A stretch of 64,000 nucleotides of DNA, taken from NCBI RefSeq assembly GCF_000744705.1, contig NZ_JQML01000001.1:7450017-7514016 (forward strand), written 5' to 3'. Shown in pieces: positions 1 through 64,000 of this stretch. Position numbers and translations under genes: made by a program. Each line of letters begins with the position of its first letter. The stretch's first letter is position 1. The notes under the pieces were generated by a model. It was not told where the DNA came from. It searched no databases and was given only the letters and a program-made list of their open reading frames with translations. The stretch comes from Streptacidiphilus albus JL83 (GTDB taxonomy: Bacteria > Actinomycetota > Actinomycetes > Streptomycetales > Streptomycetaceae).

Positions 1-315
1 CGTACGCGACCGGGGCGGTCACCCCCGCAGTGCCGCTGGCGCTCGCCCACTTCTCACACCTGGTCGTGGAGTGTGGAGCACCGGTGGGCCGGCGAGCAGT
101 ATTCCGTGCAGGCGGACTGGAGCGTGGGATCACCAGTGGACCCACACGGTCGCGGCCGGCGCCGGCGGCCTCGGTGGTGTCGTGCGCGGACTGCCCGGCA
201 TCCCCACTCGTTGGACCAACCGCGGCCGCCCCTGCCCTCGACTTCGGTCCCCTGATCCGGCACGCGGAACTCGAAGCCGGGGGGCTCACCCCGGGCCGGG
301 AACCGGCCTCTGGCT
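1..315. other. No gene recognised at window edge
   Basis: Downstream flank of the leftward secreted protein gene. All open frames here have arginine- and proline-rich shadow composition and no credible ribosome site. I see no RNA gene or repeat. Confidence 0.4.
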
Positions 316-1524
316 TCAGAAGATGCCGTTGAGGCCCCACCAGTCCATATTGATGACCTGCCAGGCGGCGTAGCCACCGCTGCCGTTGCCCGGCATCAGG
401 TAGCCGACGCCGAGGTTGCCGCTGGGGTCCTCTCCCGACAGGCCCACCAGGTCCGGCTTGCCGTCGCCGGTGGCGTCACCGAGGGCGACGAAGGAGGTGA
501 AACGGTTCCAGTTGGCTGTGCTGATCAGGCGGGATGATGCGAGGCCGCCGCGGCCGTTGCCGTAGAAGGCCCGCAGGTGGCCGTTGGAGGCGCGGGCGAT
601 CAGGTCGGGGTGGCCGTCGCCATTGAGGTCGCCGGCGCCGACGATCGCCGTGAACTGGTTGAAGCCGCGGCCGATGAGCGTGCGCGGCCCGAAAGTACCG
701 TTGCCGCGCCCGGGGATCAGGTACAGCGAGCCGTTCGCGGTGCGGCCTACCAGGTCGTCCTTGCCGTTGCCGGTGAAGTCGCCGACTCCGGTGAGGGCGG
801 TGTACTGGTTCCAGCCGCCGCTGATCCAGTGTCCCGCGCCGACGGTGCCGTTGCCGAGACCGGGATGCAGAAACAGATTGCCGCCGTCGGTCCGAGCCAG
901 GACGTCCTCGCGGCCGTCGCCGTTGAGGTCGCCGTGGCGGATGATGAGGTTCATGCCGTTCCAGCCGGAGCCCAGATAGCGGGCGCTGCCGTTGGTCCCG
1001 GAGACGGACCACAGCCGACCGGCGTCGTCGCGGGCGACCAGGTCCGCAGTCCCGTCGTTGTTCAGGTCGCCGAAACCCATCGGCTTGGGGGACTTGACCG
1101 CATACCACGCGGGCCACGCTGTGGTGTAGCGCTCCCGGTCGGTGGCGACCATCTTGATGGACTTGATGGCACGGTCCAGGCTGGAGTCGTAACCAGTGGC
1201 TCCCTGTCCGGCCTCGTCGTCGAAGTAGATGCCGCCGCCGTAGAAGGAGTAGTCGGCCTTCGAGTACAGGCAGGCGTCCTCACTGCTCCGGTTCCAGTAC
1301 GAGCGGATACGGTCCGACCAGGCGCCGAGGGTCGGTTCGCTGCTCTTGGTCTTGTAGAGCTGCCCGGTGCCCTCGGTACCGCTCCAGCCGCATACGTAGC
1401 CTCGCGGACAGGCATTGAAGCCGGTTGCGGCCGAGGCCCCGGTCATGGGCAACAGTGAGAACGCTGCCGCCAGCAACGTCGTGGCGATCGCGGCCGCACT
1501 CCTTCGCCGGTTGCGCTGGCTCAT
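316..1524 (-). CDS. Secreted I36-type/FG-GAP (VCBS) repeat protein
   Basis: A 402-aa exported protein. The first 30 residues are a signal peptide: RNRRR, then a hydrophobic Ala/Leu core, then an ASA-type cleavage site. The next ~120 residues carry Cys pairs and resemble the peptidase-inhibitor I36 (beta/gamma-crystallin-like) fold. The C-terminal half holds about five FG-GAP/VCBS calcium-binding motifs (GDLNGDG, GDFTGNG, GDATGDG followed by DL) of a beta-propeller. The ATG at 1524 is chosen because the signal peptide starts there and AAGGCGGAG lies just upstream. The frame is open further upstream but looks non-coding. It probably acts outside the cell as a binding or inhibitor protein; the target is unknown. 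Confidence 0.8.
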   Translation of the reverse strand: MSQRNRRRSAAAIATTLLAAAFSLLPMTGASAATGFNACPRGYVCGWSGTEGTGQLYKTKSSEPTLGAWSDRIRSYWNRSSEDACLYSKADYSFYGGGIYFDDEAGQGATGYDSSLDRAIKSIKMVATDRERYTTAWPAWYAVKSPKPMGFGDLNNDGTADLVARDDAGRLWSVSGTNGSARYLGSGWNGMNLIIRHGDLNGDGREDVLARTDGGNLFLHPGLGNGTVGAGHWISGGWNQYTALTGVGDFTGNGKDDLVGRTANGSLYLIPGRGNGTFGPRTLIGRGFNQFTAIVGAGDLNGDGHPDLIARASNGHLRAFYGNGRGGLASSRLISTANWNRFTSFVALGDATGDGKPDLVGLSGEDPSGNLGVGYLMPGNGSGGYAAWQVINMDWWGLNGIF

Positions 1525-1835
1525 GTACTCCGCCTTGTGTGTTCCATGTGTCTCTGCTGGCCGGCGGATCCTACTCGGGTGCGTACTTGGGCCGATGGAC
1601 GAGGGCGAGCGCCACAGGGTGTCGAGAACCACATCCGTACAGGCCGGTGCGCTGTGCTGCGCTTCACGCGGCGTGGCTTTGGTGTTCGAATGAACGCGTT
1701 CGGCATGGCGTCCGTCAGAGCCTGAGCGTGTTCAATTCAGCGATCGAGCAGCGTACAGCTGGGACTGCTCAGCTCTGGTGCTTCGGGGAAGCCCGTGGTC
1801 GCGGAGCTCCCCGTCGGCGGCACCGGTCGCCGGGC

Positions 1836-2190
1836 CTACCCGAGCACGCGGTCGACCGCGTGCAGTGCGTCGCCGGGGTTGCGAACCAAGATGATCTTAG
1901 CGGTCGGCGCGTGGGTGTGAATGATATTGAGGATCCGGTTGAACCAGAGGGCTGTCAGTTCGGTCGGCGGAAGCTCAGGGTCCTGTCCGTTGATGAAGCT
2001 GCCGATCACCACGCCGTCGTACTCGGTGTCGCCCAGTTCCTGGATCAGCCGGGTGTCACCGGCCTCGTCGTCGGTGATGACTATGACCGTGGCAGCCAGG
2101 CCGGCTCCCCGCAGGCGTGCCTGAACCTTCTCGCCTATCTCCGGGTGCTTGCCGAAGCCCAGAATCCGCCACGGCTTGAGAGCGTCCGAT
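1836..2190 (-). pseudogene. Small hypothetical gene disrupted at codon 5 by an IS
   Basis: About 115 codons read leftward from DALKPWRILGFGK to HAVDRVLG and a TAG at 1836. The sequence alternates beta and alpha segments (ATVIVITDD, YDGVVIGSF, AKIILVRNP), as in a small Rossmann-like or response-regulator-like fold. I do not recognise the family. The 5' end lies beyond the IS: joining 2184 to 4098 after removing one copy of the duplicated tccgat restores a frame starting TTG at 4111 (M-S-T-S-D-A-L-K-P-W) with AGGAG seven bases upstream. The gene was therefore intact before insertion and divergent from the TetR gene at 4184. Confidence 0.75.
2185..2190. repeat. Left copy of IS target duplication (tccgat)
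   Basis: Identical to 4098-4103 on the other side of the element. Removing one copy together with the element restores the reading frame of the interrupted gene. Confidence 0.75.
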
Positions 2191-2286
2191 GACTCTGCTG
2201 CGCAATTCGCTGCATGAGCATGATGGTTGAGGGGATGATCGCTTCTGCGGCCACTGTCCTGTCGTGGGGTCGCAGGGGGTGGTGCG

Positions 2287-4077
2287 ATGTCGTTGCAGGT
2301 TAGGGGCTTGCCGGAGATTCCGGCGGATACGGTCCGGGTGGCACGGTCGGCGTTTCCGCAGGGGTCGCTGGCGATGAGCGTGCGGGACAGGCTTGGTGAG
2401 GTCTTCGCGGACGAGCCGTTCGCGGGTGCGTTCGGGGTCCGGGGTGCCCCGGGGCTGTCGCCGGCCTTGTTGTCGCTGGTCACGGTGTTGCAGTTCGCCG
2501 AGGACCTGACGGATCGGCAGGCGGCGGCGATGGCGGTTCGCGCGATCGACTGGAAGTACGCGATGGGGATGGAGCTGGGCGCGACCGGCTTCGATGACAG
2601 TGTGCTGGCCCGGTTCCGGGCGCGGCTGGTCGAGCACGGGATGGAGCGTGTGGTCTTCGACCGGCTGCTGGACTGGTGCCGCGGGCAGGGCCTGGTCGGG
2701 GCCGGGGGCAAGCAGCGCACGGACTCCACGCACGTGATCAGCGCGGTGCGTGACCTGAACCGCCTCGAGCTGGCTGGGGAATCGGTGCGCGCGGCGCTGG
2801 AAGCGCTGGCGGTGGTCGCTCCGGCCTGGCTGGCCCAGGCAGTGAACGTGCCCGAGCTCGCGCTGCGCTACGGCGAGCGGGTGAACGGTTGGAAGATACC
2901 TTCCTCCCAGGTCAAGCGGGAACGGCTGGCCACGGTGTTCGGGCAGGACGCCGTCGCCCTGCTGCGGGCGGTGTGGGCACCGACAGCCCCTCCGGTGCTG
3001 CGGACCCTGGAGCCCGTTGCGCTGCTGCGGCGGATCACGGTGCAAACGTACCTGGTTGCCACCGACACCCGGGGACGGGAGGTGATCCGCAAGCGGGAGG
3101 CCGACAGTGACGGCGTCCCGCCCGGCCATACGCGCCTCGCCTCTCCGTACGACCCGGACGCGCGCTGGGCGGCGAAAGGCGAGGACCTGTTCTGGTGCGG
3201 ATACAAGATCCATCTGACAGAGAGCTGCGATGCTCCTCCCGAAGCCGAAGCCGAAGCCGAAGCCGAAGCCGAAGCCGAAGCCGAAGCCGAAGCCGAAGCC
3301 GAAGCCGAAGCCGAAGCCGGTGGTGAGCCGTCGCCCGGGCGTCTGCCGGTGCGGCTGATCACGGATGTGTACACCACCGACGCGACCGTGCCGGACGTGA
3401 ACGCCACCGCGCCGGTCCAGGAGAACCTGGCGACGCGGGGCCTGGCACCGGGCGAGCACTACCTTGACGCCGGATACCCTTCCGCCGCGCTGGTCCGGGC
3501 CGCCTCCGAGCAGGGCATCACCATGGTCACCCCGCTCCGGCCCGACACCTCGCCCCAGGCCAGGGCCGACACCGGCTACGCCAAGGACGCCTTCCGCATC
3601 GACTGGAAGGCCCGCCAGGTCCGCTGCCCCGAAGGCAGGACAAGCAGCGGCTGGTACCCGGTCCGGCAGCACGGCCACGACGCGATCGTCGTCGACTTCG
3701 CCCGCAGCGACTGCCGGCCCTGCCCCGCACGCGAGCAGTGCACCGCCTCGCGACGCGGCACCCGCATGCTCACGCTCCAGCCCCGCGAGCTCCACCAGGC
3801 ACTGACCGCCGCCCGCACCGAGCAGAAGACCGATACCTGGCAAGCCAAGTACGCCCTGCGCGCCGGGATCGAGGGCACCATCAACCAGGCCCTGGACGTC
3901 ACCGGAATCCGCCGGGCCCGTTACCGCGGCCTGCCCAAGGTCCGTCTCCAGCACGCCTTCTCCGCCGCCGCACTCAACGTCATCCGCCTCGACGCCCACT
4001 GGAGCACCGAAGGAACCCCACCTGCACTGTCACGCGCCAGCAGACTCACCCACCTCAGCTACCGACTCACCGCATAA
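2287..4077 (+). CDS. IS1182-family transposase with (EA)13 insert
   Basis: A 596-aa DDE transposase that catalyses movement of the enclosing IS. The N-terminal part has the DUF772-like helical segment (TDRQAAAMAVRAIDWKYAMGM). The first catalytic Asp is likely in GKQRTDSTHV. The C-terminal part has the Cys-rich DCRPCPAREQC element, then AGIEGTINQAL (catalytic Glu) and a basic tail. Between the first and second catalytic segments is a run of 13 Glu-Ala pairs coded by a perfect gaagcc repeat, absent from ordinary family members as far as I know. ATG 2287 follows a GGGGG-containing site. Apart from the repeat the gene looks intact. Confidence 0.9.
   Translation: MSLQVRGLPEIPADTVRVARSAFPQGSLAMSVRDRLGEVFADEPFAGAFGVRGAPGLSPALLSLVTVLQFAEDLTDRQAAAMAVRAIDWKYAMGMELGATGFDDSVLARFRARLVEHGMERVVFDRLLDWCRGQGLVGAGGKQRTDSTHVISAVRDLNRLELAGESVRAALEALAVVAPAWLAQAVNVPELALRYGERVNGWKIPSSQVKRERLATVFGQDAVALLRAVWAPTAPPVLRTLEPVALLRRITVQTYLVATDTRGREVIRKREADSDGVPPGHTRLASPYDPDARWAAKGEDLFWCGYKIHLTESCDAPPEAEAEAEAEAEAEAEAEAEAEAEAEAGGEPSPGRLPVRLITDVYTTDATVPDVNATAPVQENLATRGLAPGEHYLDAGYPSAALVRAASEQGITMVTPLRPDTSPQARADTGYAKDAFRIDWKARQVRCPEGRTSSGWYPVRQHGHDAIVVDFARSDCRPCPAREQCTASRRGTRMLTLQPRELHQALTAARTEQKTDTWQAKYALRAGIEGTINQALDVTGIRRARYRGLPKVRLQHAFSAAALNVIRLDAHWSTEGTPPALSRASRLTHLSYRLTA
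3241..3318 (+). repeat. (gaagcc)13 perfect hexanucleotide tandem repeat
   Basis: Thirteen exact in-frame copies coding Glu-Ala inside the transposase. Repeat-number change by slippage would keep the frame. Confidence 0.95.
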
Positions 4078-4136
4078 CCGAATAGCGCAGCAGAGTCTCC
4101 GATGTCGACAAAGCGGGTCTCCTGCTCCTAGAATTG

Positions 4137-4144
4137 GGTTAACC
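4137..4144. promoter_or_regulatory. Palindrome ggttaacc in the divergent promoter region
   Basis: A short perfect palindrome between the TTG start of the disrupted gene (4111) and the TetR start (4184). Its position suits a TetR operator, but the site is only 8 bp and unproven. Confidence 0.3.
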
Positions 4145-4183
4145 ATGAGGACAATGAACTGACTTGGAGTCTAGTTAAATCAC

Positions 4184-4834
4184 ATGGCAAGCGTCAAGAA
4201 GACTCAGCGCACGTATCGCTCGCCCCTGCGCGAGGAGGCCGCCCGCCGTACCCGCGAGGCCGTGGTGGACGCCGCCGGGGAGGTGTTCGTGGACGCCGGC
4301 TACGCAGGCGCCACGATCGAGCAGATCGCGGCCCGCGCCGGTGTTTCCCGTCAGACCGTCTTCGGGGTCGGCGGCAAGGCGCAGCTGTTCGCGTTCGCCC
4401 GTCGGCGGGCGGCCGAGGGCGGTTCCGTCAGCGCGAACAACGAAGGATTCCGTCGGATCCTGGCGATCCCTGACGCGCAGCGGTTGCTTGGGGAGTTCTC
4501 CGCCTTCACCGCTGCCATCTCGCAGCGGCTCGGGCCGCTGCAGCGTGTGCTCGAGCAGGCCGCGGGGAGCGACCCCGAGCTGGCGCAACTGCTGGAGGCG
4601 GCCCAGGAAGAGCTGCTGGAGTGTGCCCGCGGCGTCATTGCGGCGGCGGCCGTGGAGGGTTCGCTGCGGCGCGACGTCCACCCCGGGGTTGCCGCCGACA
4701 TGCTGTGGCTGCAGATCCAGCCGGCCAACTACCGGCTTCTCGTGGAGGAGCGTGGCTGGAGCCACCGCGCGTTCGAGCAGTGGCATGCCGCAGCCATGAT
4801 CGCCGCCTTGTTGGAACCCGGTGAAGCCGGATAG
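4184..4834 (+). CDS. TetR-family transcriptional regulator
   Basis: A 216-aa one-component repressor. The N-terminal HTH is typical (RTREAVVDAAGEVFVDAGYAGATIEQIAARAGVSRQTVF, about residues 22-62). An all-helical ligand-binding domain of the family's usual length follows. The ATG at 4184 has only a distant GGAG, so the transcript may be leaderless or weakly translated. It is divergent from the gene broken by the IS, which was probably its target. The ligand cannot be inferred. Confidence 0.88.
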   Translation: MASVKKTQRTYRSPLREEAARRTREAVVDAAGEVFVDAGYAGATIEQIAARAGVSRQTVFGVGGKAQLFAFARRRAAEGGSVSANNEGFRRILAIPDAQRLLGEFSAFTAAISQRLGPLQRVLEQAAGSDPELAQLLEAAQEELLECARGVIAAAAVEGSLRRDVHPGVAADMLWLQIQPANYRLLVEERGWSHRAFEQWHAAAMIAALLEPGEAG

Positions 4835-5674
4835 CCAGCCCCGGCCCATCGGGCGTCTTCGGGGCGTCCCGACGGGGCGGGATCCCGACATGGACAGCAG
4901 GGTGTGGGCGGCCCGGTGCGGCAGCGACACGCTCCTCAGGCCGGGATCCCGGGCGGCGGCGGTCATGTTCCGGCGATTGCCCAGGATGTGAGGACGGCCT
5001 GGATTTCTTCGGGTTATGGCTGGTAGGGGTGTGGGGTGCGGAATCTGTGGGCGATGATGACACGGCGGAGTCCGGCGGCCATGACGCATCCTCGCCATCG
5101 ACCCGGACGGGCTCCCTCGATGGCCGAGGGCGGGGTCTCACCGCTCGATTACTCATCGTGCCGAGGGACCCCAAAAAGACCACCCCCCCCGGCCCCGGCC
5201 GAAGGTGACCTCCGACCCTGCTGTCCCCAGGACGGGCGGGCCGGGTCCGTCACCGGGGAGGCCGGCGATGGTGGCGTTGACGCCCGCGGTTGTCGCCAGT
5301 TGCGCCGACAGCGCCAACGCAGCCCCGCGCCTGGCCCCGAGCGGCATCTCCGCCCAGCAGGAGGCGCACCCTCGGCGCCGCTCCCCCAAGCCCTCCACCG
5401 GGACGGGTGATGGCGCTCTTCATCAAGCGCCATCAGTCGCGCGAGCGCTCACCGATGCGAACCGCGTCCTGGACCCGGACGACGTGTCCGAAGAGCGTGG
5501 GATCCGACGACAGGTCGTCGAGGCGCCGGGTGATCACACGTTCGACGCGGCGTGCAGCGCTGGATCAGGCACCCGTCTCGTCGGACTGCCGCAGTGACCC
5601 GGCGCGAGCGGTGCAGCGCGCATTTACCTCCGAGGGAATTGGATCGACGTCGTGGCTGCCGCAGACTCCGAGTC
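4835..5674. other. 840-bp stretch without a supported gene
   Basis: Several open frames exist on both strands, but all are Arg/Pro/Ser-rich with no credible start site. The first 50 bases after the TetR stop are GC-rich and partly self-complementary, possibly a terminator. I see no clear repeat or RNA. Confidence 0.4.
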
Positions 5675-6244
5675 ATGACCAAGTACCAGATCCACACCGC
5701 CGACACCGCGCCCGAAGCCGCGAAGGAGCCGCTGACGGTCTTGCAGGGGGCATTCGGGTTCGTTCCGGCCGCGGCCGGGCTCATGGCGAACTCGCCGGCG
5801 CTGTTGAACACCTTCTTCTCCGCGTTCGGGCACTTCCGGGGCGGCGGCACGTTCAGCCCGGACGAACGGCAGGTCCTGCTCCTGTCCAACGCGGTCGCCA
5901 ACGGCAGCGAATGGGCGGTCGCGTTCCACACGCTGGAAGCGCTCGCGGACGGAGTCGAACCGGCCGTGATCGAGGCCCTGCGCCGCGGCGATCCGCCCAC
6001 CGACCGGCGGATGGCGGCGCTGTCCACGCTCACCCGTGCGTTCATCGACAAGCGGGGCCGACTCGATGAGGCAGACGTGGCGGAGTTCACGGCGGCCGGC
6101 TTCGCCGAGGAGCAGCTGTTCGAGGTGATCACCGGGGTGGCGATCTCCGCGATGACGAACTACACCGCGAGCGTTGCCCGGCCCCCGCTGGAGGCGGTGG
6201 TGCAGCCGCACGCGTGGACTGCGGGATACTCGTCTGGTGTCTGA
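5675..6244 (+). CDS. Carboxymuconolactone decarboxylase/AhpD-fold protein lacking the Cys pair
   Basis: A 189-aa helical protein of the CMD/AhpD superfamily (ALLNTFFSAFGHFRGGGTFSPDERQVLLLSNAVANGSEWAVAFHTLEAL). In redox-active AhpD proteins the core is ExxCxxxH after a first Cys. Here it reads S-E-W-A-V-A-F-H, so both cysteines are missing while the Glu and His remain, and peroxidase-type disulfide chemistry is unlikely. The ATG at 5675 fits the family N-terminus. Its last 8 bases overlap the start of the XRE regulator, so the two are translationally coupled and probably function together. Confidence 0.8.
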   Translation: MTKYQIHTADTAPEAAKEPLTVLQGAFGFVPAAAGLMANSPALLNTFFSAFGHFRGGGTFSPDERQVLLLSNAVANGSEWAVAFHTLEALADGVEPAVIEALRRGDPPTDRRMAALSTLTRAFIDKRGRLDEADVAEFTAAGFAEEQLFEVITGVAISAMTNYTASVARPPLEAVVQPHAWTAGYSSGV

Positions 6245-7043
6245 GGTCGGTCAGCTGTTGAAGCACTGGAGGAGCGCTCGGCAGTTGAGCCAGCTGGCTC
6301 TGGCCGCCGAGGCCGCCGTATCGGTCCGCCATCTGTGTTTCCTCGAGACCGGCCGCTCGAACCCCAGCCGAGCCATGCTCCTGAAGCTCGCGGAGGTACT
6401 CGACGTACCCCTGCGCGAACGCAACACCCTGCTGCTCAAGGCCGGGTTCGCGCCCGAATACCCGGAGTCCGAACTGGACGCGCCGTCGCTCGCCGCCGTC
6501 CGCGACGCGCTCGAGAGCATCCTGACGCAGCAGGAGCCCTTCCCCGCCCTGGTGATGGACCGGAGCTGGGACATCCGGGACACCAACGCCGCCGCTCGCC
6601 GCTTCTTCGCTCTCCTCCGAGGCGGGCAGCCGAGGAACGCTCCCGGACCGGCGAACGTACTGCGCCGGATGTTCCACCCCGACGGTGTCCGCCGCCATGT
6701 GACGAACTGGCCGGAGGTCGCCGAGGCGCTGGTCCGGCGCGTGCGCCGGGAGGCGATCGGGGGCATCACCGACGAGCGCGCCCAGCAGATCCTCGACGAG
6801 GTGCTGAACTACCCCGGGGTGCCGGCCTCGCTGCGGTCGCTCGACGCGGCCGCACCGGTGCTGCCGATCGTGCCGATCCGGTACGTGCACGGTGACCGGC
6901 GCTTCGACTTCTTCTCCACCGTGACGACGCTCGGGACACCGCAGGACGTGACGCTGCAGGAGCTGCGCATCGAGTGCTTCTTCCCGATGAACGACGAAAC
7001 GCGATTGCAGGCGCGTCAACTCGCCGCATTGGCAAAGCCCTGA
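6237..7043 (+). CDS. XRE-family regulator with MmyB-type ligand domain
   Basis: A 268-aa protein. The N-terminal HTH_3 domain is clear (LLKHWRSARQLSQLALAAEAAVSVRHLCFLETGRSNPSRAMLLKLAEVL). The C-terminal PAS-like MmyB domain follows (FPALVMDRSWDIRDTNAAA, later YVHGDRRFDFFSTVTTLGTPQDVTLQELRIE); in this family it binds a small ligand, possibly a fatty acid. The GTG at 6237 overlaps the stop of the CMD-fold gene. It probably regulates that gene. Confidence 0.87.
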   Translation: MSEVGQLLKHWRSARQLSQLALAAEAAVSVRHLCFLETGRSNPSRAMLLKLAEVLDVPLRERNTLLLKAGFAPEYPESELDAPSLAAVRDALESILTQQEPFPALVMDRSWDIRDTNAAARRFFALLRGGQPRNAPGPANVLRRMFHPDGVRRHVTNWPEVAEALVRRVRREAIGGITDERAQQILDEVLNYPGVPASLRSLDAAAPVLPIVPIRYVHGDRRFDFFSTVTTLGTPQDVTLQELRIECFFPMNDETRLQARQLAALAKP

Positions 7044-7322
7044 CCTGCTTGCTTCCCGATGAGTATCGGTCTCCCCCCAGGGGTGACGACATCCCCCGCG
7101 AGTAGTTGCGAGCGGAGCCCTGGGTCCGTGCCGTGCCCGCGCACGCCCTGTACCGCTCGGAATATCATCGCTGCAGCTGACCGCTGGTCCTGCGCGTCGC
7201 CCTCGCTACCGGCCCGCACTGGTCGACCCCCACCGCGACCACCTGCGCACCCGACGCGCGGCCGACCCCGGCGCGGGGTTCGCGGGGCCACGGTCCGGGA
7301 GATTCCGGCCCCGGGACGACGC
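7044..7322. other. Intergenic, no gene seen
   Basis: Lies between convergent genes; open frames here are shadow-like. A strong hairpin follows at its right end. Confidence 0.4.
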
Positions 7323-7355
7323 GGGGCGGGCGGCTGTGGTGCGGCCGCTCGCCCC
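7323..7355 (-). terminator. Hairpin terminator
   Basis: ggggcgggcggc (7323-7334) pairs with gccgctcgcccc (7344-7355) with one mismatch and a 9-base loop. It sits just downstream of the leftward secreted protein that stops at 7378. Confidence 0.6.
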
Positions 7356-7377
7356 GGTCAGTGGTGGCGGGGCCTGG

Positions 7378-9279
7378 TCAGTGGACGCCGACCCAGGTGC
7401 TGGGGCCCTCGGTGTCGAGGTGGGCGCTGTCCGCGTACAGGTAGGTGACCATCCAGGTGCCGCCTTCGGGGTCCTGGGCGCTGATGTTGTAGTTGCCGCT
7501 GCCGTTGGTGGTGGCGGTGGCCATCAGGTACCAGGTCTTGCCGCCGGTGGGCCGGAACAGCAGTTGGACCTTGGCCTTGGGGAAGTTGTGCCATTTGCCC
7601 GAGTAGTACTGGTGCAGCGTCCCGGAGAAGTACTCGCGCTGGTTGCGCCCCGGGTGGCTGCTGCTCGGCCTGCCGCCGGAGATCCAGGTGTACTCGCGCG
7701 AGAGGTAGACGGCCTTGCTGTAGACCGCCCTCCAGTCGGGCGTGCCCGCGAAGTAGACCCGCCAGTAGCCGTTGGCCCTGCCGCCGTAGACGGCGTAGCA
7801 GGAGAACGTGTCGTTCACCGCGTTGGAACCGCCGACGGCGGTGCTGCCGACGGTGTGCCAGTTCCTGTCGTCGGACGAGTACTGCACCTGGACGTAGCCG
7901 TGGCCCAGGGACACATTCGCGCTGCCGAGGTAGACGTTGCCGCTGATCACGGCCTCGCCGTAGGCGTCCTCGCTGATGCTGAGGCCGGTGATGGAGTCCG
8001 GCTGCGGGATGTGCACAGTCACGTACGAGCTGCCGTCGAAGTACAGGTACGGCGTCATTTCGGTGTTGACGTTGTAGGAGCCGGCCCGGTTCACCGGAAT
8101 GCTGAAGTGCCCAGTGCCGTCGGCGGTGCCGTCGTACACATCAGTCGCGTAGGAGCCCGTTTCGAGCTCGAACTGCTCCCCGGGCGCAGGTAGCCAACTG
8201 CCGTTGTCCTCACGTTCGATGATGCCGGTGATCGCGGTGGAGCCGCCGACCGGGACATTCGCGTTGGACGGCGACGTGACGACGACCCGCGTCAACTCCT
8301 GCGTGGTCCAGTAGGTGTCCGTGCCGACCGAGGTACTCGTGTACGCCACCGCGTCCGTCCCCTGCGGCGTGTAGCTGACGCTCATGCTGCCACTGGTCGG
8401 TGCCGAATACGGTGGAACGGTGAACGTGCCGTCCGCCGCAGTGGTCACCGCGCCCAGGGACTGCGGTGCGGGGTAGCCCTGGCTGTTGACGCCGTTGTAG
8501 GTGGGCTGCAGGGTCGCCCCCGCGACCGGGGAAGTCTGCCCGGTACGGGGGTCGGTCGCGGTGAGGACACCATGGGCCCCGAGCTCATGGTCGTCGTAGC
8601 TCAGCTGGGACGGACCGTCACCGGTGAACTGGGAGAAGGACATGACGTCGTGGTAGTGGAAGGTTCCGACTCCGATCACCACATCGTTGCCGGCCTGGTC
8701 AGTGACCTCGACCGACGCCCTGTAGGTGCCGAGTGACGGCAGCGTGAAGTGGGAGTACCACCAGTCGTCGGACGGCAGGCCGCCGGCCGCACCGAGCTTG
8801 AGGACGGTCGGGCCGGAGTCCCCGCCCGGCTGCGTCGCCACCGGGGTGAGCGTGGCCGTGACCGAGGTGATCGTTCCCGGGGCGCCGCCGTAGTCCGTGA
8901 CCTCTACGTCGAAGATGGCCGTGTCGTTGCTGCTGGTGTCGTAGGGGACCTGGAGGTCGTTCGCCCAGGGCAGTCCCGCCGTTGGAGCGCCGACAGTAAC
9001 CGGCGGGGTTCCTGAGGACGTCGGCGTCGCGGTCGCGACCGGCGTGCTGGTGGGTGTCGGCGTTGTGGTGGGCGCCGGGGTGCCGGTGGGTGATGACGGT
9101 GTGTCGGTGGGCACTGGTGCAGTCGTACCGGTGGGTGACGGCGTGTCCGTGGCGGTCGTCGTCGGCGTGGCCGACGGCGCCGGGTCGTCGGCGTAGGCCG
9201 AGGAAGCCGGCAGGGCCAGCGCGGCGGTGACAAGCACGGCCGTCACCAGCGTCGCAGGTATGAGGAGACGGGGTCTCAC
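7378..9279 (-). CDS. Large secreted protein with Pro/Thr stalk and Ig-like domains
   Basis: A 633-aa exported protein. The signal peptide spans residues 1-30 (RPRLLIPATLVTAVLVTAALALPASSAYA). A ~65-residue Ser/Thr/Pro-rich stalk follows, then beta-rich repeats with PKD/Ig-like features (IFDVEVTDYGG, TVTIH-like strands, DGTFTVPPYSAPTSGS, DGTGHFSIPVNRAGSYNV). Similar Streptomyces proteins are annotated only as hypothetical. GTG 9279 has AGGGGG upstream. No sortase motif or C-terminal membrane anchor is seen, so it is probably released or wall-associated. Function unknown. Confidence 0.75.
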   Translation of the reverse strand: MRPRLLIPATLVTAVLVTAALALPASSAYADDPAPSATPTTTATDTPSPTGTTAPVPTDTPSSPTGTPAPTTTPTPTSTPVATATPTSSGTPPVTVGAPTAGLPWANDLQVPYDTSSNDTAIFDVEVTDYGGAPGTITSVTATLTPVATQPGGDSGPTVLKLGAAGGLPSDDWWYSHFTLPSLGTYRASVEVTDQAGNDVVIGVGTFHYHDVMSFSQFTGDGPSQLSYDDHELGAHGVLTATDPRTGQTSPVAGATLQPTYNGVNSQGYPAPQSLGAVTTAADGTFTVPPYSAPTSGSMSVSYTPQGTDAVAYTSTSVGTDTYWTTQELTRVVVTSPSNANVPVGGSTAITGIIEREDNGSWLPAPGEQFELETGSYATDVYDGTADGTGHFSIPVNRAGSYNVNTEMTPYLYFDGSSYVTVHIPQPDSITGLSISEDAYGEAVISGNVYLGSANVSLGHGYVQVQYSSDDRNWHTVGSTAVGGSNAVNDTFSCYAVYGGRANGYWRVYFAGTPDWRAVYSKAVYLSREYTWISGGRPSSSHPGRNQREYFSGTLHQYYSGKWHNFPKAKVQLLFRPTGGKTWYLMATATTNGSGNYNISAQDPEGGTWMVTYLYADSAHLDTEGPSTWVGVH

Positions 9280-9653
9280 TCAGGTTCCCCCTGTGATGTG
9301 AGTTGTCCGAGAGCCCGCTGAGACAATGCGGGCAAGTGGCCAGACACTAACGCGTGCACTCGCACGCGAGCTCGTCGGGGTCAGGAATTGACGGTTCCGG
9401 TGGGCGGTTCGGCTTTCCTTCGGACGGTCTGCCCCGTTCGTGCGCGAGTTGTCCTGTTCGTGCGCGAGTTGTCCTGCTCGTGCACGAGTGGGATCGGCTG
9501 GATCGGGCGGCTTCGGGTTGCCGGCACCGATCCGGCCGGTACGGCCGCCGTCGGGACGGTCGTCGACGGCGACCGTGCACTCCCTACCCCCTTGAGCAGG
9601 GAGTTCGTGGTGGGCGATAGTCTCCGCGGGACACCAGGGGGGCGGGGGGAACA
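9280..9653. promoter_or_regulatory. Divergent promoter region with iterated palindromes
   Basis: Three copies of a 20-bp unit (gttcgtgcgcgagttgtcct) lie at 9436-9455, 9456-9475 and, degenerate, 9476-9490. Each is centred on a near-palindrome, and the third contains the perfect ctcgtgcacgag. A further inverted repeat, gcgtgc-actc-gcacgc, lies at 9354-9369. The 20-bp period puts the sites about two helical turns apart, which suits cooperative binding of a regulator controlling the secreted protein gene, the protease operon or both. Confidence 0.55.
9436..9490. repeat. Three tandem 20-bp iterons
   Basis: Units 1 and 2 are identical; unit 3 differs by a few bases. Confidence 0.8.
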
Positions 9654-11192
9654 GTGGCAGGCATTTCGAGTGGGCCAAGGACTTCGGGCAGGGCGATACG
9701 GGCGGCCGGACTTCTGGTCGGGTTCTATGCGATGGGTTTCGGCCTGCTCGCGCTGTTGCTGGCGATCGACTACCTGGTCCTGAACAGCGACGATCCCAGC
9801 CCCCGTCTCGTCGTCTATGCCCTCGGCTTCAGCGCGGTGGCGGGCGTGCCCATCCTCCGCGGCATCTTCTTCACCCGCGGCAACCGGATGCGGAAGCCCC
9901 CCGGCGTGCCGGTCACCAAGGCGCAGCAGCCGGTGCTGTGGCAGCGGGTCGAGATCCTCGCGGAGGCCATGGGGACCCGGCCGCCCAAGGAGATCTGGAT
10001 GACCGCCGACGTCAACGCGGCCGTTCACGAGGAGTCCTGGCTGATGGGGCTGATACCCGGCAAGCGCCGGATGCTGCTCGGCGCACCGTTGCTGATCGGG
10101 CTCACCCCCGCCCAGTTCGACGCCGTCGTCGGACACGAACTCGGCCACTACTCCAACCAGGACACCCGGCTCGCCGGACTGGTTCAGCGGGGCCGGGAGT
10201 CGATGATGAACACGCTGCGGGCGTTCCGTGGCGGCAACAACCTGAGCAGAGTGTTGTTCGGCCTCTACAAGGGCTACGCCGAGCGCTACCTGCGCACCAC
10301 CCAGGCCATCAGCCGGGAGCAGGAGCGGGCTGCCGACCTGGCGGCGGTGCGGATCGCCGGGCGTGACAACGTCGCCTCCGCGCTCCGTCAGATCCCGGCC
10401 CTGGACGCAGGGTTCGACTTCTACCTGGGCCACTACGCCGCCTCCGCGAGCAAGCTGGGACTGCTGCCGCACACCGACGAGTTCATCGGCGGCTTTCGAC
10501 ACCTGCTCGCCGACCCGGAGCGGAACGAGGAGCTCGACGCGATCCGGCGCAGCCTGCCGAAGCGCAAGACCACCCCCTACGACTCGCACCCGCCGATGGA
10601 CGAGCGGGTTGCCGCCATCGAGGCGCTGCCGGAGGACGGTCGGGGCCGGGACAGCGGCAGCGCGATGGAGTTCCTGCACCTCCCCGCGCCGCTGTTCGGG
10701 GCGGTCGCCCGTTCGGCCTGGAAGCCGGAGAACAACAGCAAGCAGCAGGTGGACTGGGCGACCCTGCTGCACGCCGCCGGCCGGGCCCACGCCCTGGAGC
10801 AGGCCGGGCCACTGCTCTCGGCGGCCTCTGCGGTCAGCGGCGGCAGCCCCACGCTGATGCAGGTACTGGAGGTGGTGGACCGGGGCGGGCTGGCCGCGCT
10901 CTGCGGACGACTGCCGGAACCGAAGATCGCCAAGGGCACCACCGGCCGCCTGCGGGACGAGCACCTGCGCACCGACTTCGGCAAGCGGCTGCGGTCGCTG
11001 GTGGAGGTCACCGTCGCCGATGCCGGGCGCGGCGGCTGGCCACTGTCCTGGAGCCACAGCCACCACTTCGAGATCCGCACCGAACTGCTGCCGGAGGGAT
11101 TCGCCGACCGCCTGCAGCCGGCCGTCGAGGCGGTCGTCGCCGGTCGTCCCTCGACCGGTCAACTACGTGAACTTGTACGACAGTTGTCATAG
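9654..11192 (+). CDS. M48-family membrane metallopeptidase
   Basis: A 512-aa protein with two N-terminal membrane segments (about residues 17-43 and 52-70). The zinc-binding HELGH motif is in VVGHELGHYSN, and a downstream Glu ligand is in SREQERAADLAAVRIAG, as in HtpX/Ste24-type proteases. The C-terminal ~200 residues are a less conserved extension. GTG 9654 follows a G-rich site. The next gene begins 23 bases downstream, so the two form an operon. It probably handles membrane or envelope protein turnover. Confidence 0.88.
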   Translation: MAGISSGPRTSGRAIRAAGLLVGFYAMGFGLLALLLAIDYLVLNSDDPSPRLVVYALGFSAVAGVPILRGIFFTRGNRMRKPPGVPVTKAQQPVLWQRVEILAEAMGTRPPKEIWMTADVNAAVHEESWLMGLIPGKRRMLLGAPLLIGLTPAQFDAVVGHELGHYSNQDTRLAGLVQRGRESMMNTLRAFRGGNNLSRVLFGLYKGYAERYLRTTQAISREQERAADLAAVRIAGRDNVASALRQIPALDAGFDFYLGHYAASASKLGLLPHTDEFIGGFRHLLADPERNEELDAIRRSLPKRKTTPYDSHPPMDERVAAIEALPEDGRGRDSGSAMEFLHLPAPLFGAVARSAWKPENNSKQQVDWATLLHAAGRAHALEQAGPLLSAASAVSGGSPTLMQVLEVVDRGGLAALCGRLPEPKIAKGTTGRLRDEHLRTDFGKRLRSLVEVTVADAGRGGWPLSWSHSHHFEIRTELLPEGFADRLQPAVEAVVAGRPSTGQLRELVRQLS

Positions 11193-11215
11193 CAGGCGAA
11201 AGAGAGAGCACAAGC

Positions 11216-12421
11216 ATGTCACGATTCCTGGAACGGATATCCGGTAAGGCCCGACCGCCGAGGCCGGCCTCCGACGCCAAGGCTGCTGCGGCCGCCGGTC
11301 GGCAGCCGGGCACCGGCCCGGCCAAGGACGGAAGCAGCAACCGGACCATCCAGCCGGCCGAGTACGGGCTGCCGCTGCGGACGGAGCTGCGCACCGACCG
11401 GTCGGTGGACGACCCGGCCCTGGACGCCGCAGTCCTCGCCGCGAAGGCGGGGAACTGGCAGCCGGTGGGCGCACTGATGTGGGAGGCCGGGCGGGACTGG
11501 GAGCGCCGCTACCTCTACACCTGGATCTTCGGCGCCCTCGCGGCGGAGGACGCCCGCTGGTTGCAGGCCTGGCGGCAGGCCCACCCGCAGGACGGGGCGG
11601 CGGCAGCCATCGAGGCGTCGTCACTGGTCCAACTGGCCTGGAAGATCCGCACCGGTGATGTGTCGAGCAAGGTCAGCCGGGAGCAGTGGGACGGCTTCTT
11701 CCGAGTGCTGCGCCAGGTTCCGGAGCACTGCCGGGAGGCTGCCGCCCTGAGCCCGGAGGATCCCACGCCGTGGGTCGTGCTGCTGGGCGCGGCCAAGGGC
11801 CTGCAGTGGGGGAACGACGAGTTCCGGGCGCTCTGGGCAGAGGTGGTCGCACGTGACCCGCACCATGTCCTGGCCCATATCTCGGCGCAGAGCTACTGGC
11901 TGCCGCGCTGGTACGGCTCGACCGACCTGGTCCTGGAGTTCACCGAGCAGGCCATCGCCGCTGCTCCGGTCGGCTCGCTGCTCAGCCTGCTCCGGCTGGA
12001 CCTGCTGAACCGTGAACTCCGGCCCGAGGACAGCAAGCTGCGTCCCGCGTTCTGGCGTGGCGAACAGGTCCGGTGGGCGATCGACGAGGCACTGATCGAC
12101 CTGGCGGCGGCCGATCCGGCGAACGTCCGGATCAATGCGATGCGCAGTTGGCTCGCCGTCTTCCTGGTCCGGACCGAGCGCTGGGCAGAGGCCGTGGAGC
12201 AGTTCCGGGCCATCGGCAGGATGGTCGCCTTCGAGCCCTGGAGCTATTCGACGGACGGCACGGCGCTGTTCACCCAGCAGCGCGCGACTGCCGTCCTCGG
12301 CTGGGAGGCCGCCGGCCGCCCGGCCGTACCGCCGCCGGCCCGGCACCGTTCGGCCCCGGCCGGCTCGTACTTCGATCTGACCACGCCCAATCCGGACGCC
12401 GAACCGGTCACCGGAAGATAG
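11216..12421 (+). CDS. Hypothetical helical-repeat protein downstream of M48 protease
   Basis: A 401-aa soluble protein. An Ala/Pro-rich N-terminal 50 residues is followed by a helical region with Trp/Leu-rich hairpins (GNWQPVGALMWEAGRDWERR, PEDPTPWVVLLGAAKGLQWG, RTERWAEAVEQFRAIGRM) resembling TPR-like repeats. No catalytic motif is seen. The ATG at 11216 has GAGAG upstream. Co-transcription with the M48 gene suggests a partner or adaptor. Family not recognised. Confidence 0.75.
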   Translation: MSRFLERISGKARPPRPASDAKAAAAAGRQPGTGPAKDGSSNRTIQPAEYGLPLRTELRTDRSVDDPALDAAVLAAKAGNWQPVGALMWEAGRDWERRYLYTWIFGALAAEDARWLQAWRQAHPQDGAAAAIEASSLVQLAWKIRTGDVSSKVSREQWDGFFRVLRQVPEHCREAAALSPEDPTPWVVLLGAAKGLQWGNDEFRALWAEVVARDPHHVLAHISAQSYWLPRWYGSTDLVLEFTEQAIAAAPVGSLLSLLRLDLLNRELRPEDSKLRPAFWRGEQVRWAIDEALIDLAAADPANVRINAMRSWLAVFLVRTERWAEAVEQFRAIGRMVAFEPWSYSTDGTALFTQQRATAVLGWEAAGRPAVPPPARHRSAPAGSYFDLTTPNPDAEPVTGR

Positions 12422-12465
12422 GCGGACGACCGTCGGGCGGCGCTGACGGGGCAGGGCTTGTCAAT

Positions 12466-12848
12466 GCTCCAGCAGGACTTTGACGTCATGCGTGGGACGC
12501 GTGTGCCGGTGAGTTCCGTCTCGATGCCGGCGTCGGCGAGGATCTGGTCGAACAGGGCGGGGAACTTCGCGTCCCGGTCCCGGATGAGGTGCTTGATGCG
12601 GGCTCCGGCGTCCTCAAGGTCCATCGTGGGGTTCCTCGCGGCTTGCGTGACCCAGGCTGCGGTCGGGTGGGCGGTGGAGCCCAGGACGCGGATCCGGCGG
12701 GTGGCGTGTCCGATGACGGCATCGATCATCATGCCCTGTCGGCCGGAGGCACTGGCAAAGCTGGTTGACCCGCGCGTTGTGGTTCTCGGCACGCACAGTG
12801 CAGGAGGTGGTGCCGGTCCCGGATCAGCGTGCGGTCCGGCAGTGGTCC
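12466..12848 (-). pseudogene. Rearranged integrase-core transposase remnant
   Basis: Leftward reading gives a recognisable integrase-core segment (ATRRIRVLGSTAHPTAAWVTQAARNP, then AGARIKHLIRDRDAKFPALFDQILADAGIETELTG), which ends abruptly after RVPRM. Upstream on the same strand, a frameshifted piece reads DRTLIRDRHHLLH and then HNARVNQL, like the C-terminal end of the same kind of transposase. C-terminal material therefore precedes mid-protein material, meaning deletion or fusion of two copies. Confidence 0.65.
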
Positions 12849-12867
12849 TCCCCCGCCTGCGGTGAAC

Positions 12868-13575
12868 TCAGCTCCGCTGGACGAATCCGTTGCAGAAGGC
12901 GTAGCGCACGGCCTGGGAGCGGTCGTGGGCTCCGATCTTGGTGAAGATCCGGTTGATGTGGGTTTTGACCGTGGCGTGGCTGATGTTCAGCCGGTCGCAG
13001 ATCTCGGCGTTGGAGAGTCCTTCGGCGATCAGTCCGAGCACCTCGGCCTCGCGCGGGGTGAGGCCGTCGGGCAGCGCGGCACCCGCGCGGGACGGCGTCG
13101 GCGGGGTCACCGAGGACAGTGCGCAGACCAGGCGTTCCTGCACCACCGGATCGAGCCACACGCGTCCGGCGCTGACGCTTCGGAGGGCTGCCTCGACGTC
13201 TTCGCTGCTCGTGTCCTTGGTCAGGTAGCCGCGCGCACCGGCCCGAAGCGCGGGGAAGATCGACTCTTCGTCGACATACGTGGTGAGCACCAGGACCGAG
13301 CAGTCCGGGAGGCGTTCGCGCAGCATCGCGGTGGCTTCCGTGCCGTCGAGGACCGGCATCCCCAGGTCCATCAGCACGATGTCCGGCCGCAGCCGCTCGG
13401 CCAGGTGCACCGCCTCCGCACCGTCGCGGGCCGTGCCGACCACCTCTATGCCGTCCATGATGCCGAGCAGCAGCACCAGTCCGTCGCGGACGACCCACTG
13501 GTCGTCCGCGACGAGGACCCTGATCGGAGCCGCGGCTTCCGGGACGTCTTCCGGCACCCCTTGGGCAGGGCTCAT
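12868..13575 (-). CDS. NarL/LuxR-family response regulator
   Basis: A 235-aa protein. The N-terminal receiver domain has the acidic pair in VADDQ, the phospho-Asp in DIVLMDLGMP, the conserved Thr in LTTY and the Lys in TKD. The C-terminal LuxR HTH reads LTPREAEVLGLIAEGLSNAEICDRLNISHATVKTHINRIFTKIG. The ATG at 13575 overlaps the kinase stop by 4 bases (ATGA), so it is coupled to and phosphorylated by that kinase. Confidence 0.93.
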   Translation of the reverse strand: MSPAQGVPEDVPEAAAPIRVLVADDQWVVRDGLVLLLGIMDGIEVVGTARDGAEAVHLAERLRPDIVLMDLGMPVLDGTEATAMLRERLPDCSVLVLTTYVDEESIFPALRAGARGYLTKDTSSEDVEAALRSVSAGRVWLDPVVQERLVCALSSVTPPTPSRAGAALPDGLTPREAEVLGLIAEGLSNAEICDRLNISHATVKTHINRIFTKIGAHDRSQAVRYAFCNGFVQRS

Positions 13576-14795
13576 GCCGCGACCTCCATCCGCACGCTCC
13601 ACCCCTGGTCCAGCGGTCCGGCCAGCGCGGTGCCGCCGACCTGAGCCAGCCGCTCCCGCATGCCGATGAGGCCCATGCCGGGGCCACTGCCCGCGGCCTG
13701 GGCCGAAGGCCCGGGGCCTTGGTCCACGACGGACAGCACGACTCGGGCTGCGTCGAAGCGCAAGGTGACGGTGGTCCGCGAGCCGTGTGCGTAACGGGCG
13801 GCGTTCGTCAGCGCCTCCTGTGCTCCACGGTAGAGCGCGAGTCCCGCCTCCGGCGGCAGTTCTCTCGGTTCCCCTTCGACCCGGAAACAGGCCTCCAGAC
13901 GATGGTCGGCCCGATACCGCTCGACGAGGTCCGGCAGCCGGTCGAGGGCCTGCCCCGAGGTGTCGCGCAGAGCGACGACAGCCCGCCGCGCGTCCTCCAG
14001 TCCTTCTTTCACCAGGCCGCCCGCGCGCTCGATCACGGTCTGCAGTTGCTCGCTGACCTCCTCGCGCCGGCCGAGGCGCCGCGCGCCCTCCAGCTGGATC
14101 GCCAGGCCGGAGAGGGACTGCGCCAGTACATCGTGCAGATCGCGGGCGATCCGGGTCCGCTCAGCGAGGACCGCCGCCCGGGCCTCGGCGTCGCCGGCAT
14201 CCTCCAGCCGGGCGAGCAGCACCTCGGCGCGCTCCTGGTTCTGTCCGGCCCGGCGCATGCTCAGCGCCATGACCGCGAGTACCGCGCAGAACGACAGCTC
14301 CGACGCCGCGACTGCGGGTGAACCGCCGGGCACCAGCCAGGCCTCGACCAGAACGCCGCCGGTGAGCACACCCGCGATGGGCCCGCCGAGCCACAACGGC
14401 AGGAACAGGACTGCGGCGAGGACGCCGACGGCGACGGGCATGAGCGCCGCATACGACGGCTGCAGGGCCTGCAGCAGCAGACCGGAGGCGCCCGCCAGCA
14501 CCGCGAACCCCACGCGTGGCATCGACCGCGCCATCGGCCACACGTCGATCGCGGTCAACCCGATCGACAGGCAGACGCCCAGGAGTGCGACGGCGACGCC
14601 GAGATGGACCCCGGCGGTCCCTGGATGCGGCTGGGCGGTGATTCCCGAGTACAGGACGACAGCCCACACGATCCACAGCACCGGGCGCAGCCGGGCACGG
14701 GATCGCATCGACCGTGCCCTCGCTTCGGCGAGGGCAGCCGCCTCCCGCATGCTGAGCGGACCGTCGTGCCGTAGTGGGCCGTCCTGCTCCAGCAT
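13572..14795 (-). CDS. HisKA_3-type membrane sensor histidine kinase
   Basis: A 407-aa protein with about five or six membrane helices (residues ~38-180). The dimerisation and phosphoacceptor motif is ERTRIARDLHDVLAQSLSGLAIQLEG. The ATPase domain has EALTNAARYAHGS (N box) and GPGMGLIGMRERL (G box). It lacks a large extracellular domain, so it probably senses a membrane-linked signal. It is divergent from a membrane protein gene at 14959, a natural target. Confidence 0.92.
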   Translation of the reverse strand: MLEQDGPLRHDGPLSMREAAALAEARARSMRSRARLRPVLWIVWAVVLYSGITAQPHPGTAGVHLGVAVALLGVCLSIGLTAIDVWPMARSMPRVGFAVLAGASGLLLQALQPSYAALMPVAVGVLAAVLFLPLWLGGPIAGVLTGGVLVEAWLVPGGSPAVAASELSFCAVLAVMALSMRRAGQNQERAEVLLARLEDAGDAEARAAVLAERTRIARDLHDVLAQSLSGLAIQLEGARRLGRREEVSEQLQTVIERAGGLVKEGLEDARRAVVALRDTSGQALDRLPDLVERYRADHRLEACFRVEGEPRELPPEAGLALYRGAQEALTNAARYAHGSRTTVTLRFDAARVVLSVVDQGPGPSAQAAGSGPGMGLIGMRERLAQVGGTALAGPLDQGWSVRMEVAA

Positions 14796-14958
14796 CCCCG
14801 CCCCCTCGCTCCGGCCCTCCGCCGTTCGCCCGGCCGGTGACGATGATCCACGAAAACGGGGGCGGCCGCGTCACCCGCTGGGTTGACGCCGACGTCAACC
14901 CGCACATCGGTTGCCGGGCTGATGCCCGCTCACCGGCCGGGCGGCCATCCTCCTGGCC

Positions 14959-15507
14959 ATGACCATTGTCGATTACATCGTCTCCACTGCCCTCGTCCTG
15001 CTGGTGGTCCCGCAGATCCGCGGGGACAGGCTGACCCTCGCCAACGCCCTGCGTCCGGTCGTTCTGGTCGCCCTGGCGGCCGCCTACTACCTGCGCGGGG
15101 TCCCGACGCAGGGCAATGACGCCCTCCTCGACGTGCTGCTGGCGGCACTCGGCCTCACCCTGGGCACCGGCTGTGCCCTGACCACCCGCCTGACCGTGGG
15201 CGATGACGGGACGCCCTTCGCCAAGGCCGGAGCTGCCGCGGCCGTCCTGTGGGTCCTCGGGATGGCAGGACGGTTCACCTTCGTGTACTACGCGTCCCAC
15301 AGCGGTGCCCACGCCGTCGCCACCTTCAGCTTCAAGCACCACATCACGGGGACCGAAGCCTGGACCACCGCGCTGATTCTCATGGCCCTGGCGGAGGTCA
15401 CCTCCCGGCTGGTCACCATCCGCATTCGAGCCCGCATGCTCGCCAGTTCCGCGAGCAGCGCCCGGCCGGCAGTCGAGGCTTCACTGTCGCCTCGCGCTGA
15501 GGCCTGA
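14959..15507 (+). CDS. Small multi-spanning membrane protein
   Basis: A 182-aa protein with about four hydrophobic helices (VSTALVLLVVPQI, PVVLVALAAAYYL, LLDVLLAALGLTLGTGCAL, AAAVLWVLGMAGRF, plus one near AWTTALILMALAEV). The Ser/Ala-rich tail is cytoplasmic. No family recognised. It starts 163 bases from the divergent kinase gene and is a candidate regulon member. Confidence 0.75.
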   Translation: MTIVDYIVSTALVLLVVPQIRGDRLTLANALRPVVLVALAAAYYLRGVPTQGNDALLDVLLAALGLTLGTGCALTTRLTVGDDGTPFAKAGAAAAVLWVLGMAGRFTFVYYASHSGAHAVATFSFKHHITGTEAWTTALILMALAEVTSRLVTIRIRARMLASSASSARPAVEASLSPRAEA

Positions 15508-15523
15508 GACCATTGGAGCCTCC

Positions 15524-16063
15524 GTGGTGCCCACCGATTTCCAGGGATACTTCGCTGCGACCGCCGCCGGCGCGGCAGCCCTCATCGGACTCCTCTTCGT
15601 CGCCGTGTCGCTGCGACCGGAGTCACTCCTCGGCAGCGACGCGTCGGCCCGCGGGCGGGCGGTCGCCGGGTCGGCGTTCACCGCCCTGGTCAACAGCTTC
15701 TTCGTGTCGATCATCGCGTTGATCCCGCTCACGAGCCTCGGGTACACAGCCGTGGTCATGGCCGTTCTCAGCCTCTACGCCACCTACCAGACACATCGTG
15801 AACCGGACCGGCTCCAGGCGGGAGTGACCCAGCTGGTCGCCGCGCTCGCAGCGTACCTGTGCCAGCTCGCGGTCGGCTGCGCTCTGGTGGCCAGGCCTTC
15901 CGACGCCGGCCTGGTCACCGCGATCGCGTATCTGCTCATCGCCTCGTTCGCGGTCGCGCTGAAACGCGCATGGATACTCATGGGCCGCGAGGAGGTGGCG
16001 ATTCCGGGGACGCGCACGACACCGGAGGCGGCGAGCGAGGGCCCGACCGGCTCGTACAGGTGA
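15524..16063 (+). CDS. Small membrane protein
   Basis: A 179-aa protein with about four membrane segments (AAGAAALIGLLFVAVSL, ALVNSFFVSIIALIPLTSLGY, LVAALAAYLCQLAVGCALV, AIAYLLIASFAVAL). GTG 15524 has GGAG five bases upstream and follows the previous stop by 16 bases, so the two membrane proteins form an operon. Function unknown. Confidence 0.75.
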   Translation: MVPTDFQGYFAATAAGAAALIGLLFVAVSLRPESLLGSDASARGRAVAGSAFTALVNSFFVSIIALIPLTSLGYTAVVMAVLSLYATYQTHREPDRLQAGVTQLVAALAAYLCQLAVGCALVARPSDAGLVTAIAYLLIASFAVALKRAWILMGREEVAIPGTRTTPEAASEGPTGSYR

Positions 16064-16074
16064 TCACCCAGGTG

Positions 16075-16330
16075 GAGGCGGCCGGCGCAGCAGCGTGTCC
16101 GGGCGGATCACGAGGCGGAGCTGTCGCAGGAGGTTGCGGGGGAGCGGGGTGAGGAGCGAGGCGAGGAGCGCGGTGAGGAAGGCCCGGTCCTCGGGCGCGA
16201 ACTTGGCCTTCGTGGTGCCGAGTTGCCGTTCCAGGAGGGTGATCTGGTGGCGCAGGGCCAGTGTCTCGGTGTCCGACTGGGAGCGTCGCCACCTGATGGA
16301 CCCTGCAGCTCGCCCCGTCGACCAGGACCG
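16075..16330 (-). pseudogene. N-terminal fragment of integrase-type transposase
   Basis: Leftward frame reads SDTETLALRHQITLLERQLG, KAKFAPEDRAFLTALL, then LRRLRLLVRP-like LRQLRLVIRPDTLLRR. This is the characteristic N-terminus of the transposase family whose middle and C-terminal parts appear at 12466-12848 on the same strand. The frame stops after about 85 residues. Confidence 0.65.
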
Positions 16331-16533
16331 GTCGGGTGATCTCGCAGGCCGGCACTCAGATCCCGCAGTTCGCCTGCTGACCGGTTGTCGCGTCTCCAGG
16401 GCCTCACTGCTCCTCAGCAGCGGAGCAGTGAGGCCCGAGGCGTTCCGGACCGTGGGCGCCGATCGATTCATCCGGCCGGTTCAGTGACCTGATGCCGGTC
16501 GGGACCTGCGGCACCGGACCGCTTTTCACGGCG

Positions 16534-18984
16534 TCAGTTGGTGGGCACCAGTTCCCACTGCTGGTTGGCTCCGCCGTTGGACGGCCACTGGTCGATGGCG
16601 GCGCCCCAGCCGATGGAGGCGCCGTCGACGTCCAATGTGTCGCCGTCAAGACGGGATTCGATGGTGTAGGTGCCGCTTCCCACTGGGCGGATGAGCCACT
16701 GCTGGTTGGTTCCGCCGTTGCCGCCCCACAGTTCGAGCTGGGTGCCGGGCCAGGTGGTCAGGTTCGGGATGTCCAGCACCTTGCCGCTCTGGGCACCGGT
16801 GATGGTGTAGTAGCCGTCGGAGTTCTGGGCCAGGGTCCACTGCTGGTTGGCGCCGCCGTTCGACGGCCACTGGTCGATCGCGGTGCCGTTGGCGGTTCCC
16901 TGGCCGGAGGCGTCGAGGACGTCGCCGCTGTTCACGCTGACGATCTTGTAGCTGCCGTCCAGGTTCGCGGTCGTGCCCGGGGTGACGGAGAAGTCCGAGT
17001 ACTCGACCGGGTAGTAGCCGGTGGTACCCAGGCCCACCTGTCCTCCGGTGTAGCCGGTGTCGGTGACGGTGGCGACGCTGACCCCGTCGATTGCGGCGGT
17101 GATGGTGCTGCCGTGGAATCCGAGGCTGAGGTTGTGCCAGGTGCCGGTGCCCGGGGCGGCCACCGTGCCGCTGGCGAGGGTCGTCGAGAGCCAGATGCCG
17201 TCGGTCTTGAGCAGAGTCCAGGCCCCCGAGTCGCTCAGTTGCAGGTGGTAGGCGTCCAGGCCGCTGTTGTTCTTGGCCTGCTGGCCGACGCGGCCGAGCA
17301 GGTCGGCGGTGCTGCCGGACTGTTCGAGCAGCACGTCGGAGCTGACGGTGTAGTTGCTCCAGCTCAGATCGCCCATGAGGGTGTAGGGATTGCTGTCGCT
17401 GGAGCAGGACCAGCAGACGGGCGTGCCGACCGCCGTCTGGCGCAGGCACTCGCCGCTGCGCCCGCCTTGGCAGGGCGCTGTCTCGAACGCGCCGTTCATC
17501 GAGGCGAAGTACTTCGCCTCGTCGCCGGACGGATACGAGGCGAAGCTGTCGCTGTAGGGCAGGGGCAGGATCGAGCGCGCGGGGCCCGCAGCGGTGCCGG
17601 CGCCCTGGCCGGTGGTGGTCGTCACGGTGTAGACCTGGCCCGGTTGCAGCGTGAGGCTGTAGGTCCCGCCTGTCGCGGTGAGATCCGGGTCCTGGACCAT
17701 GCTCGGGTTGCCGCTGGTGGGCTGGGACAGGTCCGTCGACCACACGTGGAGGGCGCCCGCGGGCAGGCCGCCGGAGACGTTGAAGGTGACCGTCTGCGGC
17801 GCAGTCGCGTCCATCGTCTCGATCACCGTGCTCCATGCGCTGTGGTCCGGCGCGGAGTAGGTGACGTAGCTGCCGTCGGCGCCGGTGCCCGAGCCCTGAA
17901 GGTACCCGGTGCCGGAGTTCAGGTACTGCCAGCCCGGGCTGGTGAACTGGGTGGTCTGGGCTATCGCCCACAGGCTCCGGCCGACCGTGTACGCGCCGGA
18001 CCAGGGCTGGTTCGCGGTGATCAGCCCGTCGCTGTTGAAATCGGTGTTCTGGTAGGCGGAGGCGACGATCGGCCAGTTGATGTAGGCGGTCATGTCCCCG
18101 CCGATGTAGCCGCGGTTGATGGCCCGGGCGACGGCAGGGGCTCCGGTGTCGGCGTCCTCGGAGCCGTTCTCGCTCGCCCACAGTGGCTTGTCCAGCGACT
18201 CGGCGGCCGAGGTGGACGAGCACGAGGTCATCGAGGACAGGTACGAGCAGGGGTAGTGCGATCCGACCACACCGACGGCGTTGTCCAGGGCGCTGTCGCT
18301 CGCCATGGTGTCGGCGATCGACCAGCCGAACTCGTCGCCGCCGACGATCTGGGTGGACCCGTACCCGGCGGTGTTCATCGCCGTGCGCAGCGACTCGATC
18401 CAACTCGCGTTGTAGCTGTTCTCGTTCTGGTCGCCGCCGAGGTAGTCGACGGTGAACCCGTGCTGCTTGGCGCAGCCGAGCCAGGAGGTGAGGTAGCCGA
18501 TCATGTTGGTCGAGGTGAAGCCGCCCGTCCAGGCCGGCGCGCCCCAGGCCAGACCGTAGAATTTGATGTTCGGGTTGCGTTCCTTGGCCTGCTGCATCAA
18601 CCACCACTCGTAGCCGTTGTTGCAGTTCACGTTGGACTGGGTGTGCTCGATGCTGGATTCGGCGCCGTCGGTCGAGTTGGTGTCGCCGCCGATCTCCACC
18701 TTGAGGATCTGCAGGTCGGCACCGACGCCGGGCTTGAACAGGTAGTCGAGGATCTGGTTCTGCTGGGCCGGCGGGTAGTCGGCCAGCAGCCTGGTGTTCC
18801 CGCCACCGCCGCTGATCGCACCGATGCCATCGAACGTGCGGCCGGAACTGGTGCCGTCAACGGTGATCGCAGTGGTCGGGGTGGCCGCGCTCGCCGGTGT
18901 GGTTCCGGCCAGCGTTGCTGCCCCGCCGGCAACCAGTGCCAGTGACAGTGCGAGGGCGGAGCCTCGCGTTCGTGCCCGGGACAT
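16534..18984 (-). CDS. Secreted GH59-type galactosidase with CBM13 (ricin) domain
   Basis: An 816-aa exported glycosidase. The signal peptide is residues 1-34 (RTRGSALALSLALVAGGAATLAGTTPASA). The GH59 galactocerebrosidase-like barrel starts at RTFDGIGAISGGGGNTRLLADYP; GGDQNEN holds the likely acid/base Glu and LWASENGSED the likely nucleophile Glu. A beta-sandwich lectin-like part follows. The last ~130 residues are a ricin-type trefoil with repeats of IDQWPSNGGANQQW and ELWGGNGGTNQQW. ATG 18984 has AAGGAGGAAG directly upstream. Likely substrates are beta-galactosides of glycolipids or plant polymers. Confidence 0.9.
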   Translation of the reverse strand: MSRARTRGSALALSLALVAGGAATLAGTTPASAATPTTAITVDGTSSGRTFDGIGAISGGGGNTRLLADYPPAQQNQILDYLFKPGVGADLQILKVEIGGDTNSTDGAESSIEHTQSNVNCNNGYEWWLMQQAKERNPNIKFYGLAWGAPAWTGGFTSTNMIGYLTSWLGCAKQHGFTVDYLGGDQNENSYNASWIESLRTAMNTAGYGSTQIVGGDEFGWSIADTMASDSALDNAVGVVGSHYPCSYLSSMTSCSSTSAAESLDKPLWASENGSEDADTGAPAVARAINRGYIGGDMTAYINWPIVASAYQNTDFNSDGLITANQPWSGAYTVGRSLWAIAQTTQFTSPGWQYLNSGTGYLQGSGTGADGSYVTYSAPDHSAWSTVIETMDATAPQTVTFNVSGGLPAGALHVWSTDLSQPTSGNPSMVQDPDLTATGGTYSLTLQPGQVYTVTTTTGQGAGTAAGPARSILPLPYSDSFASYPSGDEAKYFASMNGAFETAPCQGGRSGECLRQTAVGTPVCWSCSSDSNPYTLMGDLSWSNYTVSSDVLLEQSGSTADLLGRVGQQAKNNSGLDAYHLQLSDSGAWTLLKTDGIWLSTTLASGTVAAPGTGTWHNLSLGFHGSTITAAIDGVSVATVTDTGYTGGQVGLGTTGYYPVEYSDFSVTPGTTANLDGSYKIVSVNSGDVLDASGQGTANGTAIDQWPSNGGANQQWTLAQNSDGYYTITGAQSGKVLDIPNLTTWPGTQLELWGGNGGTNQQWLIRPVGSGTYTIESRLDGDTLDVDGASIGWGAAIDQWPSNGGANQQWELVPTN

Positions 18985-20392
18985 GACTTCCTCCTTGAAC
19001 GACATGAGCTGGACAACAGCGGTGCCGGGTGTGCAGGCCCGCGGCAGCCGCATTTCGCAGGTGCCGTCAGCCCGCCGTGCGAGCGAGGGTCGACGCTTTG
19101 CCGTCATCTCCAGTGCTCAACATTTTTAGACAGGAACGCGCGGTATCAAACAGCTTTGAGGCTTGTCGAGCAGCTGTCAATAGCTCTGGACGGACCTGGC
19201 TCGCCATCTGGAGATGCCGGCGTCCCACTGCCCGCGACCTCGCCCCGGGATCGCCTGACGAGGCGGCAGTGCATAACATTCCTTCTGGAACCCTCTGGAA
19301 ACCGCCCCTTGCGGGGTGCGCGGGTGGTCAGGGGGTGAGCTCGCACGAGTCGGTTCCGTCCTGGCGTGCGGCTGTCCACAGGTTCTACCGAGCAGAATGG
19401 TCACGGCCCAGGCCATGTTGACTAATGTCAGAATCCATTCGAGACCAACCGGCTGGGAGTCCGTCTAAGCGTGCCGACCGCGCTCGCCGCCCGGCATGTG
19501 GCCGGAGAGCAGGTGCGGGCAGCGCGGTAACGCAGCGACGCCATCAGGGCGACAGCGTCCCAGGCACCACCTACGGCCATGGTCACTGTTGCTGAGCTGC
19601 AGCGATGACTCTACGAGCCGGCAGGTCGGCGTCGGCATGTCGGTGCAGACGAACCACCTGATCGCGGGCGGCATCGCGGTGCTCCTGCGGACCTGGCGGA
19701 CCTGCCGGGTTGCGTGATCCGCCCGCCGTCGGCGGATCCTGCGGCATCGATCGACACGGTCGAGAGTCGTGGACAAGCCCGCCGGGCCGTGTGTCTGCTT
19801 GGTCGGAGCAGCTGGATGTAGGTGCTGGTGGTGCTGTCGGTGTACCAGTTGCTGGTGGGGATTAGGACTGCAACCAGGCCGGGCGGATGGCCGCCGCAGC
19901 CGGCGACGGCAGCGGAACGGACCGCCGCGAGCTCGATGACGACCCAAAGCACCGTGCAGAGTGTGCCGCGCATGCCACTGCGAAACCGCCTGACGCGGCA
20001 CTCCCAGCAGACGCGCCACTTCCGCCCGCCGCACGCCTTGTCACTGCACCGGTACTTCCGGTTTGGCGCCAGCTGACGACTTGTCAAGAGGCTGCATGGG
20101 GATCAAGCGCCACCCCGTGCACGATGACGCCCACGCCGTCCCGAGTACAAAAAGCCACCAAGGCAGGCCCCGGACGCCCAACCGGTTCCAAGAACCGGCA
20201 CCCGGCCCGGCGGCACGACGTCGGACGCGTCCTGGTCACCGGCGAATCCTGCGCACGCGCCGCCACCACAACATCGGCACCGGCCCCGACGCGCCGCCGA
20301 GAAGCCCTCGGCGTCGACCGTCATGGCCGCACCCTGCGGTAGGACCACAACCAGCAAGCGCAGCAGCGATGCTGGGGCCTTCCGGCTATGCA
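18985..20392. other. 1.4-kb gene-poor stretch with possible transposase debris
   Basis: No intact gene is supported. Leftward from 20034 a short frame reads MRRAEVARLLGVPRQAVSQWHARH, an HTH like that at the N-terminus of IS630-type transposases, then decays. Rightward around 20135-20240 a frame reads KATKAGPGRPTGSKNRHPARRHDVGRV, like the basic tail of some actinomycete transposases. The rest shows nothing clear. Confidence 0.4.
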
Positions 20393-20403
20393 CATAAGTT
20401 ATG
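20393..20403. promoter_or_regulatory. Operator-like palindrome cataa-g-ttatg
   Basis: A perfect 5-bp inverted repeat around one base, AT-rich within GC-rich DNA, 19 bases before the GTG of the ArsR-type gene. It probably overlaps the -10 region and serves autoregulation. Confidence 0.45.
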
Positions 20404-20421
20404 CATTGATAGTGTGCACTC

Positions 20422-21018
20422 GTGGAACACCAAGACGCAGACCCCGGATACAGGCTCACTCCGGACTCCGTGAAGATCCTCGCCCACCCGCTGCGCGCGC
20501 GGTTGCTGAGCGAGTTGCACCGAGGCGGCCCCGCCACTGCCACCACGCTGGCGGCCGCGTTGGGCACCCATACCGGCGCGACCAGCTATCACCTGCGCCG
20601 CATGGCCGAAGTCGGCCTCGTGGTGGACACCGGCCAGGGGGCAGGGCGGCGCCGGCTGTGGCGTGCGACGTCCGGCGCCCACGCCTGGGCACCGAGCGAC
20701 TTCGACGACGACGCGGATGCCGGCGCCGCGCTGGCCTGGGTCCTGCGCGACTACCATCGCGAGTTCGACGAGCAGTACACCCAGTGGCTCGACCGGGAAA
20801 GCGGCTGGCCGGCGCAGTGGCGCGACGCGACCGGCATGAGCAACCACAAGCTCGTCCTCACCCCGGCGCAACTACGCGCACTGGCCGAAGAGATGGAGCA
20901 ACTGCTCAGGCGCTACCAGCACGCCGAACCCGCCGACGCGGACCAGGCCCGCCGGGTAGCGGTATGGCAGTTCGCTTTCCCGGCCCCCGGCGAAGCCTCT
21001 CCGGGAGGTGACTTATGA
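20422..21018 (+). CDS. ArsR-like winged-helix regulator
   Basis: A 198-aa protein. An HTH_20/ArsR-like domain occupies residues ~10-75 (VKILAHPLRARLLSELHRGGPATATTLAAALGTHTGATSYHLRRMAEVGLV). A helical C-terminal half follows, ending in a segment seen in DUF/YfeR-type repressors (LTPAQLRALAEEMEQLLRRY). No metal-binding CxC is present, so it is not a classic arsenite sensor. Its stop overlaps the start of the esterase gene (ATGA), so the pair is coupled. Confidence 0.85.
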   Translation: MEHQDADPGYRLTPDSVKILAHPLRARLLSELHRGGPATATTLAAALGTHTGATSYHLRRMAEVGLVVDTGQGAGRRRLWRATSGAHAWAPSDFDDDADAGAALAWVLRDYHREFDEQYTQWLDRESGWPAQWRDATGMSNHKLVLTPAQLRALAEEMEQLLRRYQHAEPADADQARRVAVWQFAFPAPGEASPGGDL

Positions 21019-22157
21019 GCGCGGCACTGACCACCTCTGCCATGGTGACGCTGTTCGCTCTGACGGCACTGCGCCCCCGGCTGCCGCGGTACAGCTCGCC
21101 GTTCAACATGCAGTTCGTCCTCGGGTACCTCATCAACGAACAGCCGTTCCTCGGCCTGGTATGGCTGCTTCCCGGCATCACGGGCACGTTGACCCGGCCG
21201 GAGCCCGGCAGCATCCTGTGGTGGGTGGCCGCCGGGTTCACCGTTCTGGCCGCACTCGTACTGGTACGGCTCGCGGTGCGCGCCCGGACTGCCAAACCGG
21301 CGCTCTCGACGGCACTCGAAGCCGCCTTCGGGCCCGACGCGGCGCCCCGTTTCACCCGACCGCCGTGGTGGCGGATCGTCCCGCTGCCGCTGGTGGCCTG
21401 GCGGCCCGACGTGCGCCGGATCCGCAACCAGCGCTACGGTCCGGCGCGACGCGGCCACCGACTCGATCTGTACGTCTCGCGCCGCCGTCGCCGCCCCGGG
21501 CAACCCGTGCTGGTCTACGTGCACGGGGGCGCGTTCCGGATCGGCAACAAGATGTTCGGCGCGCGCCCGCTGATCTACCGGTTGGCCGCCCACGGCTGGC
21601 TCTGCGTGAGCATCGACTACCGGCTGCTGCGGGTCCGCCGTCCCGATCAGCTCGCCGACGTCCGGGCCGCCGTGGAATGGGTCCGCGCCCATGCGCGCGC
21701 CCACGGCGCCGACCCCGACGCTCTGTTCCTGGCCGGCGGATCCTCAGGCGCCCACCTGGCCGCCACCGCCGCACTGACCGGCACCGAGGCCAGCGGCGTG
21801 ATCGGACTCTACGGCTACTACGGCGAGCTCGCGCAGCCCGCCACCGAGCCGACCTCCCCGCACGCTGCCATCAACCCCGCCGCCCCACCCTTCCTGATCA
21901 TCCACGGCGCCATCGACACCCTGGTCCTGCGCACCGACGCCCGGAAGTTCGCCGAGCGACTGCGTGCCGTCTCCCGACAGGCGGTCGCCTATGCCGAACT
22001 CCCCGGGACCCAGCACAACTTCGACTTCTTCCACTCCCCGCGCATCCACTGGGTCACCGACGCCATCCTCCGCTTCGCTGAACTCACGGCAGGTCGGGCG
22101 TCATCGAGAACTCCGAACCTCACCGATTCCCGCCCGGACGACATCGCTCCATCCTGA
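21015..22157 (+). CDS. Membrane-anchored alpha/beta hydrolase (HSL-like esterase)
   Basis: A 380-aa protein. One or two N-terminal membrane helices (residues ~35-85) are followed by an esterase domain. It has the oxyanion-hole HGGAF in VYVHGGAFRIGN, the nucleophile Ser in GGSSGAHLA, the Asp in IHGAIDTLV and the His in PGTQHNFDFF. The family hydrolyses short-chain esters or lipid-like substrates. It is coupled to the ArsR-like repressor, which probably controls it. Confidence 0.88.
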   Translation: MSAALTTSAMVTLFALTALRPRLPRYSSPFNMQFVLGYLINEQPFLGLVWLLPGITGTLTRPEPGSILWWVAAGFTVLAALVLVRLAVRARTAKPALSTALEAAFGPDAAPRFTRPPWWRIVPLPLVAWRPDVRRIRNQRYGPARRGHRLDLYVSRRRRRPGQPVLVYVHGGAFRIGNKMFGARPLIYRLAAHGWLCVSIDYRLLRVRRPDQLADVRAAVEWVRAHARAHGADPDALFLAGGSSGAHLAATAALTGTEASGVIGLYGYYGELAQPATEPTSPHAAINPAAPPFLIIHGAIDTLVLRTDARKFAERLRAVSRQAVAYAELPGTQHNFDFFHSPRIHWVTDAILRFAELTAGRASSRTPNLTDSRPDDIAPS

Positions 22158-22286
22158 ATGATCCATTTCGGTCCGGGACGTCCGTCCATGAGGGATCTGC
22201 ACAAGCGTGGACAGCGCCCCGAAATCCACTGCCCGTGACGGGACTTGCGGTCGAGTCCTGGGCACCGTCGCGATGAGGAGAAAACC

Positions 22287-22859
22287 ATGGCAGTGCTTGG
22301 CAAGCTGCTGAGGAACCGGCGAGCCGGGCAAGCCGGCCTCGCCTGGAACGCACCGAACCTGGCCGGTGAGAACACGCTGGCGCTGAGCAGTCCCGACTTC
22401 GGCAACCAGGAGATGATCCCGACCGTCCACGCCGGAAAGCGTCTCGGCGGCAAGGATCTGTCACCGGCCCTGGCATGGGACGCGGTCCCCGCCGGCACGG
22501 CACAATTGCTGCTGGTCATCGAGGATCCCGATGCGCCGACGGCCGTGCCGAACAACCACGGCATCGCCCTGCTCGACCCGTCGGTGACCGGCCTCGCCCA
22601 GGGCGGCCTCGACATCGAGAGCCCCGCCGCCGGCGTACGTCTGTTGAGTGCGGGTTCGCGTCGCGGCTACCGCGGGCCCGCGCCGCGCAAGGGCCACGGC
22701 CCGCACCGCTATGTGTTCCAACTGTTCGCTCTTGCCGAGCCGTTGGTCGTGGGAGCAGGCAGCGCGGTACCGGACTCCGCCGCACCGCGCGACGTGCTGG
22801 CAGCCGCCGGAGGCGTGCTCGCCCGCGGCCGTCTCGACGGCTTCTACGAACGCGCCTGA
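22287..22859 (+). CDS. PEBP/YbhB-family protein
   Basis: A 190-aa phosphatidylethanolamine-binding-like protein. It contains LSPALAWDAVPAGTAQLLLVIEDPDAP and GHGPHRYVFQLFAL, the two conserved stretches that form the anion-binding pocket. ATG 22287 has GAGGAG seven bases upstream. Bacterial members are of unclear function and may bind phospho-ligands. Confidence 0.85.
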   Translation: MAVLGKLLRNRRAGQAGLAWNAPNLAGENTLALSSPDFGNQEMIPTVHAGKRLGGKDLSPALAWDAVPAGTAQLLLVIEDPDAPTAVPNNHGIALLDPSVTGLAQGGLDIESPAAGVRLLSAGSRRGYRGPAPRKGHGPHRYVFQLFALAEPLVVGAGSAVPDSAAPRDVLAAAGGVLARGRLDGFYERA

Positions 22860-22894
22860 GCTTGTTGGTCATGGACCGAGCTTGCCTCGCGCTG

Positions 22895-23530
22895 TCAGCG
22901 CAGCCGCCCGTGACCGGAGTGACGCTCTGGACGGACGACGAGCCAGCTGGCGATGCGCTGCCTCACCTCACGATTGGCATGGGGACTGTCGTAACGGGCC
23001 ATCCACTCAAGGTGTCGCAGGATGTTCTCCGAGCGCTCCGGGTGGCCCACTGCGTGCACGTCGACGCCGGTTTCGCCTGTCGAAGCACAGACGTAGACAC
23101 TGCCGTCCAGGGCCATCATGCCGAAGCCCGGGTGCCCAGAGTGCATGCCGAGGAACGCCGATTCGGCACCTCGGCCCATGATGTCCCAACGTTCCAGGAG
23201 CCGGACGCGAGTCCAGAGCACTGGTGCGTGGTAGCCATTCGTGCACAGTACGGCGGCGCGGTGCGATCGGGTGCCCTGCGGTATCTGCAGGAGGAACTCG
23301 CGCCGATCATCAAACAGGCCCGAGGAGACAGCGAGGTCGTACCAGTCCGCATTGAGCTGCTCCACCAGGTGCGAGGTGTCGTACCGATGGGAGAAGCAGT
23401 CGGTCACATCTTCGGCTCCCCATCCAAGGACGAAGGGCATCGTGCCCTCCGGTACGGCATGGAGTATGACCTCCAGACCAGCCCACCGTAGCGGCCGGTG
23501 CACCTTGCGTTCGCGTTCCTTGATGCCCAT
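22895..23530 (-). CDS. Hypothetical protein, possible SUKH-like fold
   Basis: A 211-aa soluble protein. The stretch FGMMALDGSVYVCASTGETGVDVHAVG, followed by a helical end, recalls SUKH-type immunity or regulatory proteins, but the match is weak. ATG 23530 is the best start by composition; the upstream part of the same frame is Pro/Ser-rich and non-coding in character. No toxin gene is adjacent. Confidence 0.5.
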   Translation of the reverse strand: MGIKERERKVHRPLRWAGLEVILHAVPEGTMPFVLGWGAEDVTDCFSHRYDTSHLVEQLNADWYDLAVSSGLFDDRREFLLQIPQGTRSHRAAVLCTNGYHAPVLWTRVRLLERWDIMGRGAESAFLGMHSGHPGFGMMALDGSVYVCASTGETGVDVHAVGHPERSENILRHLEWMARYDSPHANREVRQRIASWLVVRPERHSGHGRLR

Positions 23531-23801
23531 GGGCTGGTGTTCTACCAGCCCCGAAGCCCCTTGGCTCTCCGATTTTCCGCCTTTGCCTGATCGACCGGAC
23601 AGCTCCTGTCCTCGACTTTTCGTGACGGTCCATCGCTGTCGGCGGGCCGGTCTCGCGGGCGGCACGGACCCGGTCCTCCGCGCGAGCGCGTTGGCCGTGC
23701 CGCAGTGGCGCACCGAACGGCCTTGCAGGAGCGGACTGTTGGCAGGGAATGCGGGGCAGGTTCGTGGCCTCCGGGGGGCGCGGGCGGTGTATGACGCCGT
23801 A

Positions 23802-25415
23802 TCAGTCGGCGGCCGCGACGGTGATGGAGAAGCGGCTGGCTGCGGGGAGCCAGTCGGTGTCGAGGTCGAAGGTGAGACGGTATCCGGTGCGGGTGTTGTC
23901 GGTGCCCAGGTCCTTGGTCGCGTCGAGGGCTGTGCCGTCGGCGTAGTCGCGGCTGAGAACGCGGTTCTGGCACCAGACCTGTACACCTACGCGCTTGCAG
24001 AGGGCGGAGGTGATGGACAGGTGCATGTCCGGCCAGGACGGTGACAGGCGTGCGAGGACGTGGTCCAGGTCGATCCGGTCCGCGCTCCGGGTCCCGTCGA
24101 GTTCGTGCCCCCGGACGTCGAGAACCAGTCGGGTCACGGACTCGATCTCGACGGTGAACGACTCGACGCGGCCGGCGGCGACGGCCTGCGTGTACTCCGA
24201 CCGCAGGGAGCGGGCGGCGCGGTCCGGCACACTCGGGTCCGCGCCGTCGGCCCCGAGGTACATCCTGGGGAGCAGGCGGATCAACGTGGCGAGTTCCTTG
24301 TGCACCGTGATGACGGCCCCTTCGTAGCCGGCGTCTGCGGGGATTCCGCGGGTGGCTGTGTCGTGCCAGTCGGCGCGCTGGGTGCTGAGGCCGCAGGGGT
24401 CGAAGAGACCGGCGAGGGTCTTCTCTGGCAGGGACCACAGCTCCTCGCGTTCCGCGATGGCCCGGGCGAGTGTCCGCTGGTGCGGGCGCGGTTCTGGCCG
24501 GGGGTCGCCGTCGGGGAAGATCGCGCGCAGATAGGGCGCCAGGGAGCGGGCGGCGGACCGAGGCGGCAGTACGACGGCGGCGAACGCGCAGGGGAGCAGC
24601 TTCTGCGGATCGTCCACCCGCTGGACCAGGGTCTCGGCCATGAGATCTGGGTAGGGCGGAACCATGAACTGTAGTGTTCCGGCCATGCCGTGGAGGGAGG
24701 CGACGAAGGCGCGCGGGGAACGGCCGAGGGCGAGCAGTACGTCTGTGGCGGCCTGGTCGTCGGCGAGTGCGGCGGCCAGGGCCGCGCAGCCGCGGACGGC
24801 GGGGCTGGGGTCGTCCAGCCAGTGCCGGGGTGTGCCGCCGAGGTCGCCGATCGCGAAGACCAGCGTGGCGCGCTCATTGGCCTCTTCGGTGCCTCTGGCG
24901 ATCTCGTCGATCCGGTCGGTCAGGGCATGGCGCAGGGTGGCGGCGGTGGGATGGCGGGCGAGCCTGCTGATGGCGGCAGCCGCGCAGACTCGTTGCCGCG
25001 AACGTTCGGCGCCGAGGTGTGGCAGTACTTTCGCCAGGAGTTCCGGTGCGGCGTCGTAGCAGGCGAGCGCCTCGGGCTGTTCGCCGCGCGCCCGGAGCGC
25101 CTCCGCCTCCTCGCCCAGGTCACCGGCGACGGCTGCCCGGTGGAGGTAGGCGAGCATGGCGTCGCGCATCGAGGGGTCGTCGGGTCCCAGGCGTGGATCG
25201 TCCAGGAGTTCGCTGACGACCAGGGCGACGGGCGCAGTTACCGACCAGGCGCCGCCGTCCGGGCGCAGAGTCTGTGACCACAGGTGGGAGTAACCCGCAA
25301 TGAACGCACCGGCATCGTCACCGAGCAGTGCACGCAGGTGCCCTGGCGTGTCCGTCGCCGGACCGAGGTCATGGGCGAACCGCGGCCAGTCGAACGTGTC
25401 GAGATAGCCTGTCAC
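23802..25415 (-). CDS. HEAT-repeat-like protein
   Basis: A 537-aa protein. Residues ~70-330 are Ala/Leu-rich helical hairpins typical of HEAT repeats (RQRVCAAAAISRLARHPTAATLRHAL, PSPAVRGCAALAAALADDQAATDVLLAL). The last ~120 residues are beta-rich (RVESFTVEIESVTRLVLDVRGH, GYRLTFDLDTDWLPA). GTG 25415 is chosen because the family-like sequence begins TGYLDTFDWPRF. It probably serves as a scaffold. A second unlinked HEAT-type protein occurs at 31614. Confidence 0.75.
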   Translation of the reverse strand: MTGYLDTFDWPRFAHDLGPATDTPGHLRALLGDDAGAFIAGYSHLWSQTLRPDGGAWSVTAPVALVVSELLDDPRLGPDDPSMRDAMLAYLHRAAVAGDLGEEAEALRARGEQPEALACYDAAPELLAKVLPHLGAERSRQRVCAAAAISRLARHPTAATLRHALTDRIDEIARGTEEANERATLVFAIGDLGGTPRHWLDDPSPAVRGCAALAAALADDQAATDVLLALGRSPRAFVASLHGMAGTLQFMVPPYPDLMAETLVQRVDDPQKLLPCAFAAVVLPPRSAARSLAPYLRAIFPDGDPRPEPRPHQRTLARAIAEREELWSLPEKTLAGLFDPCGLSTQRADWHDTATRGIPADAGYEGAVITVHKELATLIRLLPRMYLGADGADPSVPDRAARSLRSEYTQAVAAGRVESFTVEIESVTRLVLDVRGHELDGTRSADRIDLDHVLARLSPSWPDMHLSITSALCKRVGVQVWCQNRVLSRDYADGTALDATKDLGTDNTRTGYRLTFDLDTDWLPAASRFSITVAAAD

Positions 25416-25759
25416 GCCCCCGATCCTGCCACAGCCCCGCCGACCCGTCGCGGGTCGCCCGGAAACCACCGGCTCGCCTTGCCGCCAGGGGACTTCACCC
25501 TTCGGCTGGGAGGATGCGCCGAGTTGTGTCCGTCGTTGTTCGTCCAGACGGCCGATCCGGATCGGGTTCTCGTTCGGATCGGGCGGTGGGTGCAGCGGGC
25601 GGGCGTTGGCGATGCCCTGGTGCGGCCGGTGCCTGCTGGAGGGCGTCTCGAACCAGTGCAGGGCGTTGCGCCTGCCGACAGGTACATCAGCGCAGGTGAG
25701 ATGCCTGGGAGCAGCACTACGGGGGCGGGCCCGCCGTGGGTCGCGTCGAAGGCGTTCAA
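25416..25759. other. 344-bp intergenic, nothing recognised
   Basis: Lies between the P450 stop and the HEAT-type gene. Open frames are low-complexity; no hairpin or repeat stands out. Confidence 0.4.
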
Positions 25760-26995
25760 TCAGTCGTCCTCGGGACGGAGCAGCACCGGGAGCCGGGCGA
25801 TGCCGCGAGTGCGGACCGACGGCCGGGGTCGTAGTTCCTCCCGAGGCGTCGTCAGGGTGGCTGCTGGGTAGCGTTCCAGCAGGACGGTGACGGCCGTGAC
25901 GATCTCCAGACGCGCCAACGCGGCACCGAGGCAGTAGTGCGGCCCGTGGCCGAAGCCGAGGTGTCCCTGCTCGGTCCGCCCCGGCGTCATCCGGTTCGGA
26001 CAGGTGAAGGCGGCCGGGTCCCGGTGCGCCGAGGCCAGGGCCACCAGGACCGGGTCGCCGGCCGGGATCACAACACCGCTGATCTCCACGTCCTCGGTGG
26101 CGAACCGGCGGATCGCGAGTTCGACCGGGCCGTCGAAGCGGATCGTCTCCTCCACGAACTCCGTTACCGCGTCCGGGCTCTCGCGCAGTCGGCTGCGCAG
26201 TCCCGGCTCGGTGAGGGCGGTGGCGACGGCCGTCGCGATGGCGGCGATGGTGTTCTCGTATCCCGCGAAGAGCAGCAGGAAGGCCAGGCTCAGCAGTTCG
26301 TCGGCACTGAGCCGGTCCTCACCGTCGTGGGCGGCGATCAGCACGGACAACAGGTCCGTCCCTGGTTCGGCGCGCCTGGCCTGGATCTGGACCGTCAGGG
26401 AGGTCACGATGCCTTCAAGTGCTTCACCCAGCCGTGCCCGTGACTCTGCCGAGGGATTCAGCAGAATCGTGGTCCACCGGCGGAAGCGCTCCGACTCCGT
26501 CTGGTCGACGCCGAGGATGTCGCACAGCAGGACCAGCGAGAGCGGCGCCGCGTAGTCCTCCACCAGGTCGACCGGACCGGGCTGCAGGCCCAGGGAGTCC
26601 AGCAGGCCCGCGGCGGTGTCGCGCACCTGCTGGCGCAGGCCCTCCATCCGCGCGGGACCGAACGCCGGAGCCACCAGCCGGCGTAGCCGTGCATGGTCCC
26701 TGCCATCCATGTTGAGCAGGTTCTTGTCCAGGGCCGGTGGCAGCGAGAGGCCGGTGTAGCTCCCAGGAGTCGCGTTGCTCCGGTTCAGCGAGAGCCGCGG
26801 ATCGGCCAGCGCCGCGCGCGCGTCCTGGAATCCGGTGACCAGCCAGATCGGGCGGCCTTCGGGACCGATGACCTGGTGCACCGGTCCTGCCTTGCGCAGC
26901 TCCGCGTACATCGGATACGGGTCCGGCCCGAACGCCTCGTCGAGGCGCGGCATGACAGCGGGGTCAGGAGTGCCTGCGGTGCGGTCGGACGGCAT
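25760..26995 (-). CDS. Cytochrome P450 (CYP107/105-like)
   Basis: A 411-aa soluble class I P450. The I-helix oxygen-activation site reads LLFAGYENT, the ExxR motif is in EFVEETIRF, and the heme-Cys loop is FGHGPHYCLGAALARLE. The ATG at 26995 gives the usual family length; the upstream frame is not conserved in character. It has no redox partner gene beside it and no biosynthetic neighbours, so the substrate is unknown. Confidence 0.92.
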   Translation of the reverse strand: MPSDRTAGTPDPAVMPRLDEAFGPDPYPMYAELRKAGPVHQVIGPEGRPIWLVTGFQDARAALADPRLSLNRSNATPGSYTGLSLPPALDKNLLNMDGRDHARLRRLVAPAFGPARMEGLRQQVRDTAAGLLDSLGLQPGPVDLVEDYAAPLSLVLLCDILGVDQTESERFRRWTTILLNPSAESRARLGEALEGIVTSLTVQIQARRAEPGTDLLSVLIAAHDGEDRLSADELLSLAFLLLFAGYENTIAAIATAVATALTEPGLRSRLRESPDAVTEFVEETIRFDGPVELAIRRFATEDVEISGVVIPAGDPVLVALASAHRDPAAFTCPNRMTPGRTEQGHLGFGHGPHYCLGAALARLEIVTAVTVLLERYPAATLTTPREELRPRPSVRTRGIARLPVLLRPEDD

Positions 26996-27154
26996 GGATG
27001 TTCCTATCTGAGTGCACGTTCTCGGGTACCGACGCCTGCCCACATGCTAGGGGTCGGTGTCCGCGAGGACGGAGGCGACCACCGGTGAGCAGCTCGGGTC
27101 GCGTCACGCGCTCGGACACTCAGGGAGCGGGACAAGAAGGCTGGTGCCGCACCA

Positions 27155-27190
27155 CCCGCCCTGCCTTCCGGGGGCGGAGGGCAGGGCGGG
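27155..27190 (-). terminator. Strong hairpin terminator
   Basis: cccgccctgcc (27155-27165) pairs perfectly with ggcagggcggg (27180-27190) across a 14-base loop. It lies between the stop of the secreted protein at 27213 and the 3' flank of the preceding region. Confidence 0.7.
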
Positions 27191-27212
27191 GTGCGTCCTG
27201 GGTCGACCGTCC

Positions 27213-28604
27213 TCAGTTGACAGTGACGCCGGCTGAGTTGTTGTGCGGGTTCGGGTCGAACGGTGCCGGGTCGGACAGGGCCACCTTGCCGGTCGCGCCC
27301 TTGATCACCTTGTTGATCCGCAGCACGAACGGGAAGTTCAGCTGCTCGCCGGCGGGAATGTCGAACGACTGCTGGAAGTCGTAGCCGCACAGGTAGACCC
27401 CGGGCACGTTGGCGTCCTGAAGTCCGCAGTCCCAGGGGATGCGTACGGCCGAGGTCCCTGGCGGCAGGGTGAACTGCAGGCCCGGAACGCTGCCGTAGTC
27501 GACCAGGGCCGCCGGGCCGTGGTTGTACAGTCCGAGCGTCACCGTGACGTCGGTGCCGGCCTTTCCGCTCGCCTTCGCGCCGGTCACCCCGAAGTCGGCG
27601 GTGTTGCGGGCGGTCAGACCCACGCTGAGACCGTTGGCGCCGACGGTGTCGTACGGTGCCACGCTCCCGGCCGGGGCGCTGGAAACGTGACCGGCCGAGA
27701 GCACGCGCAGGCCGAGCAGCGGGCCGCTGCCCGGATGCCAGGCGACGCCCGGGCCGACGATGCTGCCGACTGTCGGATCGCCCGCGGGCAGCGCGAACGC
27801 GCGCAGCTGCGTGTACAGCGCCTGCGGGGTGACCTTGAGCGCCAGCGGGCTGTTGAGCTCCACCTTCTCACCCAGGGCCACGCTCCCGCCGAAGCGGCAC
27901 AGCTCGGCGGTGAACCCGCCGCTCAGCTTCGCGTACTGGCAGTTGCGGTAGTGCTGCTCGAAGGCCAGCCCCGGGGTCAGCTCGAAGACCACCTCGGAGC
28001 CGGCTGCGGGCCTGTCCCCGATGTTGCTGAAGCTCATCGGCTCGGACACGGTGGACCCGACCCGCAGCCCGGACGCGTTGGGCAGCCCGGTCAGCTTCAG
28101 CGAGGGCCCGCCGACCGTGACCGTGCTGGTACCGCCCACGACCTTGTAGCCGGCTGCCCGGGCACTGATGGTGTAGCTCCCCTGCGCGCCCAGCGCTGCG
28201 CCCTTGGCCGGGGTGAAGTCCAGCCAGGTGCTGCCCGTGAGCGTCCCGATGTTGGGCGCGCCATCGCTGACCAGTCGGTCCGTGCAGGTGGCGACCAGGC
28301 CCTTGACGGTGCAGTGCCCTTGCAGCTGGACGTTCGCGACCTTGGCCAGCCCCCGGAAGTCGATGGTGACCGTGGCTGCGGCGCTGACCGGCCTGCCCGT
28401 GTTGCTGGTGTAGAACAGCGGGAGCTGCGCAGTGTCGGTGCTGCCCGGCACGAGTGCGGTCGGTGTCGGCGTGTTCAGCGTCAGCCGCGGTGCCGGTGCC
28501 GCGACGGCGTTCGCCGGCGTGGTGGCGGTGAGCGCCGTAGCGCTCGCGGTGATCACCGCGAGCGTGAGCCCGGCCGTACGCCGGGCGAGGATTGAGCCCC
28601 CCAT
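27213..28604 (-). CDS. Secreted beta-rich surface protein
   Basis: A 463-aa exported protein. Signal peptide at residues 1-33 (ARRTAGLTLAVITASATALTATTPANA). The body has repeated DUF11/CARDB-like beta-sandwich segments (TVTIDFRGLAKVANVQLQG, GVTGAKASGKAGTDVTVTLGLYNHGPAAL) and ends with PFDPNPHNNSAGVTVN, typical of DUF11 domains. Paired Cys suggest disulfides. The ATG at 28604 has AGGAGG upstream. Probably a wall-associated or released structural or adhesive protein. Confidence 0.78.
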   Translation of the reverse strand: MGGSILARRTAGLTLAVITASATALTATTPANAVAAPAPRLTLNTPTPTALVPGSTDTAQLPLFYTSNTGRPVSAAATVTIDFRGLAKVANVQLQGHCTVKGLVATCTDRLVSDGAPNIGTLTGSTWLDFTPAKGAALGAQGSYTISARAAGYKVVGGTSTVTVGGPSLKLTGLPNASGLRVGSTVSEPMSFSNIGDRPAAGSEVVFELTPGLAFEQHYRNCQYAKLSGGFTAELCRFGGSVALGEKVELNSPLALKVTPQALYTQLRAFALPAGDPTVGSIVGPGVAWHPGSGPLLGLRVLSAGHVSSAPAGSVAPYDTVGANGLSVGLTARNTADFGVTGAKASGKAGTDVTVTLGLYNHGPAALVDYGSVPGLQFTLPPGTSAVRIPWDCGLQDANVPGVYLCGYDFQQSFDIPAGEQLNFPFVLRINKVIKGATGKVALSDPAPFDPNPHNNSAGVTVN

Positions 28605-28795
28605 GAAACAACTCCTCCTGTGATGGAAGTACGGGGGAACCCTAGTCCCGGTGGCATCGTGCCTGGTGACGGGGGGTTGGGCAGGTAGTGCGCGCTACCT
28701 GAGCGAGTACCCACGTTCATGGCCGTACCCGGGTCCGCACCCCATTGTCGGACTCCGGCCGGGGGCCGATTCGGCGGGGCGGCGGAGGGTCTTGA

Positions 28796-28820
28796 TGAAG
28801 CAGTGAATCAGTGCTTCACT
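28796..28820. promoter_or_regulatory. TetR operator candidate, overlapping palindromes
   Basis: tgaagca-(9)-tgcttca (28796-28818) and agtgaa-(7)-ttcact (28802-28820) are two overlapping perfect inverted repeats ending 8 bases before the TetR start codon. Position and symmetry suit autorepression. Confidence 0.65.
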
Positions 28821-28827
28821 TCTTGGC

Positions 28828-29442
28828 ATGGCCTACCGGAGGACCCCAGCCGTACAAGCTCGGCTCGACGCCCAGCACGGGACGGTGCTGGCTGCCGCGA
28901 TCGAGCTGCTCGCTGAACGCGGCTACGCCGCCTGCTCGGTCGCCGCGGTCGCGGAGCGCGCCGGGATCGCCACCGGCAGCGTGTACCGGTCGTTCCCGAG
29001 CAAGGCCGAGCTGGTCGCCGAACTGTTCCGTGCGGTCGTCGGCCGGGAGGTCGCGGCCGTCCGCTCGGCCGCCGCCTTCGAGGGTGACCTGTACGCCCAG
29101 GTCGCCTCGGTGATCGGCGCCTTCGCCGGGCGCGCCCTCGGTGCGCCACGGCTGGCCTACGCCCTGCTGGCCGAACCGGTGGATCCTGAGGTGGAGGCCG
29201 AGCGCCTGGTGTTCCGCCGGGCCTTCCGCGACGTGATCGCGGCCCGGATCGCCGAGGGGGTGGCCGCCGGACGGCTGCCCGCACAGGATCCGGAGCTGAC
29301 CGCCGCGCTGCTGGTCGGCGGCGTCGGAGAGGCCCTGGTCGGACCGCTGGCCGACGGCCGCGCCCCGGCCGACCTGGTCCCGGCCCTGATCTCCTTCGCA
29401 CTGCGCGCGCTCGGCGGAACCCCGCCGCCCCCATCCAGCTGA
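28828..29442 (+). CDS. TetR-family regulator
   Basis: A 204-aa protein. HTH at residues ~15-60 (VLAAAIELLAERGYAACSVAAVAERAGIATGSVYRSFPSKAELV), then a helical sensor domain. It precedes a diiron oxygenase gene by 30 bases, so the two are an operon. The palindromic operator directly upstream points to autoregulation. Confidence 0.9.
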   Translation: MAYRRTPAVQARLDAQHGTVLAAAIELLAERGYAACSVAAVAERAGIATGSVYRSFPSKAELVAELFRAVVGREVAAVRSAAAFEGDLYAQVASVIGAFAGRALGAPRLAYALLAEPVDPEVEAERLVFRRAFRDVIAARIAEGVAAGRLPAQDPELTAALLVGGVGEALVGPLADGRAPADLVPALISFALRALGGTPPPPSS

Positions 29443-29472
29443 CGGCCCACGAGTAGAACACGGAGCAGCCCC

Positions 29473-30399
29473 GTGCCAGACACGTCACCCGCTGTCGCCC
29501 TGCGCCCCACTGATGCCGGTGCGGCCCGCGAGCAGAACGCCGAACGGCTGCTGCGGGTCTCCGCCAAGCACTCGCACGACCCGCTGACCGAGATCGACTG
29601 GGACGCCCCGGTCGACCCGGACCTGTTCGCGATACCGGCGCACCGGGTCTCGCTCTACGGGACTGACCTGTGGCAGCAGTTGACGCCACGTCAGCAGGCC
29701 CGGCTGAGCGTGTACGAGCTGGCCAGCGTCACCTCGGCCGGGATCTGGTTCGAGCTGGTGCTGATGGACGGGCTGGTCCGGCACGTCTACGACAGCGATC
29801 TGACGACCAGCCATGGCCAGTACGCGCTGACCGAGGTGGCGGACGAGTGCCGCCACTCGACCATGTTCGCGAAGTACGTCGCGAGCACCGGCTACCCCTC
29901 GGCCCGGCCCTCGCGCCGAGCCTCCCGGCTCGGCAAGCTGCACATGCTGCTCAACGACACCACGATGACCTTCGCCGGAGCGGTCTTCGTCGAGGAGTAC
30001 ACCGACGCCATGCAGCGGGAGATGGTCCGCGACGAGAGCCTGCAGCCGCTCGCGCGCTCCGTGGCGCGCATCCACGTGATCGAGGAGGCCCGCCACATCG
30101 GTTACGCCAAGCCGGAGTTGGAGCGTCGCTGGGCGCGGATGAGTCCGGCGCGGCGGGCGCTGTTCCGGCAGGCGCTGGCGGTGCTCGCGGTCCAGGCAGT
30201 GCGCGAGACCATCCACCCACGGGTCTACTCGCTGGTCGGGCTCGACTCCCGGCAGGCCCGGGCGGTCGCCGCGAGCAACCCCCAGTGGCAGGCCGCCAAG
30301 AGGGACTGGGCCCGCAAGGCGGTCGCCTTCTTCAGTGACCTCGGAATGATCGACTCCCGTTCGGCGCCGATGTGGCGCCGCGCCTCCCTGCTGCCCTGA
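29473..30399 (+). CDS. AurF-type diiron oxygenase
   Basis: A 308-aa ferritin-like protein of the AurF (p-aminobenzoate N-oxygenase) family. Iron-ligand segments are WFELVLMDG, EVADECRHSTMF, FVEEYTD and HVIEEARHIGYA. Such enzymes oxidise amines to hydroxylamine or nitro groups, or hydroxylate. GTG 29473 follows GGAG by 8 bases. The TetR/AurF pair is common in actinomycetes and is usually not inside a named pathway; the substrate is unknown. Confidence 0.85.
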   Translation: MPDTSPAVALRPTDAGAAREQNAERLLRVSAKHSHDPLTEIDWDAPVDPDLFAIPAHRVSLYGTDLWQQLTPRQQARLSVYELASVTSAGIWFELVLMDGLVRHVYDSDLTTSHGQYALTEVADECRHSTMFAKYVASTGYPSARPSRRASRLGKLHMLLNDTTMTFAGAVFVEEYTDAMQREMVRDESLQPLARSVARIHVIEEARHIGYAKPELERRWARMSPARRALFRQALAVLAVQAVRETIHPRVYSLVGLDSRQARAVAASNPQWQAAKRDWARKAVAFFSDLGMIDSRSAPMWRRASLLP

Positions 30400-30709
30400 C
30401 CCGGCGCCGCCGGACCACCCAGGTCCTGAGCCCGGGGCCCGCGGCCCGAGGCCCGAGGCGCGCGGTGCGCAGCCCGCAGGCTCGCTACCGACCCCGTCCG
30501 CGCGCGGATGTTCACCGTCAGCCGTGAAGTCCGGGCCGGACGGTGCAGTGTCATTGCCAGTGACTGCCTTCCTGCTGCACGGGAAGGGACGTCGTCGCGG
30601 AACGCTGGAGCAGACCGTCCTGCGCCGGAATGAAGCTCTCCATTGACCTGAATCCTCCCCTGGTAACGTACGACGCACCGACACTTCTGTGCTGCCCGGG
30701 GGAACCGTC
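30400..30709. other. 310-bp intergenic
   Basis: Contains short gcccgag-type direct repeats at about 30435-30465 just after the oxygenase stop; otherwise nothing recognisable. Confidence 0.4.
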
Positions 30710-31243
30710 ATGTCCTGCGAACGTACGGCGCTGGTCCTGATCGATCTGCAGCGGTGGATAGTTGACAGGCCCTGGCAGCCGATGAGTGGCGACTCCGTCG
30801 TCGAGGCCTGCGGCAGGTTGCGTGAGCACTTCAGTGCCGCCGACTCCGCTTCCGTTGTCATCGTCCGGTATGCACGTGCCGACGGCGCCGACGGCGGCGT
30901 CGATGCCGCCCCCAACCACCTGGTTCCCGGTTTCACCCCGCGTGCCGGGGAGTGCCTGGTGACCAAGCATGGTCTGGATGCTTTCGAGGACACAGATCTT
31001 CACGACCACCTGCACCGGTCGGGTGTCACGAGGATCGTCCTCGCCGGTCTGTCCACCGCGCACGGTGTTGCCTCCACCGCCGCAGCCGCACGGGGGCTCG
31101 GGTACGAGGTGGTCGTCGTCGCGGACGCGACCGCCAGCGAGAACGAGGCCCAGTACCGCGAGGCACTTGAGCGGATCATCGCGCTCGGCGGGCGCCGCGG
31201 CCTGGTCGACGAACTGGTGACCACGGAGGTCGCCGGAGGCTGA
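30710..31243 (+). CDS. Isochorismatase-fold hydrolase without catalytic Cys
   Basis: A 177-aa protein. It keeps the family Asp (LVLIDLQRW) and Lys (VTKHGLDAF). At the nucleophile position the loop reads GLSTAHGVASTA, where cysteine hydrolases of the family have Cys before V-x-x-T-A. It may act like true isochorismatases, which also lack that Cys, or be a non-catalytic relative. ATG 30710 has GGGGGA upstream. Confidence 0.82.
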   Translation: MSCERTALVLIDLQRWIVDRPWQPMSGDSVVEACGRLREHFSAADSASVVIVRYARADGADGGVDAAPNHLVPGFTPRAGECLVTKHGLDAFEDTDLHDHLHRSGVTRIVLAGLSTAHGVASTAAAARGLGYEVVVVADATASENEAQYREALERIIALGGRRGLVDELVTTEVAGG

Positions 31244-31613
31244 CGCGGCGGCCGTCGAGGCGGGCGATCCGTCCCCCAATTGGCTCGCGGGCCGGGGGAG
31301 GGGACTGGCAGCATGATCCGGCGGTGTCGTCGCCTCCTGGACCGGCCTCACCGGCGTGCCCGACGCCTGGCTCGCCCGTCGGGAGGAGCTCCCTGCCTGG
31401 GCCGACGGGATCGCGCCGGATCCGGACCTGCGGTGAGCAGCTTCGCGACCCACCGTGCCCGGGTCCACGACACCGGCCTTCCGGCGTCACGGGCACGACG
31501 GCGCAGTGCCGTATTCCCCCGCTGCGCCCGTACCGGACCTCTGTCTGATGGCTGGCGTTGGCCGCCCGGTGTTCATCGCCTCCGGTTTCGTTGGTGCCCG
31601 GGCGGGACGGCGG
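31244..31613. other. 370-bp intergenic between convergent genes
   Basis: No gene, repeat or convincing terminator recognised. Confidence 0.4.
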
Positions 31614-33131
31614 TCAGGCCGGGATCCGGAAGTGCAGCTGGCGCAGTGTCCAGGTGTCGAGCAGGTCCTCGGATGAGGCCAGCAGGGCCTTGATCGAGGC
31701 GGCTTGCGCGGGTGTGGGGCGCCCGCTGCCGGGGGAGCTCAGGGTGGTCCAAGTGCGCAGGTCGGTCCCGGCTGTCCGGGCCATCGCGGGGTCCGGGTCG
31801 GTCAGCAGGTGCAGGTCCGTCTCCAGGCGGGTCCAGGTATCGGTGGCCCGGAGAAGTGCGGCCGCCTGGACACGTAGGTTCGGCCGTCGCCCCGGTGACA
31901 GCCAAGCCCGCAGGCGCGCTGGAGGGATGTGCTGGGCGTGCGGGGCCAGTGCCGCGGTTGCCGCGCGGCCGAGCGAGGGGGAGGGGTCGTGCTCCAGCAG
32001 GGTCAGCAGTTCCTCACTGTCCATCGGCGCCAGGGCGGAGAGCGCGTCCACGGCAGCGGTGCGGGCCTTGGCCCGGTGACTGTTCAACTGGAGACGCAGC
32101 CAAGGGACGTCGGTGGTGTCCCCGCACTCGGCGAGCCCGCGCACCGCGCCTGCGCCCGCCACGAAGCCGGGCCGGTCGATCAGGCCACGGCACGCGGCAG
32201 CGGGGTCTTGGCCGTGGCTGCGTACGACCCAGCGGGCGGTCTCGCGGACCAGGGTCGAGCGGTCCAGTAGGAAGGCAGCGGCCAGGTCCGGGCGCTGGGT
32301 ACGGCGCAGCACCGTGACGGCGGCCGCGCGGACCTGGGGGACGCGGGCGGTCAGTAGCTGGTCGACCACCGTCCAGGTGGAGTCGGCGACCGGCCGGTCG
32401 ACTGCAGGCACGGTCTGCAGCAGGACGTGCTCGGCGGCGCGGCGTGCGACGTTGACGTCCGAGTCGCGCAGCGCGAGCCCGACGAGCTCCGCGGCCGACA
32501 GAGCATGGAGGCGGAGTGCCTCGGCCAGCGCACGGCGCCGGGTGTGGTGGTCCGGGAGCGCGAACAGGTGCCGCCACACGACCGGATCAGCTTCCGACAG
32601 CCACTGGTCGACGAGGAGTACCGCCGCCCCGCCGCGTGCTCGCGTCTCGCAGGCCCAGGCCACAGCGCACGCCTGGGCCAGGTCCGCCGGGCCGGCTGAG
32701 GCGAGCGTCTGTGCGAGGCGCTGTTCTGCGCGGCGGCGTACCGGTTCGGCCCAGTCGGAGCAGCGCACCACGAGCAGCGGCAGCAGCAGGGGATGCCCGA
32801 CAGGCGCGCTGTCCGCCAGGAGAGCCGACTCGCGTCGTCGCCCGTCGGCACCGCAGACAGAAAGCGCCCACTGCCAAGGGGCCGGGAGGAGGCTGCGGAG
32901 CGCGTCGCTGGTCTCGGCAGATCGCACCGTCCAGCACCCGTTCCAACGGACACCCTGGTCGAAGTCGCCCCACCACACCGGGGGGACAGTGTGCAGCCCT
33001 TTCCCGGACTCCAGCGCCGCCAGGGCGTCGGCGAGCAGCTCGGCGGAACCGGCAGCACCCGCCGCGAAATCACGCAGCGCCTGCAGAACCTCCGCGCCCA
33101 CTGCCGCCGCACTGGATCCCGCCTCACCCAT
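31614..33131 (-). CDS. HEAT-repeat-like protein
   Basis: A 505-aa protein built of Ala/Leu/Arg-rich helical pairs (RRRAEQRLAQTLASAGPADLAQACAVAW, VPQVRAAAVTVLRRTQRPDLAAAFLLD, AKARTAAVDALSALAPMDSEELLTLLEHDPSPSLGRAATAAL). No catalytic motif. The ATG at 33131 (MGEAGS) follows GGGGA; the frame extends upstream but without family-like sequence. Likely a scaffold. Similar in kind to the protein at 23802-25415. Confidence 0.75.
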   Translation of the reverse strand: MGEAGSSAAAVGAEVLQALRDFAAGAAGSAELLADALAALESGKGLHTVPPVWWGDFDQGVRWNGCWTVRSAETSDALRSLLPAPWQWALSVCGADGRRRESALLADSAPVGHPLLLPLLVVRCSDWAEPVRRRAEQRLAQTLASAGPADLAQACAVAWACETRARGGAAVLLVDQWLSEADPVVWRHLFALPDHHTRRRALAEALRLHALSAAELVGLALRDSDVNVARRAAEHVLLQTVPAVDRPVADSTWTVVDQLLTARVPQVRAAAVTVLRRTQRPDLAAAFLLDRSTLVRETARWVVRSHGQDPAAACRGLIDRPGFVAGAGAVRGLAECGDTTDVPWLRLQLNSHRAKARTAAVDALSALAPMDSEELLTLLEHDPSPSLGRAATAALAPHAQHIPPARLRAWLSPGRRPNLRVQAAALLRATDTWTRLETDLHLLTDPDPAMARTAGTDLRTWTTLSSPGSGRPTPAQAASIKALLASSEDLLDTWTLRQLHFRIPA

Positions 33132-33450
33132 GACGTCCCCATCCCTCGTTCCATCGACCCCAGGCCGGTGACCAGCCACGCTAGCTGGCCGGTCCGTCCG
33201 GCAGCCATCGAGTTTGCAGCCTTGGATGTGCAGACACGGGGCCTACCGTTCGCGGGATCCCGAGCCGACCGCCTCCGTAGCCGGCAAGGTCGGGGCCGTC
33301 CCGTGCAACCGCCTGCCTCAATACGAGGCCGTGGCGCTGGACGGACAGCGAACGACGGTTCCATCGTGAGTGGCGGGGTTCGGGCCGGGGTCCGCAGCCC
33401 GGGGTACTACACGCTTCGTGTATAGGCCGGGCCTTGGCGGGCAAGGTCGA
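33132..33450. other. 319-bp intergenic
   Basis: Only a small perfect inverted repeat (tacacg-ctt-cgtgta, 33408-33422) downstream of the leftward phosphoesterase gene, which could be a weak terminator. Confidence 0.4.
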
Positions 33451-34035
33451 TCAGGTTCCGCAGCCGAACCGCCATGCCTCGATGTCGCGGTAGCGGATCA
33501 CTCCCGGGCCACGGCCGATGTTGCTCCCCACCAGGTGGAGGCGCTCGGTCTGCCACGGGCGGCCGACGAAGTCGGCGAGGCTCGCAGCCGCCGACTGAAT
33601 GCCGGCCTGCTCACCCCGCCGTGCCCGGGCCAGGGTCAGGTGGGGGCGCAGCGGGCGCTCCTGGAAGGCGACGCCGCAGGCCCGCGCCAGGTTCCCGACC
33701 TCGTCGGCGAGCAGGTGGAGCCCTTCCAGGTCACCTTCGATCCCGCTCCACAGCAGCCGTTCGTCGAAGTGGCCGCCGCCGTTCAGACCCAGCCGCAGGG
33801 GCGGGCGCGACGCAGCCAGCCGGGCGAGCGCCGGCCGCAGGATCGGGACGGCCGTCACCGGGAGCTCGCCGAGGAACGCCAGGGTGATGTGCCAGTCCTC
33901 GATGCGGTTCCACCGCAGGTGGGGGTACTGCTCATAGGCAGAGCGCAGGGCGCCCGCCAACTCGTCCTTCGCGTCGTCGGGCGGGGCGAGCGCAACGAAC
34001 ACGCGTACGGTCGAGGGCTGGGGATGATCGGTCAC
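33451..34035 (-). CDS. thpR: RNA 2',3'-cyclic phosphodiesterase (2H family)
   Basis: A 194-aa 2H phosphoesterase. The two catalytic HxTx motifs are WHITLAFLG and PHLTLAR, spaced as in LigT/ThpR. It opens 2',3'-cyclic phosphates on RNA ends. The start is a GTG at 34035 without a strong ribosome site. It stands alone and is divergent from a phosphotransferase. Confidence 0.88.
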   Translation of the reverse strand: MTDHPQPSTVRVFVALAPPDDAKDELAGALRSAYEQYPHLRWNRIEDWHITLAFLGELPVTAVPILRPALARLAASRPPLRLGLNGGGHFDERLLWSGIEGDLEGLHLLADEVGNLARACGVAFQERPLRPHLTLARARRGEQAGIQSAAASLADFVGRPWQTERLHLVGSNIGRGPGVIRYRDIEAWRFGCGT

Positions 34036-34116
34036 CAGGGATTTCTAACACCTTCCCGCGCCCTCCCGGAAAATCGGCTGTCGGCCTGACCCGCCCGTCG
34101 CATAGGGTCGTCAGTC

Positions 34117-34893
34117 GTGATCGAAGACGGGGAACAGGCCAGCGGCGCCGTAACGACCGTGGTTCGCGTGGGCGAGACGATTCGCCGGCCGACCGGCGTG
34201 TGGACGCCTGCGGTCCATGCCCTGCTTGACCATCTTGAACAGGGCGGGTTCGCTGGTGCGCCTCGGCCGCGCGGAATCGACGAGCATGGCCGCGAGGTCC
34301 TGACCCTCCTGCGCGGCGAGGTGGCGATGCGGCCCTGGCCCGCAGAGCTGGTGTCCGGCGATGGGCTGTGGCAGTTGGCGCGCTGGCTGCGGGAGTACCA
34401 CGACGCGGTTGCCGACTTCGTTCCGCCTGCGGACGCTGCGTGGTTCGTTCCTGGTGCGACCTGGCAACCCGGACAGATCGTTCGCCACGGTGATCTCGGT
34501 CCGTGGAACTCGGTCTGGCACGACGGGGTGCTTGTCGGGTTCATCGACTGGGACTTCGCCGAGCCGGGCGCCGTGCTGGACGATGTGGCTCAACTTGCTT
34601 GGTACGCCGTTCCGCTGCGCGGCCCCGAGATGGCGCGTGCGGCGGGTCTGGCCGAGGACTGCGATCTCCGCGCCCGGCTCGCCGCGCTGTGCCAGGGGTA
34701 CGGAGTGTCCGCCGCAGCAGTGCTCGACGCGCTGGAGCAGCTGATCGCGCGCGAGATCGCCAGGCTCGACGAGCTCGGCTCGGCCGGAGTCGAGCCCTGG
34801 TCGACCTTTCGCGAACGTGGCGACCGGGCGGCACTCGGCGAGGAACTCGGATGGCTGATCGACGGCCGCTCGTCCCTGATCTCGGACGAGTGA
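34117..34893 (+). CDS. Aminoglycoside phosphotransferase-like (APH/choline kinase fold) protein
   Basis: A 258-aa protein. The catalytic loop is RHGDLGPWNSVW and the metal-binding segment FIDWDFAEPG, both standard for APH-fold kinases. The N-lobe is short, lacking a clear nucleotide-binding Lys. The substrate cannot be inferred; many such proteins are not resistance determinants. GTG 34117 is used. Confidence 0.85.
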   Translation: MIEDGEQASGAVTTVVRVGETIRRPTGVWTPAVHALLDHLEQGGFAGAPRPRGIDEHGREVLTLLRGEVAMRPWPAELVSGDGLWQLARWLREYHDAVADFVPPADAAWFVPGATWQPGQIVRHGDLGPWNSVWHDGVLVGFIDWDFAEPGAVLDDVAQLAWYAVPLRGPEMARAAGLAEDCDLRARLAALCQGYGVSAAAVLDALEQLIAREIARLDELGSAGVEPWSTFRERGDRAALGEELGWLIDGRSSLISDE

Positions 34894-34933
34894 TGGACAT
34901 GAGTGCTGACGAGGTGCGTTCGGTACCGGGGGC

Positions 34934-35905
34934 CTAGGGCTCGCTGTGCCTGCGGCGGTGCTGGCCGGTGGTGGTGCCGGTGCGTTCGCGCAGCAGGATG
35001 CGCAGGGTGTTGGCGTTCTCGTAGCCGACGCGTCGGGCGATGGCCTCGATCGAGTGGTCGGTGCTGCGCAGGAGGTGGGTGGCCTGCTCGATGCGCAGGT
35101 CCTGGACGAAGCGCACCGGCGAGGTGCCCAGGACGGCCCGGGTGGCGCGCTGCAGGGTACGTTCACTGACGCCGACGGCGTCGGCGGCGTCGCTGACGCT
35201 GATCGGCTCGTGCAGGTGCTCGCGCGCCCAGCGCTCGAACGCGGCCACGGTCGGGTCGCTGGCCGCCAGGGTGCCGGTCATGGTGTGGGCGGCCTGGGAG
35301 GGGCGTTCGTCGATCACCAGGTAGTTGCCGACCAGGTCGCTCAGGGCGGGGCTGCTGCGGCGCACGATGCTCAGTGCCAGGTCGACGTGGCCGAAGGCCG
35401 CTCCGGCGGTGGTGACGCCGTCGCAGCTGGTGACCATCCGGCTCTGGTCGAGTGTCACCTGCGGATAGCGGCTGCGGAACAGCGGGGAGAGCCACCAGGA
35501 GGTGGTGGCCCGCAGGCCGTCCAGGATTCCGGCCTCGGCGAACAGGAACGTTCCGGCGCAGGCGGAGGCGACCTGCGTGCCCCGGGTCCGGGTCTCGGCG
35601 AGCAGCTCGCGTGCGGCGGCCGTGGCCGGCCCGGACACGATGTCCACCAGTGCCTCGGGGTGCCGCTCGGCCACTGCGGGGACCAGCAGCAGGTCGCAGT
35701 GCGCGACCCGGTCGACCGGAGCGGTGTCGACCGTATGACCCGCGCCGGTGCGAACGGTGTCGCCGAAGCCGACCGTTGTGACCTGCCACGCAGGCGGTGG
35801 CTGGGGCAGTCGCTCCCGCAGTTCGTTGGCGCACCGCATGATGTCCAGGACCGAGGCCAGTCCGGAGTCGAAGACGCCGTCAAGGGCGAGCACTGCTATC
35901 CGCAT
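34934..35905 (-). CDS. GlxA-family AraC-type regulator (DJ-1/PfpI plus HTH_18)
   Basis: A 323-aa protein. The N-terminal DJ-1/GATase1-like domain (RIAVLALDGVFDSGLASVLDIM) has the nucleophile-elbow segment VASACAGTFLFAEAGILDG. The C-terminal AraC HTH pair reads ISVSDAADAVGVSERTLQRATRAVLGTSP and SIEAIARRVGYENANTLRILLRERTG. ATG 35905 has no good ribosome site, so a leaderless message is possible. It is divergent from the ABM monooxygenase with a perfect 37-bp palindrome between them. Confidence 0.9.
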   Translation of the reverse strand: MRIAVLALDGVFDSGLASVLDIMRCANELRERLPQPPPAWQVTTVGFGDTVRTGAGHTVDTAPVDRVAHCDLLLVPAVAERHPEALVDIVSGPATAAARELLAETRTRGTQVASACAGTFLFAEAGILDGLRATTSWWLSPLFRSRYPQVTLDQSRMVTSCDGVTTAGAAFGHVDLALSIVRRSSPALSDLVGNYLVIDERPSQAAHTMTGTLAASDPTVAAFERWAREHLHEPISVSDAADAVGVSERTLQRATRAVLGTSPVRFVQDLRIEQATHLLRSTDHSIEAIARRVGYENANTLRILLRERTGTTTGQHRRRHSEP

Positions 35906-35967
35906 GTCGGGAACAGTATGTGATGTGTCGGGTACGCCCCTGCCCCAGGGGTGGGACTCGCTCGTAA

Positions 35968-36004
35968 GTTCTTGGGTACCGGCGGGACGCCGGTACCCAA
36001 GAAC
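35968..36004. promoter_or_regulatory. Perfect 37-bp palindrome in a divergent promoter
   Basis: Arms gttcttgggtaccggcg and cgccggtacccaagaac (17 bp each, no mismatch) flank gga. It sits 62 bases from the regulator start and 17 bases from the ABM start. It could be a GlxA operator or a hairpin in the 5' end of the ABM message. Confidence 0.8.
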
Positions 36005-36021
36005 CGAGGATGGAGCGCGAT

Positions 36022-36321
36022 ATGTCGAAGATCGGTCTGCTGGCCCGCATCGAGGCCAAGCCCGAGTTCGCCGACCAGGTGGAGGCACTGCTGCGGGGAG
36101 CGCTGGAACTGGCTCGCGCGGAGGACCTCACCCTGGCCTGGTTCGCCTTCAGGGAGAGCCCCACCGTGTTCGGGATCTTCGACACCTTCGAGGGCGAGGA
36201 GGGGCGCACCGCGCACCTCAACGGGAAGATCGCCGCCGCGCTGATGGAGATCGCTCCCACCATGCTCGCGGTCGCCCCCGACATCCGCACCATCGACCTG
36301 CTGGCCGCCAAACTCGCCTGA
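36022..36321 (+). CDS. ABM-family (antibiotic biosynthesis monooxygenase-like) small protein
   Basis: A 99-aa dimeric ferredoxin-like alpha/beta-barrel protein (KIGLLARIEAKPEFADQVEALLRGAL, LAWFAFRESPTVFGIFDTFEGEEGRTAHLNGKIAAAL). ATG 36022 is preferred over 36010 because GGAG lies seven bases before it. Members include quinone-forming monooxygenases, but many act on unknown reactive carbonyls or oxidants. Probably controlled by the divergent GlxA-type regulator. Confidence 0.85.
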   Translation: MSKIGLLARIEAKPEFADQVEALLRGALELARAEDLTLAWFAFRESPTVFGIFDTFEGEEGRTAHLNGKIAAALMEIAPTMLAVAPDIRTIDLLAAKLA

Positions 36322-36362
36322 GGCCCGGCCACCGGCCGGTCCGGGCGGTGTTTGTCGTGGAT

Positions 36363-36392
36363 GGGGTGCAGGTTCGAATCCTGTCGTCCCGG
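36363..36392 (+). tRNA. tRNA-Pro-like 3'-end fragment (possible att site)
   Basis: The bases gcagg-ttcgaat-cctgt form a complete T-arm and are followed by cgtcccg, a 7-base acceptor 3' strand like that of actinomycete tRNA-Pro (whose 5' strand would be cgggacg). No D-arm, anticodon arm or 5' acceptor strand lies upstream, where the ABM gene ends at 36321. It is therefore not a functional tRNA but the type of 3' fragment left at integration sites. Confidence 0.6.
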
Positions 36393-36400
36393 CAACCGGA

Positions 36401-36443
36401 AGAAGGCCGCTCACCGGAGGGGACTCCGGGTGAGCGGCCTTCT
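36401..36443. terminator. Strong hairpin after the tRNA fragment
   Basis: agaaggccgctcacc (36401-36415) pairs with gggtgagcggccttct (36428-36443), with inner ggag/ctcc pairing as well. Its placement just after a tRNA 3' end is typical of tRNA terminators. It can also end the leftward operon whose last gene stops at 36491. Confidence 0.75.
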
Positions 36444-36490
36444 TGGTCGGACGGCATGTCGGTGGGGGCGGAGGACGCCGCCCGGGCGGA

Positions 36491-37579
36491 CTACTCCGCC
36501 GGTCGGTCCGGGGTGGCGGCGCCGATTCGCCGGCTGCGGAATCGTTCGAGAACCCCCACCGCAGGAAGGCTGGAGCCGGGCGTGCGGAGACTCGACTCGC
36601 GATCGCCGCCGAACCTCGAACAGACCGAGATGTGTGCGTCGTAGGCCGTCGACATCGCATCGAGCAGCTGCCTGTAGGACTTGTCGACCGCTGGAGCGGG
36701 CGACGCGAGCAACGGCTTGACCCGGTTGAGCAACTTGAGCAGTATCCGGTGATCACGCAGCTGGAGACCGCTGAACTTGGCATTGATGTGCGGCGGCATC
36801 ATCGCGGGACGTACCGCATCGGTGTAATGGGTGCGCGTGAAGTCGCCGGCGTACCGCATCGATGCGCCGGAGCCGATCATCAGCACCGTGGCGTCCTCAA
36901 GCAGGCGGCAGGCGCTCTCGATGTCATCCGGATCGTCCCTGAGGCATTCCTCCAGGCAGCCGACCGAGACGATCAGCGCCTGGATGAGCGCGAAGAAGAC
37001 CTGGTGGCCCAGGCGCCAGCGGATCAGGGGATCGGCTTCTGCATCGTCGAGTCCGAGGCCCGTGTCCAGCGGGCGAGCACGGGCCGCGTACTCGAAGGGC
37101 GTGCCGGCCACACCGATACGCCACAACTCGTGGAAGACGGACCAGAATGCCTCACGCAGTTGACCTCGTTCACCGCTGCAGAGGCTTGTCCCGGCCGAGA
37201 GGGCATCGTTGAGCTGGCTGCGGAGGGCCTGGAGCATGGTGTGGGCGAACGTCTCCACCGGGTTCCCGGTGACCCTGATCGCACCGAAGAACAGGTCGTG
37301 CTCCTCGTAGAGGTCCTCCGGCAGGGAATTTCGCTCCGCATCGGTGTACTTGGTGGTGGCGGCCGGTGCGGTCAGGCAGGCCAGTGCGGCATCGACCGCT
37401 GCCAGTGCGTGTCGGTCGGAGTTCTGCGGATTCGTGTCGATGACGGTCCGTAGCGCGTCCGCAGTGCGCTGGTTCATCATGCCGATAATGGCGCTCATTG
37501 AGGCCGGCAGCTGCTCCGCCTTCAATAGGTGGAGGGCCGGGACATCTGGATGACGGGCCTGGGTTTCAACGTCAATCAC
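36491..37579 (-). CDS. Unrecognised 362-aa protein, last gene of NRPS left arm
   Basis: Mostly alpha-helical soluble protein (LYEEHDLFFGAIRVTGNPVETFAHTMLQALRSQL, WRLGHQVFFALIQALIVSVGCLEECL, HYTDAVRPAMMPPHINAKFSGLQLRDHRILLKLLNRVKPLL). There are several His residues but no motif I can name. Length and helical character are reminiscent of PrnB/indoleamine-dioxygenase-like heme proteins; this is a weak guess only. GTG 37579 is chosen because AGGAG lies 8 bases upstream; the frame extends another 51 codons but those look non-coding. It follows the P450 by 64 bases in the same direction, so it probably belongs to the pathway. Confidence 0.65.
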   Translation of the reverse strand: MIDVETQARHPDVPALHLLKAEQLPASMSAIIGMMNQRTADALRTVIDTNPQNSDRHALAAVDAALACLTAPAATTKYTDAERNSLPEDLYEEHDLFFGAIRVTGNPVETFAHTMLQALRSQLNDALSAGTSLCSGERGQLREAFWSVFHELWRIGVAGTPFEYAARARPLDTGLGLDDAEADPLIRWRLGHQVFFALIQALIVSVGCLEECLRDDPDDIESACRLLEDATVLMIGSGASMRYAGDFTRTHYTDAVRPAMMPPHINAKFSGLQLRDHRILLKLLNRVKPLLASPAPAVDKSYRQLLDAMSTAYDAHISVCSRFGGDRESSLRTPGSSLPAVGVLERFRSRRIGAATPDRPAE

Positions 37580-37643
37580 TCCGCAAGCTCCTTCGAGGTG
37601 AACTGAATATTCGCGATCCGGAACGACAGGAGAGGAAGGCCGG

Positions 37644-38885
37644 CTATCCCGCTGCGGAGCTGCTGGGAACGAGTGAGACCGGCAGGCTGCTGTAGCCGCG
37701 GAGGAACGTGGAGTAGAGCGGCTTGGGATCACCCATGAGCTCGATCCGCTCCACCCTGCTGCAGAGGGTCTTCAGCACGGCGGCGATCTCGGCCCGCCCG
37801 AGGTACGACCCGAAGCAGAAGTGAGCTCCGTATCCGAAGCCCAGGTGCTTGTTGGGCGTCCTGGCCAGGTCGAAACTCTGCGGATCCGAGAAGACGTCCT
37901 CGTCGCGGTTGGCGGAGGTGTTCCAGAGGATGACGTGGTCGCCTTCGCGGATCGTCCGGCCGCCGATGGTGACCTCGGCCGTCGCGGTACGACCGATGTG
38001 CATCGCCGGCGTCGTCCAGCGCACGATCTCCTCGACCGCGCCGGCTACCGACACCCGGCCCTCCTTCAACGCCAGCCACTGATCGGGGTGCTGGGAGAAG
38101 GCGAGCAGGGTGCCGACCATGGCCAGGCGACTGGTGTGGTCTCCGGCGAGGATGAACCCGTAGCAGTTGACGACCACTTCGTCATCGGTCATCGGCTCAC
38201 CGTTGATCCGGCAGGTGGCCATCGCGCTGATCAGGTCGTCCTGCGGATCCTCACGGCGGGCCTCGATGATCTCCTGGCTGTAGGCGAGGAGTTCGTTGCG
38301 GGAGAGCCAGACCTCCTCCTCGGTCTGCCCCTCGTCGTCGGTGCTGAGCGCCTCCCGGCTCAGGTCGAGCAGGTACTTGTGGTCCTCCGACGGAAAGCCG
38401 AGGAGATCGCCGATCGTCCCCATGGGGACCACCTCCGCGACCTCCTTGGCGAAGTCGAAGGTCCCGGTACCGACGGCGCCGCCGAGGAGATGGTCGACCC
38501 GCTCCTGCAGTTTGTCCGTCACCACTTCGCGGATCCGGGGACTGAACGCCTTCAGCAGGATCGTCCGCATGGCGTTGTGGCGCGGCGCATCGGTGAGCGC
38601 CAGGTTCTTGCCGGCCGCCGGGTCCCCTCCGGGCTTGTGCAGCGAGGACAGCATGTTCCCGGCCCGCGAGCTGAATCGCTCGGGGTCCTGCAGCACGGTC
38701 ATGATGTCCGCGTGGCGGGAGACCACCCAGAATTCGGACCCCTGGTCGGTGGCCGGGTGCAGGTAGACGGGCTGCTCGGCCCGGACACGCCGCCAGAAGT
38801 CTTCCATGTCGGTGTGCAGGAAGGTGTTCGGGTCCGTGAGGTTCACGCGATTGAGATCGTCGGCAAATGCGCCCTTGTTCGACAT
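37644..38885 (-). CDS. Cytochrome P450 of the NRPS cluster
   Basis: A 413-aa P450. ExxR is in AVEEIVRWTTP, the heme loop is GFGYGAHFCFGSYLGRAE. The I-helix reads GFILAGDHTSRLAM, so the usual acidic residue before Thr is His. ATG 38885 has AGGAG upstream. It lies 29 bases after the aminotransferase gene. Probable roles are beta-hydroxylation of a carrier-bound amino acid or oxidation of the peptide. The A-T-TE protein in the right arm is a possible docking partner, by analogy with glycopeptide beta-hydroxytyrosine formation. Confidence 0.88.
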   Translation of the reverse strand: MSNKGAFADDLNRVNLTDPNTFLHTDMEDFWRRVRAEQPVYLHPATDQGSEFWVVSRHADIMTVLQDPERFSSRAGNMLSSLHKPGGDPAAGKNLALTDAPRHNAMRTILLKAFSPRIREVVTDKLQERVDHLLGGAVGTGTFDFAKEVAEVVPMGTIGDLLGFPSEDHKYLLDLSREALSTDDEGQTEEEVWLSRNELLAYSQEIIEARREDPQDDLISAMATCRINGEPMTDDEVVVNCYGFILAGDHTSRLAMVGTLLAFSQHPDQWLALKEGRVSVAGAVEEIVRWTTPAMHIGRTATAEVTIGGRTIREGDHVILWNTSANRDEDVFSDPQSFDLARTPNKHLGFGYGAHFCFGSYLGRAEIAAVLKTLCSRVERIELMGDPKPLYSTFLRGYSSLPVSLVPSSSAAG

Positions 38886-38914
38886 GGAAGTCTCCTGGCC
38901 TCAAGAATGGGTGA

Positions 38915-40255
38915 CTACTGCGTAGGTGTTTCCTGGCCGGAAAGATCGGCGATCAGCATCGCCAGGCGATCCAGCCCTGCTTCGATCTCGTCCGGCGACA
39001 CCACGCTCACCGAGAGGCGCAGCTGATTCTCGCCGCCACGGCCGTCGTAGAAGTGGCTCATGGGCGTCCACAGCACGCCGTACTTGGTGGCCCCGTATTC
39101 CAGCGCGGCGTCGTCGGCGGTGAACGGAACAGTGACCACCACGAAGAAGCCGCCGCCGGGCGTGTTCCAGGAGACCTGGTGGTCCTCGCCCGGTGGGAAC
39201 CGCCGGCCCATCCCCTCCAGCAGCAGTCGCAGGTTCCGGCGGTAGAGCTGGATCTCCCTGGTGTTCGCCCTGACCAGACTGCAGTCGTGCTCCAGCAGCT
39301 TTCCGCCCGCCAGGGCCTGGGCCACGGGCGAGGTGTTGACGGTGAGCATGCTCTTGATCTTGGACAGCTCGTCGGCGAAAAGCGTCGACTCTCCGTCGGC
39401 GCCGGACACGCGCTGGTCCGCGACGACAAAGCCGATCCTGGCTCCGGGGAAGCAGGTCTTGGCGAGTGAGCCGAGGTAGATCACCCGCCGCGAGGTGTCG
39501 AGGGCCTTGAGCGTGGGCAGGCGCTGACCGTCCTCGGCCTGGAACAGACCGTACGGATTGTCCTCAAGGATCAGCAGGTCGTGCTCGGCCGCGATGGCGA
39601 GCAGTTTCCGTCTGGCCTCCAGGTCGAGGCTCGCGCCGGAGGGGTTGGCGAAGTCCGGGACGAGGTAGAAGGCCCGTGGCCGCCTGCCCGCGGCGCGCAC
39701 CGCCTCGATCTGTTCGACCAGGTGGTCGAGGTCGACGCCGTCCTCGTTGTCCCGCACCGGCCAGAGGGGCATGTCCACCAGCCTCGCGGCGCCGGTCAGC
39801 CCGACGTAGCCCGGCGAGACCGTCAGCACGACGTCACGCTCGTCCACCCGGAGCGCCCGGAGCACCAGGAACATGGCCTCCTGGCAGCCGACCGTGACGA
39901 CGATCGACTCCGGGTCGACGTCGATGCCCTCGTCACCGGCGAGATGCCGGGCGAGCAGCTCGTGAATGATCCCCTTGGTCCGGCCGTACTGGAAGAGGGT
40001 GCGGCGTACGAGTTCCGCGTCCGCGCCCTTCTCGGCCGCCAGGTAGTCGCAGAAGATCTGCAGATATCGGGGAAGGTCGTCGACGTCGAAGAAGTCTTCG
40101 CTGGGCCGCCCGGCGGCGAGCGAGATTGCCTCCGGGAACCGGCCGGCCACCTCGTTCAGGAAGTTCATGGAGGCGAGCGCCGGATCCCGGAGCGCTCCAT
40201 GCAGTCGATCCGTGCTCAGGTCGGCGGCTTTGAGTTCCACTCCACTGTCGTTCAT
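38915..40255 (-). CDS. hpgT: 4-hydroxyphenylglycine aminotransferase (HpgT-like, PLP)
   Basis: A 446-aa fold-type I aminotransferase. PLP residues include N204 (FANPSG), D232 and Y235 (EDNPYG) and the Schiff-base Lys K266 (GSLAKTCFPGARIGF). In glycopeptide and CDA-type pathways HpgT converts 4-hydroxyphenylglyoxylate to L-Hpg, usually with tyrosine as amino donor, which regenerates hydroxyphenylpyruvate for HmaS. HmaS and Hmo are encoded in the right arm, completing the pathway. It could also transaminate the keto acid from the aldolase cassette, since no second aminotransferase is in view. Confidence 0.88.
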   Translation of the reverse strand: MNDSGVELKAADLSTDRLHGALRDPALASMNFLNEVAGRFPEAISLAAGRPSEDFFDVDDLPRYLQIFCDYLAAEKGADAELVRRTLFQYGRTKGIIHELLARHLAGDEGIDVDPESIVVTVGCQEAMFLVLRALRVDERDVVLTVSPGYVGLTGAARLVDMPLWPVRDNEDGVDLDHLVEQIEAVRAAGRRPRAFYLVPDFANPSGASLDLEARRKLLAIAAEHDLLILEDNPYGLFQAEDGQRLPTLKALDTSRRVIYLGSLAKTCFPGARIGFVVADQRVSGADGESTLFADELSKIKSMLTVNTSPVAQALAGGKLLEHDCSLVRANTREIQLYRRNLRLLLEGMGRRFPPGEDHQVSWNTPGGGFFVVVTVPFTADDAALEYGATKYGVLWTPMSHFYDGRGGENQLRLSVSVVSPDEIEAGLDRLAMLIADLSGQETPTQ

Positions 40256-40293
40256 GCAACCTCGCTTGCCTAAGGGGAACAGCGGTCCCGCGA

Positions 40294-41643
40294 CTACTTC
40301 GACGCGCCCTGCTTCGGGGCCGTGGCGGAGGCCTCTTCAAGGGCTTCCGTGGTTTCCGGGGCCTCCGTTGCTTCCGGCGCTTCCGGCGTGGCAGAAGCCT
40401 CTGCCGTCGCTTCCCGAATGGAGCGGTTGCTCAGCGCGGGCAGGCTGAGCAGGGCCACCAGGACCATCAGCAGGCCGCCCATGATGAACGGCGTCCGCAG
40501 ACTGATCGCACTCGCGAGGTAGCCGCCGAGAACACCTCCGAAGGGTGCACCCATGAGCGAGATCAACCGGCTGGCGGAGAGCACCCGTCCGCGGATCTTC
40601 GCCGGTGCCATACGCTGCCGCAGCGAACCGACGATGACGATCTGGATGCTCATCGAGAATCCGATGACGGCCATCATTCCGCCGGCGACCCAGGGGTTTC
40701 CGGTCAGGCCCATACCGGCGACCGCCAGTCCTTCGACGGTCATGCCGATGCAGCGCATGGTGCCCACCTGGAGCTTCCTGGAGACCGTGGAAGCCATGAA
40801 ACTGCCGATGAAGGCACCGACCGCGGTCGAGCTCAGCAGCAGACCGTAGCCGATGTCGCCGAGGCCGTACTGGTCCTTGGCCAGCAGGACCAGCAGCGAC
40901 ATCTGGGCGGTGAAGACGAGGTTGCCGACGGCTGCGGTGCCGGACAGCGCCCGTAGCACCCGGTGCTTCAGCAGCCAGCGCAGCCCCTCCGCGACCTCGT
41001 CACGGAGGTTCCTGCGGGCCGGCTCGGCGGTCGGCGCGTTCCCGAAATCGCCCTTCAGGGACCCGACGAAAATGGCGCTGATCAGGAAGGAGAACGCGTT
41101 CCCCAGAAACGGCAGGGAATGTGACAGGGCGAAGAGCACGCCGCCGAGCGGGGGACCTGCGAGCTGTTCTCCGTTGATCTCGGCTGCGGAGATCCGGCTG
41201 TTGGCCCGGATGAGTGCCTGATCGCCGGAGACGACCACCGGCATGATGGCCTGCGCGGAGATGTCGAAGAAGATGTCTCCGCACCCGAGAGCGAATCCCG
41301 CCACTATCAGCAGGGCGATATCCGCATGGTGGGTCAGTACGGCGACGGTGAGCAGGGCGAGGATGGCGAACCGGACGAGGTCCGCGCGCAGCATCACCTT
41401 CTTCCGGTTCCACCGGTCCACCAGCGCTCCGGCCGGCAGACCGAGCAGGAACCACGGCAGGGTGGCGACGGCGCCGACCGCACCGATGAGCAGGGGATTA
41501 CTGGTCAGTTGGACCGCCAGCAGGGGCAGTGCGGCCAGCTGGACGCCATCGCCCAAGGACGAGGCGATCGTGGCCACCCACACCTTGTTGAAGCTGCTGC
41601 CCAAGCGGGGCTGGGCCGCCTTCTCTGTGCCGGTGATTTTCAA
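40294..41643 (-). CDS. MFS exporter (EntS/MFS_3-like)
   Basis: A 449-aa protein with about 12 membrane segments (TIASSLGDGVQLAALPLLAV, PWFLLGLPAGALVDRWNRKKVML with the loop 2-3 motif, and so on to FIMGGLLMVLVALLSLPAL). The C-terminal ~45 residues are a low-complexity Ala/Glu/Pro/Thr tail. The start is TTG at 41643 with AGGAG five bases upstream. It lies 72 bases after the NRPS stop in the same operon and probably exports the finished peptide, giving self-protection. Confidence 0.9.
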   Translation of the reverse strand: MKITGTEKAAQPRLGSSFNKVWVATIASSLGDGVQLAALPLLAVQLTSNPLLIGAVGAVATLPWFLLGLPAGALVDRWNRKKVMLRADLVRFAILALLTVAVLTHHADIALLIVAGFALGCGDIFFDISAQAIMPVVVSGDQALIRANSRISAAEINGEQLAGPPLGGVLFALSHSLPFLGNAFSFLISAIFVGSLKGDFGNAPTAEPARRNLRDEVAEGLRWLLKHRVLRALSGTAAVGNLVFTAQMSLLVLLAKDQYGLGDIGYGLLLSSTAVGAFIGSFMASTVSRKLQVGTMRCIGMTVEGLAVAGMGLTGNPWVAGGMMAVIGFSMSIQIVIVGSLRQRMAPAKIRGRVLSASRLISLMGAPFGGVLGGYLASAISLRTPFIMGGLLMVLVALLSLPALSNRSIREATAEASATPEAPEATEAPETTEALEEASATAPKQGASK

Positions 41644-41715
41644 CGATTCTCCTGAGAGTGGATTGATGCATGGCTGCGGCGAGACAGAGGGAGCGCCGCA
41701 GAAGACTGGGGGAGG

Positions 41716-50682
<8,967 letters not shown>

Positions 50683-50755
50683 TACCAATCACCCTCTTTC
50701 GGGGTTGAGATCGCACGAAGTTCAGCTGGACCAGCAATGCGGATACCAGGACGGC

Positions 50756-51832
50756 TCATCCGCTCATCCTTTGACTGTTCAGGTCCTGGAGCCGCTCGCC
50801 CATCTCCTGTGCGAACGCCGTCCAGGTCTCCGCGTAGCGGCGGGCCAGATTCGCCACCAGGCCGCCGGAGTGCGGTGGTACCGCATCGGCCAGGTCGGCC
50901 CACATGTGCTGACCGATGGCGTTGGACTGCAGCAGGCGCAGCAGGTGCCGGCCCGATTCCCGCTGGCGCAGGGCGGGGTCACGCAGCAGCTTCTCCAGCA
51001 CCTCCGCGGGGTCCGCCTGCGGCGGCTGGATGCGCTGCACCGCAGGGCCGACCGCCACGACGAGCGGCGCGGTCGAGCGCTCCCGGGTTGAAGCGGTGTC
51101 GACCTCGACCTGAGGTACGGACTCCCCACCCGTCCCGCCGGGACCCTGACCCGCCTCCAGGCGTTTGCGGACGTCGCTCACCGTCGTCGGGGAGATGCCC
51201 GCGATCCGCGCCACCTCGCGCAGCGAGGCCTGCGGATGCTCGGCCAGGACCTCGGCCGCGCGCTGCCGGCCCTGCACGCTGTTCAGCGGCCGGACCCGGC
51301 CGTCTCTGCCGACCCGCAGGTTTTCCTGGGGGCCCGCGCCGGAACGCTGTCGAATCGCCGCCACGGTCTTGGCGCCGAGGCCCGAGGCCCGGGCGACGGA
51401 CCGGTCCGACATGTGCGGATGGGTCGCCACGATCCTGGTCGCGGCAGCGCGCCGATCGGCCAGGGAGAGGGGAAGCCCGTGCGCGACGTTCGCCTCGACG
51501 CTGCGCAGGAACGCGTCGTCGGCGCTGCCGTCGAAGAACCTCACGGAAATGGTCTGCTGACCGCGCAGTCGGGCGGCGGCAAGGCGGTGTATCCCGTCGA
51601 TGACATGCATGGTGCGGCGGTCCACCAGGATGGGCGGAAGCTGCTCCTCGGTCTCGGCCAGCCTGGTGATGTGTTCTTCGTCCGCCCCTGCGGACCGGGG
51701 GGACTCGCCCGTTGTCAGTACGGCGATGGGAACCTCTACACACTGTGGTTCGCGCGGTTCCGCTCCGGATCCGGTCAGTCGGATCAGGTTCTCGGGCCTG
51801 GTGTCGGTGGTCGTTGTGTACGTCGCTCTCAC
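50756..51832 (-). CDS. ParB/StrR-type pathway-specific regulator
   Basis: A 358-aa protein. An N-terminal ParB/Srx-like nuclease-fold domain (PPILVDRRTMHVIDGIHRLAAARLRGQQTISVRFFDG, then DAFLRSVEANVAHGLPLSLADRRAAATRIV) precedes an HTH (MSDRSVARASGLGAKTVAAIRQRSG). A second HTH-like repeat follows (ASLREVARIAGISPTTVSDVRKRL). This is the layout of StrR, Bbr, Tei15* and NovG activators. GTG 51832 follows GGAGG by 8 bases and overlaps the upstream gene's stop, so the long open frame above it is not part of the protein. It probably activates both arms of the cluster. Confidence 0.88.
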   Translation of the reverse strand: MRATYTTTTDTRPENLIRLTGSGAEPREPQCVEVPIAVLTTGESPRSAGADEEHITRLAETEEQLPPILVDRRTMHVIDGIHRLAAARLRGQQTISVRFFDGSADDAFLRSVEANVAHGLPLSLADRRAAATRIVATHPHMSDRSVARASGLGAKTVAAIRQRSGAGPQENLRVGRDGRVRPLNSVQGRQRAAEVLAEHPQASLREVARIAGISPTTVSDVRKRLEAGQGPGGTGGESVPQVEVDTASTRERSTAPLVVAVGPAVQRIQPPQADPAEVLEKLLRDPALRQRESGRHLLRLLQSNAIGQHMWADLADAVPPHSGGLVANLARRYAETWTAFAQEMGERLQDLNSQRMSG

Positions 51833-52131
51833 TGGGTCGGCCTCCGGAGATCGGCAGCGATGCACTCGGTGACAGTCCGTCCGGCCAGCGGCAGGGCCTG
51901 TCCCAGCTTGCGTTGCATGAGTCGATCGACCTGCTGCTCGGCGTGGGCCAGGTCGCGTGCCCTGATGAAGACCGCGCTGCTCAGGTCCTCGTCGCCTCGT
52001 GTCACCGTCAGGTGCTCCAAGCAGTCCTGCGGTACTGCGACCGCCCGGATCATGCCTTCGACCGCAGCGGCGCTGGGAATGACTTCCCCGGCCGGCAGGG
52101 ACGGGGTCGTGCGTACGACTACGGGGAGCAT
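51829..52131 (-). CDS. Small 100-aa protein coupled to the regulator
   Basis: Begins ATG 52131 with AGGAGG seven bases upstream and ends in a TGA that overlaps the regulator's GTG by 4 bases. The sequence is amphipathic and Val/Ala-rich (VVVRTTPSLPAGEVIPSAAAVEGMIRAVAVPQ, then SSAVFIRARDLAHAEQQVDRLMQ). I do not recognise a family. Its position implies a role with the regulator, or simply translational coupling. Confidence 0.65.
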   Translation of the reverse strand: MLPVVVRTTPSLPAGEVIPSAAAVEGMIRAVAVPQDCLEHLTVTRGDEDLSSAVFIRARDLAHAEQQVDRLMQRKLGQALPLAGRTVTECIAADLRRPTQ

Positions 52132-52244
52132 GGTGGTGCCTCCTGCTCAGCTGCTCCAGTTGCTCCTGTCGGACCCGCCGCGGTTCGGGGCGGGACCGGA
52201 CGTGCCGGAAGGCCGGTGGCGATGGGAGCAGCGGTGCGAGGCAT
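52119..52244 (-). CDS. Putative 41-aa leader peptide
   Basis: ATG 52244 has GAGGAG about seven bases upstream. The frame (MPRTAAPIATGLPARPVPPR, Ala/Pro-rich) ends at TAG 52119-52121, overlapping the start of the 100-aa gene by 13 bases. It is the first ORF of the left arm. It may be a leader that couples translation rather than a functional protein. Confidence 0.4.
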   Translation of the reverse strand: MPRTAAPIATGLPARPVPPRTAAGPTGATGAAEQEAPPCSP

Positions 52245-53060
52245 AGCGGTTCTCCTCTGGGGGAGGGGTGTGGGGCATCACCCGGCACTCGACCCGTTAT
52301 GCGGCCGTTTCCCGGTGGCGATGGAGAAAGCTTCTCTCTCCGTGCACGCCACTCGTAAGGACTTGTGGCTGGCATGAAGCGCCCGGGTCGCTTGGTGCCA
52401 ATCGCAGGCGTCTGAAAAAGCGGTCGACCAGCGCCTTTGTTCCATTGGCACGCACCGGCCAGGACCCTAACGGCCACCTCCTGACAGCCCCCTCCCGGAG
52501 CCTCTTCGGGGGCGGGGCGGGGAGCGCTGTCCCGGCCGGCACCCCGGCGGTCGATCCGCGTCGCGGCGCCCCGGCCCGCTGCAGCGAGGGCGCGGTCAAG
52601 GCGGTGCTCGTGCTGTTCGAGGAGGTCTGGTGCCATGGGAGCCCATGGGGTAGACCGGTGCACCAGGCCCGCCGGGGTCGCCGAGCGACAGTTGGGCGTC
52701 TCGCCGCGTACCTGGCGGACATGTCCATCTGCGGCACCGCAGCAGATGGACGCTCCGTCGGAGCAGGCCTTCGCGGGTGGTCGGCCAGTGGATGTATCGG
52801 GTGATTGTGCCGTGGTTGCGAAGATTTCCTTCGCACAGGTGTGTAGTTGAAGTTCTTTCTCCGGACGTGCGAACCTCACTCCAGAAGGCCACTGGGCGCA
52901 CAGTGATGACCCTGGCGGGCATTTGTCTGCGGGTCATCGAGTCCGGATCGTGAGAGATCCGGTGATCTTTCCTCTATGCGTTTCCGAGTTCTTCATGCCT
53001 TCAGTTCGCCAAGGATGAGCAACTCCGCAGGCAGTCGCCAGGAACAGAAGGAGCAGGGTC
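52245..53060. promoter_or_regulatory. Divergent promoter region of the NRPS cluster
   Basis: 816 bp without a credible gene between the two arms. It holds several perfect inverted repeats close to the right arm: tgcgaag-atttc-cttcgca (52817-52835), gatgaccc-(18)-gggtcatc (52905-52938) and ccggatc-gtgaga-gatccgg (52943-52962). Nearer the left arm are gtgccaat and attggcac (52395-52402, 52444-52451). These are candidate sites for the ParB/StrR-type regulator; StrR-family proteins bind spaced inverted repeats. Confidence 0.6.
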
Positions 53061-53273
53061 GTGACCAATCCTTTCGAAAACCCCGAGGCGGAATACCTCG
53101 TACTGATCAACGAAGAGAAGCAGTACTCGCTCTGGCCGAAGTTCGCCGGGGTTCCGGCCGGCTGGACCGCCGTTCACGAGAGTGATCGCGCATCATGCAT
53201 CGAGTACATCAACTCGAACTGGACGGAAATGCGGCCGTACAGCCTCGTCCAGCAGATGAACACCACGGCGTGA
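53061..53273 (+). CDS. MbtH-like protein
   Basis: A 70-aa protein that binds A domains and is needed for activity or solubility of many NRPSs. Family features are [34 protein letters not shown] and [14 protein letters not shown], with the three conserved Trp. GTG 53061 has AAGGAG eight bases upstream. It is the first gene of the right arm. Confidence 0.95.
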
Positions 53274-53334
53274 ACCTTGCGCCCCCTCATGACCTCAGTT
53301 CCTGTCCATGCATTCAGCCGGGATAGTGAAACAA

Positions 53335-54417
53335 ATGGCTAATTCGAACATGTCCATTTTCGATGAACTCGCCGTCGACCATGTCGAGTTCTACGTCCAA
53401 GACACAGCTGTGGCTGCGGCGCAGTTCACAGACGGCTATGGATTCGAGATCTACGGAGCCTCCGCGCCGGCGGAACCTGCCACGGCCATCCGTTCGGTGG
53501 CGCTCGGCAAGAACCGGATCCGGCTGGTGCTGACGACGGCGCAGGGTGCCGACCACCCCGCAGCTGCATATGTCGCGCAGCACGGTGACGGGGTGGCCAA
53601 TATCGCGCTCACCACCCCCGATGCCAGGGAGGCATTCGCCGAGGCAGTGCGCCGGGGTGCCGCGGCGGTGGCGGAACCGGCCGAGCGGGACGGGCTGACA
53701 ACGGCCTCGATCCGGGGCTTCGGAGATGTGATCCACACATTCGTGCAGCGTCCGGCCGGTCGTGATGTACGGGAACTCCCGGGTCTCTCGCCGGTTCCCG
53801 GGACGGGCACCCGGTTCGACAGCGGCCTGGGCGTGATCGACCACTTCGCCGTCTGCGTCGAAGCCGGGCAGCTCGCGCCCACCGTGGAGTTCTACGAAAA
53901 GGTCCTGGACTTCCAGATGATCTTCGAAGAGCGCATTCTGGTGGGCAGTCAGGCGATGGACTCCAAAGTGGTCCAGAGCCGATCCGGTTCCGTCACGCTC
54001 ACCGTGATCGAGCCCGACACCTCGCTGGAGCCGGGGCAGATCGACAAGTTCCTGAAGAACCACGGCGGGGCCGGCGTCCAGCACATCGCTTTCACCGCGG
54101 ACAGCATCGTGGAGTCCGTGGGCCTGCTCAAGTCGCAGGGTGTGTCCTTCCTGGGCACTCCGGATGCCTACTACCGGCTGCTGTCCATGGACCTGACCCG
54201 GTACTCGGTCTCCGAACTGAAGGAACTGGACATCCTGGTCGACGAGGACCATGACGGCCAGCTGTTCCAGATCTTCACCGCCTCGGTCCACCCGAACGGC
54301 ACCTTCTTCATGGAGGTCATCGAGCGCCTGGGCGCCCGCACCTTCGGGAGCGGGAACATCAAGGCACTCTACGAGGCCGTCGAACGGCAGCGGGTCGAAG
54401 CGGAGGCTGAGAAGTAA
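53335..54417 (+). CDS. hmaS: 4-hydroxymandelate synthase
   Basis: A 360-aa non-heme iron dioxygenase of the HPPD family. It converts 4-hydroxyphenylpyruvate and O2 to 4-hydroxymandelate. Fe(II) ligands by position are H170 (VIDHFAVC), H250 (GVQHIAF) and E327 (FMEVIER). The sequence follows HmaS rather than HPPD throughout (LVGSQAMDSKVVQS, GQIDKFLKNHGGAGVQHIAF, TFGSGNIKALYEAVE). The start is uncertain: ATG 53335 fits the HmaS N-terminus, while 53308 and 53350 are alternatives; none has a strong ribosome site. Its stop overlaps the next start (TAATG). Confidence 0.93.
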   Translation: MANSNMSIFDELAVDHVEFYVQDTAVAAAQFTDGYGFEIYGASAPAEPATAIRSVALGKNRIRLVLTTAQGADHPAAAYVAQHGDGVANIALTTPDAREAFAEAVRRGAAAVAEPAERDGLTTASIRGFGDVIHTFVQRPAGRDVRELPGLSPVPGTGTRFDSGLGVIDHFAVCVEAGQLAPTVEFYEKVLDFQMIFEERILVGSQAMDSKVVQSRSGSVTLTVIEPDTSLEPGQIDKFLKNHGGAGVQHIAFTADSIVESVGLLKSQGVSFLGTPDAYYRLLSMDLTRYSVSELKELDILVDEDHDGQLFQIFTASVHPNGTFFMEVIERLGARTFGSGNIKALYEAVERQRVEAEAEK

Positions 54418-55544
54418 TGGCTCAGCAGCCCGGGGCGCCGGTCGACGGAGTGGGAACGCGGCCCGTGTGTGTGGAAGACCTGCAACGGTCGGCCGCCGCG
54501 CGGTTGGCGCCGGAGGTGTGGGACTTCATCGCCGGTGGCAGCGGCACGGAATCCACCCTGGAGGCCAACCGCGCGGCACTGGACAGCGTGTCACTGGTGC
54601 CCAGGGTGCTGGCAGGCGTCAAGAGGAGTGACACCGGTGCGCGGCTGCTGGGTACCTCGGCCGCGCTGCCGCTCGCGGTCGCGCCGATGGCGTACCAGCG
54701 TCTGCTGCACCCGGAGGGCGACCTCGCAGCCGCAGCGGGCGCTCTGGCGGCGCAGGTGCCCTTCGTCGTCAGCACCATCAGCAGTCATTCGCTGGAGGAG
54801 ATCGCCGAGGTCGGGGCGGCCCTGTGGTTCCAGCTGTACTGGTTGCACGATCGCGGCCGGGTGGTCGAGCTGATTCGGCGCGCGGAACAAGTCGGCTGCC
54901 AGGCACTGATGGTGACCGTGGATGTCCCGATCATGGGCCGTCGGCTGCGCGACCTGCGCAACGAGTTCACGCTTCCCTCCTGGATCCGTAGCGCCAACCT
55001 GGAGCCCGACGGCCCTTCCGCAGCACATTCACGCCGACCCAACGAGTCGGCCGTGGCCGCGCACACGAATATCGCCTTCGACTCCACGTTCGGCTGGTCC
55101 GACCTGGAATGGATCCGGGAGCAGACCCGACTTCCCCTGGTGGTCAAGGGCATCCTCGACCCCAGGGACGCGGAACGGGCCGTCCGACTCGGGGCCGACG
55201 CGGTGGTGGTCTCCAACCACGGCGGCCGCCAGTTGGACGGTGCGCCGGCCAGCATCACCGCGCTGCCATGGGTGGTCGAAGCGGTGGACGGGCAGTGCCA
55301 GGTCCTCATGGACAGCGGTGTCCGCAGCGGCACCGACATCCTGCGAGCTCTGACGCTGGGCGCCGATGGCGTCCTGATCGGGCGTCCGGTGCTGTGGGGG
55401 CTGAGTACCGCCGGGGCGCAGGGAGTCACTCAGGTGCTCTCGATCCTGCGGACGGAGCTGGAGGAGGCCCTCCTCCTGGCCGGCTGTGCCGACCTGGCCG
55501 CCGCACGTACCTTGCGCTCGTCCGTCTCCGGTATGCGGGGCTGA
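54417..55544 (+). CDS. hmo: 4-hydroxymandelate oxidase (FMN)
   Basis: A 375-aa alpha-hydroxy acid oxidase that makes 4-hydroxyphenylglyoxylate, the second Hpg step. FMN and catalytic residues include H268 and R271 in VVVSNHGGRQLDG, the Lys in LVVKGI and the phosphate-binding DSGVRSGTDILRALTLGADGVLIGRP. It is coupled to hmaS through a TAATG overlap. Confidence 0.93.
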   Translation: MAQQPGAPVDGVGTRPVCVEDLQRSAAARLAPEVWDFIAGGSGTESTLEANRAALDSVSLVPRVLAGVKRSDTGARLLGTSAALPLAVAPMAYQRLLHPEGDLAAAAGALAAQVPFVVSTISSHSLEEIAEVGAALWFQLYWLHDRGRVVELIRRAEQVGCQALMVTVDVPIMGRRLRDLRNEFTLPSWIRSANLEPDGPSAAHSRRPNESAVAAHTNIAFDSTFGWSDLEWIREQTRLPLVVKGILDPRDAERAVRLGADAVVVSNHGGRQLDGAPASITALPWVVEAVDGQCQVLMDSGVRSGTDILRALTLGADGVLIGRPVLWGLSTAGAQGVTQVLSILRTELEEALLLAGCADLAAARTLRSSVSGMRG

Positions 55545-55625
55545 ATACCGCGTTCGCGGGCCGGCTGCGCGTACCTGCGGGCATCTTCTGTTCCCTCTGA
55601 ACAAACTATGGAAGGGGAAAAAGTC

Positions 55626-57116
55626 ATGCGTGACAAAAACGACCAAGAGTTCGATGTCGTGGTCGTCGGTGGTGGGCCGGGCGGTTCCACCGTGTCCACC
55701 CTGGTGGCTATGCAGGGTTACCGTGTTCTTCTCCTGGAGAAGGAAGAGTTCCCCCGCTACCAGATCGGGGAGTCCCTGCTGCCCTCGACGGTGCACGGTA
55801 TCTGCAGACTCCTCGGCGTCTCGGAGGAGTTGGAGAAGGCCGCGTTCATGCCCAAGCGCGGAGGCACCTTCCGCTGGGGGAGCAGCCCCGAGCCGTGGAC
55901 GTTCTCCTTCTCCGTTTCCGAGACCTTCTCGGGCCCGACCTCACTGGCCTACCAGGTCGAGCGGATGAAGTTCGACCAGATTCTCCTGGACAATGCGCGC
56001 AACAAGGGCGTCGAGGTCCGCGAGAAGAGCTCGGTGGTGGATGTCATCGAGGAGGACGGTCGCGTCTGCGGGGTGCTCTACGCCGACGCCGACGGGGTTC
56101 GGCACGAGGTGCGCAGCCGCTTCGTCGTGGACGCCTCCGGCAACAAGAGTCGCATCCAGAGCCGCATCGGCGGAACCCGGCACTACTCGGACTTCTTCCA
56201 GAACATTGCGCTCTTCGGGTACTTCGAGGGCGGGAAGCGGCTTCCCGCGCCCAACTCCGGCAACATCCTCTGCGCCGCCTTCGAGGCCGGCTGGTTCTGG
56301 TACATCCCGCTCACCGAGGAGCTCACCAGCGTCGGCGCGGTACTGCGGCGCGAGTCCCTGGACCGAGTGCAGGGGGACCGGGAGAAGGCCCTGATGGGCC
56401 TGATCGAGGAGTGCCCGCTCATCGCGGAGTACCTGTCCGGGGCGCACCGGGTGGAGAGCGGACCCTACGGCGAGATCCGGGTCCGCAAGGACTACTCGTA
56501 CTGCCAGGACACGTTCTGGCGCCCCGGCATGGTCCTGGTCGGCGATGCGGCCTGCTTCATCGACCCGGTCTTCTCCTCCGGTGTCCACCTCGCCACCTAC
56601 AGCGGTCTGCTGGCCGCTCGCTCCATCAACTCGACGCTGAGCGGGGACTTCGAGGAGACGAAGTGCTTCGAGGAGTACGAGGCCCGGTATCGGAACGAGT
56701 ACTCGCTGTTCCATGACTTCCTGGTGGCGTTCTACGACATGCACCGGGACGAGGATTCGTACTTCTGGACCGCCAAGAAGGTCATGAACAGCTCGGCGCC
56801 CGGACTCGAGTCCTTCGTCGAACTGGTCGGCGGTGGCGCTTCACGCGAGGGCGGGCTGGTCAACGCCGCCTCCTACACCGAACAGCGCGAGTCCAGGTTC
56901 CGGGAGTTCTCCGAGCTGGCCGACCAGCCCGCGGGCGAGAACGGAACGGATCGCGATCTGTTCGACTCGACGCTCGTCCAGTCGGTACTTGAGGAGGGGG
57001 CCAGGATCCAGGTCCACGCCGCGCTGGGAGAGGTCGTCGACGACGAGGGTCCGATGCGGGAAGGCGGTCTTGTGCCGTCCGCCGACGGAATGCGCTGGGC
57101 GGATTTCCGCTACTGA
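55626..57116 (+). CDS. FAD-dependent phenol-type halogenase
   Basis: A 496-aa flavin halogenase. The Rossmann motif is VVVVGGGPGGST (11-22), K77 is in AFMPKRGG near the catalytic Lys position, the WxWxIP signature is W223-W225-I227-P228 (AGWFWYIPL), and GDAACFIDPVFSSGVHLA binds FAD. The N-terminal PRYQIGESLLPSTVHGICRLLG is like halogenases of glycopeptide pathways that act on carrier-bound phenols. ATG 55626 has GGAAGGGG eight bases upstream, so 55608 is not the start. Likely substrate: Hpg on an NRPS T domain or the peptide. The TGA stop is followed in the same frame by 101 further sense codons. Confidence 0.9.
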   Translation: MRDKNDQEFDVVVVGGGPGGSTVSTLVAMQGYRVLLLEKEEFPRYQIGESLLPSTVHGICRLLGVSEELEKAAFMPKRGGTFRWGSSPEPWTFSFSVSETFSGPTSLAYQVERMKFDQILLDNARNKGVEVREKSSVVDVIEEDGRVCGVLYADADGVRHEVRSRFVVDASGNKSRIQSRIGGTRHYSDFFQNIALFGYFEGGKRLPAPNSGNILCAAFEAGWFWYIPLTEELTSVGAVLRRESLDRVQGDREKALMGLIEECPLIAEYLSGAHRVESGPYGEIRVRKDYSYCQDTFWRPGMVLVGDAACFIDPVFSSGVHLATYSGLLAARSINSTLSGDFEETKCFEEYEARYRNEYSLFHDFLVAFYDMHRDEDSYFWTAKKVMNSSAPGLESFVELVGGGASREGGLVNAASYTEQRESRFREFSELADQPAGENGTDRDLFDSTLVQSVLEEGARIQVHAALGEVVDDEGPMREGGLVPSADGMRWADFRY

Positions 57117-57158
57117 CCCTTCGGCCTGCGCTCCCTGGACGCGCTCAGGACCTTCCAC

Positions 57159-57419
57159 GTGGCGGCGGAGGACGTGGTGCCGCGGCACTCCACGGAGGAA
57201 GGATCCCTCTCCATCACGTTCGCAGTGCCGGCGGTGCACGCCGGCCAGATCGTGCTGGAGCTGGGCCGAGCCGGTTGGCACGCTGAATCCGTCGGCCAGG
57301 TCTCCGGCGCGCGGAAGGCGGAAGCACTCGCCCGAACCCGGGCGCCGACCGGACGCGGCGTACCCGCCCCGATATCCGGCGGATATTCCGGCATGCCCTG
57401 TCCGGTCCGAATTGAATGA
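57159..57419 (+). CDS. Possible small ORF or severed extension after the halogenase
   Basis: An 86-aa frame starting GTG 57159 with AGGA eight bases upstream (AAEDVVPRHSTEEGSLSITFAVPAVHAGQIVLELGRAGWHAESVGQV). The same frame is open back to the halogenase TGA at 57114, and residues between (FGLRSLDALRTFHV) also look coding. The middle has an ACT-like beta-alpha-beta character; the last ~35 residues look degenerate. It could be a small gene or the tail of a formerly longer protein. Confidence 0.35.
   Translation: MAAEDVVPRHSTEEGSLSITFAVPAVHAGQIVLELGRAGWHAESVGQVSGARKAEALARTRAPTGRGVPAPISGGYSGMPCPVRIE
57372..57386. promoter_or_regulatory. Inverted repeat atatccg-g-cggatat
   Basis: A perfect 7-bp palindrome with one central base, 249 bases before the aldehyde dehydrogenase. 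The 215 bases downstream of 57419 have no gene and probably hold an internal promoter for the keto-acid cassette. Confidence 0.35.
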
Positions 57420-57634
57420 CGTCGACTTCCGCTATTGTGCGGCGCCCGGGCGCGCGATAGCCTCCGAACAGAGGTTCCGCCGACCCGAGTGAGTCGGCCC
57501 TCATATCCGGAACGCCTGGCCGATCAGTTCCACGAGGCCGCGTTCTGTTCCTGGCACAGTTCCCCGCACGCATCTCGTCGGCCGGACCAGGCCCGACGTT
57601 CACAGCATTGAGACTGCGGATAGAGGACAGGTGA

Positions 57635-58528
57635 ATGTACGCACAAAATGGCTCCATTGCTGACCCTCTTCGCGTGGCTATCATAGGCACGGGAAATATT
57701 GGCTGCGACCTGCTGCTCAAGGTCATGGCTTCGCCCCATCTCCGGTGCGATTCGTTCGCCGGCCGCCGTACCAGCTCGCCGGGTATAGAGCTCGCCGATT
57801 CCCGCGGGATCCCGACGACTGCCGGCGGGATCGACGCCCTTGCCGAGATGGCGGACCGGATCGACGTGGTCTTCGATGCGACGTCGGCCAAGGACGCGGA
57901 GCACAACTGGAAAATACTCGAAGGGCTGGGCGTCCCGGTCATCGACCTCACGCCGGCGCATCTCGGCAGGTTCTGTGTTCCGGCGCTGAACCTGGAGGAG
58001 TGCCTCGCCGAGCCGAACGTGAGCATGGTGACCTGCGGTGGACAGGCCGCAGTTCCCATCGCTCGCTGCTTCAGCGACGCTGCCGAAGACCTGGGCTACC
58101 TGGAGATCGCCACGGCCAGTTCGTCGGCGAGCGTCGGTCCGGCGACCAGGGCGAACATCGACGAGTACGCCTTCACCACGCAGAAGGCCACGCATGAGTT
58201 CTGCCGGGTGGACACCGCCAAGACGATTCTCATCATCAATCCGGCAGAGCCGGGAATCGTCATGCGGAACACCATTGCCGTACCGGATTCCGAGAACATC
58301 GACATGGAAGCGCTGCGCGTCTCGGTCGACAACATGGAGAAGCGGATCAACTCCTATGTCCCGGGCTACCGCGTCGTCGTTCCGCCGGTCGCCACCGGCG
58401 ATCGCATCATGGTGACCATCGAAGTCGAAGGACTCGGTGACTGGTTGCCGCGCTACGCCGGAAATCTGGACGTCATCACCTGTGCAGCAGTGGCTGTTGC
58501 CGAGGGGCGAGCGGAGGCACGTCGATGA
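57635..58528 (+). CDS. Acetaldehyde dehydrogenase (acylating), DmpF/MhpF type
   Basis: A 297-aa NAD-dependent enzyme that interconverts acyl-CoA and aldehyde. NAD site IIGTGNIG (17-23), catalytic C134 in SMVTCGGQA, and the family segments AHNWK-like EHNWKILEGLG and TVRRNTI-like PGIVMRNTIAVP. Slightly short for the family (about 300-310) but complete. Its stop overlaps the aldolase start by 4 bases, as in catabolic operons where the two form a channelling complex. Here it would run toward aldehyde. AGGACAGGTGA precedes ATG 57635. Confidence 0.93.
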   Translation: MYAQNGSIADPLRVAIIGTGNIGCDLLLKVMASPHLRCDSFAGRRTSSPGIELADSRGIPTTAGGIDALAEMADRIDVVFDATSAKDAEHNWKILEGLGVPVIDLTPAHLGRFCVPALNLEECLAEPNVSMVTCGGQAAVPIARCFSDAAEDLGYLEIATASSSASVGPATRANIDEYAFTTQKATHEFCRVDTAKTILIINPAEPGIVMRNTIAVPDSENIDMEALRVSVDNMEKRINSYVPGYRVVVPPVATGDRIMVTIEVEGLGDWLPRYAGNLDVITCAAVAVAEGRAEARR

Positions 58529-59562
58529 GGACACATTCCGAGCGGCAGCTCAAAATCTGCGACACGACCCTGCGGGACGGAAATCACGCCGTATCGCATC
58601 AGCTGGGTCGTACGGACATCGTGGCCTACGCCAGGGCCGCCGAGCTTGCGGGGGCCGACCTCCTTGAGGTCGGGCACGGCAATGGACTTGGCGCCTCGTC
58701 GCTCCAGGTCGGACGCGCCGCGCTGAGCGACGCGGAGATGCTCACCGCCGCGCGTGCCCAGTTGAAGGAGACGCGGCTCGGCGTCCTGTCCATCCCGGGG
58801 TTCGCGACGGTCGAACGCGATCTGAAGCCCGCACTGGACTGCGGAGTGGACGAGGTCAGGGTCGGTGCTCACTGCTCGGAAGCGGACGTGACCCGTCAAC
58901 AGATCACCATGCTCCGGGCGATGGACGTCACCGTCAAAGGCTTGCTGCTGATGAGCCACATGGCGTCGACCAAGAAGCTCATCGAGCAGGCGCGGCTCAT
59001 GGAGGGGTACGGAGCGAACGCGGTCATCCTGATGGACTCCGCCGGCGCGTACACACCGGCCGCAGTCGACGAGAAGGTCGGCGCGCTCGTCGAGGCGCTC
59101 GACATCGAGGTCGGCTTCCACGGGCACAACAACCTCGGCCATTCGGTGATGAACAGCATGGCTGCCATCAAGGCCGGCGCGACCATCGTGGATGTGACCG
59201 CGCGCGGCTTCGGCGCCGGAGCCGGCAACGCACCGCTCGAACTGGTCGCCGCGAACCTGCACCTGGAGCAGATCGAGACCAGGCTCCAGCTGTTCGCGGC
59301 ACTCGACGCGGCCGATCTCGCGGAATCCACCTTCGTCAAGCGCATTCCGACGAACGACAGCGTCACCATCGCGAGCGGTATCGCCGGTGTCTTCTCCGGC
59401 TTCGCCGCGCCCACACGCCGCGCTGCGGAGCGCTTCCAGGTGGACCCTCGGGAAATCCTGATGGAGCTGGGCCGCAGGAGCGTCGTCGCCGGCCAGGAGG
59501 ACGCCATCATCGAGGTGGCGATGGGGCTCGCCGAGAAGAACTCCCTGTACGACATAGTTTGA
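58525..59562 (+). CDS. 4-hydroxy-2-oxovalerate aldolase, DmpG/BphI type
   Basis: A 345-aa Mn-dependent class II aldolase of the DRE-TIM family. D18 (TTLRDG) and H199/H201 (GFHGHNN) are the metal ligands; H21 is the likely base. Two domains with the C-terminal communication domain are present. The reaction is pyruvate plus aldehyde to 4-hydroxy-2-oxo acid. No extradiol dioxygenase or hydrolase of a catabolic pathway is nearby, so a biosynthetic direction is inferred. Confidence 0.93.
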   Translation: MRTHSERQLKICDTTLRDGNHAVSHQLGRTDIVAYARAAELAGADLLEVGHGNGLGASSLQVGRAALSDAEMLTAARAQLKETRLGVLSIPGFATVERDLKPALDCGVDEVRVGAHCSEADVTRQQITMLRAMDVTVKGLLLMSHMASTKKLIEQARLMEGYGANAVILMDSAGAYTPAAVDEKVGALVEALDIEVGFHGHNNLGHSVMNSMAAIKAGATIVDVTARGFGAGAGNAPLELVAANLHLEQIETRLQLFAALDAADLAESTFVKRIPTNDSVTIASGIAGVFSGFAAPTRRAAERFQVDPREILMELGRRSVVAGQEDAIIEVAMGLAEKNSLYDIV

Positions 59563-59590
59563 TGGTCCTTCAGAAAATCGAGGAGCAAAA

Positions 59591-60577
59591 GTGAACGTGG
59601 ATTCCGTACGCGAGGTGGGAGCGGATTATGCGGCGGTCGCCGCACTGCTCCAGATCGGCGCCGAGATCGGCGCGGACCAGGTGCTGGACTCGGGCCGTAC
59701 GTTCGGTGTCGCGGACCTGGCCGGGGCGACGGGTCTTCCCCAGGACCGTCTCAGGGACTACGTCCATGCGCTGTCGGCCGCCGGGCTGCTGGTCGCCGAG
59801 GACGGGAGCGACCTGTACCGCCCCTCCGACGACTACGCGGACTGGCGGCACGAGGTCGGCTACCTGTCCTGGGCGCTGACGGCCAACAGTCCGTTCCTGC
59901 AGAACGCGCGGGCCTTCCTCGCCGGCAGCGAGTCCGCCGCCGACACCTATCGCCGTGACGGCCGCCGGGTGGCGGTCAGCTCGCGCTGGATCGGGGACCG
60001 GGCCTTCTACCCCGCCGTTGTCGAACGGGTCGTGGCCGCCGGCGCGAAGCGCGTCGTCGACCTCGGCGCGGGCGCGGCCGGTCTGCTCATCGACCTTCTC
60101 GTCCAGGACGACCGCCGTTCCGGGGTCGCCCTCGACCTGAGCCCTGCTGCCTGCGCCGCTGCGCGGGAAGCCGCGGGACGGGCCGGCGTGGACGATCGGC
60201 TGCAGGTCGTGGAGCGGTCGGTCGAGTCGCTGATCGCCGATCCCGGTCCGCTCGAAGGGGCGGATGTCATTCAGGCGTGCTTCGTGATGCACGACGTCCT
60301 GCAGAACGAATCCGTCTTCGAGGACGTGCTGCGCACGTGTCACAAAGCCCTCGCGCCCGGCGGCTTCCTGGCCGTGGTCGACGCGGTCTCGTACGGGCAG
60401 GAAGCCCGCGAGCGCAAGTTCAGCGCTCTCTTCACCTACCTGCACTCCGAATTCATGGGAGTCGGTCTGCCCACCGCGGACCAGTGGGTTGAGAAGTTCC
60501 GCAGCGCCGGCTTCTCGAATGTCGATTGCATATCAGAGATCATGCCGGGCGGCCGGCTGTTCCTGGCGACCAAGTAA
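59591..60577 (+). CDS. SAM-dependent alpha-keto acid C-methyltransferase, MppJ-like
   Basis: A 328-aa class I methyltransferase. The N-terminal winged-helix dimerisation domain is residues 1-90; the SAM site is VVDLGAGAAGL (156-166). W94, R126, H234-D235 (VMHDVLQNE) and H285 (TYLHSEFMG) have nearly the same spacing as the substrate- and iron-binding residues I recall in MppJ, the phenylpyruvate methyltransferase of mannopeptimycin. That enzyme methylates C3 of an alpha-keto acid held by a ferric centre. GTG 59591 has GAGGAG upstream. Its place between aldolase and hydratase fits methylation of the cassette's keto acid. Confidence 0.85.
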   Translation: MNVDSVREVGADYAAVAALLQIGAEIGADQVLDSGRTFGVADLAGATGLPQDRLRDYVHALSAAGLLVAEDGSDLYRPSDDYADWRHEVGYLSWALTANSPFLQNARAFLAGSESAADTYRRDGRRVAVSSRWIGDRAFYPAVVERVVAAGAKRVVDLGAGAAGLLIDLLVQDDRRSGVALDLSPAACAAAREAAGRAGVDDRLQVVERSVESLIADPGPLEGADVIQACFVMHDVLQNESVFEDVLRTCHKALAPGGFLAVVDAVSYGQEARERKFSALFTYLHSEFMGVGLPTADQWVEKFRSAGFSNVDCISEIMPGGRLFLATK

Positions 60578-60660
60578 CTTCCCGAGGTCCGAATGGAGGC
60601 GCGCCGAGTTGGGAACAGTTGCGCCGACGACCTGCGCGGCGCCCAACTCGGCCACGAGCT

Positions 60661-61452
60661 ATGCTTCATGATTCCCATGCCGTTCACGAGCAGCTGGCCG
60701 TCGAACTGTGGAACGCCAAGCGGGAGCGCAAGGCGATACCGCCCATCTCCGCTCGGTATCCTGAGTTCACTGCACAGGACGCCTACGCGATTCAGCGTAC
60801 ATTCCGCACCCTTGAACACAAGAACGGGGCGGTGCATGCCGGATACAAGATCGGCGCCACCAGCCTCGCCATCCAGGAGATGTTCGGCGTCGACCAGCCG
60901 GATTTCGGCTTCCTGACCGAAGGCATGCTTCTCGCCGACGGCGCCTGCCTCGACCCGGGATGGTTCATCTCACCCAAGGTCGAGGGGGAGATCGCGTTCC
61001 GGATCGGCGCCGACCTCTCCGATCCCCGTACGACGGCGGCGGATGTACTGGCCGTCACCACCGAGGTCTACCCGGCCCTGGAGGTGCTCGACAGTCGCAT
61101 CGAGAACTGGGACATCGCGTGGGTGGACACCGTCGCGGACAACGCCTCGTCGGCCATGGCCGTCCTGGGTGCGGCCGTTGCCTTCGACGGGCGCGACCTC
61201 GCCGCCGAGACGATGGTGTTCGAGTCGGGTGACTTCGTGCAGACGGCGAAGGGCTCGGCCGTGCTGGGGCACCCGGCGGAGTCCGTGGCATGCCTGGTGC
61301 GCATCCTGGCCTCTTTCGGTGCGGGGATCGGTGCCGGCGACCTGGTCCTGGCCGGATCGCTGGCCGCAGCGGTCGATCTTGAGGCAGGCGCCACCGTCAG
61401 GGCGTCATTCGGGTCCCTGGGATCCGTGTCCCTCTCTGTTTTCGGCAAGTGA
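60661..61452 (+). CDS. 2-oxopent-4-enoate hydratase-like enzyme (MhpD/DmpE family)
   Basis: A 263-aa member of the fumarylacetoacetase-fold hydratase/decarboxylase family. Metal ligands are likely the two Glu in SPKVEGEIAF, with support from YPALEVLDSRIENWD and DNASSA. In catabolism it adds water to 2-oxopent-4-enoate; here the reverse dehydration of the aldol product is inferred. ATG 60661 matches the family N-terminus; the frame above it is not credible. It could instead be a 4-oxalocrotonate decarboxylase relative, but the pairing with aldolase favours the hydratase. Confidence 0.88.
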   Translation: MLHDSHAVHEQLAVELWNAKRERKAIPPISARYPEFTAQDAYAIQRTFRTLEHKNGAVHAGYKIGATSLAIQEMFGVDQPDFGFLTEGMLLADGACLDPGWFISPKVEGEIAFRIGADLSDPRTTAADVLAVTTEVYPALEVLDSRIENWDIAWVDTVADNASSAMAVLGAAVAFDGRDLAAETMVFESGDFVQTAKGSAVLGHPAESVACLVRILASFGAGIGAGDLVLAGSLAAAVDLEAGATVRASFGSLGSVSLSVFGK

Positions 61453-61499
61453 GTTCTTTTGCAGCTCTCTCCGTGCGACACACGCGCGACCCCAGTACC

Positions 61500-63080
61500 G
61501 AAAGGGAGTGATTGGTAATGCAAACGTCAGATGCTGTTGTTTTTGCCGAGGATCGGTCGTTTGAGTCGCACGCGGCGTTGGTCGGCGGTTCGGTGCAGGC
61601 GGCTTTTGCGGCTCAGGTGCTGCGGTCCCCGGATGCGGTGGCGGTGCGGTGTGCGGGGCGGGAGTTGTCGTACCGGGAGTTGGACGAGCGGGCGAACCGG
61701 TTGGCGCACGGGTTGGTGGGTCTGGGGGTGGGTGCGGAGGCGCCGGTGGCGGTGCTGATGGAGCGTTCGGTGGACCTGGTGGTGGCGCTGCTGGCGGTGC
61801 TGAAGGCCGGGGCGTTCTATCTGCCGTTGCACAGTGGCTCTCCGCTGGAGCGGATGCAGTGGATCGTCGACGAGACCTGTGCGCCGGTGCTGCTGGCCGA
61901 CGCCGCGACGCGTGGCCGTGGCCTGCCCACCGCTGACACCGTGCTGCTGGTCGACGATGACGAGGAGTTGGCCGGGCTGCCGAGTGGTGATCCGGGGGTG
62001 GCGGGCCGGCCGGAGCAGTTGGCGTATGTGATGTACACGTCTGGTTCGACGGGGCGTCCCAAGGGGGTGGCGGTGACGCACCGGGACATCCTGGAGTTGG
62101 TGGTGGACGGGATGTTCGGGCCGGGTGCGCACGAGCGGGTGCTGATGGTGGCTCCGTATGCGTTCGATCCCTCGACCTACGAGTTGTGGGTGCCGTTGCT
62201 GCACGGTGGGCGGACGGTGGTGACGCCCGAGGGTGATCTGAGTGTGGCGACGCTGGCGCGGTTGATCGCGGAGGAGCGGATCACCGGGCTGCAGGTGACG
62301 GCGGGTCTGTTCCGGGTGATGGCGGAGGAGGACCCGGGCTGCTTCGCCGGTGTCCGGGAAGTGATCACCGGTGGTGACGTGATCTCGCCGACCGCCGTCC
62401 GCCGGGTCCTGGAACACTGCCCCGACACCCTCGTGCGCTGCGCCTACGGCCCCACCGAGACCACCCTGTTCGCCACCCAGCACCCCTGGACCGCGACCGA
62501 CACCGTACCCGCGCCGATCCCGGTCGGGCGTCCGCTGGACGGCATGCGGGCCTATGTCCTGGACGACATGCTTTCGCTGGTGCGGCCGGGTGTGGCCGGG
62601 GAGCTGTATCTGGCGGGTGCGGGGCTGGCCCGGGGCTACTTCGGGCGGGCGGACCTGACGGCGGAGCGGTTCGTGGCCGATGCCTTCGGTCCGGCCGGCG
62701 GCCGGATGTACCGCACCGGGGACCTGGCCCGCTGGTCCGACGAGGGGCTGCTGGAGTTCGTGGGCCGGGTCGACGACCAGGTCAAGATCCGCGGGTTCCG
62801 CATCGAACTCGGCGAGATCGAAGCGGTACTGGGCCGCTTCCCGGGACTGTCGCAGGTGGCGGTGGTGGCCCGCGAGGACCAGCCGGGCGACAAGCGCCTG
62901 GTGGCCTACCTCGTCGCCGAGACCGGCACCGACGCCCCGAACACCGTGGACACCGTCGACACCGACGCGCTGCGCGCGCACACCGCCGGCCTGCTGCCGG
63001 AGTACATGGTCCCCACCGCGTTCCTCGTGCTCGACCAACTCCCGCTGACCACCAACGGCAAGGTCGACTACCGGGCCCTG
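61500..63080 (+). repeat. A-domain duplication, copy 3 (A-T-TE NRPS)
   Basis: Inverted relative to copies 1 and 2. Similarity drops sharply near 63090, just before the T domain, so the exchanged unit is the ribosome site plus the A domain. Confidence 0.9.
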
Positions 63081-64000
63081 CCCGTCCCGGACATGTCGAC
63101 GACCACCCGGACCGGGCGGGGCCCGCGCACCCCGCGCGAGGAGATCCTGTGCGGCCTGTTCGCCGAGCTCCTGGGCGTGCCCACGGTCGGCATCGACGAC
63201 AGCTTCTTCGAGTTGGGCGGCCACTCCCTGTTGGCGACCCGCCTGGTCAGCCGCATCCGAGCGATCCTGGGTGTGAAGCTCTCGATTCGCAGCCTGCTCA
63301 AGACTCCCACCGTGGCCGCTCTGTCGAACCTGGGCCAGGCGGACAGCGAGGAACAGGACAGCGGACTGGAGCCCGTGCTGAACCTGCGGCCGGTCGGCAG
63401 CCGTCCGCCGCTGTTCTGCGTGCACCCCGGCGGCGGCATGGCCTGGTGCTACGCCGGGCTGCTGCGCTACGCCCCGAAGGAGCACCCGGTGTACGGGCTC
63501 CAGGCCCGTGGACTGGCCGGGGACGAGCCTTTCCCCGCCGATATGGATGAGTTGATCGAGGACTACCTCGGCCGAATCCGAGCGATCCAGCCGTCCGGCC
63601 CGTACGCCCTCCTGGGCTGGTCCTTCGGCGGCAAGGTCGCCCACACCCTGGCGGCCCGCCTCCAGCAGGAGGGCGAGCAGGTGTCCCTGCTGGCCGTGCT
63701 CGATGCCGGCATCGGAGGACACGCCGGCGCGGACAGTACGCGCAGCCAGCGCGATCTCCTGGAACTCGCGTTCGACGGAATCGGAGCCTTCTACGCCGAG
63801 CCGGGTGACGAGCCGATCGAGATGCCGCGAATCCTCGAGATTCTCAAGTCCCATGGCGGAACACTGGCCAGCCTTGAGGAGCGGACTGTCGCCGCTCTCA
63901 TCGACATCACGGAGAACAACCTCAGGATCAGCCGGGCGACAGCCACCGAGCGGTTCGACGGCGACATGCTCTTCTTCGAGGCGGCCGGGCCGGACGGTGC
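61518..64000 (+). CDS. NRPS A-T-TE, cut by the window end
   Basis: At least 827 aa. One adenylation domain (residues ~20-515, hand-read code DPYQIGALFK), one carrier domain ([14 protein letters not shown]) and a type I thioesterase ([31 protein letters not shown]). No C domain precedes the A domain. The A domain and 18 bases before the ATG are nearly identical to the start of the three-module NRPS. It may load an arylglycine for tailoring and then release or transfer it, or make a short product itself. AAAGGGAGTG precedes ATG 61518. The TE is incomplete here. Confidence 0.92.
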   Translation, partial: MQTSDAVVFAEDRSFESHAALVGGSVQAAFAAQVLRSPDAVAVRCAGRELSYRELDERANRLAHGLVGLGVGAEAPVAVLMERSVDLVVALLAVLKAGAFYLPLHSGSPLERMQWIVDETCAPVLLADAATRGRGLPTADTVLLVDDDEELAGLPSGDPGVAGRPEQLAYVMYTSGSTGRPKGVAVTHRDILELVVDGMFGPGAHERVLMVAPYAFDPSTYELWVPLLHGGRTVVTPEGDLSVATLARLIAEERITGLQVTAGLFRVMAEEDPGCFAGVREVITGGDVISPTAVRRVLEHCPDTLVRCAYGPTETTLFATQHPWTATDTVPAPIPVGRPLDGMRAYVLDDMLSLVRPGVAGELYLAGAGLARGYFGRADLTAERFVADAFGPAGGRMYRTGDLARWSDEGLLEFVGRVDDQVKIRGFRIELGEIEAVLGRFPGLSQVAVVAREDQPGDKRLVAYLVAETGTDAPNTVDTVDTDALRAHTAGLLPEYMVPTAFLVLDQLPLTTNGKVDYRALPVPDMSTTTRTGRGPRTPREEILCGLFAELLGVPTVGIDDSFFELGGHSLLATRLVSRIRAILGVKLSIRSLLKTPTVAALSNLGQADSEEQDSGLEPVLNLRPVGSRPPLFCVHPGGGMAWCYAGLLRYAPKEHPVYGLQARGLAGDEPFPADMDELIEDYLGRIRAIQPSGPYALLGWSFGGKVAHTLAARLQQEGEQVSLLAVLDAGIGGHAGADSTRSQRDLLELAFDGIGAFYAEPGDEPIEMPRILEILKSHGGTLASLEERTVAALIDITENNLRISRATATERFDGDMLFFEAAGPDG

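Follow-up and report, generated by a model that had tools for sequence, protein, structure and literature searches.

Cyclomarin is an anti-tuberculosis peptide and, to our knowledge, the one compound from which the pathway considered here is known. The four gene families concerned are those that Schultz 2008 is said to have identified as the ADH genes of cyclomarin (ADH being 2-amino-3,5-dimethylhex-4-enoate), and in Salinispora arenicola CNS-205 we take them to be CymE-H, together with their enzyme assignment. The cyclomarin cluster of that strain (BGC0000333) contains an MhpD-family gene. Isobutyraldehyde and pyruvate are already in print as the source of the ADH residue (PMC8068612, PMC8401383), in passages on its origin that name no enzymes, and novelty of the route is therefore not upheld.

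Other described systems correspond to single parts of the set. SgvM, a zinc-dependent alpha-keto-acid C3-methyltransferase from viridogrisein biosynthesis, is related to the methyltransferase described below, and the catabolic DmpG-DmpF and BphI-BphJ pairs, with the MhpD of meta-cleavage pathways, share families and catalytic motifs with the remaining enzymes. Here we describe a further member of the cyclomarin-type set, located in a different cluster of Streptacidiphilus albus JL83, one marked by hydroxyphenylglycine-type (Hpg) and halogenase genes; the "window" denotes the whole stretch of 64,000 nucleotides that was analysed.

Organization of the locus

All four ORFs of the set are present on the forward strand between 57635 and 61452, within an NRPS cluster and flanked by halogenase and NRPS genes. 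The features of the region are as follows.

37644..38885, reverse strand, cytochrome P450 (PF00067)
38915..40255, reverse strand, class I aminotransferase, candidate for Hpg and/or the keto acid of the set (PF00155, E 2.8e-27)
40294..41643, reverse strand, MFS exporter (PF05977/PF07690)
41716..50688, reverse strand, NRPS1, A-T-C-A-T-C-A-T-TE (motif map, A codes)
53308..54417, forward strand, HPPD-family gene, probably 4-hydroxymandelate synthase for Hpg supply (TIGR01263, 339 bits, cut-off 277; the model is named HPPD)
54417..55544, forward strand, FMN-dependent alpha-hydroxy-acid oxidase, probably 4-hydroxymandelate oxidase (PF01070, E 5.9e-129)
55608..57116, forward strand, FADH2-dependent halogenase (PF04820, E 9e-73; top PDB match the halogenase 3e1t, 1.6e-171)
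57635..58528, forward strand, MhpF/DmpF-type acylating aldehyde dehydrogenase (PF09290, AcetDehyd-dimer, E 7.9e-44)
58525..59562, forward strand, MhpE/DmpG-type class II pyruvate aldolase (PF00682, HMGL-like, E 7.6e-40; PF07836, DmpG_comm, E 6.9e-25)
59591..60577, forward strand, predicted SgvM-type alpha-keto-acid C3-methyltransferase, MT (Methyltransf_12, E 1.1e-10; PDB 8ftv/8ftr)
60661..61452, forward strand, MhpD/DmpE-type hydratase, read as a dehydratase (PF01557, FAA_hydrolase, E 4.1e-8; predicted ATG start)
61512..64000, running on to 64145, forward strand, NRPS2, A-T-TE, A code DPYQIGALFK (AMP-binding, PP-binding, Thioesterase; motifs)

The 53308-54417 gene is read as HmaS because an FMN oxidase gene adjoins it. 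The reading frames of MhpF and MhpE share 4 bp, and for MhpD the ATG at 60661 is our preferred start over the listed TTG at 60526. As the original prediction had remarked, the methyltransferase gene lies between aldolase and hydratase (MhpE 58525-59562, MT 59591-60577, MhpD to 61452). This order, F-E-MT-D, recurs: of the 15 loci with both MT and MhpD, 8 keep it, which makes the arrangement more than chance.

The same order is found in G151, a locus with a CymD orthologue directly upstream of the set (6os3, 653 bits over 372 residues), where the F, E, MT and D products are 65, 79, 58 and 65% identical to those of the window. G151 is called cyclomarin-type from its gene content: in an upstream NRPS of seven modules, the second and the sixth (modules 2 and 6) each include a methyltransferase domain, and genes for a PhyH dioxygenase, a P450 and an FkbM methyltransferase are also present. 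This synteny bears out the cyclomarin parallel drawn at the outset.

Catabolic families in a biosynthetic setting

MhpF and MhpE pass the equivalog models of catabolic enzymes, namely NCBIfam TIGR03215 (acetaldehyde dehydrogenase, 337 bits against a cut-off of 282) and TIGR03217 (4-hydroxy-2-oxovalerate aldolase, 352 bits against 286). Acetaldehyde dehydrogenases are matched by MhpF in the PDB from E 4.8e-71, with conservation of the segment MVTCGGQA, whose Cys is presumably the catalytic residue; MhpE matches 4-hydroxy-2-oxovalerate aldolases including 1nvm, and retains the HMGL-like barrel, the DmpG communication domain and the RDGxH motif of DmpG/BphI. MhpD is nearest to the NCBIfam 2-oxopent-4-enoate hydratase model, under its cut-off (223 against 409), and in the PDB it matches 2-oxo-hept-3-ene-1,7-dioate hydratase (4e-42) and the 2-keto-4-pentenoate hydratases 1sv6/2wqt.

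The two equivalog assignments would suit a lower meta-cleavage pathway acting on an aromatic compound, whether still working or left over, yet the surroundings make this exceedingly improbable. The original prediction had stated that no ring-cleavage dioxygenase is present, and for extradiol types this holds: within the window PF00903 matches nothing but the HPPD-family gene (53308-54417), once in each half, and the only LigB (PF02900) match of the genome lies 1.75 Mb from the set. That match is directly upstream of MhpD in another MhpD-F-E set, which the genome carries at 9.27 Mb. The window set, on the other hand, stands between halogenase and NRPS genes, and in 7 of the 15 loci (the window and six others sharing the Hpg/halogenase cluster) it is preceded by HPPD-family, oxidase and halogenase genes. 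Unlike their catabolic counterparts, the window enzymes would be expected to work towards synthesis.

A further departure from BphI is the Phe that occupies the position of its Tyr290, a residue to which 4S stereocontrol is ascribed in PMC3962088. Phe290 was considered as a marker of the set and rejected. Tyr is found at this position in all 30 PF07836 loci first listed (flanks of about 1.5 kb), while 20 weaker PF07836 places, a selection from the remainder of the same list, gave 12 Phe, 7 Tyr and one unreadable (L116); the MT is absent from all 20 (about 13 kb each), so that Phe also occurs in 12 of 19 readable loci without it, to which L054, a locus of the window's own genome, is to be added. 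Phe290 is a trait of a subfamily and is not specific to the set. The nearest relative of the window MhpE is the G151 aldolase, which has identical residues at the positions of BphI L87, L89 and Y290, and MhpE and MhpF each group with their G151 counterparts (FastTree support 0.999 and 1.0, respectively).

The methyltransferase and its companions

The MT passes no NCBIfam model cut-off. It matches the SgvM structures 8ftv and 8ftr (E 2e-88 and 6e-88, about 299 bits, residues 11-326), the next PDB match being MppJ, likewise an alpha-keto-acid C3-methyltransferase, at E 1e-13. Both zinc ligands are retained, since H234 and H285 align with H244 and H296 of SgvM and do not vary across an alignment of 13 sequences, whereas the pocket residues M144, F329 and T331 are replaced by I, M and G. 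In place of the alpha-ketoleucine used by SgvM, the substrate is probably an unsaturated keto acid.

The occurrence of this MT was counted over all 21 distinct loci: 15 have MhpD, 14 of these with MhpE and MhpF as well. A statement that MT and MhpD always occur together is partly circular, because possession of the two genes was what defined a locus as a cassette. The class-level search (394 genomes) gave four matches at E 1e-60, all in the window's own family. It could be argued that the MT is a self-sufficient beta-methylase of the SgvM or MppJ type, giving beta-methyl-leucine or a beta-methyl-aryl amino acid, with MhpD, MhpE and MhpF present by accident or for another task. Six loci whose MT is 44-48% identical to that of the window have no MhpD, MhpE or MhpF in the 17-20 kb fetched, and the window cluster itself handles 4-hydroxyphenylpyruvate, given its HPPD-family gene. 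Against this, all 13 MT loci at least 58% identical have MhpD, 12 of them with MhpE and MhpF, as do 2 of 8 loci at 44-49%; the flanks fetched for L041-L045, G151 and G365 gave no match to an HPPD-family gene; and at the position equivalent to T331 of SgvM all 15 MTs accompanied by MhpD have Gly, whereas the six without MhpD have Thr. We therefore consider methylation by the MT alone very unlikely.

Omission of the dehydration is similarly to be weighed. Aldol addition, C3-methylation and transamination would be chemically sufficient for a gamma-hydroxy, beta-methyl amino acid of the 4-hydroxyisoleucine type, MhpD then having another role, and catabolic MhpD homologues are hydratases. However, MhpD accompanies the MT in every one of the 13 closer loci, even in L043, where MhpE and MhpF were not found, and the ADH of cyclomarin is unsaturated (PMC8068612, PMC8401383); a saturated product thus has a slim chance.

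Proposed pathway and product

We favor, at a probability of roughly 0.85 that applies to the class of pathway and not to the starter, the reading that the four-gene set is of the cyclomarin ADH type and combines an aldehyde with pyruvate into an amino acid that is branched and unsaturated. To the extent that sequence comparison can tell, this agrees with the original prediction of degradation enzymes repurposed for a beta-methyl, gamma,delta-unsaturated alpha-keto acid. MhpF would reduce an acyl-CoA to the aldehyde, which MhpE, if active as its family suggests, would add to pyruvate to give a 4-hydroxy-2-oxo acid. Loss of water, the reverse of the catabolic MhpD reaction, would lead to a 2-hydroxy-2,4-dienoate or gamma,delta-unsaturated 2-oxo acid, and the MT may then methylate C3 through a zinc-bound enolate, a reaction type shown for SgvM; irreversible methylation would draw the dehydration forward. 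A transaminase would yield the beta-methyl, gamma,delta-unsaturated amino acid, to be loaded by an NRPS module of the Hpg/halogenase cluster.

The starter is less certain. The 79% identity of the aldolase to its cyclomarin-type relative, with the shared residues at the BphI positions, favors if anything isobutyraldehyde and hence ADH, and a branched C4 aldehyde is our single best guess, short of an even chance. Acetaldehyde follows as an unlikely starter and propionaldehyde as a still less likely one, any other being doubtful. Of the products first proposed, the unsaturated beta-methyl class stands; dehydro-isoleucine from acetyl-CoA becomes just one option instead of the leading product.

The residue is probably destined for a chlorinated peptide other than cyclomarin. 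In contrast to the cyclomarin system, Hpg-type and halogenase genes belong to the window cluster, and its three NRPSs have eight A domains in all. None of these clearly corresponds to the A domain that loads ADH in module 7 of G151 (31-49% identity over A3-A5; code DAMVLGVVAK). Two A motifs of G238 that lack a recognisable A5 were excluded, and the two of this kind in G151 were recovered. The lack of a distinctive match concerns the product and leaves the four-gene set unaffected. One A domain looks Val/Ile-like, and the most aliphatic-looking code is DAFWFGGVFK; codes were extracted by anchors, and comparison with those for Val, Hpg and Dpg is not taken as far as assigning residues. Our literature search of open-licence papers found none linking a compound to this cluster.

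As to transamination, 7 of the 15 loci have a HisC/Pat-type aminotransferase gene that adjoins the set or lies a few kb away at most, four of those without it being pieces of 9.6-12.1 kb, and L043 has a class V enzyme. The window cluster lacks the HisC/Pat type that its sister clusters G249 and L036 possess, the nearest copy lying elsewhere in the genome (57%); the G249 copies of the class I aminotransferase (38915..40255) and of the P450 are 89 and 87% identical to those of the window.

The aldolase-dehydrogenase pairs accompanying these MTs form two lineages (FastTree), which argues for either assembly of the set or exchange of its parts on more than one occasion. The set is seen in at least four gene settings that differ clearly: Hpg/halogenase, CymD-type, LnmK/PKS-type (G238) and MutE-type (G031). 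From these two lineages, and two of methyltransferase and hydratase, we tentatively propose a portable pathway built more than once in actinomycetes, leading to a family of beta-methyl, gamma,delta-unsaturated amino acids in which the aldehyde sets the chain; the window residue would then be other than ADH, for example 2-amino-3-methylpent-4-enoate or 2-amino-3-methylhex-4-enoate, in an Hpg-containing, probably chlorinated peptide.

Implications

A route from a single compound thereby becomes a recognisable cassette, whose signature is an SgvM-like MT that has Gly where SgvM has T331 and MhpD as companion. With such a signature, genome mining could foresee which unknown peptides carry alkenyl, beta-methylated residues, and the four enzymes would offer a route to such amino acids with varied chain length. 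The Hpg/halogenase cluster conserved in seven loci provides a concrete place to seek the product.

The four-gene set and its cluster

The four open reading frames of the window set (57635..61452) lie exactly where the original prediction had placed them, within a window that covers 7450017-7514016 of a single 9.9-Mb contig. Searches of Pfam and NCBIfam bear out the four family assignments, and the MhpF and MhpE reading frames overlap by 4 bp.

The window set and its neighbors
Window set: MhpF/DmpF acylating aldehyde dehydrogenase; best solved relatives, acetaldehyde dehydrogenases
Window set: MhpE/DmpG pyruvate aldolase with communication domain; best solved relatives, 4-hydroxy-2-oxovalerate aldolases
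Window set, 59591..60577: MT, a class I methyltransferase
Window set: MhpD/DmpE hydratase; best solved relatives, 2-oxo-alkenoate hydratases
Upstream of the set: HPPD-family gene, FMN hydroxy-acid oxidase, halogenase
Directly after the set, from 61512 (+): A-T-TE synthetase (NRPS2)
Divergent from the set: three-module synthetase (NRPS1, 41716..50688, -), MFS gene, class I aminotransferase, P450
Just outside the window: siderophore-interacting-protein-like reductase, four-module synthetase (NRPS3), Na/H exchanger, Asp/Asn hydroxylase-family gene

The first of the upstream genes carries the NCBIfam name HPPD and, together with the FMN oxidase and the aminotransferase, suggests a supply of 4-hydroxyphenylglycine (Hpg) by analogy with known pathways; the halogenase has 3e1t as its best PDB match. 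The A-domain code DPY[DQ]IG[AT]L[FY] is common to five of the eight A domains of the cluster, and all eight codes reappear almost unchanged in G249, a nearly whole cluster of the same Hpg/halogenase type. Each of the three synthetases (41716-50688, 61512-64000, and on to 77314) starts with A-T lacking a C domain and ends in a TE. Downstream of the cluster, an open frame of 5580 aa (L008/L009, approximately 91379-108121 in window numbering, - strand) is possibly a second NRPS, judging by its opening residues. Searches of open-licence papers found no published product for the window cluster.

The absence of a ring-cleavage dioxygenase, also part of the original prediction, held for the extradiol type, as distinct from intradiol or cupin types, none being detected in the window by family search. 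A separate, degradative-looking MhpD-F-E set of the Tyr290 aldolase type resides at 9.27 Mb of the same genome (L053), and the only LigB-family match of that genome is directly upstream of its MhpD.

Recurrence of the set in other genomes

Relatives were found in Streptomycetaceae and in one Actinomadura. Among 394 genomes of the family, 14 contain a match to the MT with an E-value of at most 1e-40, eight of which (the present genome, G319, G249, G223, G365, G151, G238 and G031) carry MhpD, MhpE and MhpF with it; none of the three was found in the 17-20 kb around the MT of the other six (G118, G056, G293, G023, G343, G196). Ten named loci came from one scan of genome contigs, and once duplicates were dropped (L037 being G319, L039 G223 and L042 G365) 21 distinct MT loci remained, 15 of them with MhpD.

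Distinct loci with both MT and MhpD
Order MhpF-MhpE-MT-MhpD, with HPPD-family, oxidase and halogenase genes (7): window, G249, L036 (S. sp. M41), L037 (S. bicolor), L038 (S. parvulus), L039 (S. sp. G44), L040 (S. sp. GESEQ-35); L037-L040 are pieces of 9.6-12.1 kb
Same order (bringing it to 8 of 15): G151
Order MT-MhpD-MhpF-MhpE, then aminotransferase: L041 and L045 (both S. smaragdinus), L044 (S. camponoticapitis), G238
Rearranged: L042 (S. sp. CB02400), G031 (MhpD about 4 kb from MT)
Neither MhpE nor MhpF found in a 17.5-kb piece: L043 (Actinomadura)

MhpE and MhpF thus accompany 14 of these 15. MhpD is present at all 13 loci whose MT is at least 58% identical to that of the window, and at two (G238, G031) of the eight at 44-49%. 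Midpoint-rooted FastTree trees of sequences from the fetched loci group the window-type aldolases with that of G151 (support 0.999), and those of L041, L042, L044, L045, G238 and G031 nest among MT-less aldolases in a larger clade (0.998). The dehydrogenase tree splits likewise (window-type plus G151, 1.0), and G238 and G031 form a separate lineage for both MT (0.999) and MhpD (1.0). The association has therefore formed more than once, or partners have been swapped; at the level of sequence, the best argument that the four families would serve one shared pathway is that they recur together.

The settings vary. In G031 (L091) the cassette genes appear in what looks like another context: scattered among them are genes for a methylaspartate mutase E chain, a TauD oxygenase, an ATP-grasp ligase and a KAS III, and an ornithine/lysine N-oxygenase gene is nearby. 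In G238 (L046:5477-13403) the cassette and its aminotransferase adjoin an LnmK-type gene, between NRPS and PKS-like genes, and the adjacent halogenase is 65% identical to that of the window. FabH-like KAS III genes accompany the cassette in four loci (L041:14964-15956, L044:9725-10726, L045:14727-15713, L091:13763-14782).

Relationship to the cyclomarin pathway

Directly upstream of MhpF in G151 is a Trp prenyltransferase (PF11991), whose match to the solved structure of CymD scores 653 bits and spans 372 residues. It is preceded by a seven-module NRPS of 7892 residues, in which modules 2 and 6 contain methyltransferase domains, and PhyH dioxygenase, P450 and FkbM methyltransferase genes lie farther upstream. 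This content fits that described for cyclomarin and metamarin. The window set is 65% (MhpF), 79% (MhpE), 58% (MT) and 65% (MhpD) identical to that of G151. We take the MhpF, MhpE and MT families to be three of the enzymes that make the cyclomarin residue 2-amino-3,5-dimethylhex-4-enoate (ADH). The fourth, MhpD, is represented in the cyclomarin cluster by Sare_4569, according to a passage of PMC5270213. In passages of the reviews PMC8068612 and PMC8401383, ADH originates from isobutyraldehyde, itself derived from valine, which is homologated with pyruvate, and the latter reports a metamarin cluster without the ADH genes, whose product has valine in place of ADH.

Methyltransferase and aldolase residues

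The closest solved relatives of the window MT are 8ftv (E 2e-88) and 8ftr (E 6e-88), followed by MppJ. Both are titled just "Methyltransferase" in the PDB listing; over aligned residues 22-337 they differ only at 144, 329 and 331 (M/F/T versus V/V/A), and we read them as SgvM because this fits the wild type and triple mutant SgvM-VAV described in part of PMC10502145. That source gives H244 and H296 as zinc ligands and alpha-ketoleucine, methylated at C3, as substrate. The aligned residues of the window MT, H234 and H285, are invariant in 13 aligned homologues and in every tabulated MT locus. SgvM M144/F329/T331 become I134/M318/G320. At position 320, every one of the 15 MTs accompanied by MhpD has Gly, and all six without it have Thr.

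In BphI, L87, L89 and Y290 control aldehyde size and C4 stereochemistry, as a passage of PMC3962088 states. The window aldolase has Leu, Ile and Phe there, as does G151. Losing 4S control would presumably do no harm in the cassette, because dehydration erases C4. Phe290 is present in all 13 cassette aldolases read, of 14 (the G249 residue was not printed), and Tyr290 in all 30 PF07836 loci returned first. As a marker of the cassette, Phe290 was ruled out: among weaker PF07836 loci that lack the MT, 12 of the 19 that could be read have it, and it is also found in L054 of the present genome; since MT-less loci share it, it marks a subfamily.

L054 (6896-16584, at about 9.71 Mb) holds a second Phe290-type MhpF-MhpE pair with no MT or MhpD match. 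After the pair come genes for a JmjC/cupin protein, an aminotransferase, an ornithine cyclodeaminase-family protein and a MaoC-type dehydratase. The L054 aldolase and dehydrogenase cluster with L098, L103 and L105 in one clade, and the locus appears to be a further case of the aldolase pair serving biosynthesis. MT-less MhpD-MhpF-MhpE sets of Phe290 type also occur at L101, L102, L104 and L106-L111; by eye, neighbors resemble CitE/HpcH in L104, L107 and L109, and MaoC-type dehydratases in L104 and L109.

Starter, loading and significance

Likeness of the aldolase to the cyclomarin type favors isobutyraldehyde among the candidate starters. The remaining A-domain codes are DAFWFGGVFK (NRPS3 A2), which resembles Val/Ile codes, DMEDSGVISK (NRPS1 A2) and about DVF(G/V)VCIVYK (NRPS3 A4); the module-7 A domain of G151 (DAMVLGVVAK) has no distinctive counterpart among the eight of the window cluster. 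A HisC/Pat-type aminotransferase, 53% identical to that of L041, is present in the sister clusters G249 and L036 and absent from the window cluster; the closest in the present genome is at 4.94 Mb (57%).

The four-gene set noticed originally is thus real, and the class of chemistry proposed for it, reduction of an acyl-CoA to an aldehyde, aldol addition to pyruvate, dehydration and C3-methylation, is very likely right. The pathway type is not new, since the ADH route is in print for cyclomarin in passages of PMC8068612 and PMC8401383; the window set is a further member of that published type.
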